60,256 nucleotides of DNA from the NCBI RefSeq assembly GCF_903679515.1, contig NZ_CAHOYM010000003.1:1-60256 (forward strand). Direction: 5' to 3'. Each line of letters starts with the position of its first letter. The first letter of the stretch is position 1. The position numbers and the translations under genes were made by a program. Below the pieces are notes generated by a model. That model was not told where the DNA came from. It ran no database searches and saw only the letters and a program-made list of their open reading frames with translations. Below, piece by piece: positions 1-60,256 of this stretch. This DNA is from Bartonella gabonensis. GTDB lineage: Bacteria > Pseudomonadota > Alphaproteobacteria > Rhizobiales > Rhizobiaceae.

Positions 1-81
1 TAATAAATGAAAATCTATAAGCTTATAAAAGTTTTAAATGATTACTTTCTTAAAGTTACTATAACATTCTTTAGATTTTGC

Positions 82-117
82 GCTCGCCAATTTTGGCGAA
101 CGTTAATTTGTTTCTTT
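82..117 (+). terminator. Possible terminator near the left edge
   Basis: The arms TCGCCAA (84-90) and TTGGCGA (93-99) form an inverted repeat, followed within about 15 bases by a T-rich stretch. It could end transcription of a plus-strand gene lying left of the window. The T tract is broken by other bases, so this is tentative. Confidence 0.35.
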
Positions 118-194
118 TTATGCGATAACAATCCAATCTTTAAAACAAGCTGTGATCTTTAAACGTATGGTATTGAAAATTTCAAAAGATTATT

Positions 195-445
195 ATGAAA
201 ACTTGTATTAGCAATAAAAATGCAGAAAACATCTCTAATGAAGAATTAATGATCTTTCTTTTTATTGCAAATACTTACATGTTATCAATCCTCTAACCAA
301 AGAAATCTATATGATCTCCCTAAAAAGCGCTGGTATAATCCCTGTCGTCTCTATTGATGGATGGAGTAAGATCATTAAGTTTAATTTTAAATTTGATGGT
401 ATAATCTTTCTAAATCCACAAAAAAACAGAGGGAGTACATCCTGA
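195..445 (+). pseudogene. Relic of a phage Bet/RecT-type single-strand annealing recombinase
   Basis: An ATG at 195 opens a frame reading ...NEELMIFLFIANTY. From 281 a different frame continues with INPLTKEIYM, then IIPVVSIDGWSKII and FDGIIF, and stops at 443-445. Laid end to end these match the N-terminal half of the lambda Bet/RecT-type annealing protein family (pattern LNPxTKEIYxxP...GIVPVVGVDGWSRII...FDGM). The frame change near 280, the loss of the C-terminal half and the double stop at 443-448 show it is dead. In phages this protein anneals single-stranded DNA during recombination. The family match is from memory of the motif. Confidence 0.7.
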
Positions 446-557
446 TGAAGATATGCAATTCTTTAGAAATATTCCATACCAAGCGATTGATAAGAAACAT
501 ATTATACTGGCATTGAATGAGTCAAAGAGACGCCAGCAATGGCTAGAAACTTTCTGA
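432..557 (+). pseudogene. C-terminal gene fragment of unknown origin
   Basis: A 41-codon open stretch ending in TGA at 555-557 reads VHPDEDMQFFRNIPYQAI... and ends ...SKRRQQWLETF. It has no start codon or ribosome site and begins in a different frame from the Bet relic just upstream. The composition looks like coding sequence, but I do not recognise the family. It may be the end of another phage gene joined to the recombinase relic by a deletion. Confidence 0.3.
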
Positions 558-584
558 AAGACCTAATCTTTTTAATTGTGCAAT

Positions 585-650
585 TATTTATGAGCACAGT
601 GTTATAAGTCTAAATGAAGAAATGCTGTCGTAAAAATAATATAATCATAA
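585..650 (-). repeat. Orphan copy of the hbp-type upstream leader
   Basis: This stretch aligns along its length with 1573-1640, the region just upstream of the first hbp-like gene. Shared pieces include a tttatga-cacartg block and the 19-base element at 625-643. In the two intact copies the gene lies to the left on the minus strand. Here nothing hbp-like lies to the left, only phage-type debris. It therefore looks like the surviving 5' flank of a deleted third hbp paralogue. Confidence 0.55.
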
Positions 651-684
651 AAAATAGAGGCTCCGTTTTTGACAGAGCCTCTGA
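648..684 (-). terminator. Rho-independent terminator of the first hbp-like gene
   Basis: The arms agaggctc (656-663) and gagcctct (675-682) form a perfect 8-bp stem. On the minus strand it is followed by a run of six T. It lies 40 bases past the stop codon at 724, the expected position for a factor-independent terminator. Confidence 0.8.
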
Positions 685-723
685 GAAATTTATTTTATGT
701 TCATCATTTTGTTTTTTACGAAA

Positions 724-1554
724 TTAGAATTTGTAAGCAACACCTACACGGAAGTCATTAACGCTGTACTGAAGTTCAGCTGTGTCTTTAAAGTATTTCT
801 TTTTACCGTAGTCTGAGAAACGGTATTCTGCACGCAACAGAACATTGTCTGTCAATGCGAAGTCAACACCAGCACCAAGAGTGTAACCAACAAGGGTCTT
901 TGTTTCATCATATACGTTACCAGAAGCAAAAACCTTATTAGCATTAGTAGCATCAATAGAAGATTTTTTAGAAGACTTTTTCACTTCAATTGCAGAAATG
1001 CCCTGCATTTGCGTATAAGCAACACCACCAGCGATATAAGGCACGATACGATCAGCAGCAAAACCAATGCGAACGCGTGTAGCACCAGACCACTTTTCTT
1101 TCAGAGTAACACTTTCAGTGTATTTATCTCCGTCTGCAACTGTTAGATTATCTTTCAGTTTGATTTTAGCACTATCAAGGATTTCATTAATCTTTGCAAC
1201 ACTATGATTGTTTCCTCCAACTTCTTTTGCAACGCCATCAACTGTGTCTTTTTTACCAACAAAAGAGACATCTGTATCCAAGCCGAAGATCACACCATTG
1301 CCGAGATCAACATTGTAACCTGTGTATAGGCCACCGATCATACCGGAAAGCTTAAAATCGTCTAAAAATTTGTCAGATCTTAATGAACGGCCACCAATCT
1401 GAGCACCAAGATAAAAACCTGTCCAAGAATAGGCAGGGGCTGCTGTGATAACTGCTGGGGCTGTTTCACGAGGGACGATAACATCAGCAGCTTGTGCCGC
1501 AGAAGCTGCAGCCATAGCGATAATAGAAGTTGTTACTAAAGATTTTATATTCAT
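724..1554 (-). CDS. Hbp/Omp25-like outer-membrane beta-barrel protein (hemin-binding family)
   Basis: The product is a 276-residue outer-membrane protein of the Omp25/Omp31-like family, known in Bartonella as hemin-binding proteins (Hbp). The start ATG at 1554 is preceded by AGGAG at good spacing. An upstream in-frame extension to 1653 lacks a signal sequence at its front and is rejected. A signal peptide of about 22 residues ends at AQA-A. After a proline-rich linker comes the family motif YSWTGFYLGAQIGG, and the protein ends with the barrel signature FRVGVAYKF, whose terminal Phe suits BAM-mediated insertion. The middle (about residues 105-175) is charged and variable, as expected of surface loops. 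A paralogue lies directly upstream. Heme binding is a family inference; no specific heme ligand is visible. Confidence 0.9.
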   Translation of the reverse strand: MNIKSLVTTSIIAMAAASAAQAADVIVPRETAPAVITAAPAYSWTGFYLGAQIGGRSLRSDKFLDDFKLSGMIGGLYTGYNVDLGNGVIFGLDTDVSFVGKKDTVDGVAKEVGGNNHSVAKINEILDSAKIKLKDNLTVADGDKYTESVTLKEKWSGATRVRIGFAADRIVPYIAGGVAYTQMQGISAIEVKKSSKKSSIDATNANKVFASGNVYDETKTLVGYTLGAGVDFALTDNVLLRAEYRFSDYGKKKYFKDTAELQYSVNDFRVGVAYKF

Positions 1555-1611
1555 AAACTTTGCTCCTAATTTATTTATGAACACAATGCTACAAGATTGC
1601 ACGGAGAAAAG

Positions 1612-1630
1612 CTGTAGTAAAAATGACACA
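1612..1630 (-). promoter_or_regulatory. Conserved 19-bp leader element upstream of the first hbp-like gene
   Basis: The element ctgtagtaaaaatgacaca lies 58-76 bases upstream of the start codon. It recurs at 2783-2801 with one change and at 625-643 in degenerate form. It is better conserved than the surrounding leader, suggesting a promoter or operator. In Bartonella the hbp genes are known to be controlled by iron and heme through Irr, so an Irr-type site is one possibility. I cannot confirm that from sequence alone. Confidence 0.45.
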
Positions 1631-1835
1631 ATCACAGGAAATAGGCAGCTCACCCAAGATAAAAGGACTTTATAGTTTCGTCTTGTACGAGAAACTACAA
1701 ACTATACATATAAATAACTTATTGATTTTAAATGTATTGTTTAATGATTTTTTGTTAATACACTCTTAATAACATTTTTTTACATCCACAATAAAATATA
1801 GGATGTGTGACAATATAGCAACACAAAATAATAGA

Positions 1836-1862
1836 GGCTCTATCAGGGATAGAGCCGCTTCG
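1836..1862 (-). terminator. Probable terminator of the second hbp-like gene
   Basis: The arms ggctctatc (1836-1844) and gatagagcc (1848-1856) form a perfect 9-bp stem. It lies 26 bases past the stop at 1882. On the minus strand the tail is T-rich (tctattatttt) but not a pure T run. The stem resembles the one after the first hbp-like gene, as expected of a tandem duplication. Confidence 0.65.
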
Positions 1863-1881
1863 TTATTTAACTGTTCATCTG

Positions 1882-2715
1882 TTAAAATTTGTAAGCAACA
1901 CCAACACGGAAATCATTGGTTTTGTAAGAAGTCTCATATTTATCATTTGAGAATTTCTTTTTACCAAAATCGGAGTAACGATATTCCGCACGGACAATAA
2001 TATTATTGGTCATTGCTAAATCAACACCAGCGCCAAGGGTGTAACCAATAAAGGTCTTTTTTTCATCAGTAAGAATACCAGAAGCTATGACTTTGTCTGA
2101 ATCTGCATCTGTTATTGAAATCGATGCTGTATCTTGAAGCTGTGTATAAGCAATACCGCCAGCAACATAAGGCATAATACGCTCAGCAGCAAAACCAATA
2201 CGCACACGTGTTGCTCCAAACCACTGTTGTTTAAAAGTGAAACTGTGTGTTTGTTTAGAATCAGGTTTAAGTACATTTTCACCAATATTAATTGAAGCGT
2301 CTTTTAACATCTTCTTAATATAATTGATGTGGTCTGCGGCAATGAGAAATGTTTCTCCTGTCTTCGTATCGCTTTTATCAGCCCACATGATATCTGTATC
2401 AACACCTAGAATAAGGCCATTGCCAAGATCAATATTGGAACCTGCGTAAAGACCACCCATGAAACCAGATAATTTAGGCAAAATATCTTTATTTACAGGA
2501 ATCTTTTGTCCTCTAGCAAGAATATCCATCTTCGTTTTACTAGAAAAACCACCAATCTGCCCACCAAGGTATAAACCTGTCCAAGAAAAAGTTGGTGCAA
2601 CAACAACGGGAGCAACAGGTGTTGGACTCGGGGGAACAATAACATCTGCTGCCTGCGCCGCTGAAACTGAAACAAAAGCGAAAGTAGAAGCTGTTATTAA
2701 CCATTTCATATTCAT
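1882..2715 (-). CDS. Hbp/Omp25-like outer-membrane beta-barrel protein, second paralogue
   Basis: The product is a 277-residue paralogue of the neighbouring protein with the same architecture. It has a signal peptide ending AQA-A, a proline- and valine-rich linker, the motif FSWTGLYLGGQIGG, barrel strands including WFGATRVRIGFAAER and YTLGAGVDLAM, and the terminal strand FRVGVAYKF. The ATG at 2715 is preceded by GGAGAG at good spacing. The pair agree closely in the strands and differ in the charged central loop (about residues 115-165). It has its own leader carrying the conserved 19-base element and its own terminator, so it is probably transcribed separately. Heme or hemin binding, or adhesion, is inferred from the family. 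Confidence 0.9.
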   Translation of the reverse strand: MNMKWLITASTFAFVSVSAAQAADVIVPPSPTPVAPVVVAPTFSWTGLYLGGQIGGFSSKTKMDILARGQKIPVNKDILPKLSGFMGGLYAGSNIDLGNGLILGVDTDIMWADKSDTKTGETFLIAADHINYIKKMLKDASINIGENVLKPDSKQTHSFTFKQQWFGATRVRIGFAAERIMPYVAGGIAYTQLQDTASISITDADSDKVIASGILTDEKKTFIGYTLGAGVDLAMTNNIIVRAEYRYSDFGKKKFSNDKYETSYKTNDFRVGVAYKF

Positions 2716-2782
2716 ATTTTCTCTCCATAGCTGAATATTTATTTGAACACGTCACTTCATATAGAGCCCTACCTTCAGATAT

Positions 2783-2801
2783 CTGTAGCAAAAATGACAC
2801 A
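2783..2801 (-). promoter_or_regulatory. Conserved 19-bp leader element upstream of the second hbp-like gene
   Basis: The element ctgtagcaaaaatgacaca lies 68-86 bases before the start codon and differs by one base from the copy at 1612-1630. Position and strand relative to the gene are the same in both. A promoter or regulator site is the simplest reading. Confidence 0.45.
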
Positions 2802-3872
2802 CTCATAAAAAAACAAAAGCCAATGTAACCGTTCTATTTAAATTTATACAAATAAATTTATACAAACAATGTTTTTAGCCTCTGCTTGATCAAATGCGTA
2901 TAGCTCTTTGGTTGTTTTTTTACTGTAAAGAATGTGTATTGCACATAAACAAAGTTTCGAATACTTCATGATTGCAAAAAGATCACGTTCAACTTACCTA
3001 CTCTTTGTTTTTACTTTAGGCACTTATTGTTTTTGAAAGATTGACCATTTTTTATCTTAACCTTATAGAAAATCTTTTTTAAAGCTTTAGCCTTCTTTGT
3101 AGGCGATCAATTTCATACTCTTTTATAACCTACATTGAAAAAAAACTCATGACAAACAACTGACATGATAAACATTGAAACTTATATAAAAACTCTCCCT
3201 AAAGCTGAAAAAATGAAAAATTTTCTGCAAGTTTTCAAACAAAACCTTGCTTTAAAATTCATGAATTTTGCAGAAAAGATATTTGATATTTTAAATAGAC
3301 AAATTAAAGAATATTTTATCTATAGTCGAAACACCCCAACAAAACTCAAAAGTTTAATATTCAAATAAAGCTTTGTTATCCTTCACCACAGGCTTACTCC
3401 TCGATTTTGATGGAGAAAACTTATCAGATTCTGTCTGCAAACAGCCCTGATTCTTGTCAAGCGGATTTATCTTGATTTACCGCCATGTGATTTACTTAAT
3501 TCAAAGCTTTATGGACCAAGCCCTACTCTTGATCCACCCCGTATCCTAAAAACACTTAAATAAATGAGCTCTATATACCTTATATAACCACACCTCAAAT
3601 GAGGGAATTTGCGACATAATATAATAGAGCAATCTAAAATCTACACATTATATAATTTCATGAAATTTGCAATAAACAATCGCCCATTACACAGTGTATT
3701 CTTTTACAGAAATCTCCCTGCCCCGACCTTTTCCGAACAGCACTATTCATAACTCCACGCATAATCATAACACCCTTAGAAAGCAAATAACGCCCCCTGT
3801 TTTTAAGTGATAAAAAATATCTTCTTTATTCAATACCCAAACATCCACCCTTTTATGCTGTTTTCTCACTTT
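2802..3872. other. Intergenic region with possible gene relics
   Basis: About 1.1 kb with no gene I can support. On the minus strand at about 2870-2945 a short open stretch contains ELYAFDQAEAKNIV without a start. On the plus strand, codons ending in TAA at about 3560 read ...LDLPPCDLLN and LYGPSPTLDPPRILKTLK. Just before that a different frame reads GLLLDFDGENLSDSV. These look like decayed coding sequence, perhaps phage, but none is identified. A 67-codon open frame at 3165-3368 is A/T-driven and unconvincing. Confidence 0.4.
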
Positions 3873-4202
3873 TTAATAACTCATTGGATTTCGTGAAAAT
3901 AGGTTTGGCCGTTTTCCTTTTCCTAGCCCTTTTTTAGGCTTTTGAAACTTTTTTTTACCAGAATGTGACACAGGTACTAACTTAGCTGCTGTTATGTATT
4001 GGCCGTTATTTTTGCAAGAAAGTTCCATTTGAACAACTTCAGATAAGATCTTGCTCAACCGTGCCCTAGAACAAAAATCTCTAGAAGGAACAACAGAAGA
4101 TATACCTTCTATGAACCTTTGAGAAGATAAAAAGCTCGCACCCTGTGCAAAAGAAATTGAAAAAAAAGTAGCAAAAGCTGTAATAAAATATTTTATGTTC
4201 AT
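3873..4202 (-). CDS. Small secreted basic protein, function unknown
   Basis: The product is 109 residues. The ATG at 4202 is preceded by GAGG at good spacing; a longer upstream frame to 4253 is rejected because the signal peptide starts here. The N-terminus MNIKYFITAFATFFSISFAQG is a clear signal peptide and begins like the nearby Hbp proteins (MNIK). The mature part has two cysteines (CSRARL and LSCKNN) that could form a disulfide, then a strongly basic tail with KKKFQKPKKGLGKGKR. There is no hbp barrel motif. It could be an exported small protein, or a gene that captured an hbp signal sequence. I do not recognise the family. Confidence 0.55.
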   Translation of the reverse strand: MNIKYFITAFATFFSISFAQGASFLSSQRFIEGISSVVPSRDFCSRARLSKILSEVVQMELSCKNNGQYITAAKLVPVSHSGKKKFQKPKKGLGKGKRPNLFSRNPMSY

Positions 4203-4253
4203 AAATTTAACCTCATAGAAATATCCATAATGGATTCTACCTAGTGTCTTCAT

Positions 4254-5490
4254 TGAAAATTTCCAGAAAAAATAGCATGTTTAGAGATAAAAATTGAAAA
4301 TCCTCAAAAAACAAAGCTTTGAAGCATTTTAATTTTAAAATAAATGCAAATTACCCTGCTCGGACAGCATAGAAATCACTTATTTGGTAATGAATAAAAA
4401 TACGAAGTTCTTGTCTAGAGGCAATAAACTACACAAATATCATCACAACATATTGACTTATAAACATAATTTATAATTCCCCTATTCAATGAACGCTTTC
4501 AGTATCATAAGATACTCTCATTTCAAACTTGTTCGTAATATATGAAACAAAATTATTCGCTTACATGTCATAAATGAGGTTGATATATGGATAAAACTCC
4601 GGGAAAAAGCGTTTTTTTTATAAAATCATTTAAACGCTAAAGTTATTATAACATTTTGGCTTGATCAAAAGCATGCTCCTGCTCGCTTGTTTTTGGTACC
4701 CTTTGCCTAGGTGTCATTCTTTGTATTGTTCCGTGTAATCGTGGACAATCTTTATATATTAATCCTACAATATATTGGTTTATAATGATAATATGCGTTA
4801 TTCATATTGAATTATGAACCCCGAATACCATAAAACTCTCTCATATTAAATCAACCAAAACCATTTGTGTGCACATTACAAGTGGGAAAGCCTACGGAGA
4901 GTAAAACTGTACAATAAGAATGCCTTTTATGAATCGAACCAAGAACTGTCATAAATTGTGTGTTGGCAAAGTGTGTGATGGTAGCAGCTTGTTACTTCAT
5001 AAGCATAAAGATGGAGTGCTCAATAGATTTTTTATATCATAGGAAGGCTTGATCGTTACACCATTCATGAGCGCCACCGTGTAATGGGCTTGGGAGTCTT
5101 GAGAAAAAAGTTTCTTAAAAAAACACATGAATGAGCAATCTAAATATATTCCGTTGAGAGCGTTTTATTTTGCATGAGGGACGTGACTCCGCTAAAGAAT
5201 GTGTAAAACACAAAGCGTAAGGCAATGCGTCATATGCATTCCTTAACAGACATTGCTTTAGATATTTTTGAAAAGCAAAAAATAGCATTAATGATGGTAA
5301 GGATGGGTATTGTTTTTTAAATTGTTTCCTTCATATTTTCCCCCAATTAGGCTATATACTAGTTTCAGAGATTTAAGCATCAAACCTATCGTATATTTCT
5401 AGCCTCTCTTTAAAAGAACTTTTATTGCCCAAACTTCAAATCAAAGAGTACTTATGTCATTATAATTCTTATCGTAAAAAGATGAGAGGA
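4254..5490. other. Long non-coding region with faint relics
   Basis: About 1.2 kb without a supportable gene. On the minus strand at about 4655-4740 a short open stretch contains EHAFDQAKML, loosely echoing AFDQA at about 2900. On the plus strand near 5040-5130 a stretch reads LDRYTIHERHRVMGLGVL. Both lack starts and are broken by stops. I see no RNA gene here. Confidence 0.35.
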
Positions 5491-5532
5491 AAAAGGACAA
5501 AATGCCGATAAGATGGGCATTTTGTCCTTTTT
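5491..5532 (-). terminator. Strong, probably bidirectional terminator after the RNase D gene
   Basis: A perfect 16-bp stem (5491-5506 with 5516-5531, core ggacaaaatgcc) encloses a 9-base loop. A-rich and T-rich flanks give a T run in either direction. It lies 40 bases past the stop codon at 5572. Confidence 0.85.
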
Positions 5533-5571
5533 CATCAATAATTCACTTCTATTAAAAGCCAACCTTTACAG

Positions 5572-6192
5572 TTAGCTATGGGCAAAAATATCAACTTCCG
5601 ACCATCCTAAAAGATCAAGCTTTGCTCTCATAGGCAAGAATTGAAAGCATGCCTTGGCAACACTTTCTCGTTCCTCGCGTCTTAAACGTTCTTCAAATAT
5701 AACCTTTAAACGATGCAAATATAACACATCCGACGCAGCATATTCAATTTGTGCCTGTGATAAGGTTTCTGCCGCCCAATCTGAAGATTGTTGCTGTTTA
5801 GAAATATTCACATTTAGCAATTCATTACAAATTTCTTTCAAGCCATGACGATCCGTATAGGTACGCGTAAGTTTTGAAGCAATCTTTGTACAAAAAACAG
5901 CCTCTGGCATAACACCAAATGTATGCGCTAAAATAGCAAGATCAAAACGCCCAAAATGGAATATCTTGGTGACTGCGTTATCTTTAAGAAGCTTGACCAA
6001 ATGAGGCGCGCTCTTTTGTCCTTTAGCAATCTGTATAATATCAGCAGTCCCATCTCCAGAAGAAATCTGAACAACACATAAACGATCACGATGTGGTTGT
6101 AATCCTAAAGTCTCAGTATCAATCGCAATGGCATCAGTTTTATAATTGTCTAAACTTGGCAAATCACCTTGATGAACGCGAATCTCAGCCAT
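5572..6192 (-). CDS. rnd: Ribonuclease D-type 3'-5' exoribonuclease (short form)
   Basis: The 206-residue protein belongs to the DEDDy exonuclease family, which trims RNA 3' ends using two metal ions. Exo I is visible as DTETLGL (D25, E27), Exo II as HFGRFDLAIL (D84), and Exo III as YAASDVLYLH near residue 150. It consists of the catalytic domain only. The HRDC domains of the roughly 370-residue enterobacterial RNase D are absent, as is common in Rhizobiales. The start ATG overlaps the stop of the upstream M20 peptidase gene by 8 bases, so the two are probably translationally coupled. A strong terminator follows. The function is probably tRNA and stable-RNA 3' processing. Confidence 0.9.
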   Translation of the reverse strand: MAEIRVHQGDLPSLDNYKTDAIAIDTETLGLQPHRDRLCVVQISSGDGTADIIQIAKGQKSAPHLVKLLKDNAVTKIFHFGRFDLAILAHTFGVMPEAVFCTKIASKLTRTYTDRHGLKEICNELLNVNISKQQQSSDWAAETLSQAQIEYAASDVLYLHRLKVIFEERLRREERESVAKACFQFLPMRAKLDLLGWSEVDIFAHS

Positions 6193-7579
6193 TTACCCTC
6201 CTATTTGCTAAAGCAGTAAGAATACGTGCCCAAGACCGCTGACCCTTATGAAACGATTTTAAATTATACTTTTCATTAGGTGAATGAATACGATCATCAG
6301 CCAATCCAAAACCAATCAAAAGAGTTTCCATACCAAGAATTGACCGAAAATCCGCGACAATTGGAATCGAGCCCCCCATAGCTGTCAAGACAGCAGGAAC
6401 TTCCCACTCTTGTGATAAAGCATCCTTCGCCTCCTTGATAAAGGATGCATCATCAGAAAGCTGAAGTGCCGGAGAAGAACCGTGATTCTTAAATTCAACT
6501 GTACAGTCAGCAGGAATCCCACTGCATACATAATTACGTAACGCTTGACGTATTTTCTCTGGATCTTGCTTATGGACTAAACGACATGAAACTTTTGAAC
6601 TCGCTTGAGAAGCAATAACCGTTTTCATCCCTTCTCCTTCATAGCCCCCACTAATACCATTAAACTCCATGGTAGGACGCGCCCATACAAGTTCTAAAAT
6701 GCTCCGCCCTTTTTCACCAGCTGGAACGGAAAGCCCTATCGGACCAAGAAAACTTTCAGCCGTACAATTAAGCGCATTCCATGATTGTAAAATATGTGGT
6801 GGTGTTTCCTCTACTCCATCATAAAAACCAGGAAGTGTCACTTTATTATTTTCATCGTGAAGTCCTGCCAAAATTTTAGCTAAAATACGAATGGGATTAG
6901 CTGCTACTCCTCCAAAATAACCAGAATGTAAATCACGATCCGCCGCAGTGATAATAATCTCTTCTGCCATAATCCCCCGAAGAGAAAGAGCAATAGAGGG
7001 GGTATCCGCATCCCACATTGACGTGTCACAAACCAATGCATAATCTGCCTTAAGTTCATCTTTATTTGCTTTTAAAAAGGGAATAAGCGAAGAAGAAGCA
7101 CACTCTTCCTCACCTTCACATAAAATAGTCACTTTAATAGGAAGCTGTCCTGTTTCTTTCTTATATGCACGACAGGCTTCAATAAATGTCATAAGCTGAC
7201 CTTTGTCATCTGAAGCACCGCGAGCACAAATAACTTTCTCTCCATCTCTCTCTTTTAAAGAAGGTGTAAATGGATCCTCCTCCCATAAACTCAACGGATC
7301 AACAGGTTGAACATCATAATGTCCGTAAAACAACACATGTAAACAATCCTCTGAAGGTCCTGGATGATGCCCAACAACCATTGGATGACCCGGTGTGTCA
7401 CGGCGAGAAGCCTCAAAACCAATGGTTTTTAAATCCTCTACTAACCAATCAGCTGCTTGACGACATGCATCCTTATAAGCCGAGTCTGTCGAAATAGATT
7501 GAAAACGTAAAAGAGAAAAAAGGCGTTCAAGGCTCTTTTCTATATTCTCATCAAGATGTGTTAGCACTTTATTCAGCAT
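6185..7579 (-). CDS. M20 family metallopeptidase (dipeptidase-like)
   Basis: The 464-residue protein is a zinc-dependent amidohydrolase or dipeptidase of the M20 (ArgE/DapE/ACY1/CPG2) family, most like the carnosinase-type cytosolic dipeptidases. Visible signatures are GHYDVQP (zinc His), ARGASDDKGQ (bridging Asp), CEGEEE (general base and metal Glu) and the dimerisation-domain motif LHSGYFGG. The ATG at 7579 has AGAGG seven bases upstream. An alternative TTG at 7594 overlaps that ribosome site and is rejected. The length fits the family. The substrate is probably dipeptides but cannot be read from sequence. The rnd gene follows with an 8-base overlap. Confidence 0.88.
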   Translation of the reverse strand: MLNKVLTHLDENIEKSLERLFSLLRFQSISTDSAYKDACRQAADWLVEDLKTIGFEASRRDTPGHPMVVGHHPGPSEDCLHVLFYGHYDVQPVDPLSLWEEDPFTPSLKERDGEKVICARGASDDKGQLMTFIEACRAYKKETGQLPIKVTILCEGEEECASSSLIPFLKANKDELKADYALVCDTSMWDADTPSIALSLRGIMAEEIIITAADRDLHSGYFGGVAANPIRILAKILAGLHDENNKVTLPGFYDGVEETPPHILQSWNALNCTAESFLGPIGLSVPAGEKGRSILELVWARPTMEFNGISGGYEGEGMKTVIASQASSKVSCRLVHKQDPEKIRQALRNYVCSGIPADCTVEFKNHGSSPALQLSDDASFIKEAKDALSQEWEVPAVLTAMGGSIPIVADFRSILGMETLLIGFGLADDRIHSPNEKYNLKSFHKGQRSWARILTALANRRVNG

Positions 7580-7664
7580 AAAAAAACCTCTCAAGCCTTA
7601 TATATTTGTATAATTGTAAGATCCTGACTTTAAGCCTCTTGTAGGATTTTGCAAGAGATCTTAT

Positions 7665-8540
7665 TCATTTTTGACACTGTGAACAGTAAAAACTTGAACG
7701 CCCAGCCTGTAAAATACGGATAATAGGCGTTCCGCATTCCAAACATTCCTTGCCTTCTCGTCCATAAACTGAAAAAGCATGTTGAAAATAACCAAGTGAA
7801 CCGTCTATATGCATATAATCACGTAAAGAAGAGCCACCAGATAAAATAGCTTCAGAAATTACATTGCGTATATTCTGTGCTAAAGAATCTGCAAGTTCAC
7901 GTGCATATAAAGTTTTTGATGCCAATGTAAATGCACCACGCTGTGGAGATAAGCGACTCCGCCAAAGTGCCTCGCAAACATAAATGTTTCCAAGTCCCGC
8001 AACGATAGACTGATCAAGTAAAACACCTTTGAGAGACATTTTTTTATTAACAAAAGCCTTTTGTAAATAACGACCAGAAAATTCATGACTCATCGGTTCA
8101 AGCCCTAACTTATTTAAAAGCGGATGCTTATAAAGCTTGTCCGTATCAACTAAAAGCATAAACCCAAAGCGACGTACATCATTATAAATCAGATGATAAA
8201 CTTCACCACTTCTTGTCTGAATATCCATGATAAAATGATCATGCTTAACCAATTTACTGGTCGTTGAAAAAGCTTTTCTTAAAAGATTATTCTCTATACG
8301 CCATGACCCTGACATTCCTAAATGGCTTAAAATCGTTTCATCCTGAGAAAGATGAAATAATAAATATTTCGCACGCCGACCAAGTTCTAGAATTTTTCTG
8401 CCAATAAGCCTTTCAGAAAAAGCCTCAGGAAAAGGAAAACGCAAATCTCTACGATTAAGCTTAACAGATACTATCTTTGCATCAGTGACAACAGATTCGA
8501 GTCCACGACGTACCGTCTCTACTTCAGGAAGCTCAGGCAT
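7665..8540 (-). CDS. mutM: Formamidopyrimidine-DNA glycosylase
   Basis: The 291-residue bifunctional DNA repair enzyme excises 8-oxoguanine and formamidopyrimidines and nicks the abasic site. The N-terminus MPELPEVE supplies the catalytic Pro2 and Glu3. Lys58 in GRRAKYLLF corresponds to the conserved catalytic-site lysine. The helix-two-turn-helix region contains LLDQSIVAGLGNIY, and the C-terminal zinc finger shows CLECG followed by CSQCQ. All expected parts are intact and the length is normal. The start is fixed because Pro2 must follow Met1. Together with mutT near the right end, the window carries two parts of the 8-oxoguanine defence. Confidence 0.96.
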   Translation of the reverse strand: MPELPEVETVRRGLESVVTDAKIVSVKLNRRDLRFPFPEAFSERLIGRKILELGRRAKYLLFHLSQDETILSHLGMSGSWRIENNLLRKAFSTTSKLVKHDHFIMDIQTRSGEVYHLIYNDVRRFGFMLLVDTDKLYKHPLLNKLGLEPMSHEFSGRYLQKAFVNKKMSLKGVLLDQSIVAGLGNIYVCEALWRSRLSPQRGAFTLASKTLYARELADSLAQNIRNVISEAILSGGSSLRDYMHIDGSLGYFQHAFSVYGREGKECLECGTPIIRILQAGRSSFYCSQCQK

Positions 8541-8806
8541 TACTCCTCTTTAATAATTATGCACTTTCCGGTCGTATAACTCATCAATTGATCTCTTTCC
8601 CGCTCTCCAAAAACGAAAATTCTTAACCCTATTTGGTCTATCAATAACCTTCACTTGACTTCATACTGATATGACTCACTTAACGAAAGGCTCTACGGTC
8701 AAGCCCTTTCTCGAATATTCATTCGCGTACTCTAAAAGTACTTGCCCTGTCAAGAAAACTTATCGACCTTAAATGACGTGTGTTTTACTTTTATAGCATA
8801 ACAGGA

Positions 8807-10054
8807 TTAAGCCCATTCACCCTTACGAAATACAGGAACTCTTACGCCATCTTGCATAATACCATCTATGTCAATTTCACCAGAGCCAATCATCCAATCA
8901 ATATGAATAACACTTTTATTACCACCACGTGCTGCAATCTCTTCTGATGTCAATGAGGCTCCCTCTAAAAAGCATTTGGAGTAACACTGCCCTAAAGCAA
9001 TATGACAGGCTGCATTTTCATCAAATAAGGTATTATAAAAAAGAAGCTCGCTCTTAGAAATTGGTGAAGAATGAGGGACAAGAGCAACTTCGCCTAATCG
9101 GCTTGCACCCTCATCACTTTGCAAAATCCGCTGAAAAACTGCCTCGCCTGTTGATGCATGGGCATCAACAATGCGCCCTGCTTCAAAACGCACTTCAATA
9201 TTATCAATCAGTGTTCCTTGATAGGAAAGGGGCTTTGTTGAACGAACAAAACCTTCAACCCTATGAGCATGAGGAGTCGTAAAAACCTCTTCTGTCGGAA
9301 TATTAGGATTGCAAACAACACCATTTTGAGCAACGGATGCACCTCCATGCCATTCATGATCATCTGCCAAACCAACTGTTAAATCAGTCCCTGGTCCTGT
9401 GAAGTGCAAAGCAGAAAAACGCTGCTCATTAAGCCAAGATGATAGTTTCCTCAAATTTTCATTATGAGCAATCCACGCATGCACTGGATCTTCTCCTGTC
9501 ACACGGGAAGCAGAAAAAATTGCATCAGCTAATTTTTTAATCGCCTCATTAAGCGGTAAAGAAGGAAACATTGCTTCAGCCCATCCCGCTGTTGGATAAG
9601 CAACAATCGACCAATTGATAGCAAAATTCGATATTTTTTTGAGAGCAGGTTGGTAAGCGAGCGAAGTCGCCTTATTTAACCGCGCAATCTTATCAAAATC
9701 TTGATTGGAAAGAAGCAAAGGATTATCATCAACAATCGCTAAACGTGCAGCCCCATTTTCAAAAGCCTTCGCCATTCCCTCATAGAGCCAAGAAGGGGCA
9801 CAATCAAAACTAGCCGTATGGGCATTTTCAAAACGTGTAAGCGATAACATATCATCACTAAAAAGTGGTGTAATGACACCAGCACCAACCTTATAAGCAT
9901 GATACGCAATACGTCGAACAAAAGGTAATGCTGAAACTGGAGCAGTCAAAACAAGATCCTGCCCCTCTTGTAAATTTAACCCTACTTTTACCGTAACTTC
10001 TGCAAGACGATTAAGCATTTCAGGTGAAATTGTCTCATGAATATCAAAATACAT
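8807..10054 (-). CDS. M29 family aminopeptidase
   Basis: The 415-residue protein matches the M29 (AmpS/aminopeptidase T, thermophilic aminopeptidase) family of cytosolic dimetal exopeptidases. The N-terminal domain shows VGLNLQEGQDLVLTAP and YHAYKVGAGVITP. The metal-binding half contains the Glu of NIPTEEVFTTP, then VEGFV and HSSPISKSELLFYNTLFDENAACH, ending with HIDWMIGSGEIDIDG. The length is typical. It appears to be a single gene, with 266 bases of apparently empty DNA to mutM downstream. Peptide turnover is the likely role; the natural substrate is unknown. Confidence 0.92.
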   Translation of the reverse strand: MYFDIHETISPEMLNRLAEVTVKVGLNLQEGQDLVLTAPVSALPFVRRIAYHAYKVGAGVITPLFSDDMLSLTRFENAHTASFDCAPSWLYEGMAKAFENGAARLAIVDDNPLLLSNQDFDKIARLNKATSLAYQPALKKISNFAINWSIVAYPTAGWAEAMFPSLPLNEAIKKLADAIFSASRVTGEDPVHAWIAHNENLRKLSSWLNEQRFSALHFTGPGTDLTVGLADDHEWHGGASVAQNGVVCNPNIPTEEVFTTPHAHRVEGFVRSTKPLSYQGTLIDNIEVRFEAGRIVDAHASTGEAVFQRILQSDEGASRLGEVALVPHSSPISKSELLFYNTLFDENAACHIALGQCYSKCFLEGASLTSEEIAARGGNKSVIHIDWMIGSGEIDIDGIMQDGVRVPVFRKGEWA

Positions 10055-10233
10055 TACCCATACCCTTCTTTAAATAAAATGCGTTCCTTACGCCACCATA
10101 TTCTAAATTGTTTTTCCAGGTCCTTTCAATATACTTTCTCTACGTCTATTTATACGCATCACTCTTACTAAAGAGCTCACTGAATTCATAAACCGCAATG
10201 GAGTGTAAAATCTTCTTTGGTCACACAAAAAAC

Positions 10234-11070
10234 TTACCAGTTTCTGTGTCGTTTTTCTAACATTGCAACAATTGCATTTAACTGATCTGATGAAGGCAAC
10301 GCCATACCTGTTTTATTTTCCTCTTTCTGAGCTAGATGTCTAGGCGCATAAGCTGGAATAGGAACTTTATCAAGCTGGACCATAGCAAAAGACGTAGGCT
10401 GTACCGTCTTGGACTGTGCTGCTGTTGTTGAAGGAGATGCATTTTTCTCTGCCTTTACTCCCTGACTTTCTAAACCTTTATCAATAAAGCTTGGCGCATA
10501 ATCAGAACGTTCCTGAGCAAAAGCATAAGCAACATTATAAGGGCGATTATCCGTAGGAACTTGAAGTGATCCATCACGGGATCGTTTTTCATAAAAAGCA
10601 TTACCTCCTGCAACATGAACATAGTGCATGTTTTTATAAGGGAAAGACAAACCTGCGGTATGAAAAAACTTAGCGTGTTTAACTTTCTTATCTCGTTCAC
10701 CCCGTAAAACAGCATCAGCAGCCTCTCTTACACGAGCAACAGATGCTTTCTCCGTCATGGGACGCGTTAAAACACCAGGAGCAAATTGCTTATATTGACC
10801 AACAACACCACAAATTGTCTTGGGATAGGCAGTTGAATTAACACGATTCATAACAACCGTTCCAACGGCAATCATTCCTTCACGACTTGAGCGATTTGAT
10901 TCAAAATACATCGCACGCATAAGACATTGGCGCTCTGTCAATGGATACGTAACTGTTTTTGTCTCCTTATTATTTACTTTTCCAGCATCTAAATGATTTG
11001 CAGCACACCCCACAACAACCAACGGTGCTACGCAACAGGTAACAAAAACATTCCAACGATTTTTTTTCAT
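10234..11070 (-). CDS. SleB-type cell wall hydrolase, predicted lipoprotein
   Basis: The 278-residue protein has an N-terminal lipoprotein signal (MKKNRWNVFV...VVVGC, lipid-modified Cys near residue 22). A Hydrolase_2/SleB-CwlJ domain follows (about residues 45-165), with the hallmarks LTERQCLMRAMYFES, AVGTVVMNRV, YPKTICGVV, QFAPG and AKFFHTAGL. The tail (about 175-278) is low-complexity. SleB-like enzymes are lytic transglycosylases or amidases acting on peptidoglycan. In non-sporulating alphaproteobacteria they are taken to remodel the wall. The start is uncertain: a GTG four codons upstream (11082) is possible, and the AGGA at 11086-11089 suits neither start well. Confidence 0.85.
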   Translation of the reverse strand: MKKNRWNVFVTCCVAPLVVVGCAANHLDAGKVNNKETKTVTYPLTERQCLMRAMYFESNRSSREGMIAVGTVVMNRVNSTAYPKTICGVVGQYKQFAPGVLTRPMTEKASVARVREAADAVLRGERDKKVKHAKFFHTAGLSFPYKNMHYVHVAGGNAFYEKRSRDGSLQVPTDNRPYNVAYAFAQERSDYAPSFIDKGLESQGVKAEKNASPSTTAAQSKTVQPTSFAMVQLDKVPIPAYAPRHLAQKEENKTGMALPSSDQLNAIVAMLEKRHRNW

Positions 11071-11082
11071 CTTAGGCAACAC

Positions 11083-11472
11083 ATTCCTATAATCTCTGAG
11101 CTATTCAAATTTTGAAATGAACTTTAAATGTATCTCTCAATAAAGTACACCGCTAATTGTTACCACTCAGTAAAATTTTAATACAAATGGTAATCAAAAA
11201 CTATCTATGCGAAATAAAAAATAAAATATTCTTAATTTATAGATCAATATCGTCGCTCCTCATGGCACAATATGGACCTCTAGAATCCTACGCCTTTCAA
11301 TCGCAATAAAATAATATGAACACTCATTCTCCATACTAAAAGATTGGGCGAAAAATATTTGGATATTAAAACTCTTTGCATCAATATTGAAAAAATAATA
11401 CAGATATCCCCCTTAATATAAATTATATAAATTTTAATAAAATGATCAGAAAGCCCCCCATACAGCCATAAT
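11083..11472. other. Intergenic region
   Basis: About 390 bases of AT-rich DNA upstream of the SleB-like gene. I see no gene, strong hairpin or recognisable regulatory site. Confidence 0.4.
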
Positions 11473-11718
11473 ATGGATGATGATATCATTCAATATATAA
11501 ATATGTCACATCAAGAGTTAACAATCTATCCTGTTCGCCTGAAAAAACTCTTTGTTGTTTCTTTGTACTTTTTCATAATATGGTCATTATATTCTTTTTA
11601 TATTCTTTCTAGAGCTTTGTATTGTAAGAAAATGCTCAATGTATCTACAAGCTTACTTTTAGATATCTCAGAAAAATTTAATCTCTTTTCTTCTCATCTA
11701 TACCAACTTTATACGTAA
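11473..11718 (+). CDS. Doubtful small membrane-protein ORF
   Basis: An 81-codon frame on the strand opposite to phoU, overlapping the phoU 3' end by 41 bases. It has one clear hydrophobic segment (LFVVSLYFFIIWSLYSFYIL, about residues 26-45) preceded by basic residues, as a real inner-membrane protein might. No ribosome-binding site is evident before the ATG and I recognise no family. It may be a decayed fragment of a larger membrane gene or chance in AT-rich DNA. Confidence 0.2.
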   Translation: MDDDIIQYINMSHQELTIYPVRLKKLFVVSLYFFIIWSLYSFYILSRALYCKKMLNVSTSLLLDISEKFNLFSSHLYQLYT

Positions 11719-12400
11719 GGTCATCACGAGGACGATCAGAAGACATATGATAACCCGTTATGATATAATGCAACATTTCAGCAATATTGGTAACATGATC
11801 ACCAATTCGTTCAATATTCTTTAAACAAAACAGTAAATGCGTACAAACCGTAATATTGCGCATATCTTCCATCATATATGTCAAAAGTTCACGAAAAAGA
11901 GAAGTATACAAAGCATCAATCTTCTCATCACGCTCACGCACAGCGTCAACACGCTCTAATCGGCGACTCGTATAAGCATCTAAAACTTCTTTTAATTGAT
12001 TGAGAGCTAGAGCTGTAATTGTTTCAAGCCCATGATAAAAAGACGCAGCTTGACGTATTTCTGAAAGGGCAACTGTTCTCTTAGCAATGTTTTTGGCCAT
12101 ATCCCCAATCCGCTCAAGATCAGAAGAAATACGAATGGCTCCTATAATTTCACGCAAATCTACAGCCATCGGTTGACGCTTGCAAATAATAGCAACCGCT
12201 TTTTCATCAATATCACGTTCTGCTTCATCTAAAAACACATCATCGGCAATCACTGCCGTTGCAAGTTGAAGATCACTACAGACAACTGATGCAACAGAAC
12301 GTTCAATCATTCTTTCCGCATGGCACCCCATTTCTGTAATCCTTGCTTTTAGATATTTTAGTTCCGCATCATAAGAACGAACAGTATGGTTCATAGACAT
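11678..12400 (-). CDS. phoU: Phosphate transport system regulator PhoU
   Basis: The 240-residue all-helical protein has the two PhoU repeats. Each carries a metal-binding E/DxxxD-type motif, seen in RISSDLERIGDMAKNIAKR (about residues 91-109) and LKNIERIGDHVTNIAEM (about 188-204). PhoU links the Pst transporter to the PhoR/PhoB two-component system and restrains phosphate uptake. It is the last gene of the pst cluster, 21 bases after pstB. GAGGAAA lies upstream of the ATG; a second ATG two codons later is possible. No phoB or phoR gene adjoins it here. Confidence 0.95.
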   Translation of the reverse strand: MSMNHTVRSYDAELKYLKARITEMGCHAERMIERSVASVVCSDLQLATAVIADDVFLDEAERDIDEKAVAIICKRQPMAVDLREIIGAIRISSDLERIGDMAKNIAKRTVALSEIRQAASFYHGLETITALALNQLKEVLDAYTSRRLERVDAVRERDEKIDALYTSLFRELLTYMMEDMRNITVCTHLLFCLKNIERIGDHVTNIAEMLHYIITGYHMSSDRPRDDLTYKVGIDEKKRD

Positions 12401-12421
12401 ATCTTAGTTTCCTCAATTCAC

Positions 12422-13180
12422 CTATCCAAAACGCCCAGTAATATAATCTTGCGTCCGTTGTTCTTTTGGTGAAGTGAAAATCATTTCAGTTGCACCAACT
12501 TCGACCAAATGCCCTAAATGAAACATAGCCGTATATTGAGAAACACGTGCTGCCTGTTGCATGGAATGTGTTACGATAACAATTGTATAATTTTGCCGTA
12601 ACGCATCGATAAGCTCTTCAATCCGAGCCGTCGCAATGGGATCAAGAGCTGAACAAGGCTCATCCATCAAAATAACTTCGGGACTAACCGCAATGGCACG
12701 CGCAATACATAAACGCTGTTGTTGTCCTCCGGATAAACTTGTTCCAAGATCATGAAGACGGTCTTTTACTTCTTCAAATAAACCCGCCTGCCTCAAACTT
12801 TTTTCAACCACATCATGCAATTCAGAACGTGTTTTTACCAAACCATGAATGCGCGGTCCATAGGCAACATTTTCAAATATAGATTTTGGAAAAGGGCTAG
12901 GCTTTTGAAAAACCATTCCAACACGGGCTCGTAATTCTACAACATCAATTCTCTGGTCATAAATATTTTCTCCATCTAAAGTGATAAGACCCGTTATTTT
13001 AGCCCCTTCAATCGTATCATTCATACGGTTGAAACAACGCAAAAAGGTCGACTTCCCGCATCCTGATGGACCAATCAAAGCAGTGACTTGATGTTCAGGA
13101 ATATCAAGGGTAATACCATGAAGTGCTTCTTTTTCTCCATAAGAAACCTTTACATCCTGACCACGCATTTTAATCTTCAT
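12422..13180 (-). CDS. pstB: Phosphate ABC transporter ATP-binding protein PstB
   Basis: The 252-residue ATPase energises high-affinity phosphate import. Walker A is GPSGCGKST (37-45), the Q-loop lies in [15 protein letters not shown], the ABC signature is LSGGQQQR, and Walker B is [13 protein letters not shown], with the switch His in [16 protein letters not shown] after the Q-loop and the ending DYITGRFG are typical of PstB. The length is standard. It sits between pstA and phoU on the same strand with short gaps, consistent with one operon. Confidence 0.97.
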
Positions 13181-13230
13181 TACAAAAACTCACCTTACAA
13201 AAACCTTATCGAAGTTGTTATTTATTAAAA

Positions 13231-14520
13231 TTACTGGCGGCGTTCAAATCGTCGACGTAAAAAAACCGCAGAAATATTCATGATTGCAAGAAAAATCATT
13301 AATACAATAATAGCCCCCGATGTCTTTTCAACAAAAGCGCGCTCTGCCCCACCCGCCCACATAAAAATTTGAACAGGCAAAGCTGTTGCCGGATCCATGG
13401 GCGTCGTAGGAATATTAACAACAAAAGCAACCATTCCAATCAAAAGCAAAGGTGCTGTTTCACCCAAAGCCTGAGCTACTCCAATAATCGTACCCGTTAA
13501 AATACCCGGCGCTGCTAAAGGAACAACATGATGAAAAATCATTTGTGTTTTTGATGCTCCCAACCCTAAAGCTGCCGCACGAATAGAGAGAGGAACAGCA
13601 CGCAAAGCAGAACGTGTTGCAATAATGATCGTGGGAAGAGTCATGAGCGCTAAAACAAGACCACCAACAAAAGAAGCTGAACGTGGTAATCCTAAAAAAT
13701 TAACAAAAACTGCAAGTCCTAAAAGACCAAAAACAATCGAAGGAACAGCGGCAAGGTTATTGATATTAACCTCAATAAAATCTATAAATTTATTTTTGCG
13801 CGCATATTCTTCTAAATAAAGAGCCGTTGCTATGCCTATCGGGAGTGAAATCAATAAAACGATGCCTATCATATAAAGAGAACCAATGATCGCAACACCT
13901 AATCCCGCAGTCTCAGGACGACTTGAAGCGCCAAATGTAAAAAAACCAGTATTAAATGTCTTATAAAGCGTACCATCATGCGCTAAACGCTTTATCCATT
14001 CCACTTGTCGATTAGAAACTTTGCGGTTTTTTTCTTCTACCTGCAGATCAATCTGTCCCTTATAAGCAGAATCAATATCCGCGGCTGCCAAAACTTTTAT
14101 TTTTTGCATTGTGCCAATCAGTTTAGGATTTTTTGTCACCATTTCACGTAGTTGAACACGGACACCATTTGAAAACATACGGTTAATGTCCCGCAAAGAG
14201 GCTCGATCATTTGGATTAACATCAAGTTTTTTTGCTAAAGCATTGCGTACAAGAAGCGGATAATTCGCTGTCATGAGGATTTGTGGTTTTGTTTGACGTT
14301 GACCACTTGGATCAATGATCTTTTCATCCAAATAAATCGATAATGTCATTTCACTTTGAAAAAAAGCTGTATAGCCTTGACTCATAATAGACCATAAAAG
14401 CGCAAATAAAAAAAACAAACCAATAAAAATAGCAATCAAACCATAGGCACGAAAACGACGTTCAGCCCTATACCGACGCTTAAGGCTAATATTGCGACGA
14501 GGAAAAAAATCTTCTTTCAT
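13231..14520 (-). CDS. pstA: Phosphate ABC transporter permease PstA
   Basis: The 429-residue inner-membrane permease is much longer than the roughly 300-residue enterobacterial PstA. After one N-terminal transmembrane helix (about residues 28-50) comes a soluble, probably periplasmic, region of about 150 residues. The transport domain then contains GSLYMIGIVLLISLPIGIATALYLEEYA and the EAA-loop region ALGLGASKTQMIFHHVVPLAAPGI. The extra region resembles the alphaproteobacterial PstA-associated DUF3333 extension. Its ATG overlaps the pstC stop by 4 bases (ATGA), indicating translational coupling. Confidence 0.95.
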   Translation of the reverse strand: MKEDFFPRRNISLKRRYRAERRFRAYGLIAIFIGLFFLFALLWSIMSQGYTAFFQSEMTLSIYLDEKIIDPSGQRQTKPQILMTANYPLLVRNALAKKLDVNPNDRASLRDINRMFSNGVRVQLREMVTKNPKLIGTMQKIKVLAAADIDSAYKGQIDLQVEEKNRKVSNRQVEWIKRLAHDGTLYKTFNTGFFTFGASSRPETAGLGVAIIGSLYMIGIVLLISLPIGIATALYLEEYARKNKFIDFIEVNINNLAAVPSIVFGLLGLAVFVNFLGLPRSASFVGGLVLALMTLPTIIIATRSALRAVPLSIRAAALGLGASKTQMIFHHVVPLAAPGILTGTIIGVAQALGETAPLLLIGMVAFVVNIPTTPMDPATALPVQIFMWAGGAERAFVEKTSGAIIVLMIFLAIMNISAVFLRRRFERRQ

Positions 14521-15977
14521 TCATATTGTTCCCGATATCTACGCACAATATAAAGAGCTAAAATATTCATCAAGAGTGTCATCACAAAGAGTGTCATTCC
14601 CAAGGCAAAAGCCACCAGAGTTTGTGGAGAATTAAACTCAAAATCACCGGTCAATTGATTAACAATCTTAACCGTCATGGTGGTCATTGCTTCAAAAGGA
14701 TTAAGAGTTAAGTTTGCTGCAACACCTGCCGCCAAAACCACAATCATTGTTTCCCCAATTGCACGCGATGCCGTCAACAAAATAGCCCCCATAATTCCGG
14801 GAAGCGCTGCTGGTATAACGACTTTTTTAATTGTTTCAGATTGCGTTGCCCCTAAACCATAAGAACCTTCACGTAAAATGCGTGGAACGGCTGTAATAAC
14901 ATCATCCGACAAAGAAGAAACAAAAGGAATCAACATAATTCCCATTACAATACCAGCCGTTAAAACACTTTGTGCCATAATAAAACCACTCCCTCCTGAT
15001 AGAGAAACAGACAGATCACGTAAAAAGGGTCCTACAATCTTCAAAGCAAAAAAACCATAAACAATGGTTGGGATGCCAGCAAGAACTTCTAATAATGGTT
15101 TTACAATTGCGCGCAAGCGTGCAGAAGCATACTCGGCCATATAAAGAGCTGAAAATAAGCCTATAGGTACAGCAAAAAGCATAGCGACAAATGCAATATA
15201 AAGCGTACCAGCAAGGAGCGGTATTAAACCAAATTGTCCACCTTCATCGCTTAAACTGCTCGCGGAAAAACGCGGATCCCAAACCGTTCCTAAAAAGAAA
15301 TTTGAAATGGATACAGACTGAAAAAAGCTTATTGTCTGAAAAAACAGAGAAAGTGCAATGGCTATTGTCGTCAAGACTGCAACGATAGAAGCACACGCCA
15401 ACCCAATAATAATTAAAGATTCAACCTTATTGCGTGCACGTTGATGAGGCGCAATTTGTATCATTCCACAGATAAAACCAAAGGAGGCAACAGCAAAAAG
15501 GAAACTATGACCAATAAATTGAAGCTTTTCAGAAGAAAATATCCATGACCGTGCTGTTTTGAACACATCATCCGATACGTCATGAGGTAAAATCAATCCT
15601 TTGGACAGTAATTGTGCCTGCACTTCCTTATAGGAAGTGGTGGAAAGATCCCCTTCAAAGTGATCAATCATTTTGATGATACTTCGAAGAGTCTCCCAAA
15701 GGAGATCATGATTGATAGATTCTGTTATATGCGCGCTATATGCCCAAAACTCTCGAGAGGCATTATATTCTAAATAAATTGTACTCCCAGCATCCCACAA
15801 AATTAAAAAAATAAAAGCTGGAATAACAGTAATCAAAAAAGTCCACCAACCATAATAATACGCACGAGAATGCATTTTATGATGTTTGTATTCAAGAGTG
15901 CGCGCTCGCATATAAGAAATACAAAAGCCACAAAACCCAAGAAGCAATAACAAAAAAACAATGAAGGAAATGCGCAT
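14517..15977 (-). CDS. pstC: Phosphate ABC transporter permease PstC
   Basis: The 486-residue partner permease also has an enlarged N-terminal part with three hydrophobic segments and a soluble stretch (about residues 70-150). The transport domain includes FGLIPLLAGTLYIAFVAMLFAVPIGL, the EAA-type loop YGLGATQSETIKKVVIPAALPGIMG and ASRAIGETM. PstC and PstA form the phosphate channel. Both carrying long N-terminal regions is usual in Rhizobiales. It follows pstS by 76 bases and overlaps pstA by 4. Confidence 0.95.
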   Translation of the reverse strand: MRISFIVFLLLLLGFCGFCISYMRARTLEYKHHKMHSRAYYYGWWTFLITVIPAFIFLILWDAGSTIYLEYNASREFWAYSAHITESINHDLLWETLRSIIKMIDHFEGDLSTTSYKEVQAQLLSKGLILPHDVSDDVFKTARSWIFSSEKLQFIGHSFLFAVASFGFICGMIQIAPHQRARNKVESLIIIGLACASIVAVLTTIAIALSLFFQTISFFQSVSISNFFLGTVWDPRFSASSLSDEGGQFGLIPLLAGTLYIAFVAMLFAVPIGLFSALYMAEYASARLRAIVKPLLEVLAGIPTIVYGFFALKIVGPFLRDLSVSLSGGSGFIMAQSVLTAGIVMGIMLIPFVSSLSDDVITAVPRILREGSYGLGATQSETIKKVVIPAALPGIMGAILLTASRAIGETMIVVLAAGVAANLTLNPFEAMTTMTVKIVNQLTGDFEFNSPQTLVAFALGMTLFVMTLLMNILALYIVRRYREQYE

Positions 15978-16053
15978 TTTATCTTTCAGTTTTTATAAAA
16001 AAATAGCACCGAAAACGCCTACTCCGGCAATCCAATAAATTATTCCCAGAAAA

Positions 16054-17100
16054 TTATTTCAACATCATTACCCGACCAGCAGAAAAATCAGAACGCTGTG
16101 CTTGGCGCTCCTTTTCAGGAGCAACAATCAAGCCATATTCAGCCAAAGGGCTATCCGGACCAATCATTTGATCAGAAAGGAAAAAATCAATATACTCTCG
16201 CAAACCTGAAACAATATCTAAATGTGCTTTCTTAATATAGAAAAAAAGTGGACGAGAAACTGAATATTGTCCACTAGAAATTGTCTCAACTGTCGGCGCA
16301 AAACCGTTAATATCGGCAACCTTTAGCCTATCAGCATTATTTTGATAAAAAGACAAACCAAAAATACCAACCCCTTTTTTATTCGAAGTTAGACGCGCAA
16401 ATGTTTCAGAATAATCACCATCAATATCAACCGCTTTTCCATCCTTACGGACCGCAATACAAGCAGCGTGTATCTGCTTATCATCCATTCCTAAAGACTT
16501 CATCACTTCAACTGCCCCACTCTCTTTACAGCCCACAGCGAGTAATTTTTCCTCAAAAACTTCCCGCGTTCCATGCTTTTCTCCAGGAATATAGACTGCT
16601 ATCGTCCAATCAGGAAGAGCACTATTGATGGCACTCCATTTCGAAACATTATTGAGCTGTAACTTTCCATCTATAATAACTCGAGCCGCAAGGGCCTTAT
16701 AAACATCTAACGGCTGTAATTTCCAATCAGGACCGTTAATATCTGTTGCAAGAACAATGCCATCATACCCAATGCGTATTTCTTCAACATCTTTCACACC
16801 AGCATCAAAACAAGATTGCAATTCACTCGATTTCATTGCTCGTGAAGCATTAACAATATCAACAGTGTTCTCCCCAATACCGCGGCAAAATTCCTTAATT
16901 CCTGCTCCTGTCCCACCCGATTCGATAACAGGAACCTTAAAATGGGGATAAATTTCTCCAAATGTCTCAGCGACAATCTTTTGATAAGGTAAAACTGTAG
17001 ATGAGCCAGTAACCTGTATTTGATCGCGTGCGCTACCTATATTTACTGACAGCAGTAACGCAAAAACCAATCCCATTCCAATTGATAAGACTCTGCTCAT
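16054..17100 (-). CDS. pstS: Periplasmic phosphate-binding protein PstS
   Basis: The 348-residue protein has a signal peptide ending near NIGSA (about residue 24). The phosphate-contacting motifs are TGSSTVLPYQ, ESGGTGAGIKEFCRG and NASRAMKSSE, with IPGEKHGTREVFEE later in the second lobe. It delivers phosphate to PstC/PstA and is first in the pst cluster. AGGGAG lies just before the ATG. I searched the 141 bases upstream for a Pho box and saw no convincing pair of CTGTCAT-like repeats, so regulation is unproven here. Confidence 0.95.
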   Translation of the reverse strand: MSRVLSIGMGLVFALLLSVNIGSARDQIQVTGSSTVLPYQKIVAETFGEIYPHFKVPVIESGGTGAGIKEFCRGIGENTVDIVNASRAMKSSELQSCFDAGVKDVEEIRIGYDGIVLATDINGPDWKLQPLDVYKALAARVIIDGKLQLNNVSKWSAINSALPDWTIAVYIPGEKHGTREVFEEKLLAVGCKESGAVEVMKSLGMDDKQIHAACIAVRKDGKAVDIDGDYSETFARLTSNKKGVGIFGLSFYQNNADRLKVADINGFAPTVETISSGQYSVSRPLFFYIKKAHLDIVSGLREYIDFFLSDQMIGPDSPLAEYGLIVAPEKERQAQRSDFSAGRVMMLK

Positions 17101-17241
17101 CTATAAACTCCCTAAACATTGAGAATAAAGCCTCTTACTTTATACCATACGGTCATTCTAATTCACATTTGCAACATAACAAATATAAAAAAACAATATG
17201 GATCATTTTTTTCACAAAAGCATGCTTGGATTCTGTATAAA

Positions 17242-18180
17242 TTAATTTGAACATTTGGACTCAATAACATCCCAAAACAGATGCGCAATATCTGTACCAC
17301 AGAAGCGCTTAATTTCACGAATGCCCGTAGGAGACGTTACATTAATTTCTGTTATATAACCTCCAATCACATCAATCCCTACAAAAAGAAGACCACGTTC
17401 CTTTAAGGATGAACCAAGGCGTTCACAAATTTCATAATCACGTTTTGTTAACTCAACATTTTCCGCACGCCCTCCAACATGCATGTTCGAACGTACATCT
17501 GTTTTCGTTGGAATTCGATTAATGGCTCCAACAGGCGTACCATCAAGCAAAATAATCCGTTTATCTCCTTTTCGTACGGCCTCTAAATAACGCTGAACAA
17601 TAAAAGGTTCGCGATAAATGTCTGTAAACATTTCCAACAACGATGCTAAATTGCGATCATCTTGTTTTAAATAAAATACACCAGCGCCCCCATTCCCATA
17701 AAGTGGTTTCACAATAATATCGCCAAATTTCTCTCTAAAAGCAGTTATTTCTTCAATATCTTTGGTAATTAACGTTTCCGGCATCAAATCAGAAAATTCT
17801 GTCACAAAAATTTTTTCTGGACTGTTGCGTACCCATGCCGGATCATTCAAAACAAGTGTTTTAGGATGAATACGTTCTAACAAATGTGTGGTGGTAATAT
17901 AATTGAGATCAAAAGGCGGATCTTGGCGCAAAAGAACCACATCCATATCTTTTAATTCCGTGCGAACAGGCTTTCCTAACTGATAATGGTTCCCCTCTTC
18001 ATCATGGACAGTCAATGATTCTAGTCGTGCAATCACACAACCATTGCACAAAGATAAACGATCTGGAGTATAATGAAAAAGAGAGTGTCCACGTTCTTGC
18101 GCTGCTAAAGCGAGGGCAAATGTCGTATCTCCTTGAATCCGAACTGTTGCAATATGATCCATCTGAATGGCAATTTTCAT
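17242..18180 (-). CDS. gshB: Glutathione synthetase
   Basis: The 312-residue ATP-grasp enzyme joins gamma-glutamylcysteine and glycine, the second step of glutathione synthesis. The N-terminus [21 protein letters not shown] is typical. The ATP-grasp core shows [40 protein letters not shown], the flexible-loop motif GAINRIP and metal ligands in [13 protein letters not shown]. The length matches the family. It is divergent from the E1-like gene across 88 bases. gshA is not in the window. Confidence 0.96.
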
Positions 18181-18268
18181 AAATAAATCCTCCCTTATCC
18201 TAAAAGCAGACTGGTCTGTGCATCATAAACTTAGTAAACAATAAAATAACGATGACAAGAGAAAATTC

Positions 18269-19036
18269 ATGACACAAGAAACAGATACAAAATTCAATAA
18301 CGAAGAAATCGAACGCTATGCACGCCACATCATTTTGCCGGAAATTGGTGGTGCGGGGCAGCAAAAGCTCAAAAAAGCGCGGGTTCTTGTTGTGGGTGCT
18401 GGTGGTCTTGGGGCGCCTGTCTTAACTTATTTGGCTGCCGCAGGTGTTGGAACCCTTGGAATTGTCGATAACGACACCGTTTCTCTTTCCAATTTACAAC
18501 GCCAAGTTATTCATAAGACAGATGCCATCAAACAAAGCAAAACAGAGAGTGCTGAAACCACTATAAAAGCAATAAATCCCCATGTTATGGTTGAAAAGCA
18601 CACCCTACGCTTAGATAAAAGTAATGTGGATAAATTGCTCAATGCTTACCATATCATTGTTGATGGAAGTGATAATTTTACCACACGCTATCTTCTTGCT
18701 GATCACGCGGCCCAATGCAAAAAGCCTTTAATCAGCGGTGCTGTAGAACGTTTTAATGGCTCATTAACCGTCCTTATGCCGTATAAAGACAATAACCCTC
18801 ACTATCGTGATTTATTCCCCACCCCTCCTGCACCCGATACTATTCCAACATGTGCTGAAGCTGGCATCATTGGTGTTTTACCCGGCGTTATTGGAACCCT
18901 ACAAGCAATGGAAGCGATTAAAATAATCACAAACATCGGAGAACCATTAGTAGGAAAGATTCTTCTCTATAATGGATTATTAGCGCAATTTAATGTTATT
19001 ACCTATAAACGGTCAAATTCCAAAGAAAATACATAG
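18269..19036 (+). CDS. moeB: MoeB/ThiF-family adenylyltransferase (HesA/MoeB/ThiF)
   Basis: The 255-residue E1-like enzyme adenylates the C-terminal glycine of a small sulfur carrier (MoaD or ThiS type). Visible are the Rossmann motif GAGGLGAPVLTYLAAAGVG, DNDTVSLSNLQRQ with the arginine finger and substrate Asp, DGSDNFTTRYL, and the Cys-bearing crossover motif PTCAEAGIIGVLPG. The two zinc CxxC pairs of E. coli MoeB are missing: PHYRDLF stands where PCYRC-like sequence is expected, and the C-terminus has no cysteines. MoeB, ThiF and HesA cannot be told apart from sequence, and no carrier-protein gene lies beside it, so the symbol is provisional. Confidence 0.85.
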   Translation: MTQETDTKFNNEEIERYARHIILPEIGGAGQQKLKKARVLVVGAGGLGAPVLTYLAAAGVGTLGIVDNDTVSLSNLQRQVIHKTDAIKQSKTESAETTIKAINPHVMVEKHTLRLDKSNVDKLLNAYHIIVDGSDNFTTRYLLADHAAQCKKPLISGAVERFNGSLTVLMPYKDNNPHYRDLFPTPPAPDTIPTCAEAGIIGVLPGVIGTLQAMEAIKIITNIGEPLVGKILLYNGLLAQFNVITYKRSNSKENT

Positions 19037-19676
19037 CCTTAAAAAGCCTGGAGAATCATGATTTCATCCCTACTAACTTTCAAGGCTCTCGCGATATGTA
19101 TTGAAACTGGAATACTGATGTTTTACCGCAAATCATCGACACGAAAATGCTTCCTTCAAACCATACCCCATAAATAATCTTAGTCATATTTTAGTTATCG
19201 ATACTATAACAAGGTCAATGATCATTACCTCCACCTCTAACCTCAAGAAAAAATGTCTATTCATCAAGCATCATAAAATGCAGCTTAAGATTATTGCACG
19301 TATAAGAATAACCAATTGTTTCTGTCTAGTGAGAAAAACACATGGAAATTGATGTTGTTATAGAAGGATTAAGATAAAACTCATGGAAAGCTTTAATCAC
19401 ACAATTATTGCAATATTGCATTCAGAAGCAGAAAACTCTTGCTCATGAATGGATAATCTTTCAGCGATAATTTCACAGACAAGCATATGTTGAAAAAGTA
19501 AATAAAATGATCTTGAAAACCAATCGGCAGATGACAGTGTAAAGAGTGCATTTTCTCAAAATATCTCTTTAAAACAAGCGGGGAAATATGCAAAGTTTAA
19601 GTGTATTCTATTTTACGTGGGAGAGTTTTCCCTATCAAGACATCAATAGAGCTCATTCGATAAAAAAATGAGCCAT
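19037..19676. other. Intergenic region
   Basis: About 640 AT-rich bases between two convergent genes. A 62-codon minus-strand frame at 19405-19593 has no start context or recognisable content. A weak inverted repeat (gctcatt 19651-19657 with aatgagc 19667-19673) lies 3 bases past the cytochrome gene stop but lacks a T run. Confidence 0.4.
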
Positions 19677-20252
19677 CTACGGTATAGGTTGGTTTGGCTC
19701 GTTTGCTTTATGATTATCCGTTGGTATGGGAACAGGATGATCGGATAAACTGCGTAAATAAAGCAAAAGATCAGCTCGATCTTGGTCATTTTTAATGCCT
19801 CGGAAAGACATAATAGTCCCAGGAAATGTTTTATTTGGAGAATGCAGATAACGATCTAACGTTACAAAATCCCATTTTTGATCAGAATGTGCACGCAACG
19901 CCCGTGAATACGCAAAACCTGCTGCTGATGCCAAAGGACGATTGACAATCTCCCAAAGAACTGGACCAACGCGCCCTGCTTGATTGCGTCCAGAAGTATG
20001 GCATATGGCACATTGACGAAAAATTTTACGACCATTTTCAAAATTACCTTGTTGAAGGCGGCTATTTAGTGATAGAGAAACAGCTGTTTTTTCCTGTTGT
20101 TCTTTAAATGTATCATTCTTGGCAACAGTATGATTATATTCAACTGATGGAGAACGATCATAAACGATATCGCTAAGTGTGGAAATTCCTACAACAATGA
20201 CCAGCACACATAAACACGCACAAATAAAATAGATAACTTTCGAGCGATTCAT
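19677..20252 (-). CDS. Membrane-anchored cytochrome c (CycM-like)
   Basis: The 191-residue c-type cytochrome has an uncleaved N-terminal transmembrane anchor (about residues 7-24), a roughly 50-residue linker and one class I cytochrome domain. Heme is attached at CAICH (81-85). GPVLWEIVNRPLASAAGFAYS and the axial Met in GTIMSFRGI, followed by DRADLLLYLRSL, are typical of the cytochrome c2/c552 fold. In rhizobia such CycM proteins pass electrons from complex III to the aa3 oxidase in the membrane. It is divergent from kdsB across 104 bases. Confidence 0.88.
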   Translation of the reverse strand: MNRSKVIYFICACLCVLVIVVGISTLSDIVYDRSPSVEYNHTVAKNDTFKEQQEKTAVSLSLNSRLQQGNFENGRKIFRQCAICHTSGRNQAGRVGPVLWEIVNRPLASAAGFAYSRALRAHSDQKWDFVTLDRYLHSPNKTFPGTIMSFRGIKNDQDRADLLLYLRSLSDHPVPIPTDNHKANEPNQPIP

Positions 20253-20356
20253 AAAAACTCAAATGTTCACGGTTTCATTACCATTTTGAGTTTAAGCTTT
20301 TTCTTTATACCACACAACATCATAAATGCATCACAAACAACATTTGGAATCTTGCA

Positions 20357-21088
20357 ATGGCTCTTGAACCAATTATTCTTATTCCTGCCCGTATAAGCTC
20401 AACCCGCCTTCCCCAAAAAGCTCTCGCTGAAATCGGTGGAAAGCCGATGATTGTTCATGTTGTAGAACAAGCCAAAAAAGCGGCAATAGGGCGTACAATC
20501 GTTGCAACAGATCACAATGATATCGCCAAAGCTGTTGCAGAGTATGGGCATGAATGTATTATGACACGAAGTGATCATAAGTCTGGATCTGATCGTATTT
20601 ATGAAGCTTTAATGCGTATTGATCCTGAGCAACGCTACAATGCTATTTTAAATATACAAGGTGATCTCCCAACAATAACGCCTCGTGAAATTATTAGTGC
20701 GCTACGCCCTTTAGAAAATAGCTTTACTAATATCGCAACTTTGGGGGCTCACATCATTGAAGAAAATGAAAAAAGAGATCCCAATGTTGTCAAAATCATT
20801 GGGACACCGCTTTCTCAAAATCGCCTTCGTGCTCTTTATTTCACTCGTGCCACGGCTCCCTATGGGGATGGTCCTCTTTATCATCATATTGGAATATATG
20901 TCTATCGGCGCGAAGCACTTGAGAAGTTTGTATCATTCAAACCCTCTACACTTGAGATGCGTGAAAAACTTGAACAATTACGTGCATTAGAGCATAATAT
21001 GCGTATCGATGTGGAAATAGTCGATACAATTCCTTTAGGTGTCGACACGCAACGTGATCTCGATAGAATACGTAAGATTTTAGCATGA
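20357..21088 (+). CDS. kdsB: 3-deoxy-manno-octulosonate cytidylyltransferase
   Basis: The 243-residue enzyme activates Kdo as CMP-Kdo for lipid A-core synthesis. The nucleotide-binding motif is [26 protein letters not shown] near the N-terminus, with [19 protein letters not shown] (metal Asp) and [10 protein letters not shown] further on. [13 protein letters not shown] and [13 protein letters not shown] are the usual C-terminal family signatures. The length is standard. The stop overlaps the pheA start by 4 bases (ATGA). Confidence 0.96.
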
Positions 21089-21948
21089 AAACACTCAAAA
21101 AAACCAATAAAATCTCTTTCCAAGGAGAATATGGAGCTAATTCCCATATTGCGTGCTCTAATATGTTTCCCAATATGGATGCTGTGCCCTCTGCTACTTT
21201 TGAGGACGCCCTTAATTTGGTGGAAAATGGGGAAGCTGATCTTGCTATGATCCCTATTGAAAATACTCTTGCTGGACGTGTTGCAGACATCCATCATCTT
21301 TTACCACAATCATCACTTTATATTATTGATGAATATTTTTTGCCTATCCATTTTCAATTAATGGTTTTGCCCGGCGTTACCCATGACGAAATTAAAACTG
21401 TCCACAGTCATACGCATGCCCTTGCACAATGCCGAAACATCATACGAAACAACGGTTGGAAACCTGTTGTGTCTGCGGACACCGCTGGAGCTGCAAAATT
21501 TATTAAAAAAAGTGCCCAACGTTCACAAGCTGCCTTAGCACCTCTGATCGCAGCAGAACTCTATGGGCTTAATATTCTTGAAAGAGATGTTGAAGATAAC
21601 TCTCATAATATTACCCGTTTTGTCATCCTTTCACGTTCTAAACGACATGTTCCAAAACCTACAAATGGAGAAAAAATTATCACCAGTCTTCTCTTTCGAG
21701 TACGCAATGTCCCGGCTGCTCTCTATAAGGCTATGGGAGGATTTGCAACAAATGGTATCAATATGACAAAATTAGAAAGCTATCAAATTGGTGGAAATTT
21801 CAATGCAACACAATTCTTTGTTGACATTGAAGGGCATCCTGAAGATCCCATGATGAAACTTGCCTTAGAAGAATTGTCTTTCTTTTCTGCCGAATTGCGT
21901 ATTATCGGTACTTATCCAGCACAAAACGATCGAACATCATATATATAG
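21085..21948 (+). CDS. pheA: Prephenate dehydratase
   Basis: The 287-residue enzyme converts prephenate to phenylpyruvate in phenylalanine synthesis. The catalytic domain (about residues 9-190) shows [26 protein letters not shown] and the active-site motif [11 protein letters not shown]. The ACT regulatory domain (about 200-275) shows [17 protein letters not shown] and [26 protein letters not shown]; such domains bind phenylalanine for feedback inhibition. No chorismate mutase domain is fused, unlike in enterobacteria. It is coupled to kdsB by an ATGA overlap. A degenerate echo of its 3' end follows the stop. Confidence 0.95.
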
Positions 21949-22061
21949 AAGCAACAAAACCACCATCATTTTTCGCTGATCTCGAAGAGCATTCTAAAAA
22001 TCCTATAATGCTATGTGTTGTGGAAAAACTCATTTTTTATGCTAAACGCGCTTCATCATGA
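21949..22061 (+). pseudogene. Degenerate partial duplication of the pheA 3' end
   Basis: In the frame running from 21948 to the TGA at 22059-22061 the sequence reads [21 protein letters not shown], then VEKLIFYAKR. This lines up with the pheA C-terminus [18 protein letters not shown]...[11 protein letters not shown]. The match covers about 30 codons in order with a small insertion, too regular for chance. It has no start and cannot be expressed on its own. A partial tandem duplication that has drifted is the simplest explanation. Confidence 0.5.
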
Positions 22062-22514
22062 AGCTAAAGTAGAAAAAGGATAATTACATCCAATAACGAA
22101 ATATATAAATTGCTTTGATAATGTTTTTTGACAAATTACATTATAATAAAAGCAGTTCAACGCGTACAAAAACCTACCTAAAGAAACACAACAACCGAAA
22201 ATGAAAGCACTTGTACCATCCATTTTACCTCATATAAAAGAAAGATCCTGAAGACAACATATCATTTCCTATAGCTGTTTATCTCAATAAAGATAACAAA
22301 CTTCTAACTTAGCTCATAAAAACAATTTAACTTATCATCAGAGTATATTTGAGATAATAAATATTTCAAACCTCTTAAATTTAGGTAATTTTTAAAGTGC
22401 ATTTTATAAAGTTATAAGATTCGTTTAACCATATTTTTTGTATTACGTTTGAACTTTTTTATTTATAAAAACTGATTTATGATTCATTCTACTTTAGGAA
22501 AAATGGAGAGGATA
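22062..22514. other. Intergenic region
   Basis: About 450 very AT-rich bases with no gene or obvious structured RNA. They contain the promoter region of the small secreted protein that follows, but I cannot pick a -35/-10 pair with confidence. Confidence 0.35.
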
Positions 22515-22922
22515 ATGAAAAAAATCTTCACGCAAGGCTTATTAGCTGCAAATATTCTCGCCTGCTCTAGTGTTGCATTTGCTGGATTTGGTGAGAGAGA
22601 ATGGAATTTTGCGCCAGATGAAAGTGTTACAATTATCTCCTCCGATATAATCCGTCAAGGAGTTGAATATTCTTGCGAGGTGTTTAAACCGAAAAAAGTA
22701 TCTTTTACTTTATCGTACTCCACCGCTTCTGATTTAAACAAATTGAGAATTGTTGCTGATGATGAAAAGAAAATAATCCACGATAAGGAAAAGAAGATCT
22801 TTACATTGAAAGATATAAAATCTCTTCATATCAGCTTTCCTTCATCAGGAAATTATATTTTTAAAAATATTACGAAAAGAAAAGTGATTGGAACAAATTG
22901 TGATACAGGAGATTATGATTAA
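22515..22922 (+). CDS. Small secreted protein of unknown function
   Basis: The product is 135 residues. The ATG at 22515 is preceded by GGAGAGG; an upstream frame from 22479 is rejected because the signal peptide begins here. MKKIFTQGLLAANILACSSVAFA is a clear signal peptide. The mature protein is rich in beta-forming and charged residues. It has two cysteines (YSCEVF and TNCDTG) near opposite ends that could pair in the periplasm. It has no membrane segment or recognised domain, and no obvious operon partners. Confidence 0.7.
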   Translation: MKKIFTQGLLAANILACSSVAFAGFGEREWNFAPDESVTIISSDIIRQGVEYSCEVFKPKKVSFTLSYSTASDLNKLRIVADDEKKIIHDKEKKIFTLKDIKSLHISFPSSGNYIFKNITKRKVIGTNCDTGDYD

Positions 22923-23403
22923 TAATATTTCTTAAAAAAACATGTGAATGGATAATATTAAGTTATGCTATTTGGGGTGTTCTGTTTTGCATAAGGAGAA
23001 TAATGCTATTCAATCAATATGTTATAATATTCATGAACTGTACTCTTCTTCTAACTTTCTTACTTTAACTCATGCATAATTTATATGCTTTATTGGCCTT
23101 TGTTACTGTTGCAAATTTTCCAATGATTTAATTTCATAGTTTTAGAATAGATATATCTATCCCCAAACTTTTACAGGTTTTAGTGAATGAAAGTATCCTG
23201 ATAACCTCTCATTCTCTTAAACGAAGCGAATATTTCAGACAAAAGAAATATGAACAGCGACTGCTATGAAAACTGATAAATCCTCAATCTTTTGGTTGTT
23301 TATGTCTCAATAAATTAAACACAAAAGAAAAATTCTTTCTCGTTCTTATGATATTTTTTGTTTCTGATCTTGATTTTTCATTCCAAATCGACAATATGAA
23401 TTT
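22923..23403. other. Intergenic region upstream of the SRP RNA
   Basis: About 480 bases with no gene. The last 40 bases should hold the SRP RNA promoter. TTGATT at about 23368 and an AT-rich hexamer near 23390 are plausible but weak elements. Confidence 0.35.
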
Positions 23404-23506
23404 GGGAGGTTGGTGGTGGACGAACTACTCGCCAACTGGGTCAGGTCTGGAAAGAAGCAGCCCCAACGAGTTCTGGTACGGGTCATCGTGCCGGCCTCCT
23501 ATTTTT
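23404..23506 (+). ncRNA. ffs: Signal recognition particle RNA (4.5S, bacterial small type)
   Basis: The conserved SRP domain IV core is present as GGTCAGGTCTGGAAAGAAGC followed by AGCCCCAACGA, containing the asymmetric loop and GGAA-type tetraloop that bind Ffh. The 5' end GGGAGGTTGG pairs with the 3' end CCGGCCTCC, closing the hairpin at about 100 nt. A short T run follows. A 77-codon reading frame across it is an artefact. Placement just upstream of dnaX is a conserved alphaproteobacterial arrangement. Confidence 0.93.
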
Positions 23507-23728
23507 CTGAAGAGGTTATTTTTATGCTATGTTTTTGCAAGGTATTTAATCTTCAGAGCAGCATTTGTATGCAGTAGGTAAAGGGATTTGGTTATTTTTA
23601 AGCAAATGACCCCATAAAAATAAATTGATTGAAAAAAAATCCTTTTATATGGAAGTACAGGATTGACCTATGCTTTGTGTATGATCAAAATGTACTACGC
23701 ATAAAGAACTTCGAAGTTGGAAACATTC

Positions 23729-25669
23729 ATGGAAAATGCACCGGTAGAAGCAGCCTATCGTGTTCTTGCTCGTAAATATCGACCTCAAAATTTTTCTGAC
23801 CTCATTGGTCAGGAAGCTATGGTGCGTACTCTCACCAATGCCTTTGAAAAAGGTCGTATTGCACAAGCGTGGATGTTAACAGGGATTCGTGGTGTAGGGA
23901 AAACGACAACAGCCCGTATTTTGGCACGTGCGCTTAATTATAAAACCAAAGATATTAACCAACCAACAACTAACTTGGACTCTCTTGGTGAACATTGCAC
24001 ACAAATTATCGAAGGACGCCATATTGATGTTATAGAAATGGATGCTGCTTCTCATACGGGCATTGACGATATTCGTGAAATTATCGAACAAATACGCTAT
24101 CGTCCTGTTTCTGCGCGCTATAAAGTTTATATTATCGATGAAGTCCATATGCTCTCAACGCAAGCCTTTAATGGTTTGTTGAAGACTCTTGAAGAACCTC
24201 CATTCCATGTAAAATTTATTTTTGCCACAACAGAAATTCGCAAAGTTCCCATTACAATTCTTTCGCGTTGCCAACGTTTTGATTTGCGACGAATTGAATC
24301 AAAAGCTTTGTGTGCGCATTTGCACCAAATTGCGAAATATGAAAAGGTCGAAGTAGAAGAGCAAGCACTCTCTATGATTGTTCGTGCTGCAGAAGGCTCT
24401 GCACGTGATGCATTATCCATTTTTGATCAAGCAATTGCCCATAGCAATGGCAATGTTAATGCCACTGCAGTGCGTACAATGTTAGGATTAGCAGATCAAG
24501 CACGTGTTATTGATCTCTTTGAATTTATCATGAAGGGCGATGTTGTCCATGCATTACATGAATTACGAAGTCAATATGATGCAGGCGCTGATCCTCTTAC
24601 AATATTAACAGAATTAGCCGATTTTAATCATCTGGTTACACGTTTACGTTTCACACCAGAAATAGTGGAAGATTTCTCACTAACTGAAGAACAACGTTTA
24701 AGAAGTTTAGACTTTTCAAAAAAACTTTCCGTTCCTGTTTTATCTCGAAGCTGGCAAATGTTACTCAAAGGTTTACAAGAAGTTAATCAAACTGCACGTC
24801 CACTTCAAGCAACTGAAATGCTTTTAATCCGTCTTGCACACACAGCTAATCTCCCTACTCTTGATGAAGCTTTAAAAAAACTTACACAAGAAAAAACACC
24901 TCTCACGCTCGTTACAAACTCTTCTCATAAAGAATCGATAAATGCAAATAACATAACACAAGAAACAACAATTGATGTCCATTCTTCCTCGAGCTTTTCA
25001 CATACATTACCAAATCAGTCAGATTTAAAAACATCCTTGCAAAACCAATTAGATCACTCCTTAAAACCAGAAAATTTCATTAAAAGTCAAATACCTGACA
25101 ACACCAAAGCCCTAGAAGTAACAGAAACTCTTGAAACTTCTCAATCTACTAACTTTTCTGAAAATATTGCAAATTTATCACATTCTGTCATGCAAATAAC
25201 AGGAGAAATTACTGAGCCTAAAACTCTCGTGATTAATTCTTTACACGATATTGTTAAATTAGCCGAACAACATAATGACGTGCCTTTCAAACTTCTTGTT
25301 AAAGAATTTGTTCATCCTGTTTCTTTTGAAACTGGGCATATTACTTTAAGGCTTTCTGAAAATACCCCTCAATTTTTTGCTCATGATATCGAAAAAAAAA
25401 TCTCTCAATGGACTGAAAAACGCTATGTGATAACTTTTGTTAATGCAGGAGGCGGTCCAACCTTACAAGAAGAAAGTGTCGCGATTCAAAAGACTCTTTT
25501 TTCCCATGCAGAGACAGATCCTGATATCGCGAAAGTCCTCAACCATTTTCCAGAAGCAAAAATTGTCGATATTCGACTCAATAGCAAAGAAAATGATCTT
25601 GATTTACCCCCCGATACCTTTAAAAATACTGATCTCTTTAACAATGAAAATGATAGTAATGATGAATAA
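23729..25669 (+). CDS. dnaX: DNA polymerase III subunits gamma and tau
   Basis: The 646-residue clamp-loader ATPase has YRVLARKYRPQNFSDLIGQ, Walker A GIRGVGKTTT (52-61), the Walker B region YIIDEVHMLS, the sensor FATTEIRKVP and the SRC motif LSRCQRFDLRR. The CxxC zinc cluster of enterobacterial DnaX is replaced by LGEHCTQIIEGRH, usual in alphaproteobacteria. The region after about residue 385 is low-complexity and ends in a tau-type domain. The ATG at 23729 is preferred to a TTG at 23717. An A7 run at 24874-24880 sits exactly as an A-AAA-AAA slippery heptamer; a -1 shift would end at TAA 24928-24930. ybaB and recR follow. Confidence 0.95.
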   Translation: MENAPVEAAYRVLARKYRPQNFSDLIGQEAMVRTLTNAFEKGRIAQAWMLTGIRGVGKTTTARILARALNYKTKDINQPTTNLDSLGEHCTQIIEGRHIDVIEMDAASHTGIDDIREIIEQIRYRPVSARYKVYIIDEVHMLSTQAFNGLLKTLEEPPFHVKFIFATTEIRKVPITILSRCQRFDLRRIESKALCAHLHQIAKYEKVEVEEQALSMIVRAAEGSARDALSIFDQAIAHSNGNVNATAVRTMLGLADQARVIDLFEFIMKGDVVHALHELRSQYDAGADPLTILTELADFNHLVTRLRFTPEIVEDFSLTEEQRLRSLDFSKKLSVPVLSRSWQMLLKGLQEVNQTARPLQATEMLLIRLAHTANLPTLDEALKKLTQEKTPLTLVTNSSHKESINANNITQETTIDVHSSSSFSHTLPNQSDLKTSLQNQLDHSLKPENFIKSQIPDNTKALEVTETLETSQSTNFSENIANLSHSVMQITGEITEPKTLVINSLHDIVKLAEQHNDVPFKLLVKEFVHPVSFETGHITLRLSENTPQFFAHDIEKKISQWTEKRYVITFVNAGGGPTLQEESVAIQKTLFSHAETDPDIAKVLNHFPEAKIVDIRLNSKENDLDLPPDTFKNTDLFNNENDSNDE

Positions 25670-25683
25670 GGATACCTATTCCC

Positions 25684-26007
25684 ATGCGTGAAATGATGAA
25701 CATGATGAAAAAAGCCAAAGAAATGCAAGAGAAAATGCAGAAAATTCAGGGGGAAATAGTTAATCTGCAAGCGACTGGGACTGCAGGGGGTGATCTCGTC
25801 AGTATCACTTTAAATGGCAAAAATATTATAACAGCAATTCAAATTGATCCTTCATTACTTACACCTGAGGAAGCTGAAATTCTTGAAGATCTCATTATGG
25901 CAGCTTATAATGAAGCAAGAACAAAAATTGAAATAGCCATAGAAGAAAAAACCAAAAGTATAACAGCAGGATTACCGCTTCCATCAGGTTTTAAACTACC
26001 ACTCTAA
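25684..26007 (+). CDS. ybaB: YbaB/EbfC family nucleoid-associated protein
   Basis: The 107-residue protein has an N-terminal coiled-coil helix rich in Met, Lys and Gln (MNMMKKAKEMQEKMQKIQGE), then the beta-sheet core GTAGGDLVSITLNGKN and the C-terminal helices EEAEILEDLIMAAYNEAR. YbaB proteins are dimeric DNA binders that help organise the nucleoid. The dnaX-ybaB-recR order is highly conserved. It starts 14 bases after dnaX. Confidence 0.95.
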   Translation: MREMMNMMKKAKEMQEKMQKIQGEIVNLQATGTAGGDLVSITLNGKNIITAIQIDPSLLTPEEAEILEDLIMAAYNEARTKIEIAIEEKTKSITAGLPLPSGFKLPL

Positions 26008-26043
26008 TGAAGCAGGTTTTATTTAATCTCATGAGACAAGAAT

Positions 26044-26649
26044 ATGTCTAAATACATTGCTGGGCCTGAAATTGAGCATCTCATTCAGCTTTTGGCACGG
26101 TTGCCAGGTTTTGGACCACGTTCTGCTCGTCGTGCTGCACTTCACCTTATTAAAAAAAAGGAAACATTGTTGGAACCTTTAGGAGCAGCAATACAAATTG
26201 CTGTCGATAAAGTTTGCATTTGTTCTGTTTGTGGAAATGTCGATACTGTTGATCCTTGTTCGATTTGTACTGATCTACGCCGCGATGATACAACAATTAT
26301 TGTTGTCGAAGATATCGCTGATCTGTGGGCTCTTGAGCGCGCAAAAACTTTAGCCGCACGTTATCATGTATTGGGTGGACGACTCTCCCCCTTAGATGGA
26401 ATAGGTCCTGACGAACTCAATATTGCCTCCTTGATCCAGCGCGTTTTACAAAACCAAATCACGGAAATTATTCTCGCTGTCAATGCGACTGTTGAGGGAC
26501 AAACAACAGCACACTACATCACCGACCAGCTTTCTAATTTTTCCGTTAAAATTACTCGACTTGCCCATGGTGTTCCCGTAGGTGGTGAACTTGATTATCT
26601 TGATGATGGAACTTTAGCAGCAGCCTTACAAGCAAGAACAAATCTTTAA
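26044..26649 (+). CDS. recR: Recombination protein RecR
   Basis: The 201-residue recombination mediator works with RecF and RecO to load RecA on gapped DNA. The N-terminal helix-hairpin-helix shows [19 protein letters not shown]. The C4 zinc finger is CSVCGNV followed by CSICTD (about residues 58-75). The Toprim domain contains [14 protein letters not shown] and the conserved [16 protein letters not shown]. Everything expected is intact, and it closes the dnaX cluster. Confidence 0.97.
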
Positions 26650-26687
26650 AACTTTTTTAACTCTTTCTTATGGGGGGAAATTCTAAA

Positions 26688-27715
26688 ATGATCAAAAAAA
26701 TCTGTCACTTTTAAACGACTTTGGTCCTGGTATTCTAGCATGTTTACTTATATCAGCCTTAGCTTACGGTTTAGAAGTCATAGAGAAACAACTCTTCTCC
26801 GAAGCATGGCTTGAAAGGCTTGTTTTAGCAATTCTCTTAGGATCAATCACCCGTAGTTGTTTTCTTTTACCAACATATTTCCAAAAAGGGATAGTTTTTT
26901 GTGCAAAAACACTTCTTGAAATTGCTATTGTTCTTTTAGGAGCAAGCATTAGTATTCACGCTGTTCTTTCAACCGGCTGGAGTTTGCTTGCTAGCATCAT
27001 ATTCATTATATTCATAACTATTCTTATCAGTTTTTTCATCGGTAGACTTTTTGGGCTTTCTTCTCATTTAGCAATGTTGGTGGCTTGTGGAAATGCTATT
27101 TGCGGCAATTCAGCTATCGTTGCCGTTGCGCCTGTCATTAAAGCAAAACATGATGAAGTCGCCGCATCAATTGCTTTTACTTATCTTTTGGGTATTCTTA
27201 TTATTTTATTTCTTCCCTTTCTCCATCCACTTCTGGGTTTGTCATTTAGTTAATATGGGATACTTGCTGGTATGGTTGTCTATGCTGTACCACAAGTTTT
27301 AGCCGCAACAGCATCTATATCCTTTGTAAGTGTCCAAATTGCAACAGTTGTTAAATTGGTGCGGGTTTTGTTGTTAGGTCCTCTTATTTTTGCTCTTTCA
27401 ATCATCTACCATCGCTCATCACAAACACGCTTGCGTTGGCACACTCTTGTACCATGGTTTATCATTGGTTTTGTTATGATGATGCTTGTTCGCTCAAGTG
27501 AACTTATTTCTGGCGAAGCTATCAACCCCATTAAATTAACTGCTCAAGTATTAACGATCATTTCAATGGCAGCATTAGGATTAGGTGTTGATATCCGTTC
27601 ATTTAAAAAAGCAGGATGGCGTGTTATTTTGGCTTCAACTTGTTCCATCATTATTCTCGGTATTTGTAGCCTTATTATGATACAATTAATTAATTTAAAC
27701 CAAATAACATTTTAA
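26688..27715 (+). pseudogene. Decayed YeiH-family (UPF0324) membrane transporter
   Basis: The YeiH/UPF0324 family comprises putative sulfate exporters with about 10 helices. The ribosome site GGGGGGA and an ATG at 26688 are intact, but A7 at 26694-26700 puts the start out of frame. One more A would give MIKKNLSLLNDFGPGILAC in frame with everything after. Family motifs follow: CGNAICGNSAIVAVAPVIKA, then VVYAVPQVLAATA and IATVVKLVRVLLLGP, ending with AALGLGVDIRSFKKAG. A single in-frame TAA at 27251-27253 sits where Gln is usual before YG. Two small lesions in an otherwise full-length frame mean recent inactivation. Confidence 0.88.
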
Positions 27716-28371
27716 AAGAACCCCTAAAGTTATTTTTTCCCTTTTTACTGAAATTTACCGAATAACTTCAAAGGCATTTATGAATACGCAATATTTTTTG
27801 CTCAATAATGACAAAATTTCAAGAAACTTTTTAAAATTTTGTCAAAAGATCGTTTTCACTTTCCTCTTTAATATCGTAACAAGATGATAAACTCCTTTAA
27901 ACAAATTCTTTCTTCATAAACTATTGCTTGTAGCAGAGTGCCATGATACTGGAAACATAATCTCACAAAAACAGGCCTATTTTTTATTTTCTCTCATAAA
28001 AATAAAGCTTTTACAAAAAATGCGAAACATGCTTTTATAGGAGAAATAACAAATGTAATATTGTGACTTAGCTACTTGCAAATGTGTGTTGCTTATTCTG
28101 TTGGTCAACAAAATATCGTCAAGATTCAATCAAACCTCATAAAACCCAATAAAAAAAGCTATTGCGTTTTGTAAAAAAGCTCACTCTGTCTTATTGATTG
28201 ATCTTCTATATAGAGATAAAAACATCTTGAAATTTGGCTTCCTATAGTAAAATATTGATATCTTTTAGTTTTGCAAATTTTCTAAGATATTGTAAAAATT
28301 ACCAAAAAATGGAAAAATTTAAAAATACAGTAGATCTTTTATTTCTCATATCATTCAACTAAAATATTCTT
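27716..28371. other. Intergenic region
   Basis: About 650 bases of AT-rich DNA with no gene I can support. In related rhizobial genomes a NifU-like gene often lies before tsaB. I looked for remains of one and found none. Confidence 0.35.
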
Positions 28372-29064
28372 ATGCTTATTCTTGCTATCGATACTGCTTC
28401 AATTTATTGTGCTGTTGCACTCATTCGCCATAAATCTGTTATTGCGCGTATCAGTGAGCGCATGTACAAAGGGCATGCTGAGAAACTTATTGGATACATT
28501 GCACATGTAATGATGCAGTCCAATATAGCGCTTGATCAAATTGATCGTATTGCAGTTAATATTGGACCTGGATCGTTCACTGGTATGCGTGTGGGGGTTT
28601 CAACAGCACGCGCTTTGGCATTAGCGCTTGAAATACCTGCTATTGGGGTGAGCGCCCTTGAAGCTTTAGCATCACAGACAATAATTAATAAAAATACTGC
28701 ATCAGCAATCACTGTTGTCATTGAAGCAGGAAGAGGCATGTTCTACCATCAAAACTTTAACGCAGATCTGACTCCTTTAGGAGCATCAGGATTAAAAACA
28801 ATTGAAGATATCATCGAAGATTTACCACAACAAACAAAATTGATTGGTCCTGCAACTGATATCGTTATGCAGCATATTGAAAACTATAAAATAAACGAAA
28901 AAATTATCCTAGAAAAAATCCCTTACGAAGCAGCGGATATTGTAAACTATGCTTATCTTGCTGCGAACAAACAACCCCAAAATTCTCCTTGCCCCCTCTA
29001 TCTACGCAGCGCTGATGCAAAACAACAAACCAATTTTGCTTTACCACGAAAAAATAATGTTTAA
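28372..29064 (+). CDS. tsaB: tRNA threonylcarbamoyladenosine biosynthesis protein TsaB
   Basis: The 230-residue ASKHA-fold protein partners with TsaD and TsaE to make the universal t6A37 modification of ANN-decoding tRNAs. The N-terminus MLILAIDTASIYCAVALI and the hallmark VNIGPGSFTGMRVGVSTARALAL are diagnostic. It lacks the metal-binding histidines of TsaD, as expected. Its stop overlaps the rimI start by 8 bases. tsaD is not in the window. Confidence 0.93.
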   Translation: MLILAIDTASIYCAVALIRHKSVIARISERMYKGHAEKLIGYIAHVMMQSNIALDQIDRIAVNIGPGSFTGMRVGVSTARALALALEIPAIGVSALEALASQTIINKNTASAITVVIEAGRGMFYHQNFNADLTPLGASGLKTIEDIIEDLPQQTKLIGPATDIVMQHIENYKINEKIILEKIPYEAADIVNYAYLAANKQPQNSPCPLYLRSADAKQQTNFALPRKNNV

Positions 29065-29548
29065 ATTTTCATTGACAAATGAGCATTTTGGAATTGCTCC
29101 ACTACAAGTTAATGATAGTGCTTCCCTTCAGCAAATCCATCAACATTGTTTTACCCCTGCTTGGGGGAAACAAGCGTTTGATACCTTTTTAACAGATCAC
29201 TCTATCTTTGGATACAAAGTCTTTCTCTTTGATCAATCTGATCAAATTTTAGGCTTTTGCCTATGCCGTCTCATTCTTGATGAAGCAGAAATCATCACAA
29301 TTGCTGTCCACCCTCATTATCGTCAACAAGGAATTGGTACCTTACTTGTCGATCATACAATTCATCATCTTCACGATAAGCACGCTATGAAATTATTCTT
29401 GGAAGTAGAAGCCACAAATCTTTCTGCTTTAAAGCTTTATCAACGCCTTGAATTTCAAAAAATTTCTGAACGTCTGGCCTATTACCCGTCACAAAATGGT
29501 CGCGGAGATGCAATTATCATGCAAAAAACTTTTAAGCAAATAGATTGA
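29057..29548 (+). CDS. rimI: RimI-type N-acetyltransferase
   Basis: The 163-residue GNAT acetyltransferase is of the type that modifies the N-terminus of ribosomal protein S18 in E. coli. The acetyl-CoA site is VHPHYRQQGIGTLLVDH (motif Q/RxxGxG/A) and the C-terminal part shows LEVEATNLSALKLYQRLEFQ. The ATG at 29057 overlaps the tsaB end; an earlier frame from 28949 runs inside tsaB and is rejected. The tsaB-rimI pairing is widely conserved. The substrate is inferred from context. Confidence 0.88.
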   Translation: MFKFSLTNEHFGIAPLQVNDSASLQQIHQHCFTPAWGKQAFDTFLTDHSIFGYKVFLFDQSDQILGFCLCRLILDEAEIITIAVHPHYRQQGIGTLLVDHTIHHLHDKHAMKLFLEVEATNLSALKLYQRLEFQKISERLAYYPSQNGRGDAIIMQKTFKQID

Positions 29549-29579
29549 GATTTGTGTAAAAAACATTTAGACAAGCACT

Positions 29580-30956
29580 ATGAATAAAGTAAATCCTAAA
29601 AATACATCTCCTGTTGCTTCTAAAAAGGTTTTTATCAAAACCTATGGGTGTCAAATGAATGTTTATGATAGCCAACGGATGACTGATAGTCTCAGTGCTC
29701 AAGGCTATGTGACAACACAAACGCCCGATGATGCTGATCTTATTCTTGTTAATACCTGTCATATTCGTGAAAAAGCAGCAGAAAAACTTTATTCTGATCT
29801 CGGCCGTTTGCGCGTTATGCGTCAAGAGAGAACACCTGATAAACCTCTAATGGTTGGTGTAACGGGTTGTGTTGCACAAGCTGAGGGAAGTGAAATCTTG
29901 CGTCGTGCTCCAACAGTGGATCTCGTGATTGGTCCGCAAATGTACCATCGCTTGCCAGACTTATTAGAAAAAGCCAAACAAGGCAAAAAAATTATCGAAA
30001 CGGATTATGCTGTTGAAGATAAATTTGCCCATTTACCACCTCATAATAAACGTGCAGTAAGAAAACGGGGTGTTAGCGCGTTTTTAACAGTACAGGAAGG
30101 ATGCGATAAATTTTGCACTTTTTGTGTTGTTCCCTATACGCGGGGTGCTGAAATATCGCGCTCCGTCGAGCAAATTACCGAAGAAGCCCGTCAACTCATT
30201 GAAGCGGGAGTTAAAGAAATTACGTTGCTTGGACAAAATGTCAATGGTTGGCATGGGCAAAGTGCTGATGGCAAAACTTGGCGTCTTGGTGATCTTCTTT
30301 ATCATCTGGCAAAACTCGATGGTTTAAAGCGTTTGCGTTATACAACCAGCCACCCGCGTGATATGGATGATAGTCTTATTGCCGCGCATCGAGATCTTGA
30401 TATGTTAATGCCTTACCTCCATCTGCCTGTTCAATCAGGATCTGATCGAATCTTAAAAGCGATGAATCGCCAACACAAAAGCTCTTATTATCTTCATCTT
30501 ATCGAAAAAATTCGGGCTGCACGGCCAGATATTGCCTTTTCAAGTGATTTTATTGTAGGGTTTCCAGGAGAAACAGATGAAGACTTTGAAGAAACTATTA
30601 AGCTCATTCAACAAGTACAATACAGTTCAGCTTATTCTTTTAAATATTCCCCCCGTCCTGGAACAGTGGGAGCCACAATGAACAATCATGTTGATGAAGC
30701 TGTAAAAGATGCTAGGCTTCAACATTTACAAGTTCTTCTCCTTGAACAGCAAAATACATTTTTATGTTCTAAAATTGGTCAAAAAACAGATGTTCTTATC
30801 GAAAAGCCTGGACGACACTCAGGGCAAATGGTGGGCCGTTCCCCTTGGCTTTTACCTGTTGTTGTCGATACAGAATCCTCTACAGGTAGCGTGATAGAAA
30901 TTCATATTAAAAATGCAAGCTCAAATAGTTTTGTCGGTGAAGTGACAAATAGATAA
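29580..30956 (+). CDS. miaB: tRNA-2-methylthio-N6-dimethylallyladenosine synthase MiaB
   Basis: The 458-residue radical-SAM methylthiotransferase acts on i6A37 of tRNA. The N-terminal UPF0004 domain has [12 protein letters not shown] (C24), [11 protein letters not shown] and GCVAQAEG, giving the second cluster cysteines. The radical-SAM motif is CDKFCTFC (C175, C179, C182). A C-terminal TRAM domain follows ([17 protein letters not shown]). It starts 31 bases after rimI. A Fur-type gene often found between them in rhizobia is absent. Confidence 0.96.
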
Positions 30957-31085
30957 ATATACCTCTATCATATTGTTCACAATAAAGATTTTGGAAAACT
31001 CTTTTATTTTCAAAGAAAATGATTACATCTAAAGCATAAATTTTTATGAAAGAAAATTTTTCTTTTATAGAGTTTACTCAAAAAA

Positions 31086-32222
31086 ATGTTTAATATTTAT
31101 GTAGATATGGAGAATAAGCTGAAAGCTTCAACTAAAAAAATAAATGCTGACATTGAAAAACATGATCCCTTGGAACAAGCAAGCGCTTCAGATACGAGTC
31201 AAGTTGTTTTGATTTTCGAAAATAATAAATATGCAAAAGCAGTTTTTGGTAAATTTGACGAAAATCTTGCTTATATCGAAAAAAAACTCAAACTTAGTAT
31301 TCATCCGCGTGGTAATGAAATCTTAATCCATGGAGATATTTCTGTTATAAAGCGTGCACGATATATATTGCAACAGCTTTATGAACGTGCCAAAACACAT
31401 CAAGAGCTCACTTTATCAGATATAAAAGGAGCGATTGCTATGGCAAGTATACCACAAAAGCAGAAAGAAGACACAATAACACACAAATCTGCAACGAAAC
31501 ATATACCGGCACGGTTGACCACCCATAAAAAAATAATTCATGCAAGGACTCCAACACAAGATGCTTATATACGCGCTATGGAGCATACTGAACTTGTGTT
31601 TGGTGTAGGACCAGCAGGAACAGGAAAAACGTATCTTGCTGTTGCTCATGCTGCAATGCTTCTAGAACGTGGTATCATTGAGCGAATTGTTCTCTCACGT
31701 CCTGCTGTTGAAGCTGGAGAACATCTGGGGTTTCTTCCCGGTGATCTCAAAGAAAAAGTCGATCCCTATTTAAGACCACTTTATGATGCTCTTTATGATA
31801 TGATGCCCGCTGAAAAAATAGAACGTATTTTAGCTTCTGGAGTCATAGAAATTGCTCCTCTTGCCTTTATGCGCGGACGAACGCTTGCTCATGCTGCTGT
31901 TATTCTTGATGAGGCACAAAATACTACGCTCATGCAAATGAAAATGTTCCTTACACGTCTTGGAGAAGGAACACGTATGATTGTTACTGGTGATGTAAGC
32001 CAAATTGATTTGCCTATAGGGCAAAAATCAGGTCTTATTGAAGCAATCCGTATTCTTTCAAATGTAGAAAATATTGCAATTGTACGCTTTGATGAAAAAG
32101 ATGTTGTACGCCACCCGCTTGTTGCCGCTATCGTTCATGCCTATGATCGTAATTCTGAAATACAAAATAAAAAAAAATCACTCGCGTGCGATACATTAAA
32201 AAATGAATTTGATTCATCATGA
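31086..32222 (+). CDS. phoH: PhoH-like ATPase
   Basis: The 378-residue protein has an N-terminal KH-like region (about residues 40-110), then a PhoH ATPase domain with Walker A GPAGTGKT (175-182), [29 protein letters not shown] and Walker [10 protein letters not shown]. It is usually encoded next to ybeY and is thought to act in RNA metabolism. The start is not certain: the ATG at 31086 has no clear ribosome site and another ATG lies at 31107. Its stop overlaps the ybeY ATG by 4 bases. Confidence 0.93.
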
Positions 32223-32710
32223 TTATTATTGATATAATGGTTAAAAGTTCAGGGTGGAATGATGAAAAAATGCTTTATGATATCACCAAAAAAGCATTAA
32301 CGGCAGTGATGCATCATGTTTCATTGGAAAATGTTATAAGTGAGATCAGCCTGCTTTTTACGGATGATAAACATATGGCACAAATCAATACACAATGGCG
32401 TGGTAAAAACAAATCCACCAATGTGTTATCCTTTCCTGCTTTTCCAATTAAAGCTGGAAATCCTCCTGGTCCCATGCTGGGTGATATTATTATTGCGCGA
32501 GAAACTGTTGTTCTTGAAGCAAAAAAACAAGGAAAAACATTTCAAGACCATTTAACGCATATGATCATTCATGGTATCTTGCATCTGCTTGGCTATGACC
32601 ATGAAACTGATGATGAAGCACATCAAATGGAAAAGCTCGAAAGAGAAATTCTTCAAAAGCTCTCTATAAAAGATCCTTACGCTGAGTTATCTATAAATGA
32701 TAAAATTTAA
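32219..32710 (+). CDS. ybeY: Endoribonuclease YbeY
   Basis: The 163-residue metal-dependent RNase acts in 16S rRNA 3' maturation and ribosome quality control. The zinc motif HxxxHxxxxxH is seen as [11 protein letters not shown] (H118, H122, H128). [11 protein letters not shown] and [11 protein letters not shown] are also typical. It is translationally coupled to phoH by an ATGA overlap and followed by corC after 84 bases, the standard order. Confidence 0.95.
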
Positions 32711-32794
32711 CTTTTAAAATCAATATCACGAGCATACCGTTTAAAGCCTCTCATTCACCTATCATAAAAAGAAAGTTTAGAAGATTTTAAAACC

Positions 32795-33820
32795 ATGGCA
32801 AACAAAATAAATGTACAAAATAATAATCAAACATCTTCTAATAATGAAAAAGATCCCTCTCAAAATACGAATCATACAGAAAAATACTCCCTGATAAATC
32901 ATTTATTTTCATTTTTACGGGGTCGTAATTGTGCACCTACATCACTGCGCGATGATCTTACCGTTGCTCTCACTACTGACAACGAAAAAGATACTGCTCC
33001 CTTCTCACCTGAAGAACGTACTATGCTGCATAATATCTTACACTTGCGTGAAGCACGCGTAGATGATGTTATGATACCACGTTCTGAAATTGAAGCATTG
33101 GAAATAAACACCTCACTTGGAGAAGCCCTTAAATTTTTTGCAAAAATTGGTCATTCTCGCATACCTGTTTACGCTGAAACTTTAGATGATCCGCGTGGCA
33201 TGATCCATATCCACGATATTTTTAACTATATGACTCGCTTTATTATCAACCCTCCAAAAAACGAACAGAAATCCGATTTTCTGCAATTAAATCATACAGA
33301 TTTACATACTCCCATCGGTGAATTGGATTTAATTCGAACAGTTCTCTTTGTTCCAAGTTCTATGCTTGCAAGCAAATTATTAACACGGATGCAAACCACA
33401 CGAACACAAATGGCTTTAGTTATTGATGAACATGGGGGAACAGATGGACTTGTTTCAATGGAGGATATTGTTGAATTGGTTGTTGGCGATATCGAAGATG
33501 AACATGATAATGTCGAAAATGCTATCGTACGCGAACACAACAATAAATGGCTCGTTGATGCAAGAACCGAACTAGAAGATGTGGAGAAAGCTCTTGGACC
33601 TAATTTTATCGTAGGAGAATATGGTGATGAAGTTGATACTATTGGTGGTTTAATTGTCTCCATTCTTGATCGTATTCCTGCAAAAGGTGAAGTTGTCGAA
33701 GCTGTCCCTGGTTATAAATTCCGTATTTTAGAAGCTGATAAACGTCGAATTAAGCGATTGCGCATTTTTCGCATTCCAGAAAATAAGAATCTTGAAAATA
33801 ATGCCATCCCTAAAGAATAG
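32795..33820 (+). CDS. corC: CorC/HlyC-type CBS-domain protein
   Basis: The 341-residue protein has two CBS domains (about residues 90-215; VDDVMIPRSEIEAL and QMALVIDEHGGTDGLVSMEDIVELVVGDIEDE) and a C-terminal CorC_HlyC domain (WLVDARTELEDVEKALG, DTIGGLIVSILDRIPAKGEVV). No membrane DUF21 domain is present, so this is the soluble form once named hemolysin C or CorC. A role in magnesium or cobalt efflux or envelope stress is inferred. Its end overlaps the lnt start by 20 bases. Confidence 0.92.
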   Translation: MANKINVQNNNQTSSNNEKDPSQNTNHTEKYSLINHLFSFLRGRNCAPTSLRDDLTVALTTDNEKDTAPFSPEERTMLHNILHLREARVDDVMIPRSEIEALEINTSLGEALKFFAKIGHSRIPVYAETLDDPRGMIHIHDIFNYMTRFIINPPKNEQKSDFLQLNHTDLHTPIGELDLIRTVLFVPSSMLASKLLTRMQTTRTQMALVIDEHGGTDGLVSMEDIVELVVGDIEDEHDNVENAIVREHNNKWLVDARTELEDVEKALGPNFIVGEYGDEVDTIGGLIVSILDRIPAKGEVVEAVPGYKFRILEADKRRIKRLRIFRIPENKNLENNAIPKE

Positions 33821-35417
33821 TCGAGCGTTTTTAAACAATTTTATCGTTTTTTTGTTCTCTGTTACCGGCTGGAAGCGGCAGGCATGGATATTTCTATGTG
33901 GTGCTCTTACTTCCTTTGCTCTTCCACCCTTTTATTTAACACCTCTTTGCTTTTTTACTTTTCCTATTTTTATTGTTTTACTTGACTCAATACGCCCCTC
34001 TCCAAACAATAAAAAACATTTTTTTACCTACGCTTTAAGCTGCGGAACCTTTGGTTTTAGTTATTTTATGTGTGGACTTTGGTGGCTCTGCAATGCTTTG
34101 TTGACAGATCCAGATTCTTTTGGTTGGGCAGTCCCACTCGCCATTTTATTTCCTCCTCTCTACCTTTCTCTTTATTGGTTTTTTTCCGGTTTTATTGTCG
34201 GTTTATTATGGACAAAAGGAAGCGCACGCTTTTTTGTTTTAGCTTTTGCCTTAGGATTAGCCGAGTGGTTTCGTGCGTTCTTATTCACAGGATTTCCATG
34301 GAATGCTCTTGGCTATACAGCCATGCCAACCCCAATGTTTATGCAGTCTGATGCAATCGTGGGACTTTACGGAATGAATATTCTTGCTGTCTTAACCTAC
34401 AGTTTGCCAACAGTTTTACTCACAAATGAAAAAAAGAAAGTAGCACTTTCTCTTTGCTTAGCACTTATATTCATTCACAGTGGTTTTGGATTTTATCGCC
34501 TCCATACGATAGAGAATATAGCTGAAGATCAAAAAAGCAATTATTGGGTACGCATTGTTCAACCGTCCATCCAACAAAATATAAAATTGCGCGATAATAC
34601 ACGAGAATCTATGTTGGAAGCGCATATGCATCTGAGTGAAACTCCAATAACTGGTAAAAATCCAGAACCCGATTTTATCGTATGGCCTGAAGCATCCGTA
34701 CCCTATCTTCTTTATGATAACTCATCTATAACAATGCATATTGCCTCTTTTTTAAAACCTAAACAATGGGCTATTATCGGAGCAATACGCGCTAGTGATG
34801 ATCTCCCTCATTTCCAAACACAATATTTCAATACAATTGCAGTCATTAACGCTCAAGGGAATATTTTACACACTTCCGATAAACTTCATTTAGTTCCTTT
34901 TGGTGAATATCTTCCCTATCAGAATTTATTGGAAAAAATTGGATTGCGTATTCTCGCTGATAATATTGGTGGATATAGTACTGCACATGAGCGAAAAACT
35001 GTCGTCATGCCAAACGGATTTTCTTATCTCCCATTGATTTGTTATGAAGCAATATTTCCCCATGAAATGACTTTCAAAGGTCCCCCGCCTCAAGCAATCA
35101 TTAATATTACAAATGATGCATGGTTTGGTGTAACACCAGGTCCCTATCAACATCTTCAACAAGCACAGCTTCGTGCCATTGAGCTAGGAATACCCCTCAT
35201 ACGAGCAGCTAATAATGGAATATCAGCTGTTATTGATTCTTATGGACGAATCGTTGTAGCTCTTCAACAAAATGCTGTGGGCATTATTGATTCAAAAATT
35301 CCATCATCCATTACTCCTATAGGAAGCCATGAATACAGAACTTTCTTTACTTTTATCTTATTCATCCTTATGCTATTGTGTCGTATTGGTTTTGGTTTTA
35401 CAAAACAGTCTAGATGA
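33801..35417 (+). CDS. lnt: Apolipoprotein N-acyltransferase
   Basis: The 538-residue inner-membrane enzyme adds the third acyl chain to lipoproteins. About six transmembrane helices fill residues 20-230. The nitrilase-like periplasmic domain follows, with catalytic triad Glu297 (WPEASVPY), Lys361 (SDKLHLVPFGEYLPY) and Cys414 (LICYEAIFP). NITNDAWFG is also typical, and a last helix sits at the C-terminus. The ATG at 33801 lies inside the corC end; a TTG at 33792 is possible. Length and residues indicate an active enzyme. Confidence 0.95.
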   Translation: MPSLKNSRAFLNNFIVFLFSVTGWKRQAWIFLCGALTSFALPPFYLTPLCFFTFPIFIVLLDSIRPSPNNKKHFFTYALSCGTFGFSYFMCGLWWLCNALLTDPDSFGWAVPLAILFPPLYLSLYWFFSGFIVGLLWTKGSARFFVLAFALGLAEWFRAFLFTGFPWNALGYTAMPTPMFMQSDAIVGLYGMNILAVLTYSLPTVLLTNEKKKVALSLCLALIFIHSGFGFYRLHTIENIAEDQKSNYWVRIVQPSIQQNIKLRDNTRESMLEAHMHLSETPITGKNPEPDFIVWPEASVPYLLYDNSSITMHIASFLKPKQWAIIGAIRASDDLPHFQTQYFNTIAVINAQGNILHTSDKLHLVPFGEYLPYQNLLEKIGLRILADNIGGYSTAHERKTVVMPNGFSYLPLICYEAIFPHEMTFKGPPPQAIINITNDAWFGVTPGPYQHLQQAQLRAIELGIPLIRAANNGISAVIDSYGRIVVALQQNAVGIIDSKIPSSITPIGSHEYRTFFTFILFILMLLCRIGFGFTKQSR

Positions 35418-35566
35418 TTCAAGTGCTCCTTGTACGGTATTATGTTGCGTGTACCAGTAATATTGGGAAAAAATATTACATATTATTTTAATTGTATGAT
35501 AAACCAACTTCGCATAAATCTGATGTTGGTTTAAAAGAAAAGTGCTGGAAATTAAAGAGTTGCATT

Positions 35567-35980
35567 ATGACCGAAACTAGAAAAAAACCTGACCCTATAG
35601 ATATCTATGTTGGAACTCGTATCCGTTTACGTCGTAATATTTTAGGACTTACTCAAGAAAAACTAGGTGAAAAATTAGGAATTACTTTTCAGCAAATCCA
35701 AAAATATGAAAAAGGAACAAACCGTATTGGTGCCAGTCGTCTCCAAGCGATAGCAGAAATTATGGATGTTCCTGTTTCTTACTTTTTTGATAAAGGGATT
35801 ACCTCTCAACAAGTAGAAGGTTTTGCTGAAAGTGATCACAATTTTATGGACTTTTGTTCTAGCAGCGAAGGTATTCAGCTCATGCGGGCTTTTACGAATA
35901 TATCTGATGCTAAAGTGCGTCGAAAAATCATTGACTTAGCAAAAGCACTTTCTGAGGAAGATTTGGCAAATAAGCTATAA
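35567..35980 (+). CDS. XRE-family transcriptional regulator
   Basis: The 137-residue regulator has an HTH_XRE domain at about residues 13-67 (GTRIRLRRNILGLTQEKLGEK and FQQIQKYEKGTNRIGASRL) and a helical C-terminus. The ATG at 35567 is chosen because the conserved part begins there; an upstream extension to 35492 has no family features. Rhizobiales carry a closely similar regulator between lnt and metK. Its targets are not evident from this sequence. Confidence 0.9.
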   Translation: MTETRKKPDPIDIYVGTRIRLRRNILGLTQEKLGEKLGITFQQIQKYEKGTNRIGASRLQAIAEIMDVPVSYFFDKGITSQQVEGFAESDHNFMDFCSSSEGIQLMRAFTNISDAKVRRKIIDLAKALSEEDLANKL

Positions 35981-36031
35981 AATTAAAATTATATTTTTTC
36001 TCTCTTGTTTATATAAATTTGCATTGACGAT

Positions 36032-36063
36032 TTGCTGTGGAATTGGCAAACCGTAGCAATTTT
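36032..36063 (+). other. Hairpin in the metK leader
   Basis: TTGCTGTGG (36032-36040) pairs with CCGTAGCAA (36051-36059) using two G-U wobbles, leaving a 10-base loop and followed by TTTT. It sits 49 bases before the metK ribosome-site region. It may terminate the upstream regulator transcript or form part of a leader controlling metK. It does not match a SAM-riboswitch consensus I know. Confidence 0.4.
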
Positions 36064-36111
36064 AGTACGCAATTAATTGAATTGTTGGTTTTCTTTTTTG
36101 AAGGAGTTCCT

Positions 36112-37380
36112 ATGCCGCATCAAGATTATCTTTTTACGAGCGAATCGGTATCGGAAGGACATCCTGATAAAATTTGTGATCGTATTTCTGATGAAATCGT
36201 TGATATGGTCTATAGAGAAGCGCAAAAGACTGGGACTGATCCGTGGTTAGTGCGCGTTGCTTGTGAAACTCTCGTCAGTGTCAACCGTGTTGTTATCGCC
36301 GGTGAGGTACGTGTTCCCGATACGCTCTTAAAAAAAGATAAAAATAAAAAATTTATCTATGATAAGGCTGGCTTTCCACTCATTAATCCTAGGCGTTTTC
36401 GTACAGCAGCGCGCCATGCTATTCGCGCCATTGGCTATGAACAAGCAGATTTCCATTGGAAAACTGTTAAAATTGATGTTCTTTTGCGCCCTCAATCCGC
36501 TGATATTGCAAGAGGCGTTGATAATGCGACGGATCGGCATGGAGAAGAAGGAGCAGGTGATCAAGGTATCATGTTTGGATATGCTTGCCGTGATACACCT
36601 GACCTTATGCCTGCACCAATTTATTATGCACATAAGATTCTCAAACTTCTTGCTGCAGCCCGCCATAAAGGAGAAGGGGAAACTGGGAAATTAGGACCAG
36701 ATGCTAAAAGCCAAATCACCGTACGTTATAAAGATGGAAAACCTATAGAGATAACATCCATCGTTCTTTCAACGCAGCATCTTGACGAAAGTTGGAATTC
36801 CAATAAAGTCCGCACAGTCGTTGAACCTTATATTCGTCAAGCTTTACATGGTATTCCCATTGCAGATCAATGCAGTTGGTATATTAACCCAACAGGAAAA
36901 TTTGTCATTGGTGGCCCTCAAAGCGATGCTGGACTGACGGGACGCAAAATTATCGTAGACACTTATGGAGGTGCAGCCCCCCATGGAGGTGGTGCTTTTT
37001 CAGGAAAAGATACAACAAAAGTTGATCGTTCTGCAGCGTATGCGGCACGCTATCTGGCGAAGAATATTGTTGCTGCTCATTTAGCAGAGCGATGCACGAT
37101 TCAACTCTCCTATGCAATTGGTATTGCGCAACCTTTATCCATTTATCTTAATCTTCATGGAACAGGAAAAGTCAATGAAAAGGTTATTGAAGCAGCCATT
37201 CGCAAAATAATGGACCTTTCCCCCACTGGAATTCGCAAACATCTTGACCTTAATAAACCGATCTACACAAAAACAGCTGCTTATGGTCATTTTGGACGAA
37301 AACCAAAGAATGATGGTTCGTTTTCATGGGAAAAAACTGATCTCGTGAAAACACTTCAAACAATGATCAAAATCCCATGA
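36112..37380 (+). CDS. metK: S-adenosylmethionine synthetase
   Basis: The 422-residue enzyme makes SAM from methionine and [24 protein letters not shown] opens the protein with the catalytic His and metal Asp. [12 protein letters not shown] is the ATP-binding hexapeptide region, and [23 protein letters not shown] is the P-loop-like signature. It is longer than the roughly 384-residue E. coli enzyme, as usual in alphaproteobacteria. The ATG at 36112 follows AAGGAG at ideal spacing; a longer upstream frame is rejected. Its stop overlaps trmB by 4 bases. Confidence 0.96.
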
Positions 37381-38078
37381 TTAAACAGAACACACGCAAG
37401 AGTGAAGCCTTTTTTGGACGCCGACAAGGAAAGCAGCTACGAAACAATCAGCTTGCGCGTATAAAAATGCTTCTCCCTAATTTTAATATTGACTTAAATG
37501 CCCCTCCTCCCTCAAACCTTACATCCTTATTTTCTCGTAAAGTAAGAGAAGTTCGACTTGAAATTGGTTTTGGTGGTGGTGAACATTTACTCCATGAAAT
37601 GGAACATTTTCCACAAACCGGTTTTATCGGCATTGAGCCCTTTATCAATGGCATGGCAAAAATATTATTTTCCCTTGAACAGTATACACACTATCAAAAT
37701 CATCTTCGCCTCTATAATGATGATGCTACGCGCTTGCTTGATTGGCTCCCTGATCACTCACTTGATGGAATAGATCTTTTCTATCCTGATCCTTGGCCGA
37801 AAAAGAAACACTGGAAACGACGTTTCATCAACATAAAAAATCTTAATCGTTTTGCTCGCGTTCTTAAAACGGGGAAAATTTTTCGCTTTGCTAGTGATAT
37901 AGACAGTTATGTAAACTGGACCCTCTATCATTGTACACACCATGATCACTTTGAGTGGCAAGCAGAAAGCCCCCAAGATTGGAAAATACCTTATCCGCTA
38001 TGGAGAGGAACCCGCTATGAAGCAAAAGCTTTACGCGAAGGGAGAACACCTACCTATCTTACCTTTATCAAGAAATAA
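37377..38078 (+). CDS. trmB: tRNA (guanine-N7-)-methyltransferase
   Basis: The 233-residue SAM-dependent methyltransferase makes m7G46 in tRNA variable loops. Motifs: [16 protein letters not shown] (SAM-binding loop), [29 protein letters not shown] (family signature with catalytic Asp) and [12 protein letters not shown]. The ATGA overlap with metK couples the methyl-donor enzyme to a consumer of SAM. The length is normal. Confidence 0.95.
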
Positions 38079-38229
38079 ATGATTAAATGCTTTTCTCATA
38101 AATATCTTGAAAAATTTTGAATTTAAGAGTATCAATAGCTAAATTCTTGGTCTTATGATGAAGAGTGGGTCGTAGGGCCTGCTCTTTTTTAATATCATAA
38201 AACTGACGAAAATAACTTGGATAAAATGT

Positions 38230-38784
38230 ATGAATGAAGCTGAAAAAATAAGCAATCTTGACGAAAGGCGCCTGTTTGAAGAAGATGGTATCGAGGCACG
38301 GGTTGCTGCTCTTGTCATACCACTGCTTAAGCCTTTAGGTTTTCGTTTGGTTCGTGTGAAGCTTCTTGGACAAAATGGTTTAACACTTCAAATTATGGTT
38401 GAACGTGCTGATGGTTCTCTAACCGTAGAAGATTGTGAAACTGTTAGTCGAACTGTTTCCCCCCTCCTTGATGTGGAAAATGTTATTGAACGCAAATATC
38501 ATTTAGAAATCTCATCTCCTGGAATTGATCGTCCTTTGGTAAGAAAATCTGATTTTTTTCATTGGCAAGGACATCTTGCAAAAATTGAAACTAAAATAAC
38601 GATTGATGGGCGCCGAAAATTTCGTGGAACATTGACCAATATCACGCAAGATGGATTTATTTTAAACACTGATAAAGCTGCTTACGGAGAAGCCATGTAT
38701 ACCTCGATTTCCTTTTGTGATATCATAAGCGCGCATTTAGTGCTTACCGATGAGCTTATTCGCGATGCATTGAAAAAAAAATAA
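38230..38784 (+). CDS. rimP: Ribosome maturation factor RimP
   Basis: The 184-residue 30S assembly factor has an N-terminal alpha/beta domain (GFRLVRVKLLGQNGLTLQIMVER and LTVEDCETVSRTVSPLLDVE), the junction LEISSPGIDRPL and a C-terminal SH3-like domain. It heads the conserved rimP-nusA-ylxR-infB-rbfA-truB run. In rhizobia this run is usually co-transcribed. Confidence 0.95.
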   Translation: MNEAEKISNLDERRLFEEDGIEARVAALVIPLLKPLGFRLVRVKLLGQNGLTLQIMVERADGSLTVEDCETVSRTVSPLLDVENVIERKYHLEISSPGIDRPLVRKSDFFHWQGHLAKIETKITIDGRRKFRGTLTNITQDGFILNTDKAAYGEAMYTSISFCDIISAHLVLTDELIRDALKKK

Positions 38785-38903
38785 AGGTTTAAGTCAACGA
38801 TTCATTCCCGAAGATAATCCTACAGACTCAATAGAGACGCTCAATTTTAAAAATAATATCACTGGGAAATACCCATCGTGAGGCACCAAGAAGGAGAAAA
38901 TTG

Positions 38904-40535
38904 ATGGCTACAAGCGCTAACAGGCTTGAGGTTCTGCAAATTGCAGATGCTGTTGCACGTGAAAAGTCAATCGACCGTGAAATTGTCATTTCTGCGATGG
39001 CTGACGCTATTCAGAAAGCAGCACGTTCTCGTTATGGTCAAGAAACCAATATTCGTGCTGAAATCAATTCCAAAACAGGTGAAATTAAATTACAACGCCT
39101 GCTTAAAATCGTTGATGTTGTTGAAGACTATACAATGGAAATTACTTTGTCTGATGCACTCAAACGCCAAGCAGATGCAAAAATTGGTGATTTTTTTGCT
39201 GATCTTTTACCTCCTATGGATTTTGGACGTATCGCAGCACAATCTGCTAAACAGGTGATTGTACAAAAAGTACGCGACGCAGAGCGTGATCAGCAATATG
39301 AAGAATTCAAAAATAAAGTTGGTGAAATTATTTCTGGTACAGTCAAGCGTGTAGAATATGGCAATGTTATCGTTGATCTAGGACGTGGTGAAGCTATTGT
39401 GCGTCGTGATGAATTAATTCCCCGTGAATCTTTCCGCTATGGAGACCGTATTCGTGCTTTTGTCAATGATGTACACCGTGAAACACGTGGACCACAAATT
39501 TTCCTTTCACGCACACATCCTCAATTTATGGTAAAACTTTTTACTATGGAAGTTCCAGAAATTTATGATGGTATTATAGAAATCAAATCGGTTGCCCGTG
39601 ATCCAGGTTCACGAGCCAAAATCGCCGTTGTTTCACGCGATGGTTCCATTGATCCTGTTGGCGCATGTGTGGGAATGCGAGGAAGCCGTGTACAAGCTGT
39701 TGTTGCAGAATTACAAGGCGAAAAAATTGATATTATTCCTTGGTCGCCTGATGCAGCAACATTTGTCGTTAATGCACTGCAACCTGCTGAAGTTTCTAAA
39801 ATCATCCTTGATGAAGATGCTGAACGCATTGAAGTTATCGTACCAGATGACCAACTCAGCCTTGCTATTGGACGACGCGGACAAAATGTTCGCTTAGCTT
39901 CGCAACTAACAGGATGGAACATTGATATTTTAACGGAAAAAGAAGAATCGGAAAATCGTCAAAAAGAATTTACTGAACGGAGTAAATTGTTTATGGAAGC
40001 CTTAGAGGTTGACGAAATGATCGGACAGGTCATGGCATCAGAGGGTTTTTCTTCTATTGAAGAAATCGCTTACATTGATCTTGAAGAAATTGCTTCTATT
40101 GATGGTTTTGACCATGATACCGCTGCTGAAATCCAAAGTCGCGCCCATGAATATCTCGATCATCAAGAAAAAGAACTTGATGAAAAACGCAAAAAGCTCG
40201 GAGTTTCTGACGAATTGCGAACTCTTCCTGGAATGACAAGTGCTATGCTGGTTGCTGTGGGTGAGGATGGTGTAAAAACAATAGAAGATTTCGCTGGCTA
40301 TGCCGTTGATGATTTAACTGGTTGGAGAGAACGCAAAGAAGGTCAAACAAAAAATTTTTCTGGTATTTTAACCCCTTTTGACATTACACGCGCGGATGCA
40401 GAAGCTATGGTTTTAGCCGCACGTGTACAAGCAGGCTGGATAAACAAAACTGATCTTATTATAGAAAATCCTGTAGAAGATGAAAATTCTGCAGAAAATG
40501 AAAAAACAGATGATTTGGATGTGGATACATTTTAA
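38904..40535 (+). CDS. nusA: Transcription termination/antitermination factor NusA
   Basis: The 543-residue protein binds RNA polymerase and RNA. Order: N-terminal polymerase-binding domain (about 1-130), S1 domain (GEIISGTVKRVEYGNVIVDLG, about 137-200), KH1 and KH2 (VGACVGMRGSRVQAVVAELQGEKIDII and LAIGRRGQNVRLASQLTGW), then acidic C-terminal repeats with helix-hairpin-helix features (FSSIEEIAYIDLEEIASIDGF). AAGGAG precedes the ATG at 38904. Its stop abuts the ylxR ATG with no gap. Confidence 0.96.
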   Translation: MATSANRLEVLQIADAVAREKSIDREIVISAMADAIQKAARSRYGQETNIRAEINSKTGEIKLQRLLKIVDVVEDYTMEITLSDALKRQADAKIGDFFADLLPPMDFGRIAAQSAKQVIVQKVRDAERDQQYEEFKNKVGEIISGTVKRVEYGNVIVDLGRGEAIVRRDELIPRESFRYGDRIRAFVNDVHRETRGPQIFLSRTHPQFMVKLFTMEVPEIYDGIIEIKSVARDPGSRAKIAVVSRDGSIDPVGACVGMRGSRVQAVVAELQGEKIDIIPWSPDAATFVVNALQPAEVSKIILDEDAERIEVIVPDDQLSLAIGRRGQNVRLASQLTGWNIDILTEKEESENRQKEFTERSKLFMEALEVDEMIGQVMASEGFSSIEEIAYIDLEEIASIDGFDHDTAAEIQSRAHEYLDHQEKELDEKRKKLGVSDELRTLPGMTSAMLVAVGEDGVKTIEDFAGYAVDDLTGWRERKEGQTKNFSGILTPFDITRADAEAMVLAARVQAGWINKTDLIIENPVEDENSAENEKTDDLDVDTF

Positions 40536-41171
40536 ATGAATGAACGGACTTGCATTGTGACCCGACAAAATGCTTCAGCACAAACGCTGATCCGCTTTGT
40601 TATTGGTCCCAATAACCAGATTGTTCCTGATCTTAAAGCGAAATTACCAGGGCGCGGCGTTTGGATTTCTGCCCATCACGCTGTTATTGAGAAAGCGATC
40701 AAACAGAAAGCTTTTCAGAAAAGTTTTAAAACAGATGTTGAGGTTGCACCAAATCTTGTGCATATTGTTGATATGCTTTTACTCAAAGCTGCTCTTTCAA
40801 GCCTTTCCATGGCAAGAAAAGCGGGGGCTGTTGTTACGGGAGCAACAAAGGTTGATGCTGCTATCCGCTCTGGTCAAGTTGTTCTTGTACTTCATGCTAA
40901 AGAAACAACAGAAGATGGAAAACGAAAAATTGCACAGGCCATTCATACAATACAACAACAAACAAATCGGACGATAAAAACCATATCTTTATTTACAAAT
41001 GATGAAATGCGTGTGGCTTTTGGCTCTAATCCTGTCATGCACGCAGCCTTATTGGACACAAAGGCTGCTGAAGGATTTCTCAAAACAACATATAAATTGA
41101 TCAGCTATCGTGATGACAAGCATAATAAGCACGGTGAGATGACGGCACAAGCCGTGAAGGAAGTACAATGA
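40536..41171 (+). CDS. YlxR domain fused to an L7Ae-like RNA-binding domain
   Basis: The 211-residue protein joins a YlxR/DUF448 domain (about 1-80: [38 protein letters not shown]) to an L7Ae/L30e-like domain (about 85-185: [34 protein letters not shown]). In Gram-positives these are two separate genes, ylxR and ylxQ; the fusion is usual in alphaproteobacteria. It presumably binds RNA or the translation machinery. It overlaps infB by 4 bases. Confidence 0.93.
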
Positions 41172-43696
41172 GTGAAAATAACAACGACAAAACAACAGGC
41201 AAGAAGACACTAACTCTCAAGCGGTCTGTCTTGGAAACGAGTACGGTCAAACAAAATTTTAGCCATGGTCGTACGAAGGCTGTCGTTGTCGAAACCAAAC
41301 GACGTAAAATTACACGACCTGATGAAAAAGCAGAAAACCTTCAGCCTATTACAAAGCCGCATGTGGCTCCCCAACGCTCTAAACCGCGTTTTGAGGGAAA
41401 AAAACCTCAAGAATCTGTGGCCAAAAGCAATCTTTCATCAGCTGAAATAGAAGCAAGACTTCGCGCGTTAGAAGAAGCACATATCCAAGAAAGAATAACG
41501 CGAGAACAAGCCGAAAAAGAAGCAAGGCGTGCTAAAGAGCGTGAAGAAATTTTAAAGCAAGAAATCAAAGAAAAAGAAATACTTCAAAAACAAGAGGAAG
41601 AAAAATCGCCGGTACAGACTCCACCTGTTTTCTCTGAACCTCCCCTCATCGAAAAGACAGATATTCCCATTGCGCCTAAAAACACAACTGTGATTGAAAA
41701 ACGCAAAATAGATGAAAATAAAGAGGAGGAACGGCATAGCCGGCGTGCTAATCCTGCTAAATCAGAAATACGTGCACCAAAAGTTGTTAAAGGAGCTGAT
41801 GAACGGCGCCGTGGAAAACTGACTCTTAATAGCGCATTGGACGAAGAAGGGAGTGCACGGGGGCGATCAATGGCTGCAATGCGGCGCAGACAGGAAAAAT
41901 TTAAGCGTGCACAAAACCAAGAACCAAGAGAAAAAATTTCTCGTGAAGTTGTTCTTCCTGAAACGATTACCATTCAAGAGCTCGCACAACGTATGACTGA
42001 GCGTTCTGTTGATGTCATTAAATTTTTAATGAAACAAGGACAAATGATGAAACCTGGCGATGTTATTGATGCTGACGTTGCTGAACTCATCGCTGTTGAA
42101 TTTGGTCATACTGTTAAACGTGTTTTAGAATCTGACGTAGAGGAAGGTATCTTTAATATAACAGATAATCCTCAAAATATGCAGCCACGTCCCCCTGTTG
42201 TAACCATTATGGGCCATGTTGACCACGGAAAAACTTCTCTTTTGGATGCTATTCGTAAAGCAAATGTTGTTTCTGGTGAAGCAGGTGGTATTACGCAGCA
42301 TATTGGGGCCTATCAAGTAGAACAAAACGGCCAAAAAATTACCTTTATTGATACACCGGGGCACGCTGCATTCACCGCTATGCGTGCCCGTGGCGCTCGT
42401 GTTACTGATATTGCCGTTCTTGTTGTTGCCGCTGATGACAGTGTTATGCCGCAAACGATTGAATCAATTAATCACGCCAAAGCTGCTGGTGTTCCTATTA
42501 TTGTTGCTATCAACAAAATTGATAAACCTGCTGCGAATGCACAAAAAGTGCGTACAGAACTCCTACAACATGAAGTGTTTGTTGAAACAATGGGCGGTGA
42601 AACTTTGGACGTTGAAGTTTCCGCTAAAACTGGTCAAAACCTTGATAAACTTCTCGAAGCTATCCTTCTTCAAGCTGAAATGCTTGACCTGAAAGCAGAT
42701 CCTCAGCGAACTGCAGAGGGTGTTGTCATTGAAGCCAAATTGGATCGTGGACGTGGATCTGTTGCAACTGTTCTTGTTCAAAAAGGTACATTACATCCTT
42801 CTGATATTATTGTTGCCGGAAATGAATGGGGGCGTGTGCGTGCTTTAATTGACGACCATGGTCGCCATGTCAAAGAAGCCGTTCCCTCTACACCAATTGA
42901 AGTTTTAGGCATGCAAGGAACACCACAAGCTGGAGACCGTTTTGCTGTCGTGACACATGAAGCAAAAGCACGCGAAATTTCTGTATATCGTCAACGATTA
43001 GCACGAGATAAAGCTGTTGCTCGACAAACAGGTTCGCGTGGTTCTCTCGAACAGATGATGACAAAATTGCAAACGACTGGTGTTAAGGAATTTTCCCTTA
43101 TTATTAAAGGGGATGTGCAAGGATCAATTGAAGCAATCGCTTCAGCATTGGAAAAACTAGGAAATGATGAGGTTCGTGCACGTGTTGTACATTCTGGTGC
43201 TGGAGGAATTACCGAAAGTGATATTTCTCTTGCAGAAGCTTCTAACTCAGCTGTGATTGGTTTTAATGTTCGAGCCAATAAACAAGCACGTGATTTTGCT
43301 AAAACACAAGGAATTGAAATCCGTTATTATAATATCATTTATGATCTTGTTGATGATATCAAAGCGGCCATGTCTGGTCTCCTCTCACCAGAACAGCGTG
43401 AAACTTTCCTTGGTAATGCTGAAATTCTAGAAGTCTTTAACATTACAAAAATCGGAAAAGTTGCTGGGTGTCGTGTTACAGAAGGAAAAATAGAACGAGG
43501 AGCCGGTGTTCGCCTTATCCGCGATAATATCGTTATTCACGAAGGAAAGCTAAAAACACTCAAACGCTTTAAGGATGAAATCAATGAAGTGCAAAGTGGT
43601 CAAGAATGCGGAATAGCCTTTGAAAATTATGAAGATATGCGTGCAGGAGATATCATTGAGACCTTCCGCATCGAACATATTAATCGCACATTATAA
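41168..43696 (+). CDS. infB: Translation initiation factor IF-2
   Basis: The 842-residue GTPase places initiator tRNA on the 30S subunit. A charged, lysine/glutamate-rich N-terminal half with a long coiled coil (about residues 95-150) precedes the conserved IF2_N region ([24 protein letters not shown]). G1 is GHVDHGKT (349-356), with DTPGHAAF (G3) and NKID (G4). Domains II, III and C2 follow, and the end is intact. The long N-terminus is typical of alphaproteobacteria. It starts within the ylxR-like stop (ATGA). Confidence 0.97.
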
Positions 43697-43703
43697 AATA
43701 ATC

Positions 43704-43742
43704 CAATAACTTTACTCTGTTTTAAAATGAGCAAAGTTATTG
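43704..43742. other. Hairpin between infB and rbfA
   Basis: The arms CAATAACTTTACTC (43704-43717) and GAGCAAAGTTATTG (43729-43742) pair over 14 positions with one mismatch around an 11-base loop. No T run follows directly, so it is not a classical terminator. It may protect or process the operon mRNA, or end it partly. Confidence 0.5.
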
Positions 43743-43821
43743 AAATTCTATACACAATATCTCTTTTTTTCCTTATCTGGATGGTCAAAAGAAGAGGTCT
43801 TGGAGCAAGGATAAAACTTTG

Positions 43822-44226
43822 ATGAAAAATGCAGGGCCATCACAACGGCAACTTAGGGTAGCAGAGCAAGTACGTCATGCAGTAGCGTATATACTACAGC
43901 GTGATATTTTGCTTGATGATATCTTGAAGAATGTTGTCATTTCTGTCTCTGAAGTGCGCATGTCCACAGATTTAAAAATTGCTACTTGCTTTGTATCGCC
44001 TCTCAGCACACTTAAAAATGCTTCCCATACCGATATCGTTGATACCCTCAATAGACATAGTCGTTTTCTCCGTGGAGAAATCAGTCATGCATTGAGACAA
44101 ATGAAATATATGCCAGAATTGCGTTTCCGACTTGATAATAGTTTTGATAATTTTTCAAAAATTGATGCCCTACTCCGATCACCTGAAGTCGCACGCGATC
44201 TTCATAGTGATAAAGATGAGGATTAA
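43822..44226 (+). CDS. rbfA: Ribosome-binding factor A
   Basis: The 134-residue KH-fold protein matures the 30S subunit at helix 1 of 16S r[67 protein letters not shown] and FSKIDALL are the family features in order. The ATG at 43822 is preferred to a TTG one codon earlier. The end overlaps nothing; truB begins 4 bases after the stop. Confidence 0.95.
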
Positions 44227-44230
44227 AGAG

Positions 44231-45193
44231 ATGGCACGGCAACGCAAAAAAAAAGGACGTCCTGTTTCTGGCTGGGTCATATTCGATAAACCAAAAGGCA
44301 TGAAATCAACAAAAGCTGTCTCACAAATCAAATGGCTCTTTCGTGCGCAAAAGGCAGGGCATGCAGGTACACTTGATCCTCTTGCTTCTGGTCTCCTCCC
44401 TATTGCCTTAGGTGAAGCAACCAAAACCATTCCTTACGTGATGCAAGGCAAAAAAACTTACCGTTTTCATATCGCTTGGGGGCAAGAACGTTCAACAGAT
44501 GATCTAGAAGGAGAAATAACAAAAACATCTCTCAAACGTCCAACACAAGAAGAAGTACTTGCTCTTCTTCCTCAATATACAGGTATTATTCTGCAAACAC
44601 CTCCGCAATTTTCAGCAATCAAAATTTCTGGAAATCGTGCCTATGATCTAGCGCGTGAAGGGGAAGTCTTTGAAATTGCGCCCCGTGAAGTGGAAATAGA
44701 AACTTTCGAGTTAATAGAAATGCCTACCAAAGAGTACTCTGTCTTTGAAATAACCTGCGGAAAAGGAACTTATGTGCGCTCGCTAGCGCGCGATATGGGA
44801 CGTTATCTGGGATGCTATGGGCATATTGCTGATTTAAGACGTATTGCTGTCGCGCCTTTTGATGAAGACGATCTCATTAAATGGGACGAACTAAAAGCAG
44901 CAATATCGCTAAATAAAAATACCACAGATGAAAATAAGAGTTCTTTTAAAAAAGACTTCTCGATACTTGATGAACTGTTAATTGAAACGGGAGCTGCATT
45001 AGATTGTCTCCCTCATTATCCGCTTACTGAAACCCAAGCGCAGAGAGTTATGAGAGGGCATTCTATTCCTTTGTGTGCTCATAAAACACTTCTTTATGAA
45101 GAGGAGATTTGTGTTCTCTATAAAGAACATCTTCTTGCTATTGGTACTCTCGATAAAGGTCTATTTAAACCAAAGCGGATTTTCACAATTTAA
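44231..45193 (+). CDS. truB: tRNA pseudouridine(55) synthase
   Basis: The 320-residue enzyme makes psi-55 in the T-loop of tRNAs. [17 protein letters not shown] and the catalytic motif [23 protein letters not shown] (Asp49) are unmistakable, followed by [19 protein letters not shown] and [18 protein letters not shown]-terminal PUA-like region is present (QRVMRGHSI). The start at 44231 avoids a spurious upstream frame inside rbfA. It ends the nusA-infB run. rpsO, which normally follows, is displaced by 2.9 kb. Confidence 0.95.
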
Positions 45194-46277
45194 GTGTTTC
45201 TTTCTTCTAACCATCTCTTATTGAAAGATATTATTCCCTATAAAATTAAGAGAAATATGTTGCTTTTCATTTCTCTACGCTCTCTTATTCATATCAAAAC
45301 TTAAAGATAGTGCTATAAGTTAGTACCATCACACACTTGACCATCCTCTAATTTTTAAACCTTCATATTTGAAAAGCTTCATAAGAGTTTTTTGATTCCT
45401 TTTTCAATCGTTTTTATCCACACATTAGCCCCGGTTTGTAATGTGCAAGAAAATGATTTGGATTGCTTCAACCTAAACAGTTTTGAAATGAGATAACCCT
45501 ATGATAATATTTTTAGACTCTTACATTCAATATAAAAAACAAAAAATTATTTTTATAATCAATGCATTGCAATCATATTCATTGAACTCAATCTTAAAAG
45601 TTCAAAAATTGATATCGTTCTAAATCACTATTTAGGTCTTTACAAAATAGACGTATACAATCTATTTTTTGCTAAAAGAATTGCTTAAAATAGGAAAATT
45701 CAAACCTTAGAACTTAAACACAAAGATAATGCACAACCTACCTATCTCGTAAAAATCGATCGTTCCCCCCTACAAATGGTATAATTATGCTTACAATCGG
45801 CCATTATTCTAATCGTCATAAATATTATGCAAAGGATTTGTAAACAAAACACATCTGTAAAGAATAAGAAATTTTAAAGCTCATTATCTTATCGTTGTTT
45901 TTTGTATCGAATAAAAAACTGATATATTTCTCCAAACCATTGTTGGTATATTTTTGTTTAATGACCTTTGTTACTCAATAAAATTGTACTTTTTCTCTTG
46001 CTTGTAAATCAATATTCAATCCTGATGCTGCTGCATATTTGAAACAACGATTAAAAGAGTTTAGTATTTTGTAAACGGTTTCATTTTCTATACCAGATAT
46101 GAGTAAGCATTATCTATTTGAGTAATATCTAAAAAAGCAAGACAGTTTCATTTGGAAAAGTATCATCATAAATCAATTTATTAACCATTGGATCACTCAT
46201 TTTTTTGTGCTTATGCTGACCCATTGATCAAAATAATATGACCATATTAAATATTTTACAAAAAAACTTCTCTAACC
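45194..46277. other. Intergenic region with a possible decayed gene
   Basis: About 1.1 kb with no intact gene. On the minus strand, codons ending in TGA at 45975-45977 read ISGIENETVYKILNSFNRCF, then YAAASGLNIDLQAREKVQFY. Upstream of that a different frame reads FLDITQIDNAYS. This looks like the tail of a frameshifted gene of unknown family. The rest appears non-coding. Confidence 0.35.
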
Positions 46278-47762
46278 TTAAGGAAGATGATCAGCAGGGA
46301 CTTTTAAAAGCATTTCATTGACCTGGGGTATTGTCTGTCGTTCAATCATGCGGTGCACTTTTATACCGTTAGGAGCGCAATTTAAATGACGCAAACGCTT
46401 ATTAACTTCAGCATCCGCTTTTGTGCGACGATGATTATGGCGTAAATAATCTACCCATGTTGGCATATGATAAGCCTCTGTCGAATATTCAGGTCTTTCA
46501 AGATTTCGTAAAAGAACCCATTGACGCGCCCCATCACGTAAACGAATATGGCGTCGGCGCGTCATCACTTTGAGAAACTCTTCTAGATCATTTTCATGAA
46601 TTTGATAATCGATCATGATCATGATCGGGCCACTTTTTGCTTTTAGGTCGAGTAAGAGTTCTGGCTTTCTAAAATGATCAAGAGGATTCAAATCTATTTG
46701 AGGAATTTCTTGAATTCTAAATTTTACGCCCACAAAAGCCCCAACAATCAAGAATAGAGAACAAACACTCAAAGCAATTGTTGGAGAATAACCATCAGCT
46801 AAAATTCCCCAGATTGCATTCCCAATAGCCATCCCCCCGTAAGATGCCGTTTGATAAAGTGCTAAAGCACGTGCAACAACCCATCGTAGTGTCGAGAGTT
46901 GGACAGATGTATTAAACAATGATAATACCAAAACCCAACTTAGGCCTGCAGGAAAGAAAGTAATATGGCTTATAATCAGTGAACGGCTTATTCCCAATAA
47001 AAAACAAGAAAAGGCGAAACCAATAAAGGCACTTGCAATAATTGTTTCTGAACGAAAATGATGCCGTACAAATGCATTAATAATCCCTGCTGTCATGGCT
47101 CCTAACCCGAAACAACCAAGTAATGTACCATAAAGAAGGGCACTTCCTCCGAGAACTTTATGCGCAACAATTGGCAAAAGAGCTAAAATCGAAATCGCCC
47201 CTATACCAAAAAGGAACGCTCTAACCATAATACTCAAGAGATTAGGTGACATCGCAACATAACGCAAACCATCTGAGACAGCTCCTAACAGTCTTTCTCT
47301 TGGCAATGGGTTGTTTTTATAATTCGATTTCCAGAAAAATAATGCACCAATAAGAGGGATATAGCTTATAGCATTAAACAAAAAAGCAGCAGATGCCCCC
47401 AAAGTTGCAATGATGCCCCCCCCAATAGCAGGACCAACACTCCGATCAAATTAAAGCCGACATTATTTAAACTAACAGCAGCAGGAATATTTTCCCTGCT
47501 CACAATATCTCCTATCGTTGCTTGCCAAGAAGGATTATAAAAGGCTGTGCCACATCCAATCAAAAACGTGAAACATAACAAGCGGTAATGTTGTCGCACT
47601 CTGAACCAGCCCAACCATAGAATGCGAAGAACTAATTAACGCCATTAACCACCCTGCTCTAACAGCCTGTATCAGCCCTCCTAAATTAGAAATAAGAGTC
47701 GATGACCATAAATTTCAAAATACCGAATTACGAAAAAGTTTTAATGTTGAAACGCGCTGCAT
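46278..47762 (-). pseudogene. Decayed MFS_3-family (EntS-like) transporter
   Basis: A good ribosome site (GGAGGAAAAAG) and ATG at 47762 remain. The frame reads MQRVSTLKLFRNSVF, then TGA at 47715-47717, then NLWSSTLISNLGGLIQAV and VGLVQSATTLPLVM. It then jumps frame to FTFLIGCGTAFYNPSWQATIGD, having lost the roughly 60 residues usual there. Another frameshift near 47447 separates VGFNL from RSVGPAIGG. From 47402 to 46278 the last 374 codons are open, with helices and the C-terminal extension (WVLLRNLERPEYSTEAYHMPTW) of this transmembrane exporter family. At least three lesions make it dead. It sits between truB and rpsO, which normally adjoin. Confidence 0.88.
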
Positions 47763-47961
47763 CTTTTTCCTCCAAATCGGTATTTATCACCTTTGTTACC
47801 ATACACGCTCATAATCTTCGTATCAAAAAGATGCATAAATATTAAAAAACTTCTCATAAAACCCTATTTAAATCAATATTTCAAAACAAAAGCTTTTATT
47901 TAAAGAAAGACTTCAAAATACTGTCAAGGACTAGTATTTTAACCTTCTTTCCTATATAAGA

Positions 47962-48037
47962 GCGAAAATAGGTAAGAGTCTTCGACTCTTCTTATTTTCC
48001 TCGCAGACCCTAGCTGAACGACATCTCGGCTATGGGT
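47962..48037 (+). promoter_or_regulatory. Two-hairpin rpsO leader, candidate S15 autoregulatory element
   Basis: The first hairpin spans 47962-48004: AAGAGTC/GACTCTT around a TTC loop, extended by AAAATA/TATTTT and GCG/CGC. The second spans 48007-48037: ACCC/GGGT and TAGC/GCTA with one bulge. The start codon of rpsO follows 37 bases later. S15 is known to control its own mRNA through leader structures in several bacterial groups, so this is a candidate for the same role. It is not proven here. Confidence 0.55.
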
Positions 48038-48074
48038 GACTTTATGTTTCTTTGTTTTTTGAAAGGATGATACG

Positions 48075-48344
48075 ATGTCGATTACAGCTGAACGTAAACA
48101 AGCTATTGTCGCAGAATACGCAAATAAAGTTGGTGATACAGGATCACCAGAAGTACAGGTTGCTGTACTTTCTGAACGTATTTCTAATTTAACAAACCAC
48201 TTTAAATCTCATAAAAAAGATAATCATTCTCGTCGTGGTCTTTTAAAGATGGTGTCTCAACGCCGGCGCCTTCTTGATTACCTTAAAGGAGTTGACCAAA
48301 ATCGTTATCAGACACTTATCAAAAAATTAGGTTTGCGTCGCTAA
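48075..48344 (+). CDS. rpsO: 30S ribosomal protein S15
   Basis: The 89-residue four-helix protein binds the 16S rRNA central-domain three-way junction. [51 protein letters not shown] and [27 protein letters not shown] are the conserved family blocks in full. AAGGATG lies before the ATG. A terminator follows, so it can be made separately from pnp. Confidence 0.98.
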
Positions 48345-48348
48345 AAGA

Positions 48349-48384
48349 AAAAATGGGGTGGTGTAAAAAACCACCCATTTTTTC
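48349..48384 (+). terminator. Terminator after rpsO
   Basis: AAAAAATGGG-TGGT pairs with ACCA-CCCATTTTTT around a short A-rich loop, ending in six T. It begins 5 bases past the rpsO stop. Confidence 0.8.
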
Positions 48385-48421
48385 AACATGTTTCTTTTAG
48401 ATAAAAATTTAAAAAACTGAA

Positions 48422-48556
48422 AAGTTATTATGGGATGGGACTGCTCCTCATTTTGCATTTAAGGCGATTTATCTCTCTACTTATCGCAATAAAGATAGAA
48501 GTAACTTGTTGTCCACCCCAGAGCTTGAAAATATGCTACGCAAAGCCAGAATGTGA
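48422..48556 (+). pseudogene. Short unrecognised coding fragment
   Basis: An open stretch without a start codon ends in TGA at 48554-48556 and reads LLWDGTAPHFAFKAIYLSTY, then NLLSTPELENMLRKARM. The amino-acid pattern looks protein-like rather than random AT-rich translation. It sits between the rpsO terminator and pnp, which are otherwise adjacent in relatives. I do not recognise a family. Confidence 0.3.
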
Positions 48557-48595
48557 GCAATCAAAGATTTAAAAACTGGTCATTAAGGATAAAAA

Positions 48596-50791
48596 ATGTT
48601 CAAAACGCACAAGATAGAAATTGAATGGGCTGGGCGGCCGCTCACCCTTGAAACGGGGAAAATAGCGCGTCAAGCTGATGGTGCAGTGATTGCTACCTAT
48701 GGAGAAACCATTGTCTTAGCAACCGTTGTATCGGCAAAAAGCCCGAAACCAGACCAGGACTTTTTTCCACTCACCGTTAATTATCAAGAAAAATCCTATG
48801 CCGTTGGTCGAATACCTGGGGGCTATTTAAAACGAGAAAGTCGGCCAAGTGAAAATGAAACTTTGGTTTCACGTTTGATTGATCGTCCAATTCGTCCTCT
48901 CTTCGTTGATGGTTATAAAAATGATACACAAGTCATTGTTTCCGTTATACAGCATGATCTTGAAAATAATCCCGATATCCTTGCAATGATTGCCTCCTCT
49001 GCCGCATTGACCCTGTCAGGTGTTCCTTTCATGGGGCCTATAGCGGGGGCACGCGTTGGCTATTGTAACGGACAATATGTTCTCAATCCTCATATCGATG
49101 AAATGCCTGAATCAAAACTTGATCTTGTGGTTGCTGGAACAGAAAATGCTGTATTGATGGTTGAATCAGAAGCACAAGAATTACCAGAAGATATTATGTT
49201 GGGCGCTGTGATGTTTGGTCACAAAGGCTTTCAACCTGTCATTGATGCCATCATAAAGCTTGCTGAGGTGGCTGCAAAAGATCCTCGTGATTTTGTTCCT
49301 GAAGATCTTTCTGACCTGGAAAAAGCAATGCAGAAAATGGCCGAACAGGGTATACGAAAGGCCTACACAATTACCGATAAGCAAGAACGTTATGCCGCAA
49401 TTGATGCTCTAAAAATAGAAATCATCGATAAATTTATGCCAGCAACAGAAGAAGACTGTCAATTTAGTACAGATCAAATTGCAACCGTATTTAAACAGTT
49501 GCAAGCAAAAATTGTTCGCGGAAATATTCTTGATACAGGAAAACGTATTGATGGACGTAATCTTTCTACCGTGCGCCCTATCCAATCAGAAGTCAGTATT
49601 TTGCCCCGCACACATGGATCAGCACTCTTTACCCGCGGAGAAACACAAGCGATTGTCGTTGCAACCTTGGGAACTGGTGAAGATGAACAATATGTTGATG
49701 CCTTAACAGGGATGTATAAGGAAACATTCCTTCTCCATTACAATTTTCCACCATTTTCAGTAGGTGAAATAGGACGTCTTGGTTCTCCTGGTCGTCGTGA
49801 AATTGGACATGGGAAATTAGCATGGCGAGCAATTCATCCCATGTTGCCAACCAAAGAATCTTTTCCTTATACCATTCGTGCTGTCTCAGAAATTACTGAA
49901 TCCAATGGGTCTTCTTCTATGGCAACGGTTTGTGGAACGTCGCTTGCTCTTATGGATGCTGGTGTTCCTTTAGCACGCCCCGTTGCAGGTATTGCCATGG
50001 GCTTGATTAAAGAAGGAGAACGCTTTGCTGTTCTGTCTGATATCTTAGGAGATGAAGATCATCTTGGAGATATGGATTTTAAAGTTGCAGGAACAGAAAA
50101 TGGTATTACTGCTTTGCAAATGGATATAAAAATTGACGGTATTACCGAAGAAATTATGAAAATCGCACTTGAACAAGCCAAAGATGGACGAATTCATATC
50201 CTTAACGAAATGGCGAAAGCTTTAACCAGCGCACGCGCTGAGCTGAGTGAATTTTCTCCACGAATCGAAGTGATGAATATTGCTGTTGATAAAATCCGTG
50301 ATGTTATCGGCTCTGGTGGTAAAGTTATTCGCGAAATCGTGGAACAAACTGGAGCAAAAATTAATATTGAAGATGATGGTACCATTAAAATTGCTTCTGC
50401 TGATGCTAAAACCATTGAAGCAGCAAAACGCTGGATCCATTCTATTGTTGATGAGCCTGAAGTTGGCGCTATCTACCAAGGAACAGTTGTAAAAACTGCA
50501 GACTTTGGTGCATTTATAAATTTCTTTGGTTCTCGTGATGGGCTCGTTCATATCTCTCAACTGGCATCAGAACGCGTCACCAAAACAACTGATATTGTTA
50601 AGGAAGGTGATGAAGTTTGGGTTAAACTCATGGGCTTTGACGAGCGTGGAAAAGTTCGGTTATCAATGAAGGTCGTTGATCAAGAGACCGGAAAAGAAAT
50701 CAACGATGATCAATCGATGAAAGAGGAAAAGTGCATGGATAAAAAAAGGCACCCTGAAAATAAGCGCCACCGGAAGAAAAAAGAAGAGTAA
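48596..50791 (+). CDS. pnp: Polynucleotide phosphorylase
   Basis: The 731-residue phosphorolytic 3'-5' exoribonuclease is a core part of RNA decay. Two RNase PH domains are present ([53 protein letters not shown]), with [22 protein letters not shown] in the active second domain. KH ([22 protein letters not shown]) and S1 ([28 protein letters not shown]) follow. The C-terminal tail is short and very basic. AAGGAT precedes the ATG. A terminator follows. Confidence 0.97.
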
Positions 50792-50815
50792 TCTTTTCTT
50801 CTTATCGTAATCATG

Positions 50816-50848
50816 AAATGCCATCCCAACATTGGAGTGGCATTTTTC
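50816..50848 (+). terminator. Terminator after pnp
   Basis: AAATGCCA (50816-50823) pairs with TGGCATTT (50838-50845), followed by TTTCTTT. It lies 24 bases past the pnp stop. Its 3' arm runs up to the presumed start of the next gene. Confidence 0.7.
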
Positions 50849-50849
50849 T

Positions 50850-51860
50850 TTGAAAGAACCATATGTGTTATCATTTTTACCTTTTGAAAATCATGCACTC
50901 CCTTATCCAGATCCAAACCAATGCTGGCTAAGTTTTGGTTTAACGGAGGTTCCTGCTCCCAAATGGGCGCAAAATTTAAAAGTTATCACGCCTTGGCGAC
51001 CAGATTTTTTAAAATTTGTCGATGCTCAATTTCACTGCTCTCCTCAAATAGATAAAACTCTCATTTACGATGGTGCACTTTTACACCTGAGCAAATATCG
51101 TGGTTTTAACCAAAATTGTTTCCTTGATTTATTAGAATGCGTTAAACCTAGTGGATGGATTGTGATCAGTGGAAATAAAACAGCTGGTGCTGCTTCAATG
51201 ATGAAATGGGTCAAAACAATTGTCCCCATAACCAATAAATTATCTAAAAATCATGGTCTCGTATTTTGGCTTCAAGTTCCTCCACAAATAGAGAAACAAA
51301 ATATTGCACAATTGCGCTCACCACCGCTTTCTTTTGATAAATTTCAAACCACTTCTGGTATGTTCTCACACGGTCGTATTGATCTAGGATCTGCTGCTCT
51401 TGCTTCTTATCTGCCCAAAGTTATTTCTGGGAAAACAGCTGATTTTGGAGCCAGCTGGGGCTATCTTTCTCATGTTGTACTTGAAAGCAATGTAAAACTT
51501 ACGACTCTTGATCTCTATGAAGCAGACTACAACGCTTTGAAAGCAGCAAAACAGCACCTTAAACCCATAACCGCCTCTTTTCCAATTCATTTTTATTGGC
51601 ATGACCTTGTGCATGAGCCTGTCACAAATCTGTATGACACAATCATTTCAAATCCACCATTTCACACACAACAAACAACAGATGTCTCCTTAGGAAAACA
51701 TTTTATTATAAATGCTGCAAAATGCCTAAGGCCAAGTGGCAGTCTACTTCTTGTTGCGAACCGCCACTTGCCCTATGAAACATTGTTAAAAGACATTTTC
51801 CGCACAGTGTTGATACATGAACAAGCCCATGGTTTCAAAATCATCGAAGCACGCCGATAA
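50850..51860 (+). CDS. rsmC: RsmC-like class I methyltransferase
   Basis: The roughly 336-residue protein resembles RsmC, which methylates G1207 of 16S rRNA. It has an inactive N-terminal methyltransferase-like half and a catalytic C-terminal half. The latter shows ADFGASWGYLSHVVLE (SAM loop), TTLDLYEADYNALKAAKQ, and IISNPPFHTQQTTDVSLGKHFI with the NPPF motif of base-amino methyltransferases. No in-frame ATG lies near the front, so TTG at 50850 is the probable start, with GGAG 11 bases upstream inside the pnp terminator. TTG at 50832 is less likely. It converges on hslU with an 18-base gap. Confidence 0.82.
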   Translation: MKEPYVLSFLPFENHALPYPDPNQCWLSFGLTEVPAPKWAQNLKVITPWRPDFLKFVDAQFHCSPQIDKTLIYDGALLHLSKYRGFNQNCFLDLLECVKPSGWIVISGNKTAGAASMMKWVKTIVPITNKLSKNHGLVFWLQVPPQIEKQNIAQLRSPPLSFDKFQTTSGMFSHGRIDLGSAALASYLPKVISGKTADFGASWGYLSHVVLESNVKLTTLDLYEADYNALKAAKQHLKPITASFPIHFYWHDLVHEPVTNLYDTIISNPPFHTQQTTDVSLGKHFIINAAKCLRPSGSLLLVANRHLPYETLLKDIFRTVLIHEQAHGFKIIEARR

Positions 51861-51878
51861 ATAAAACAAGCAATACTT

Positions 51879-53189
51879 CTAAAGAATAAAACGCGAAAGA
51901 TCGATATCAGCAGCAAGCTCTCCAATAGATTTTCTCACATAAGCAGCATCAATCTTAAATGATGTTCCAGCTTTATCTGGTGCCGTGAAAGAAATCTCAT
52001 CCAAAACGCGCTCCATCACCGTTTGCAAACGACGTGCGCCTATATTTTCAATCCTTGCATTTAAATCTACAGCAATATCTGCTAAAGCATCAATTGCATC
52101 ATCGGTAATTTCCAAATGAACCTCTTCTGTTGCCATAAGAGCAATATATTGTTTAATCAAACTTGCTTCTGGTTCTGTTAGAATGCGTCGCAAATCTTCC
52201 CTTGTTAAAGGGTTGAGCTCCACACGGATCGGCAAACGTCCTTGAAGTTCCGGTAATAAATCAGATGGCTTGGAAACATGAAATGCACCTGATGCAATAA
52301 AAAGAATATGATCTGTTTTGATTTGCCCATATTTTGTAGAAATTGTTGTTCCTTCCACCAAAGGCAAAAGATCACGTTGGACGCCCTCACGCGAAACAGC
52401 AACACTTCCCCCTCCATCCCTCGTTGCAATTTTATCAATCTCGTCGATAAAAACAATACCGTCATTTTCAGCAACACGAAGCGCTTCTTGAATAATTTGT
52501 TCCTGATCAAGGAGTTTTTCAGATTCATCATCAATGAGCGGTTTAAAAGCATCCCTTACTATCGTTTTACGGACTTTTGTACGACTGCCCATTTTGCCCA
52601 AAATATCGGATAAATTCATAATCCCCATTTGCGTCCCCGGCATACCAGGAATATCAAAGGTTGAAGCACTATTGCTGTTATTATCAGCTACTTCAATTTC
52701 AATCTCTTTCTCATCCAATTCACCTTCACGCAATTTTTTGCGAAAACTATTCCGAGTAGCTGGACTTGCTGTTTTTCCAACAAGAGCATCTAAAACGCGC
52801 TCTTCAGCATTCACGTGAGCCTTTTCTTTTATTTCATCGCGTTTTTTTTCACGCACAAGAGAAATGGCAATTTCAACAAGGTCTCGAATAATTTGCTCAA
52901 CATCGCGCCCCACATAACCAACTTCAGTAAATTTAGTCGCTTCTACTTTAACAAAAGGCGCTCCAGAAAGTTTTGCTAATCGACGTGCGATCCCTGTTTT
53001 ACCAACACCTGTTGGCCCTATCATTAAAATATTTTTTGGCATAACCTCTTCACGCATCGGCTCATCAAGCTGTTGTCTACGCCACCGATTACGCAGTGCA
53101 ATAGCTACAGAACGTTTGGCATCATTTTGGCCAATAATAAAACGATCAAGTTCAGAAACAGTCTCACGAGGGGAAAATACAACACACAT
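51879..53189 (-). CDS. hslU: ATP-dependent protease ATPase subunit HslU
   Basis: The 436-residue AAA+ unfoldase feeds HslV. The N-terminus [34 protein letters not shown] is the family signature. Walker A is GPTGVGKT (58-65) and Walker B is [11 protein letters not shown]. The insertion I domain carries SKLRE-like charged sequence (about 130-240), the sensor [20 protein letters not shown] lies near the end, and the C-terminus LSRFIL docks into HslV. Its ATG follows the hslV stop without a gap. Confidence 0.97.
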
Positions 53190-53771
53190 TTAAATAGCTT
53201 TCTCTAAAGAAGATAATTCTGCATCCAATGTTTCAATCGTAAAACGATCATTGGTGTAAACACAAATTTTAGCGGCAATAGCCATAGCTTTACGGGCAAT
53301 GGTCTCGGCATCCAAATCCAAATCCATCAGTGCCCGCGCTGCTGAAAGAGCAAAATTTCCTCCAGAGCCAATGGCCATAACCCCATCTTCTGGTTCTAAG
53401 ACATCACCAAGCCCTGTTAGAGCTAAAGTTACTTTCTTATCAGCCACGAGCATCATAGCTTCAAGACGACGCAAATAGCGATCTGTTCGCCAATCCTTTG
53501 CAAGTTCTACACATGCGCGCATAAGCTGATCAGGATATTGCTCAAGCTTTGTTTCCAATCTTTCCAGTAATGTGAAAGCATCTGCTGTAGCACCTGCAAA
53601 ACCAGCAATAACCACTCCGCTCTTCCCAAGACGACGGACTTTACGCGCATTGCCTTTCATAATCGTCTGTCCAAGAGAGACCTGACCGTCGCCAGCCATT
53701 ACGACTTTGTCACCTTTTCGTACTGTAATAATCGTTGTACCATACATTATGTCTGGCTTATGTTCTGTCAT
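53190..53771 (-). CDS. hslV: ATP-dependent protease subunit HslV
   Basis: The 193-residue threonine protease subunit is proteasome beta-like. The start is the ATG at 53771, preceded by AAGGAG; a longer frame to 53822 is rejected. The propeptide of 11 residues ends MYG, exposing TTIITVRKG, so Thr12 becomes the catalytic N-terminal threonine. [28 protein letters not shown] and [16 protein letters not shown] are the expected signatures. It forms a two-gene operon with hslU. Confidence 0.97.
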
Positions 53772-53988
53772 AAGGAGACTCCTTAATATTACTTTTCTTT
53801 TTAATATTATCTTTTCATACAATGTAAAACTAAATTACTATTGTCCTATTTAAGAACATATACAGAAAAACACAATGATTCAGCATCAATCAATTTGTTG
53901 AAATTGAAAAAATGATATTATTGTTGTCAATATAAATTACTGCTAAATAGCTTTATGTAAACAGTTTGTGCCTTTATAGAGGAAAATT

Positions 53989-54978
53989 ATGAAAAAAATA
54001 GCTATAGGAACCTTAGGTGGAACAATTGCAATGACCGCTGATCGTTTTGGCCATATGCAACCAACTTTAACCTCAGATAACCTCATAAAAAGTGTTCCTG
54101 ATTTAAATAACATTGCTGATATTCATGCACAAACATTAATGCAAATACCAAGTGGATCTTTATCTTTTCAAATTCTCTTTGAAATAATCGAGTGGGCAAA
54201 ACAACAAATAAATGCTGGCGCAGACGGAATTGTTTTAACGCAAGGGACTGATACTCTGGAAGAAACAGCTTTTTTTCTTTCTCTTTATTGGAAGGAAACT
54301 GAACCACTCATCATAACCGGTGCTATGCGTATGCCTCATGAAGCAGGCGCTGATGGTCCCGCTAATATTTTAGCAGCAACGCGTGTCGCAGCCGCCCCAA
54401 AAAGTTATAATAGAGGCGTTCTCGTTGTCATCAATGATACGATTCATTCACCTTATTGGCTCTATAAAAGCCATACCGTCAAAGTTGAAACATTTCAATC
54501 AGGTCTCGTAGGTATTGTAGGAACTATTTTAGAAGGAAAACTCATTTATTTCAATGACAAAAAATTTTTCCCGACAACGTTTGATCTTCCCCAAAACTAC
54601 GATCATCAAATTGCACTGCTCTATTCCTCTTTATCATCTGATGCACAATTAATGAAACTCTGCCTTGAAAGTGGGTCTTATGCTGGACTTGTTATCGCTG
54701 GTTTTGGTGCAGGACATTGTAGTTTTCAAGAAGCAGACCTTGTACAACAGTACGCAAAAAAAATACCAATTATTATTGCTAGTCGTTGTTGTAATGGCTC
54801 AACAACTCGTATAACTTATGGCTATAAAGGTTCAGAAATCGATATGATTGCTTCGGGTGCTCTCATGTCTGGTTATTTATCAGCCGTAAAAGCGCGGCTC
54901 CTTTTATGGGCTTTTTTAGCACAAGGACACTCGTTGGCACAAATCCGTGCACATTGGAAAGACTGGACGATAAGTTAA
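53989..54978 (+). CDS. L-asparaginase (bacterial type I/II family)
   Basis: The 329-residue enzyme hydrolyses asparagine to aspartate and ammonia. The first catalytic threonine lies in GTLGGTIAM (T12) and the second in VLTQGTDTLEETAF; ITGAMRMPHEAGADGPAN is also conserved. No signal peptide is visible, so it is probably cytoplasmic. AGAGGAAAA lies just before the ATG. It stands apart from its neighbours, with 166 bases between it and the divergent hslV gene. Asparagine is inferred as substrate; glutamine activity cannot be excluded. Confidence 0.88.
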   Translation: MKKIAIGTLGGTIAMTADRFGHMQPTLTSDNLIKSVPDLNNIADIHAQTLMQIPSGSLSFQILFEIIEWAKQQINAGADGIVLTQGTDTLEETAFFLSLYWKETEPLIITGAMRMPHEAGADGPANILAATRVAAAPKSYNRGVLVVINDTIHSPYWLYKSHTVKVETFQSGLVGIVGTILEGKLIYFNDKKFFPTTFDLPQNYDHQIALLYSSLSSDAQLMKLCLESGSYAGLVIAGFGAGHCSFQEADLVQQYAKKIPIIIASRCCNGSTTRITYGYKGSEIDMIASGALMSGYLSAVKARLLLWAFLAQGHSLAQIRAHWKDWTIS

Positions 54979-55050
54979 TAAATTGAATACAAAACATCAC
55001 CTATCCGCTCTTCATCAATTGCTGCGGCAAAAAATTCTCGATAAATAAAA

Positions 55051-56049
55051 ATGATTGATACGACTATACAAAAAATTAATCAGGAAGATAATTTGGTCAA
55101 ATCCATTTCTGACCGATATTCACCCTATCGTGTTTTTACAGCACAAGAATGGTCAGAGTTTCGTGCGGACACACCTCTTACTTTGACTTTTGATGAAATT
55201 AAGCGTTTACGCTCTATTGATGATCCTATCGATCTTGAAGAAGTGCAACGCATTTATCTTTCCTTATCGCGTCTGCTTTCATGCCATGTTGAAGCAGTAC
55301 AAGAACTTTTTCACAAACGTCGACAGTTTCTCCATCAAGAAGAGAGTCAAAAAACGCCCTTTATTATTGGAATTGCTGGTTCTGTAGCAGTAGGAAAATC
55401 AACCACCGCTCGCATCCTTCAAGAATTGTTGAAACGTTGGACATCTAGCCTTAAAGTTGATCTGATCACAACAGATGGTTTTCTCTACCCTAATGCTGTC
55501 TTACAGAAAAAAAATCGTATGAATCGTAAAGGTTTCCCAGATTCTTATGATATCAAAAAATTGCTGAATTTCCTTTCTGCTATAAAAGCTGGTATTGGCA
55601 ATGTTAGCGCTCCACTTTATTCGCATATGACCTATGATGTTCTGGAAAATAAAACCATTACCATTAACCATCCTGATATCTTAATTATTGAAGGTATTAA
55701 TGTCCTGCAAGTCAGTGACCTTCCTAAAGACGGAAAAGTTATTCCTTTTGTTTCAGACTTTTTTGATTTCTCAATTTATGTAGATGCTGAAACAGAAATC
55801 ATTCGACACTGGTATTTAGAGCGTTTTAAACGTTTACGTAAAACAGCTTTTCAAAATCCTGAATCCTATTTTCATCGTTATGCACTCCTATGTGAAGAGG
55901 AATCCTTAAAAATCGCTGAAAATATCTGGCAAACGATTAATTTAAAAAATTTACAAGAAAATATATTACCAACACGACCACGGTCCAATCTCATTCTACG
56001 CAAGGGAAAAAATCATTTGGTCGAGTATGTCGCACTTAGACGACTATAA
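55051..56049 (+). CDS. coaA: Type I pantothenate kinase
   Basis: The 332-residue kinase catalyses the first step of coenzyme A synthesis. It has [23 protein letters not shown], the P-loop GSVAVGKS (110-117), [21 protein letters not shown] and YSHMTYDVL, then [12 protein letters not shown] and [17 protein letters not shown]. This is the CoA-inhibited prokaryotic type and the length matches. The next gene begins 13 bases after its stop. Confidence 0.96.
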
Positions 56050-56062
56050 GGAACTCACAACT

Positions 56063-57436
56063 ATGCAACAGCGCTCCATTCATTTTAGTTCAATGCGTAT
56101 CGATACCAGTTGCCCTATCATCTTGGTAAGTCAAAGAAATCTTGCCAACTTATCACTTGATGCATCAACAAAAGCATGGATAAAAGTTAACGATTTTACT
56201 AGCAAAGCAGGACAAATACTCTTTGTTCCTCACGAAACGGGACATTTAAAAAAAGTTTTATTTGGAATTGGCAATGGGAACGATCCCTTTATCACAGGAC
56301 TGCTTGCTCAAAAACTTCCTGCTGGTCACTGGCATTTAGAAGGTGAAACCTCTGATGAAATAAATACCTATCTTGGATTGGCACTGGGGAGCTATCAATT
56401 TAATCGTTATCGCCAAAACTGTTCCTCCAAAACATTGTCGATCTATGTCAATGATGCAGTTGATTTTGATGAGCTCCAACGTATTTATGAAGCTGTCTTT
56501 TTCGTCCGTGATCTCATCAATATTCCAGCCAATGATATGACCCCTGATACTCTTGAAAAAGAAGCACGACAGCTAGGCAAAACATACGGCGCTCATATCA
56601 GAAGTATTTGTGGAGATGATCTCTTAACCCATAACTTTCCAATGATTCATGCCGTAGGACGAGCAGGTAGTACCGCACCACGACTCATTGAACTGCACTG
56701 GGGGCAAGACCATCATCCTAAAATAACGTTGGTAGGCAAAGGTGTAACTTTTGATACAGGGGGACTGGATATTAAATCAGCCAATAACATGTTGCTTATG
56801 AAAAAGGACATGGGGGGTGGAGCACATGTTTTGGGATTAGCTAAACTTATCATGGACGCAAAATTGCCTTTCCGTCTACGTGTTTTGATTCCAGCTGTAG
56901 AAAATGCAATTTCTGCGAATGCTTACCGACCAGGTGATATTCTCAAAAGTCGTAAAGGTTTAAGTGTTGAAGTTGGCAACACAGATGCTGAAGGACGACT
57001 TATCCTTGCTGATGCACTCGCCTATGGTGATGAAGAAAGTCCACAATTTATGCTTTGTATGGCTACTTTAACAGGGGCAGCGCGTATAGCATTAGGACCA
57101 GATCTTCCCGCATTTTATTGTAATGATTCACTATGGGCACAACAAATTTCTGAATCTTCTCACGCTGTTTTCGATCCGCTTTGGCAAATGCCTCTTTGGA
57201 AACCTTACCAAGAAATGTTACCATCACCAATTGCTGACCTTAACAATGTAACTGGAAATAACTTTGCTGGTTCTATAGTTGCCGCTTTATTTCTTAACTC
57301 TTTTGTTGAAAAAACTAAATATTTTGCGCATTTTGATCTCTATGGCTGGATTCCAAAAGAAAAACCAGGGTTTCCTACTGGTGGATCTGCACAAACTATT
57401 CGTGCTCTTTATAATCTGTTTAAAAGCAAAAATTAG
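56063..57436 (+). CDS. M17 leucyl aminopeptidase family protein
   Basis: The 457-residue dimetal aminopeptidase has VGKGVTFDTGGLDIKSANNM (catalytic Lys226 and metal Asp), MKKDMGGGAHVLG and the signature NTDAEGRL (306-313). Its N-terminal domain is short and unlike PepA, closer to PepB-like forms in rhizobia. The ATG at 56063 with AAGGA upstream is chosen over one at 56027 inside coaA. It presumably degrades peptides; an NlpC/P60 endopeptidase gene follows, which suggests recycling of wall peptides. Confidence 0.9.
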   Translation: MQQRSIHFSSMRIDTSCPIILVSQRNLANLSLDASTKAWIKVNDFTSKAGQILFVPHETGHLKKVLFGIGNGNDPFITGLLAQKLPAGHWHLEGETSDEINTYLGLALGSYQFNRYRQNCSSKTLSIYVNDAVDFDELQRIYEAVFFVRDLINIPANDMTPDTLEKEARQLGKTYGAHIRSICGDDLLTHNFPMIHAVGRAGSTAPRLIELHWGQDHHPKITLVGKGVTFDTGGLDIKSANNMLLMKKDMGGGAHVLGLAKLIMDAKLPFRLRVLIPAVENAISANAYRPGDILKSRKGLSVEVGNTDAEGRLILADALAYGDEESPQFMLCMATLTGAARIALGPDLPAFYCNDSLWAQQISESSHAVFDPLWQMPLWKPYQEMLPSPIADLNNVTGNNFAGSIVAALFLNSFVEKTKYFAHFDLYGWIPKEKPGFPTGGSAQTIRALYNLFKSKN

Positions 57437-57588
57437 TCACAAAATTTCCACAAATATAGACAATTTTAAACCCTCAGAGAAATTGTCTTATCACTTTAAA
57501 TTGTGTTCTGTATTTTATTTAAAGATGAGCGGTTCTACCTGTAAAACTGTTGTAAACCTATTTAAAGATAAAAATGGAAGGTAAATGA

Positions 57589-58455
57589 ATGGTCTCTATA
57601 GATCCAAGATTAAATGCGTTCAGAGAAGATCTAGCAGACAAACGTCTTGAAGGGAAAGTTATAGCACAACGCTTTGTGCAAGGTGAAAAAAGACGTGTTA
57701 ATGTACCTGTCACTGGACTTTTTAAAGAAAATAATAAAAAAAGTGAAAGACAAACAGAGTGTTTATTGGGAGAAGAGCTTCTTATCTTTGAACACGGAGA
57801 AACAATGTCGTGGGGGCAATCCCTCAAAGATAATTATGTTGGCTATATTGATACAACAGTGCTTTGTACATCAACTGTCAAACAAACACATGTCGTTTCA
57901 GTACCACGAACTTTTCAATATTTTCAAGCTGATTTGCGTGGACCAATGGAATATCCTCTATCCATGGGAAGTAAAGTAAGTGTTGTTGATGAAGTTGAAA
58001 TCCGTAAAACCATGTATTCTATACTTGAAGACGGGAAAGCAATCATTAGCAATCACCTTAGCCCCATTGAGCATGACTATAAAGATTATGTTGCCGTTGC
58101 TGAAATGTTTATCCAGACGCCTTACCTTTGGGGTGGAACCAGTGGCTTTGGACTTGATTGCTCAGGAATCATCCAACTTTCTATGATGATGACCGGTCAA
58201 AGGGTTTTACGCGATACTTATATGCAGCGGGAAACTATAGGACATCAACTCTCAGATTGTGATAAACTTCAAAGAGGTGATTTGATTTTTTGGCAAGGTC
58301 ATGCTGCCATTATGGTTGATCATGAAAATATCATCCATGCAAATGGCTTCTCTATGGATGTTATAATCGAGCCACTTGAAGAAGTCATTACACGTATTGC
58401 TGAAAAATATCAACGATATCCCATCGCAAAACGCCGTCCGATTCAAAAAACTTAA
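57589..58455 (+). CDS. NlpC/P60 family peptidoglycan endopeptidase
   Basis: The 288-residue protein has SH3-like N-terminal parts (about residues 25-145) and a C-terminal NlpC/P60 domain. The triad is visible: Cys191 in FGLDCSGIIQLS, His238 in WQGHAAIMVD and His250 in NIIHANG. YLWGGTSGFG is the usual lead-in. No signal peptide is present, so it may act on recycled muropeptides in the cytoplasm, cutting gamma-D-glutamyl to diamino acid bonds. AAGG precedes the ATG. Pairing with an M17 aminopeptidase is common in Rhizobiales. Confidence 0.9.
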   Translation: MVSIDPRLNAFREDLADKRLEGKVIAQRFVQGEKRRVNVPVTGLFKENNKKSERQTECLLGEELLIFEHGETMSWGQSLKDNYVGYIDTTVLCTSTVKQTHVVSVPRTFQYFQADLRGPMEYPLSMGSKVSVVDEVEIRKTMYSILEDGKAIISNHLSPIEHDYKDYVAVAEMFIQTPYLWGGTSGFGLDCSGIIQLSMMMTGQRVLRDTYMQRETIGHQLSDCDKLQRGDLIFWQGHAAIMVDHENIIHANGFSMDVIIEPLEEVITRIAEKYQRYPIAKRRPIQKT

Positions 58456-58465
58456 TACACCCCCT

Positions 58466-58496
58466 ATAAAAAATCATTCATTGAATGTTTTTTTAT
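58466..58496 (+). terminator. Possible terminator after the NlpC/P60 gene
   Basis: AAAAAATCATT and AATGTTTTTT flank a short loop, giving an A/T-rich hairpin with a T run about 10 bases past the stop. The stem is weak. Confidence 0.4.
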
Positions 58497-59152
58497 ATTT
58501 AATCGTTCATTAGCAGTATATTTTATTTATTTTAAAATTGTTTTTCAAATTACACACCATTCTTTTTACGTTATTGAAACTTTTTTGATTGAAAAATCTT
58601 AGAACATCAAGAGAAAAAAGGACAATTTATGATTATAAAATAATATATTATTATACTAAATGTATTATGAGGGCGCTTAAATTATTGGTTATGTAAAATA
58701 ATCTCTCATAACAAACTCAAAGCATTTTATTTTAGAGAATCTTTTGAAATTTTTCCTATTATCAATATCTCATGAAATAAATGCTCATGATATCTCTTAA
58801 GTGCCCCAAACCCAACTCACAACAATGCGCATAAAAAGCATAAATCCATTATCTTTCACCATTTTATGCTTATGAAACGTGCAAAGCCACCGTTATAAAT
58901 TTTGTCAATTCTCAATGTTGCAATAACCCCTTAGCTATTAGAGAGCATTCTTTCAGCACGAAGTGCATATCTTTCTTAAATCGTTTTACCACAATAGCTC
59001 TCTCCGCTTGGAAAGAGCAAAAGACGTGGTTTTGATTGATTGAGCATGGAATGAATGTTAAATAGGAAAATTTTACAGAACTGTGCTTGTTCATTTAATA
59101 TAAAATTATAAATAACTATTTATATTTAAACAATTTTTCCTTCTTATACACA
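58497..59152. other. Intergenic region
   Basis: About 650 AT-rich bases between converging genes. A 60-codon minus-strand frame at 58912-59094 has no ribosome site and no recognisable content. I see no RNA gene. Confidence 0.4.
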
Positions 59153-59566
59153 TTAAAGAAGATGATTTTTTAATACCTTAACCAATGGTTTATCAGCATC
59201 AGGCATAGGATATTTATCAAGATCATTCATAAAAACCCATTCTAAATTTTGCCCTTCTCGTCCTTGCGCAAATCCCTCATAATGGTCACAAAGATACAAC
59301 GGCATTAAGAGGTGAAATGTTGTATAGCTATGGCTCGCAAACGTTAAAGGGTGTAAATTATTTGCTTGAACATACACACCAAGCTCTTCTTCTAGTTCAC
59401 GAATCAATGAGATTTCTGGGATTTCACCTTGCTCAACCTTTCCACCGGGAAACTCCCATAAACCAGCCAGCGATTTTCCTTCAGGCCGCTTGGTAAGCAA
59501 AACACGATTATTTTTATCTAACAGTGCGCAGGCTACAACAAGAAGAAGGGGACTTTTTATACCCAT
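59153..59566 (-). CDS. mutT: 8-oxo-dGTP diphosphatase (MutT, Nudix family)
   Basis: The 137-residue Nudix hydrolase cleans oxidised dGTP from the nucleotide pool. The full Nudix box GX5EX7REUXEEXGU is present from GKVEQGEIPE to RELEEELGV. LAGLWEFPGGK precedes it and LEWVFMNDLDKYPMPDADKPLV closes the protein, matching MutT. The ATG at 59566 follows GGAGAG; a TTG at 59578 is rejected. It follows argJ on the same strand after 126 bases, a common alphaproteobacterial order. Confidence 0.93.
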   Translation of the reverse strand: MGIKSPLLLVVACALLDKNNRVLLTKRPEGKSLAGLWEFPGGKVEQGEIPEISLIRELEEELGVYVQANNLHPLTFASHSYTTFHLLMPLYLCDHYEGFAQGREGQNLEWVFMNDLDKYPMPDADKPLVKVLKNHLL

Positions 59567-59692
59567 ATTACTCTCCAATGAGAATATAACTGTCTCTTTA
59601 ATTATATTCCTTTAGCTTAAAAAAGAATTCACATATTTCATTCTCTTTAAAAAAATAATAGGCTGACCTATTTCCTATAGAGAGTGTATCCG

Positions 59693-60256
59693 TTAACTTC
59701 TGTAATCGCTATTGATCATAACGTACTCTTTTGTTAAGTCGCAAGTCCAAACCGTCGCGGTACTCTTACCCAAACCGATATCAACACGAATTGTAATGTA
59801 TTTACCTTGCATATAAGAACCTATTGTCTCTTCACAATATGCAGGATCTCGTTCGCCATTTACTGCAACACGATGTTCACCAAACCAAATCGTCAACAGA
59901 TCGCGATCAACTTCAACACCGGCCTTCCCAACCGCCATAACGACTCGCCCCCAATTTGCATCTTCACCGGCAATAGCCGTTTTTACAAGTGGTGAATTTG
60001 CAATTGATAAAGCAATCGTTTTTGCCGCATCGTTTGTTGTAGCACCACTCACATTAACCTCAATTAAATGACGTGCACCTTCACCATCACAGACAACTTG
60101 GAGTGCAAGTTCATGCAGAAGTGCACTCAATTGTTTTACAAAAACACCATATCGTGGATCAGATTGACTTGTAAGGCATGGAAAATGTTCTTTTCCTGTC
60201 GCAAACAACATAAGCGTATCTGAAGTTGAGGTATCACTATCAACAGTAATCGAATT
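59693..60256 (-). CDS. argJ: Bifunctional ornithine acetyltransferase/N-acetylglutamate synthase, C-terminal part
   Basis: The gene is partial: the reading frame enters from the right edge and ends at 59693, giving 187 residues of the beta chain. Visible are [55 protein letters not shown] and the family ending near TCDLTKEYV. ArgJ transfers acetyl from acetylornithine to glutamate in cyclic arginine synthesis. The self-cleavage site between alpha and beta chains lies outside the window. An internal Met at 60211 is not the start. Confidence 0.95.

What the first reader, a model, noticed from the sequence alone, without database searches (positions are those of the whole stretch)
585..2801. Three related leaders with a conserved 19-bp element, one without its gene
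The element ctgtagYaaaaatgacaca occurs upstream of both hbp-like genes (1612-1630 and 2783-2801) at similar distances. A degenerate copy lies at 625-643, inside a longer stretch (585-650) that aligns with the first leader. The third copy has no hbp gene to its left. This points to a former three-gene hbp array in which one gene was deleted, and to a shared promoter or operator. In Bartonella, hbp genes respond to iron and heme through Irr; whether this element is that site is inference.
Basis: partly seen in the sequence, partly recalled or inferred. Interest (0 to 1): 0.55.

Follow-up and report, generated by a model that had tools for sequence, protein, structure and literature searches.

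The report
Stranded promoter from a lost heme-porin gene
Next to two genes for heme-binding outer-membrane proteins in a Bartonella genome lies the decayed promoter of a third such gene, now fused to scraps of an old virus, and the control element that the living promoters share seems to be older and more widespread than its heme-specific description suggests.

Summary
The 19-mer sits upstream of both hbp genes, and a third, gene-less leader (584-657) matches the first leader at 56 of 74 positions (best of 2000 shuffles: 40). The element is very probably the published Bartonella "H-box", though I could not read the primary paper. (1) 12 of 16 relatives' loci carry three or more hbp units ahead of the hbpC-like gene, so a three-gene origin is not established. 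(2) The third leader is not the stump of a recent plain deletion: in 5 of 5 genomes that have it, it breaks off before the ribosome-binding site and joins the inside of a phage integrase gene, followed by a phage Bet piece, probably one old event. (3) It is decaying. (4) A further unit (X4) was apparently lost here by recombination between paralogs. (5) The element is not confined to Bartonella: similar sites precede 11 of 21 Omp25/31-type genes picked by protein similarity in other genera of the family (0.21 expected from shuffles), 10 of the 11 at 55-76 bp from the start codon. Which protein binds it there is untested.

The parts
724..1554 (-). hbp1, heme-binding protein (Omp25/31-type beta-barrel)
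   Evidence: Pfam OMP_b-brl 2.5e-14; 75-98% DNA identity to hbp1 of G017, G055, G049 in 12 of 14 coding 60-bp blocks, 61-74% in the other two
1882..2715 (-). hbp2, heme-binding protein
   Evidence: Pfam OMP_b-brl 6.1e-18; 85-90% protein identity to counterparts in G017, G049, G055, G025
1612..1630 (-). 19-bp H-box-like element of hbp1
   Evidence: exact match; conserved stretch about 1606-1645 by the profile of 60 leaders
2783..2801 (-). 19-bp H-box-like element of hbp2
   Evidence: exact match; conserved stretch about 2777-2816 by the profile of 60 leaders
584..657 (-). stranded hbp leader without ribosome-binding site, start codon or gene
   Evidence: 56 of 74 identical to hbp1 leader; leader profile positions 4-75 of 96, E 1.8e-4
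625..643 (-). degenerate copy of the element in the stranded leader
   Evidence: 4 mismatches; 15.2 bits against a median of 31.4 for intact sites
397..582 (+). fragment of a phage tyrosine integrase, frame-broken (about residues 84-147 of 345)
   Evidence: tblastn to the intact integrase of own contig C51, three pieces over 397-565; 566-582 only by alignment with orthologs; the C51 protein is Pfam Phage_integrase 5.1e-20
171..415 (+). fragment of a phage Bet/RecT-type annealing protein (residues 17-97 of 275), frame-broken
   Evidence: tblastn to own C51 protein, two pieces, which is Pfam RecT 1.3e-24; PHROG 252 on the orthologous ORF of L023, E 1.8e-10
1..186 (.). repeat 100% identical to contig C27:20751-20936; the contig ends here
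656..682 (-). terminator behind hbp1, of the type found behind X4 in relatives
   Evidence: stem of 11 pairs then T run; the last 60-bp block is 75-81% to the X4 flank and 62-65% to the hbp1 flank of G017, G055, G049
1836..1856 (-). terminator-like stem behind hbp2
   Evidence: stem of 9 pairs

Best explanation
The two living leaders share a promoter element of about 40 bp (core TGTRTCATTTTTRCTACAG on the coding strand, 57-67 bp before the start codon) that is very probably the Irr-bound H-box of Bartonella hbp genes. The third leader is a relic. In an ancestor of this species and at least four Bartonella relatives, a further hbp unit of the array lost its ribosome-binding site, start codon and gene when its leader became joined to the inside of a phage integrase gene, presumably after a prophage had integrated beside or in it. 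The phage DNA shrank to integrase and Bet scraps; the stranded leader lost constraint and now drives no hbp gene. Separately, this lineage lost the units that stand between hbp1 and the relic in three of the four relatives. Shown: the homology, the shared breakpoint, the decay, the X4-like 3' flank of hbp1. Inferred: prophage integration as the cause, crossing-over between paralogs, Irr as the binder.
For: Leader 3 matches the leader profile only up to position 74 or 75 of 96 in 5 of 5 genomes (this one, L023/G055, L025/G017, L022/G049, L097/G025). In the four relatives the integrase match (last residue 147 or 148) adjoins that point or overlaps it by 2-3 bp; the window aligns with them across the joint. 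Own contig C51 holds Bet and integrase in the same order, intact. By the listed matches, leader plus scraps is colinear in 4 of the other 70 Bartonella genomes searched. Mean pairwise identity over the five genomes is 87.0% for leader 3 (with 12 nt past the joint) against 95.3, 94.2 and 98.2% for the hbp1, hbp2 and hbpC leaders. All five share CTA to CGA in the box, where T is invariant in 60 of 60 intact leaders. Element-gene link: 52 of 59 sites with up to 2 mismatches in 41 loci have an hbp start 53-76 bp downstream, or 190 bp for one site counted twice.
Against: The profile E-values of leader 3 are weak by themselves in three orthologs (5, 2.4 and 0.13); their identity rests on alignment with the window and L025. 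Between the window and the other four, leader 3 (85-88%) is less diverged than the phage scraps beside it (73-79%), which a plain relic would not predict; among the other four it is more diverged in 5 of 6 pairs. Gene conversion could explain this but was not tested. No intact copy of the lost gene was found behind this leader in any of the five genomes, so its identity as an hbp gene rests on the leader alone. No integration site was seen.
Confidence: 0.8

Rival explanations
1. One reading: a recent simple deletion removed the third of three hbp genes in this lineage, leaving a leader that may still work.
For: Leader 3 follows the terminator of hbp1 directly, as a further unit would; 4 of 16 relatives' loci also have only two units ahead of the hbpC-like gene.
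Against: The same breakpoint is shared by four other genomes and phage DNA is fused to it.
Confidence: 0.05
2. Leader 3 is kept as a working element, for example a decoy site for the regulator or the promoter of a small or antisense RNA across the phage scraps.
For: Its matrix score is still the third best in the window, and between the window and the relatives leader 3 is better conserved than the scraps.
Against: Near-invariant bases of the box are changed, the T run has indels in 3 of 5 genomes so that the box no longer scores there, and overall divergence is well above that of living leaders.
Confidence: 0.1
3. The element is not a heme-specific Irr operator but an ancestral promoter or activator site of the Omp25/Omp31 family in Bartonella and related genera, read by Irr, by an OmpR-type regulator of the ChvI/BvrR/BatR line, or by RNA polymerase itself. 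This concerns the living leaders and is compatible with the relic story.
For: 7 of 20 near-matches outside Bartonella stand 52-75 bp before an Omp25/31-type gene. Among 21 such genes chosen by protein alone, 11 exceed the 99% shuffle level (0.21 expected), against 2 of 111 control ORF upstreams (nested starts counted apart); 10 of the 11 sites lie 55-76 bp from ATG. No matrix match at hutA of this genome.
Against: 10 of 21 genes do not pass the 99% level; the 21 genes come from about 11 genomes and include paralogs, so they are not independent. Outside Bartonella the pattern is rare: 18 of 243 genomes, against 8 of 247 with the backwards control. The ChvI motifs in print (GCC-N8-GCC; TTGC-N3-GCAA) are not in the element by inspection. 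Irr binding to an H-box is reported for Bartonella.
Confidence: 0.7

Closest known systems
H-box of Bartonella quintana hbp promoters (Battisti et al. 2007, seen only as a citation in PMC3799009)
   Same: Shared element upstream of hbp genes; a review says Irr binds it
   Different: Published sequence not readable here; the element found here spans about 40 bp, is absent from two of six hbp genes of this genome, and recurs before Omp25/31-type genes outside Bartonella
hbp tandem arrays (three tandem genes in B. bacilliformis, PMC4102455, passages)
   Same: Tandem paralogs, each with its own leader
   Different: Two to four units ahead of the hbpC-like gene in 16 relatives' loci; here a relic leader fused to phage DNA
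BvrR boxes upstream of Brucella omp25 (PMC10538546, abstract and passages)
   Same: Regulator sites in the upstream region of an Omp25-family gene
   Different: Box sequences (for example TGTCA-CCCC-TGTCA) share at most a short TGTCA with the element; no formal comparison was run

Membership tests
hbp / Omp25-Omp31-type outer membrane proteins | beta-barrel domain above the curated cut-off | tested here: met
   both genes above the OMP_b-brl cut-off
H-box (hbp promoter element) | conserved element upstream of hbp genes across Bartonella | tested here: met
   70 of 71 genomes have at least one site with up to 2 mismatches, backwards control 2 of 71; 52 of 59 sites in 41 loci have an hbp start downstream
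H-box (hbp promoter element) | identity with the published sequence | not testable with these tools
   primary papers not held
H-box (hbp promoter element) | binding by Irr | not testable with these tools
   review statements only
H-box (hbp promoter element) | also present at hut promoters (stated in PMC4102455) | tested here: inconclusive
   no match in the hutA locus L113 (best 0.29 bits); other hut promoters may lie outside that locus
Irr box / ICE | TTTAGAA-N3-TTCTAAA-like dyad (recalled, from no call) | tested here: not met
   best matches in 80 leaders (duplicates included) are no better than in shuffles
ChvI/BvrR binding site | GCC-N8-GCC or TTGC-N3-GCAA | tested here: not met
   motifs read in passages of PMC9731502; absent from the element consensus by inspection
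functional hbp leader (for 584-657) | ribosome-binding site and start codon | tested here: not met
   profile match ends at 75 of 96
functional hbp leader (for 584-657) | intact core CTACAG | tested here: not met
   CGACAG or CGACAA in 5 of 5 genomes

The most novel reading that the evidence does not exclude
The Bartonella H-box is not a genus-specific heme/Irr invention but an inherited promoter element of the Omp25/Omp31 outer-membrane family in Bartonella and related genera (general form TGTNNC-N6-RYTACA), with a regulator older than the heme role. Bartonella amplified the genes together with it, and phage insertions and crossovers trim the arrays.
Probability: 0.6. Interest if true: 0.6.

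Novelty: new member of a known kind. Interest (0 to 1): 0.42.

Why it matters
The stranded leader is a fossil of how hbp arrays shrink: a promoter without its gene, with phage scraps still attached, shared by five genomes. The wider point is testable: if the H-box predates Bartonella, then accounts of heme- and iron-specific control of hbp genes should be re-examined against the regulators of the Omp25/31 family in related bacteria.

Tried and rejected
Nucleotide search of 1-720 in phage and plasmid records: no match. Rfam on the window at gathering level: only the small SRP RNA at 23405-23502. Sigma-70 scan of 1-3000: 9 sites against 11.7 in shuffles, uninformative. A -10-like hexamer 18-21 bp behind the element: match quality no better than shuffles, and the spacing count is biased by my tie-break, so dropped. 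An own pattern for the terminator: 0 matches. Idea that leader 3 belongs to the phage: rejected, because integrase and Bet pieces occur in many genomes without the leader. Idea that C28 or C15 carry the missing array gene: not favoured, since apparent counterparts of both lie outside the array in relatives (counterparts judged by similar identity to hbp2, not by direct comparison). Element as ICE or ChvI site: not supported. A dyad in the element is partial only and not claimed.

Rows dropped: for the test outside Bartonella, 9 of 30 genes (5 fetched by pattern, 2 with a site of up to 2 mismatches, 1 wrong start, 1 duplicate), leaving 21; its shuffles keep single-base content only, and its 111 control upstreams count nested start codons apart. 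For the leader profile, the C17 and C28 leaders and identical copies were dropped, leaving 61; the 60 leaders also exclude those with more than 4 mismatches. The 59 sites include two sites counted twice (L067/L103, L068/L109); 12 of the 41 loci were picked by me, mostly because they looked unusual. The match lists were cut by the tool, and only 8 candidates per genome were scored. One search was limited to E up to 1e-20.

Changed after the recount: array lengths are now given as counts, the joint as adjoining or overlapping by 2-3 bp, the G025 mosaic is described more narrowly, the backwards control is told, and odds for the best and the novel reading are slightly lower.

Full report
What is there. 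The window starts at the end of a contig (G000:C3) of a Bartonella genome of 1.97 Mb in 121 contigs (genus by its relatives). Two minus-strand genes, hbp1 (724-1554) and hbp2 (1882-2715), encode Omp25/31-type beta-barrels. It is exact upstream of both genes and occurs twice more in this genome with up to 3 mismatches: at C41:10296 before an hbpC-like gene and at C15:45726 before another hbp gene. Of the six hbp genes that I find in the genome four have it; those on C17 and C28 do not.

The element. In 60 distinct intact leaders the conserved stretch is longer than the 19-mer: from about 15 bases before it to about 6 after it, with several positions invariant in 60 of 60. In the genus, 70 of 71 genomes have at least one site with up to 2 mismatches; the backwards control pattern hits 2 of 71. 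In 41 loci, 52 of 59 such sites have an hbp start downstream, at 53-76 bp, or at 190 bp for one site counted twice. Of the other seven, one is cut off by the locus end and lies before X4 of G017. Reviews say that Irr binds an H-box in hbp promoters (PMC3799009, passages) and that hut promoters carry it (PMC4102455, passages). The primary papers were not held, so equating the two is an inference from position, genes and genus. At the hutA locus of this genome I find no such site.

The third leader. Stretch 584-657 matches the hbp1 leader at 56 of 74 positions without gaps; 2000 shuffles reach at most 40. A profile of 61 intact leaders finds it too (positions 4-75 of 96, E 1.8e-4), and it stops just before the ribosome-binding site. 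The DNA to its left is phage-derived: on the plus strand 171-415 encodes pieces of a Bet/RecT-type annealing protein and 397-565 pieces of a tyrosine integrase, both in broken frames. On the own contig C51 the two genes stand intact, in the same order, about 1.5 kb apart (Pfam RecT 1.3e-24 and Phage_integrase 5.1e-20). The Bet reading is backed by PHROG 252 on the orthologous ORF of L023 (E 1.8e-10).

Age of the event. Searching 71 Bartonella genomes with 1-660, the listed matches are colinear over leader and scraps in four others: G055, G017, G049 and G025. By equal contig lengths G055, G017 and G049 are the records Bartonella sp. B1099, B. elizabethae F9251 and Bartonella sp. MM73XJBT.G. In all five the leader ends at profile position 74 or 75. 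In the four relatives the integrase match ends at residue 147 or 148, adjoining that point or overlapping it by 2-3 bp, and the window aligns with them across the joint. One ancestral junction is the simplest reading. No integration site is visible: the joint lies inside the integrase gene, so a deletion after or during integration is inferred, not shown.

Decay. Mean pairwise identity over the five genomes is 87.0% for leader 3 (with 12 nt past the joint), against 95.3 (hbp1), 94.2 (hbp2) and 98.2% (hbpC) for living leaders. All five share a CTA to CGA change at a position invariant in 60 living leaders, and 3 of 5 have indels in the T run, so that the box no longer scores there. One result does not fit simply: between the window and the others leader 3 is less diverged (85-88%) than the scraps (73-79%), while among the other four it is more diverged in 5 of 6 pairs.

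The array. In the 16 relatives' loci, 12 have three or four hbp units of about full length ahead of the hbpC-like gene and 4 have two; some units are frame-broken. In G055, G017 and G049 the order is hbp2, hbp1, a C-terminal remnant (X3), X4, leader 3 and, further on, hbpC; a C-terminal remnant stands before hbpC in G055 and G049. In the window hbp1 is followed at once by leader 3, and the last 60-bp block behind it resembles the X4 flank (75-81%) more than the hbp1 flank (62-65%). In G025 the second gene is hbp1-like in its first 120 bases and X4-like at 241-360 and in its 3' flank, undecided between. Separate crossovers between paralogs would explain both; this is inferred. Own contig C41 has an hbp C-terminal remnant and the hbpC-like gene beside a different phage integrase fragment; whether C41 adjoins C3 cannot be told.

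Beyond Bartonella. In 247 genomes of the family, 243 of them not Bartonella, the pattern with up to 2 mismatches occurs at 20 sites in 18 non-Bartonella genomes; the backwards control hits 8 of the 247. I fetched all 20: 7 stand 52-75 bp before an Omp25/31-type gene. As these were chosen by pattern, I also took Omp25/31-type genes by protein similarity. After dropping 9 of 30 genes for bias or error, 11 of 21 exceed the 99% shuffle level (0.21 expected) and 8 the 99.9% level (0.02 expected); 2 of 111 other ORF upstreams pass the 99% level. Of the 11, 10 lie 55-76 bp before the ATG; over all 21 the best site does so in 15. The 21 genes come from about 11 genomes and include paralogs, so they are not independent. 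The element is therefore probably older than Bartonella and belongs to this protein family's promoters. Who reads it is open: ICE-like dyads are not enriched in the leaders (pattern recalled), and the ChvI motifs printed in PMC9731502 (passages) are not in it. The BvrR boxes of Brucella omp25 (PMC10538546, abstract and passages) show that another regulator acts on this family in a relative.

What is in print. Two reviews in the library mention the H-box in Bartonella; the third paper that holds both words is on an unrelated subject (search listing). A search for a motif shared by omp25/omp31 promoters and Bartonella listed two papers, PMC10538546 and PMC5780451; the passages read of the first do not describe this element and the second was not read. 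This says nothing about papers outside the library.

Verdict. The third leader is an ordinary relic of some age.

Noticed in passing
window 1-186; C27:20751-20936: Exact 186-bp repeat at the contig end; similar sequence (window 1-192) matches many places in other Bartonella genomes. It probably broke the assembly.
   Followed up: partly
L015 (C41) 10403-12164: hbp C-terminal remnant with stops upstream of the hbpC-like gene, next to another phage integrase fragment (Pfam Phage_integrase 2.7e-10) and a 66-aa ORF without a Pfam family.
   Followed up: partly
L015 (C41) 8572-10239: hbpC-like gene of 556 aa with about 300 residues of low-complexity sequence between the two halves that match hbp.
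   Followed up: no
window 3876-4202: Small secreted-looking protein, no Pfam family, matched at 46-82% identity near the hbp array in 16 of 16 relatives' loci.
   Followed up: no
L097 (G025) 3213-4046: Mosaic hbp gene: 5' end hbp1-like, X4-like further on and in the 3' flank.
   Followed up: partly
L110 (G018:C2, near 548806): Element with 2 mismatches ahead of a 108-aa secreted-looking ORF that is not an hbp by tblastn.
   Followed up: no
L121, L123: Near-matches to the element about 160 bp before similar genes in two species of genus g74; the L121 gene is Pfam OEP, outer membrane efflux protein.
   Followed up: partly
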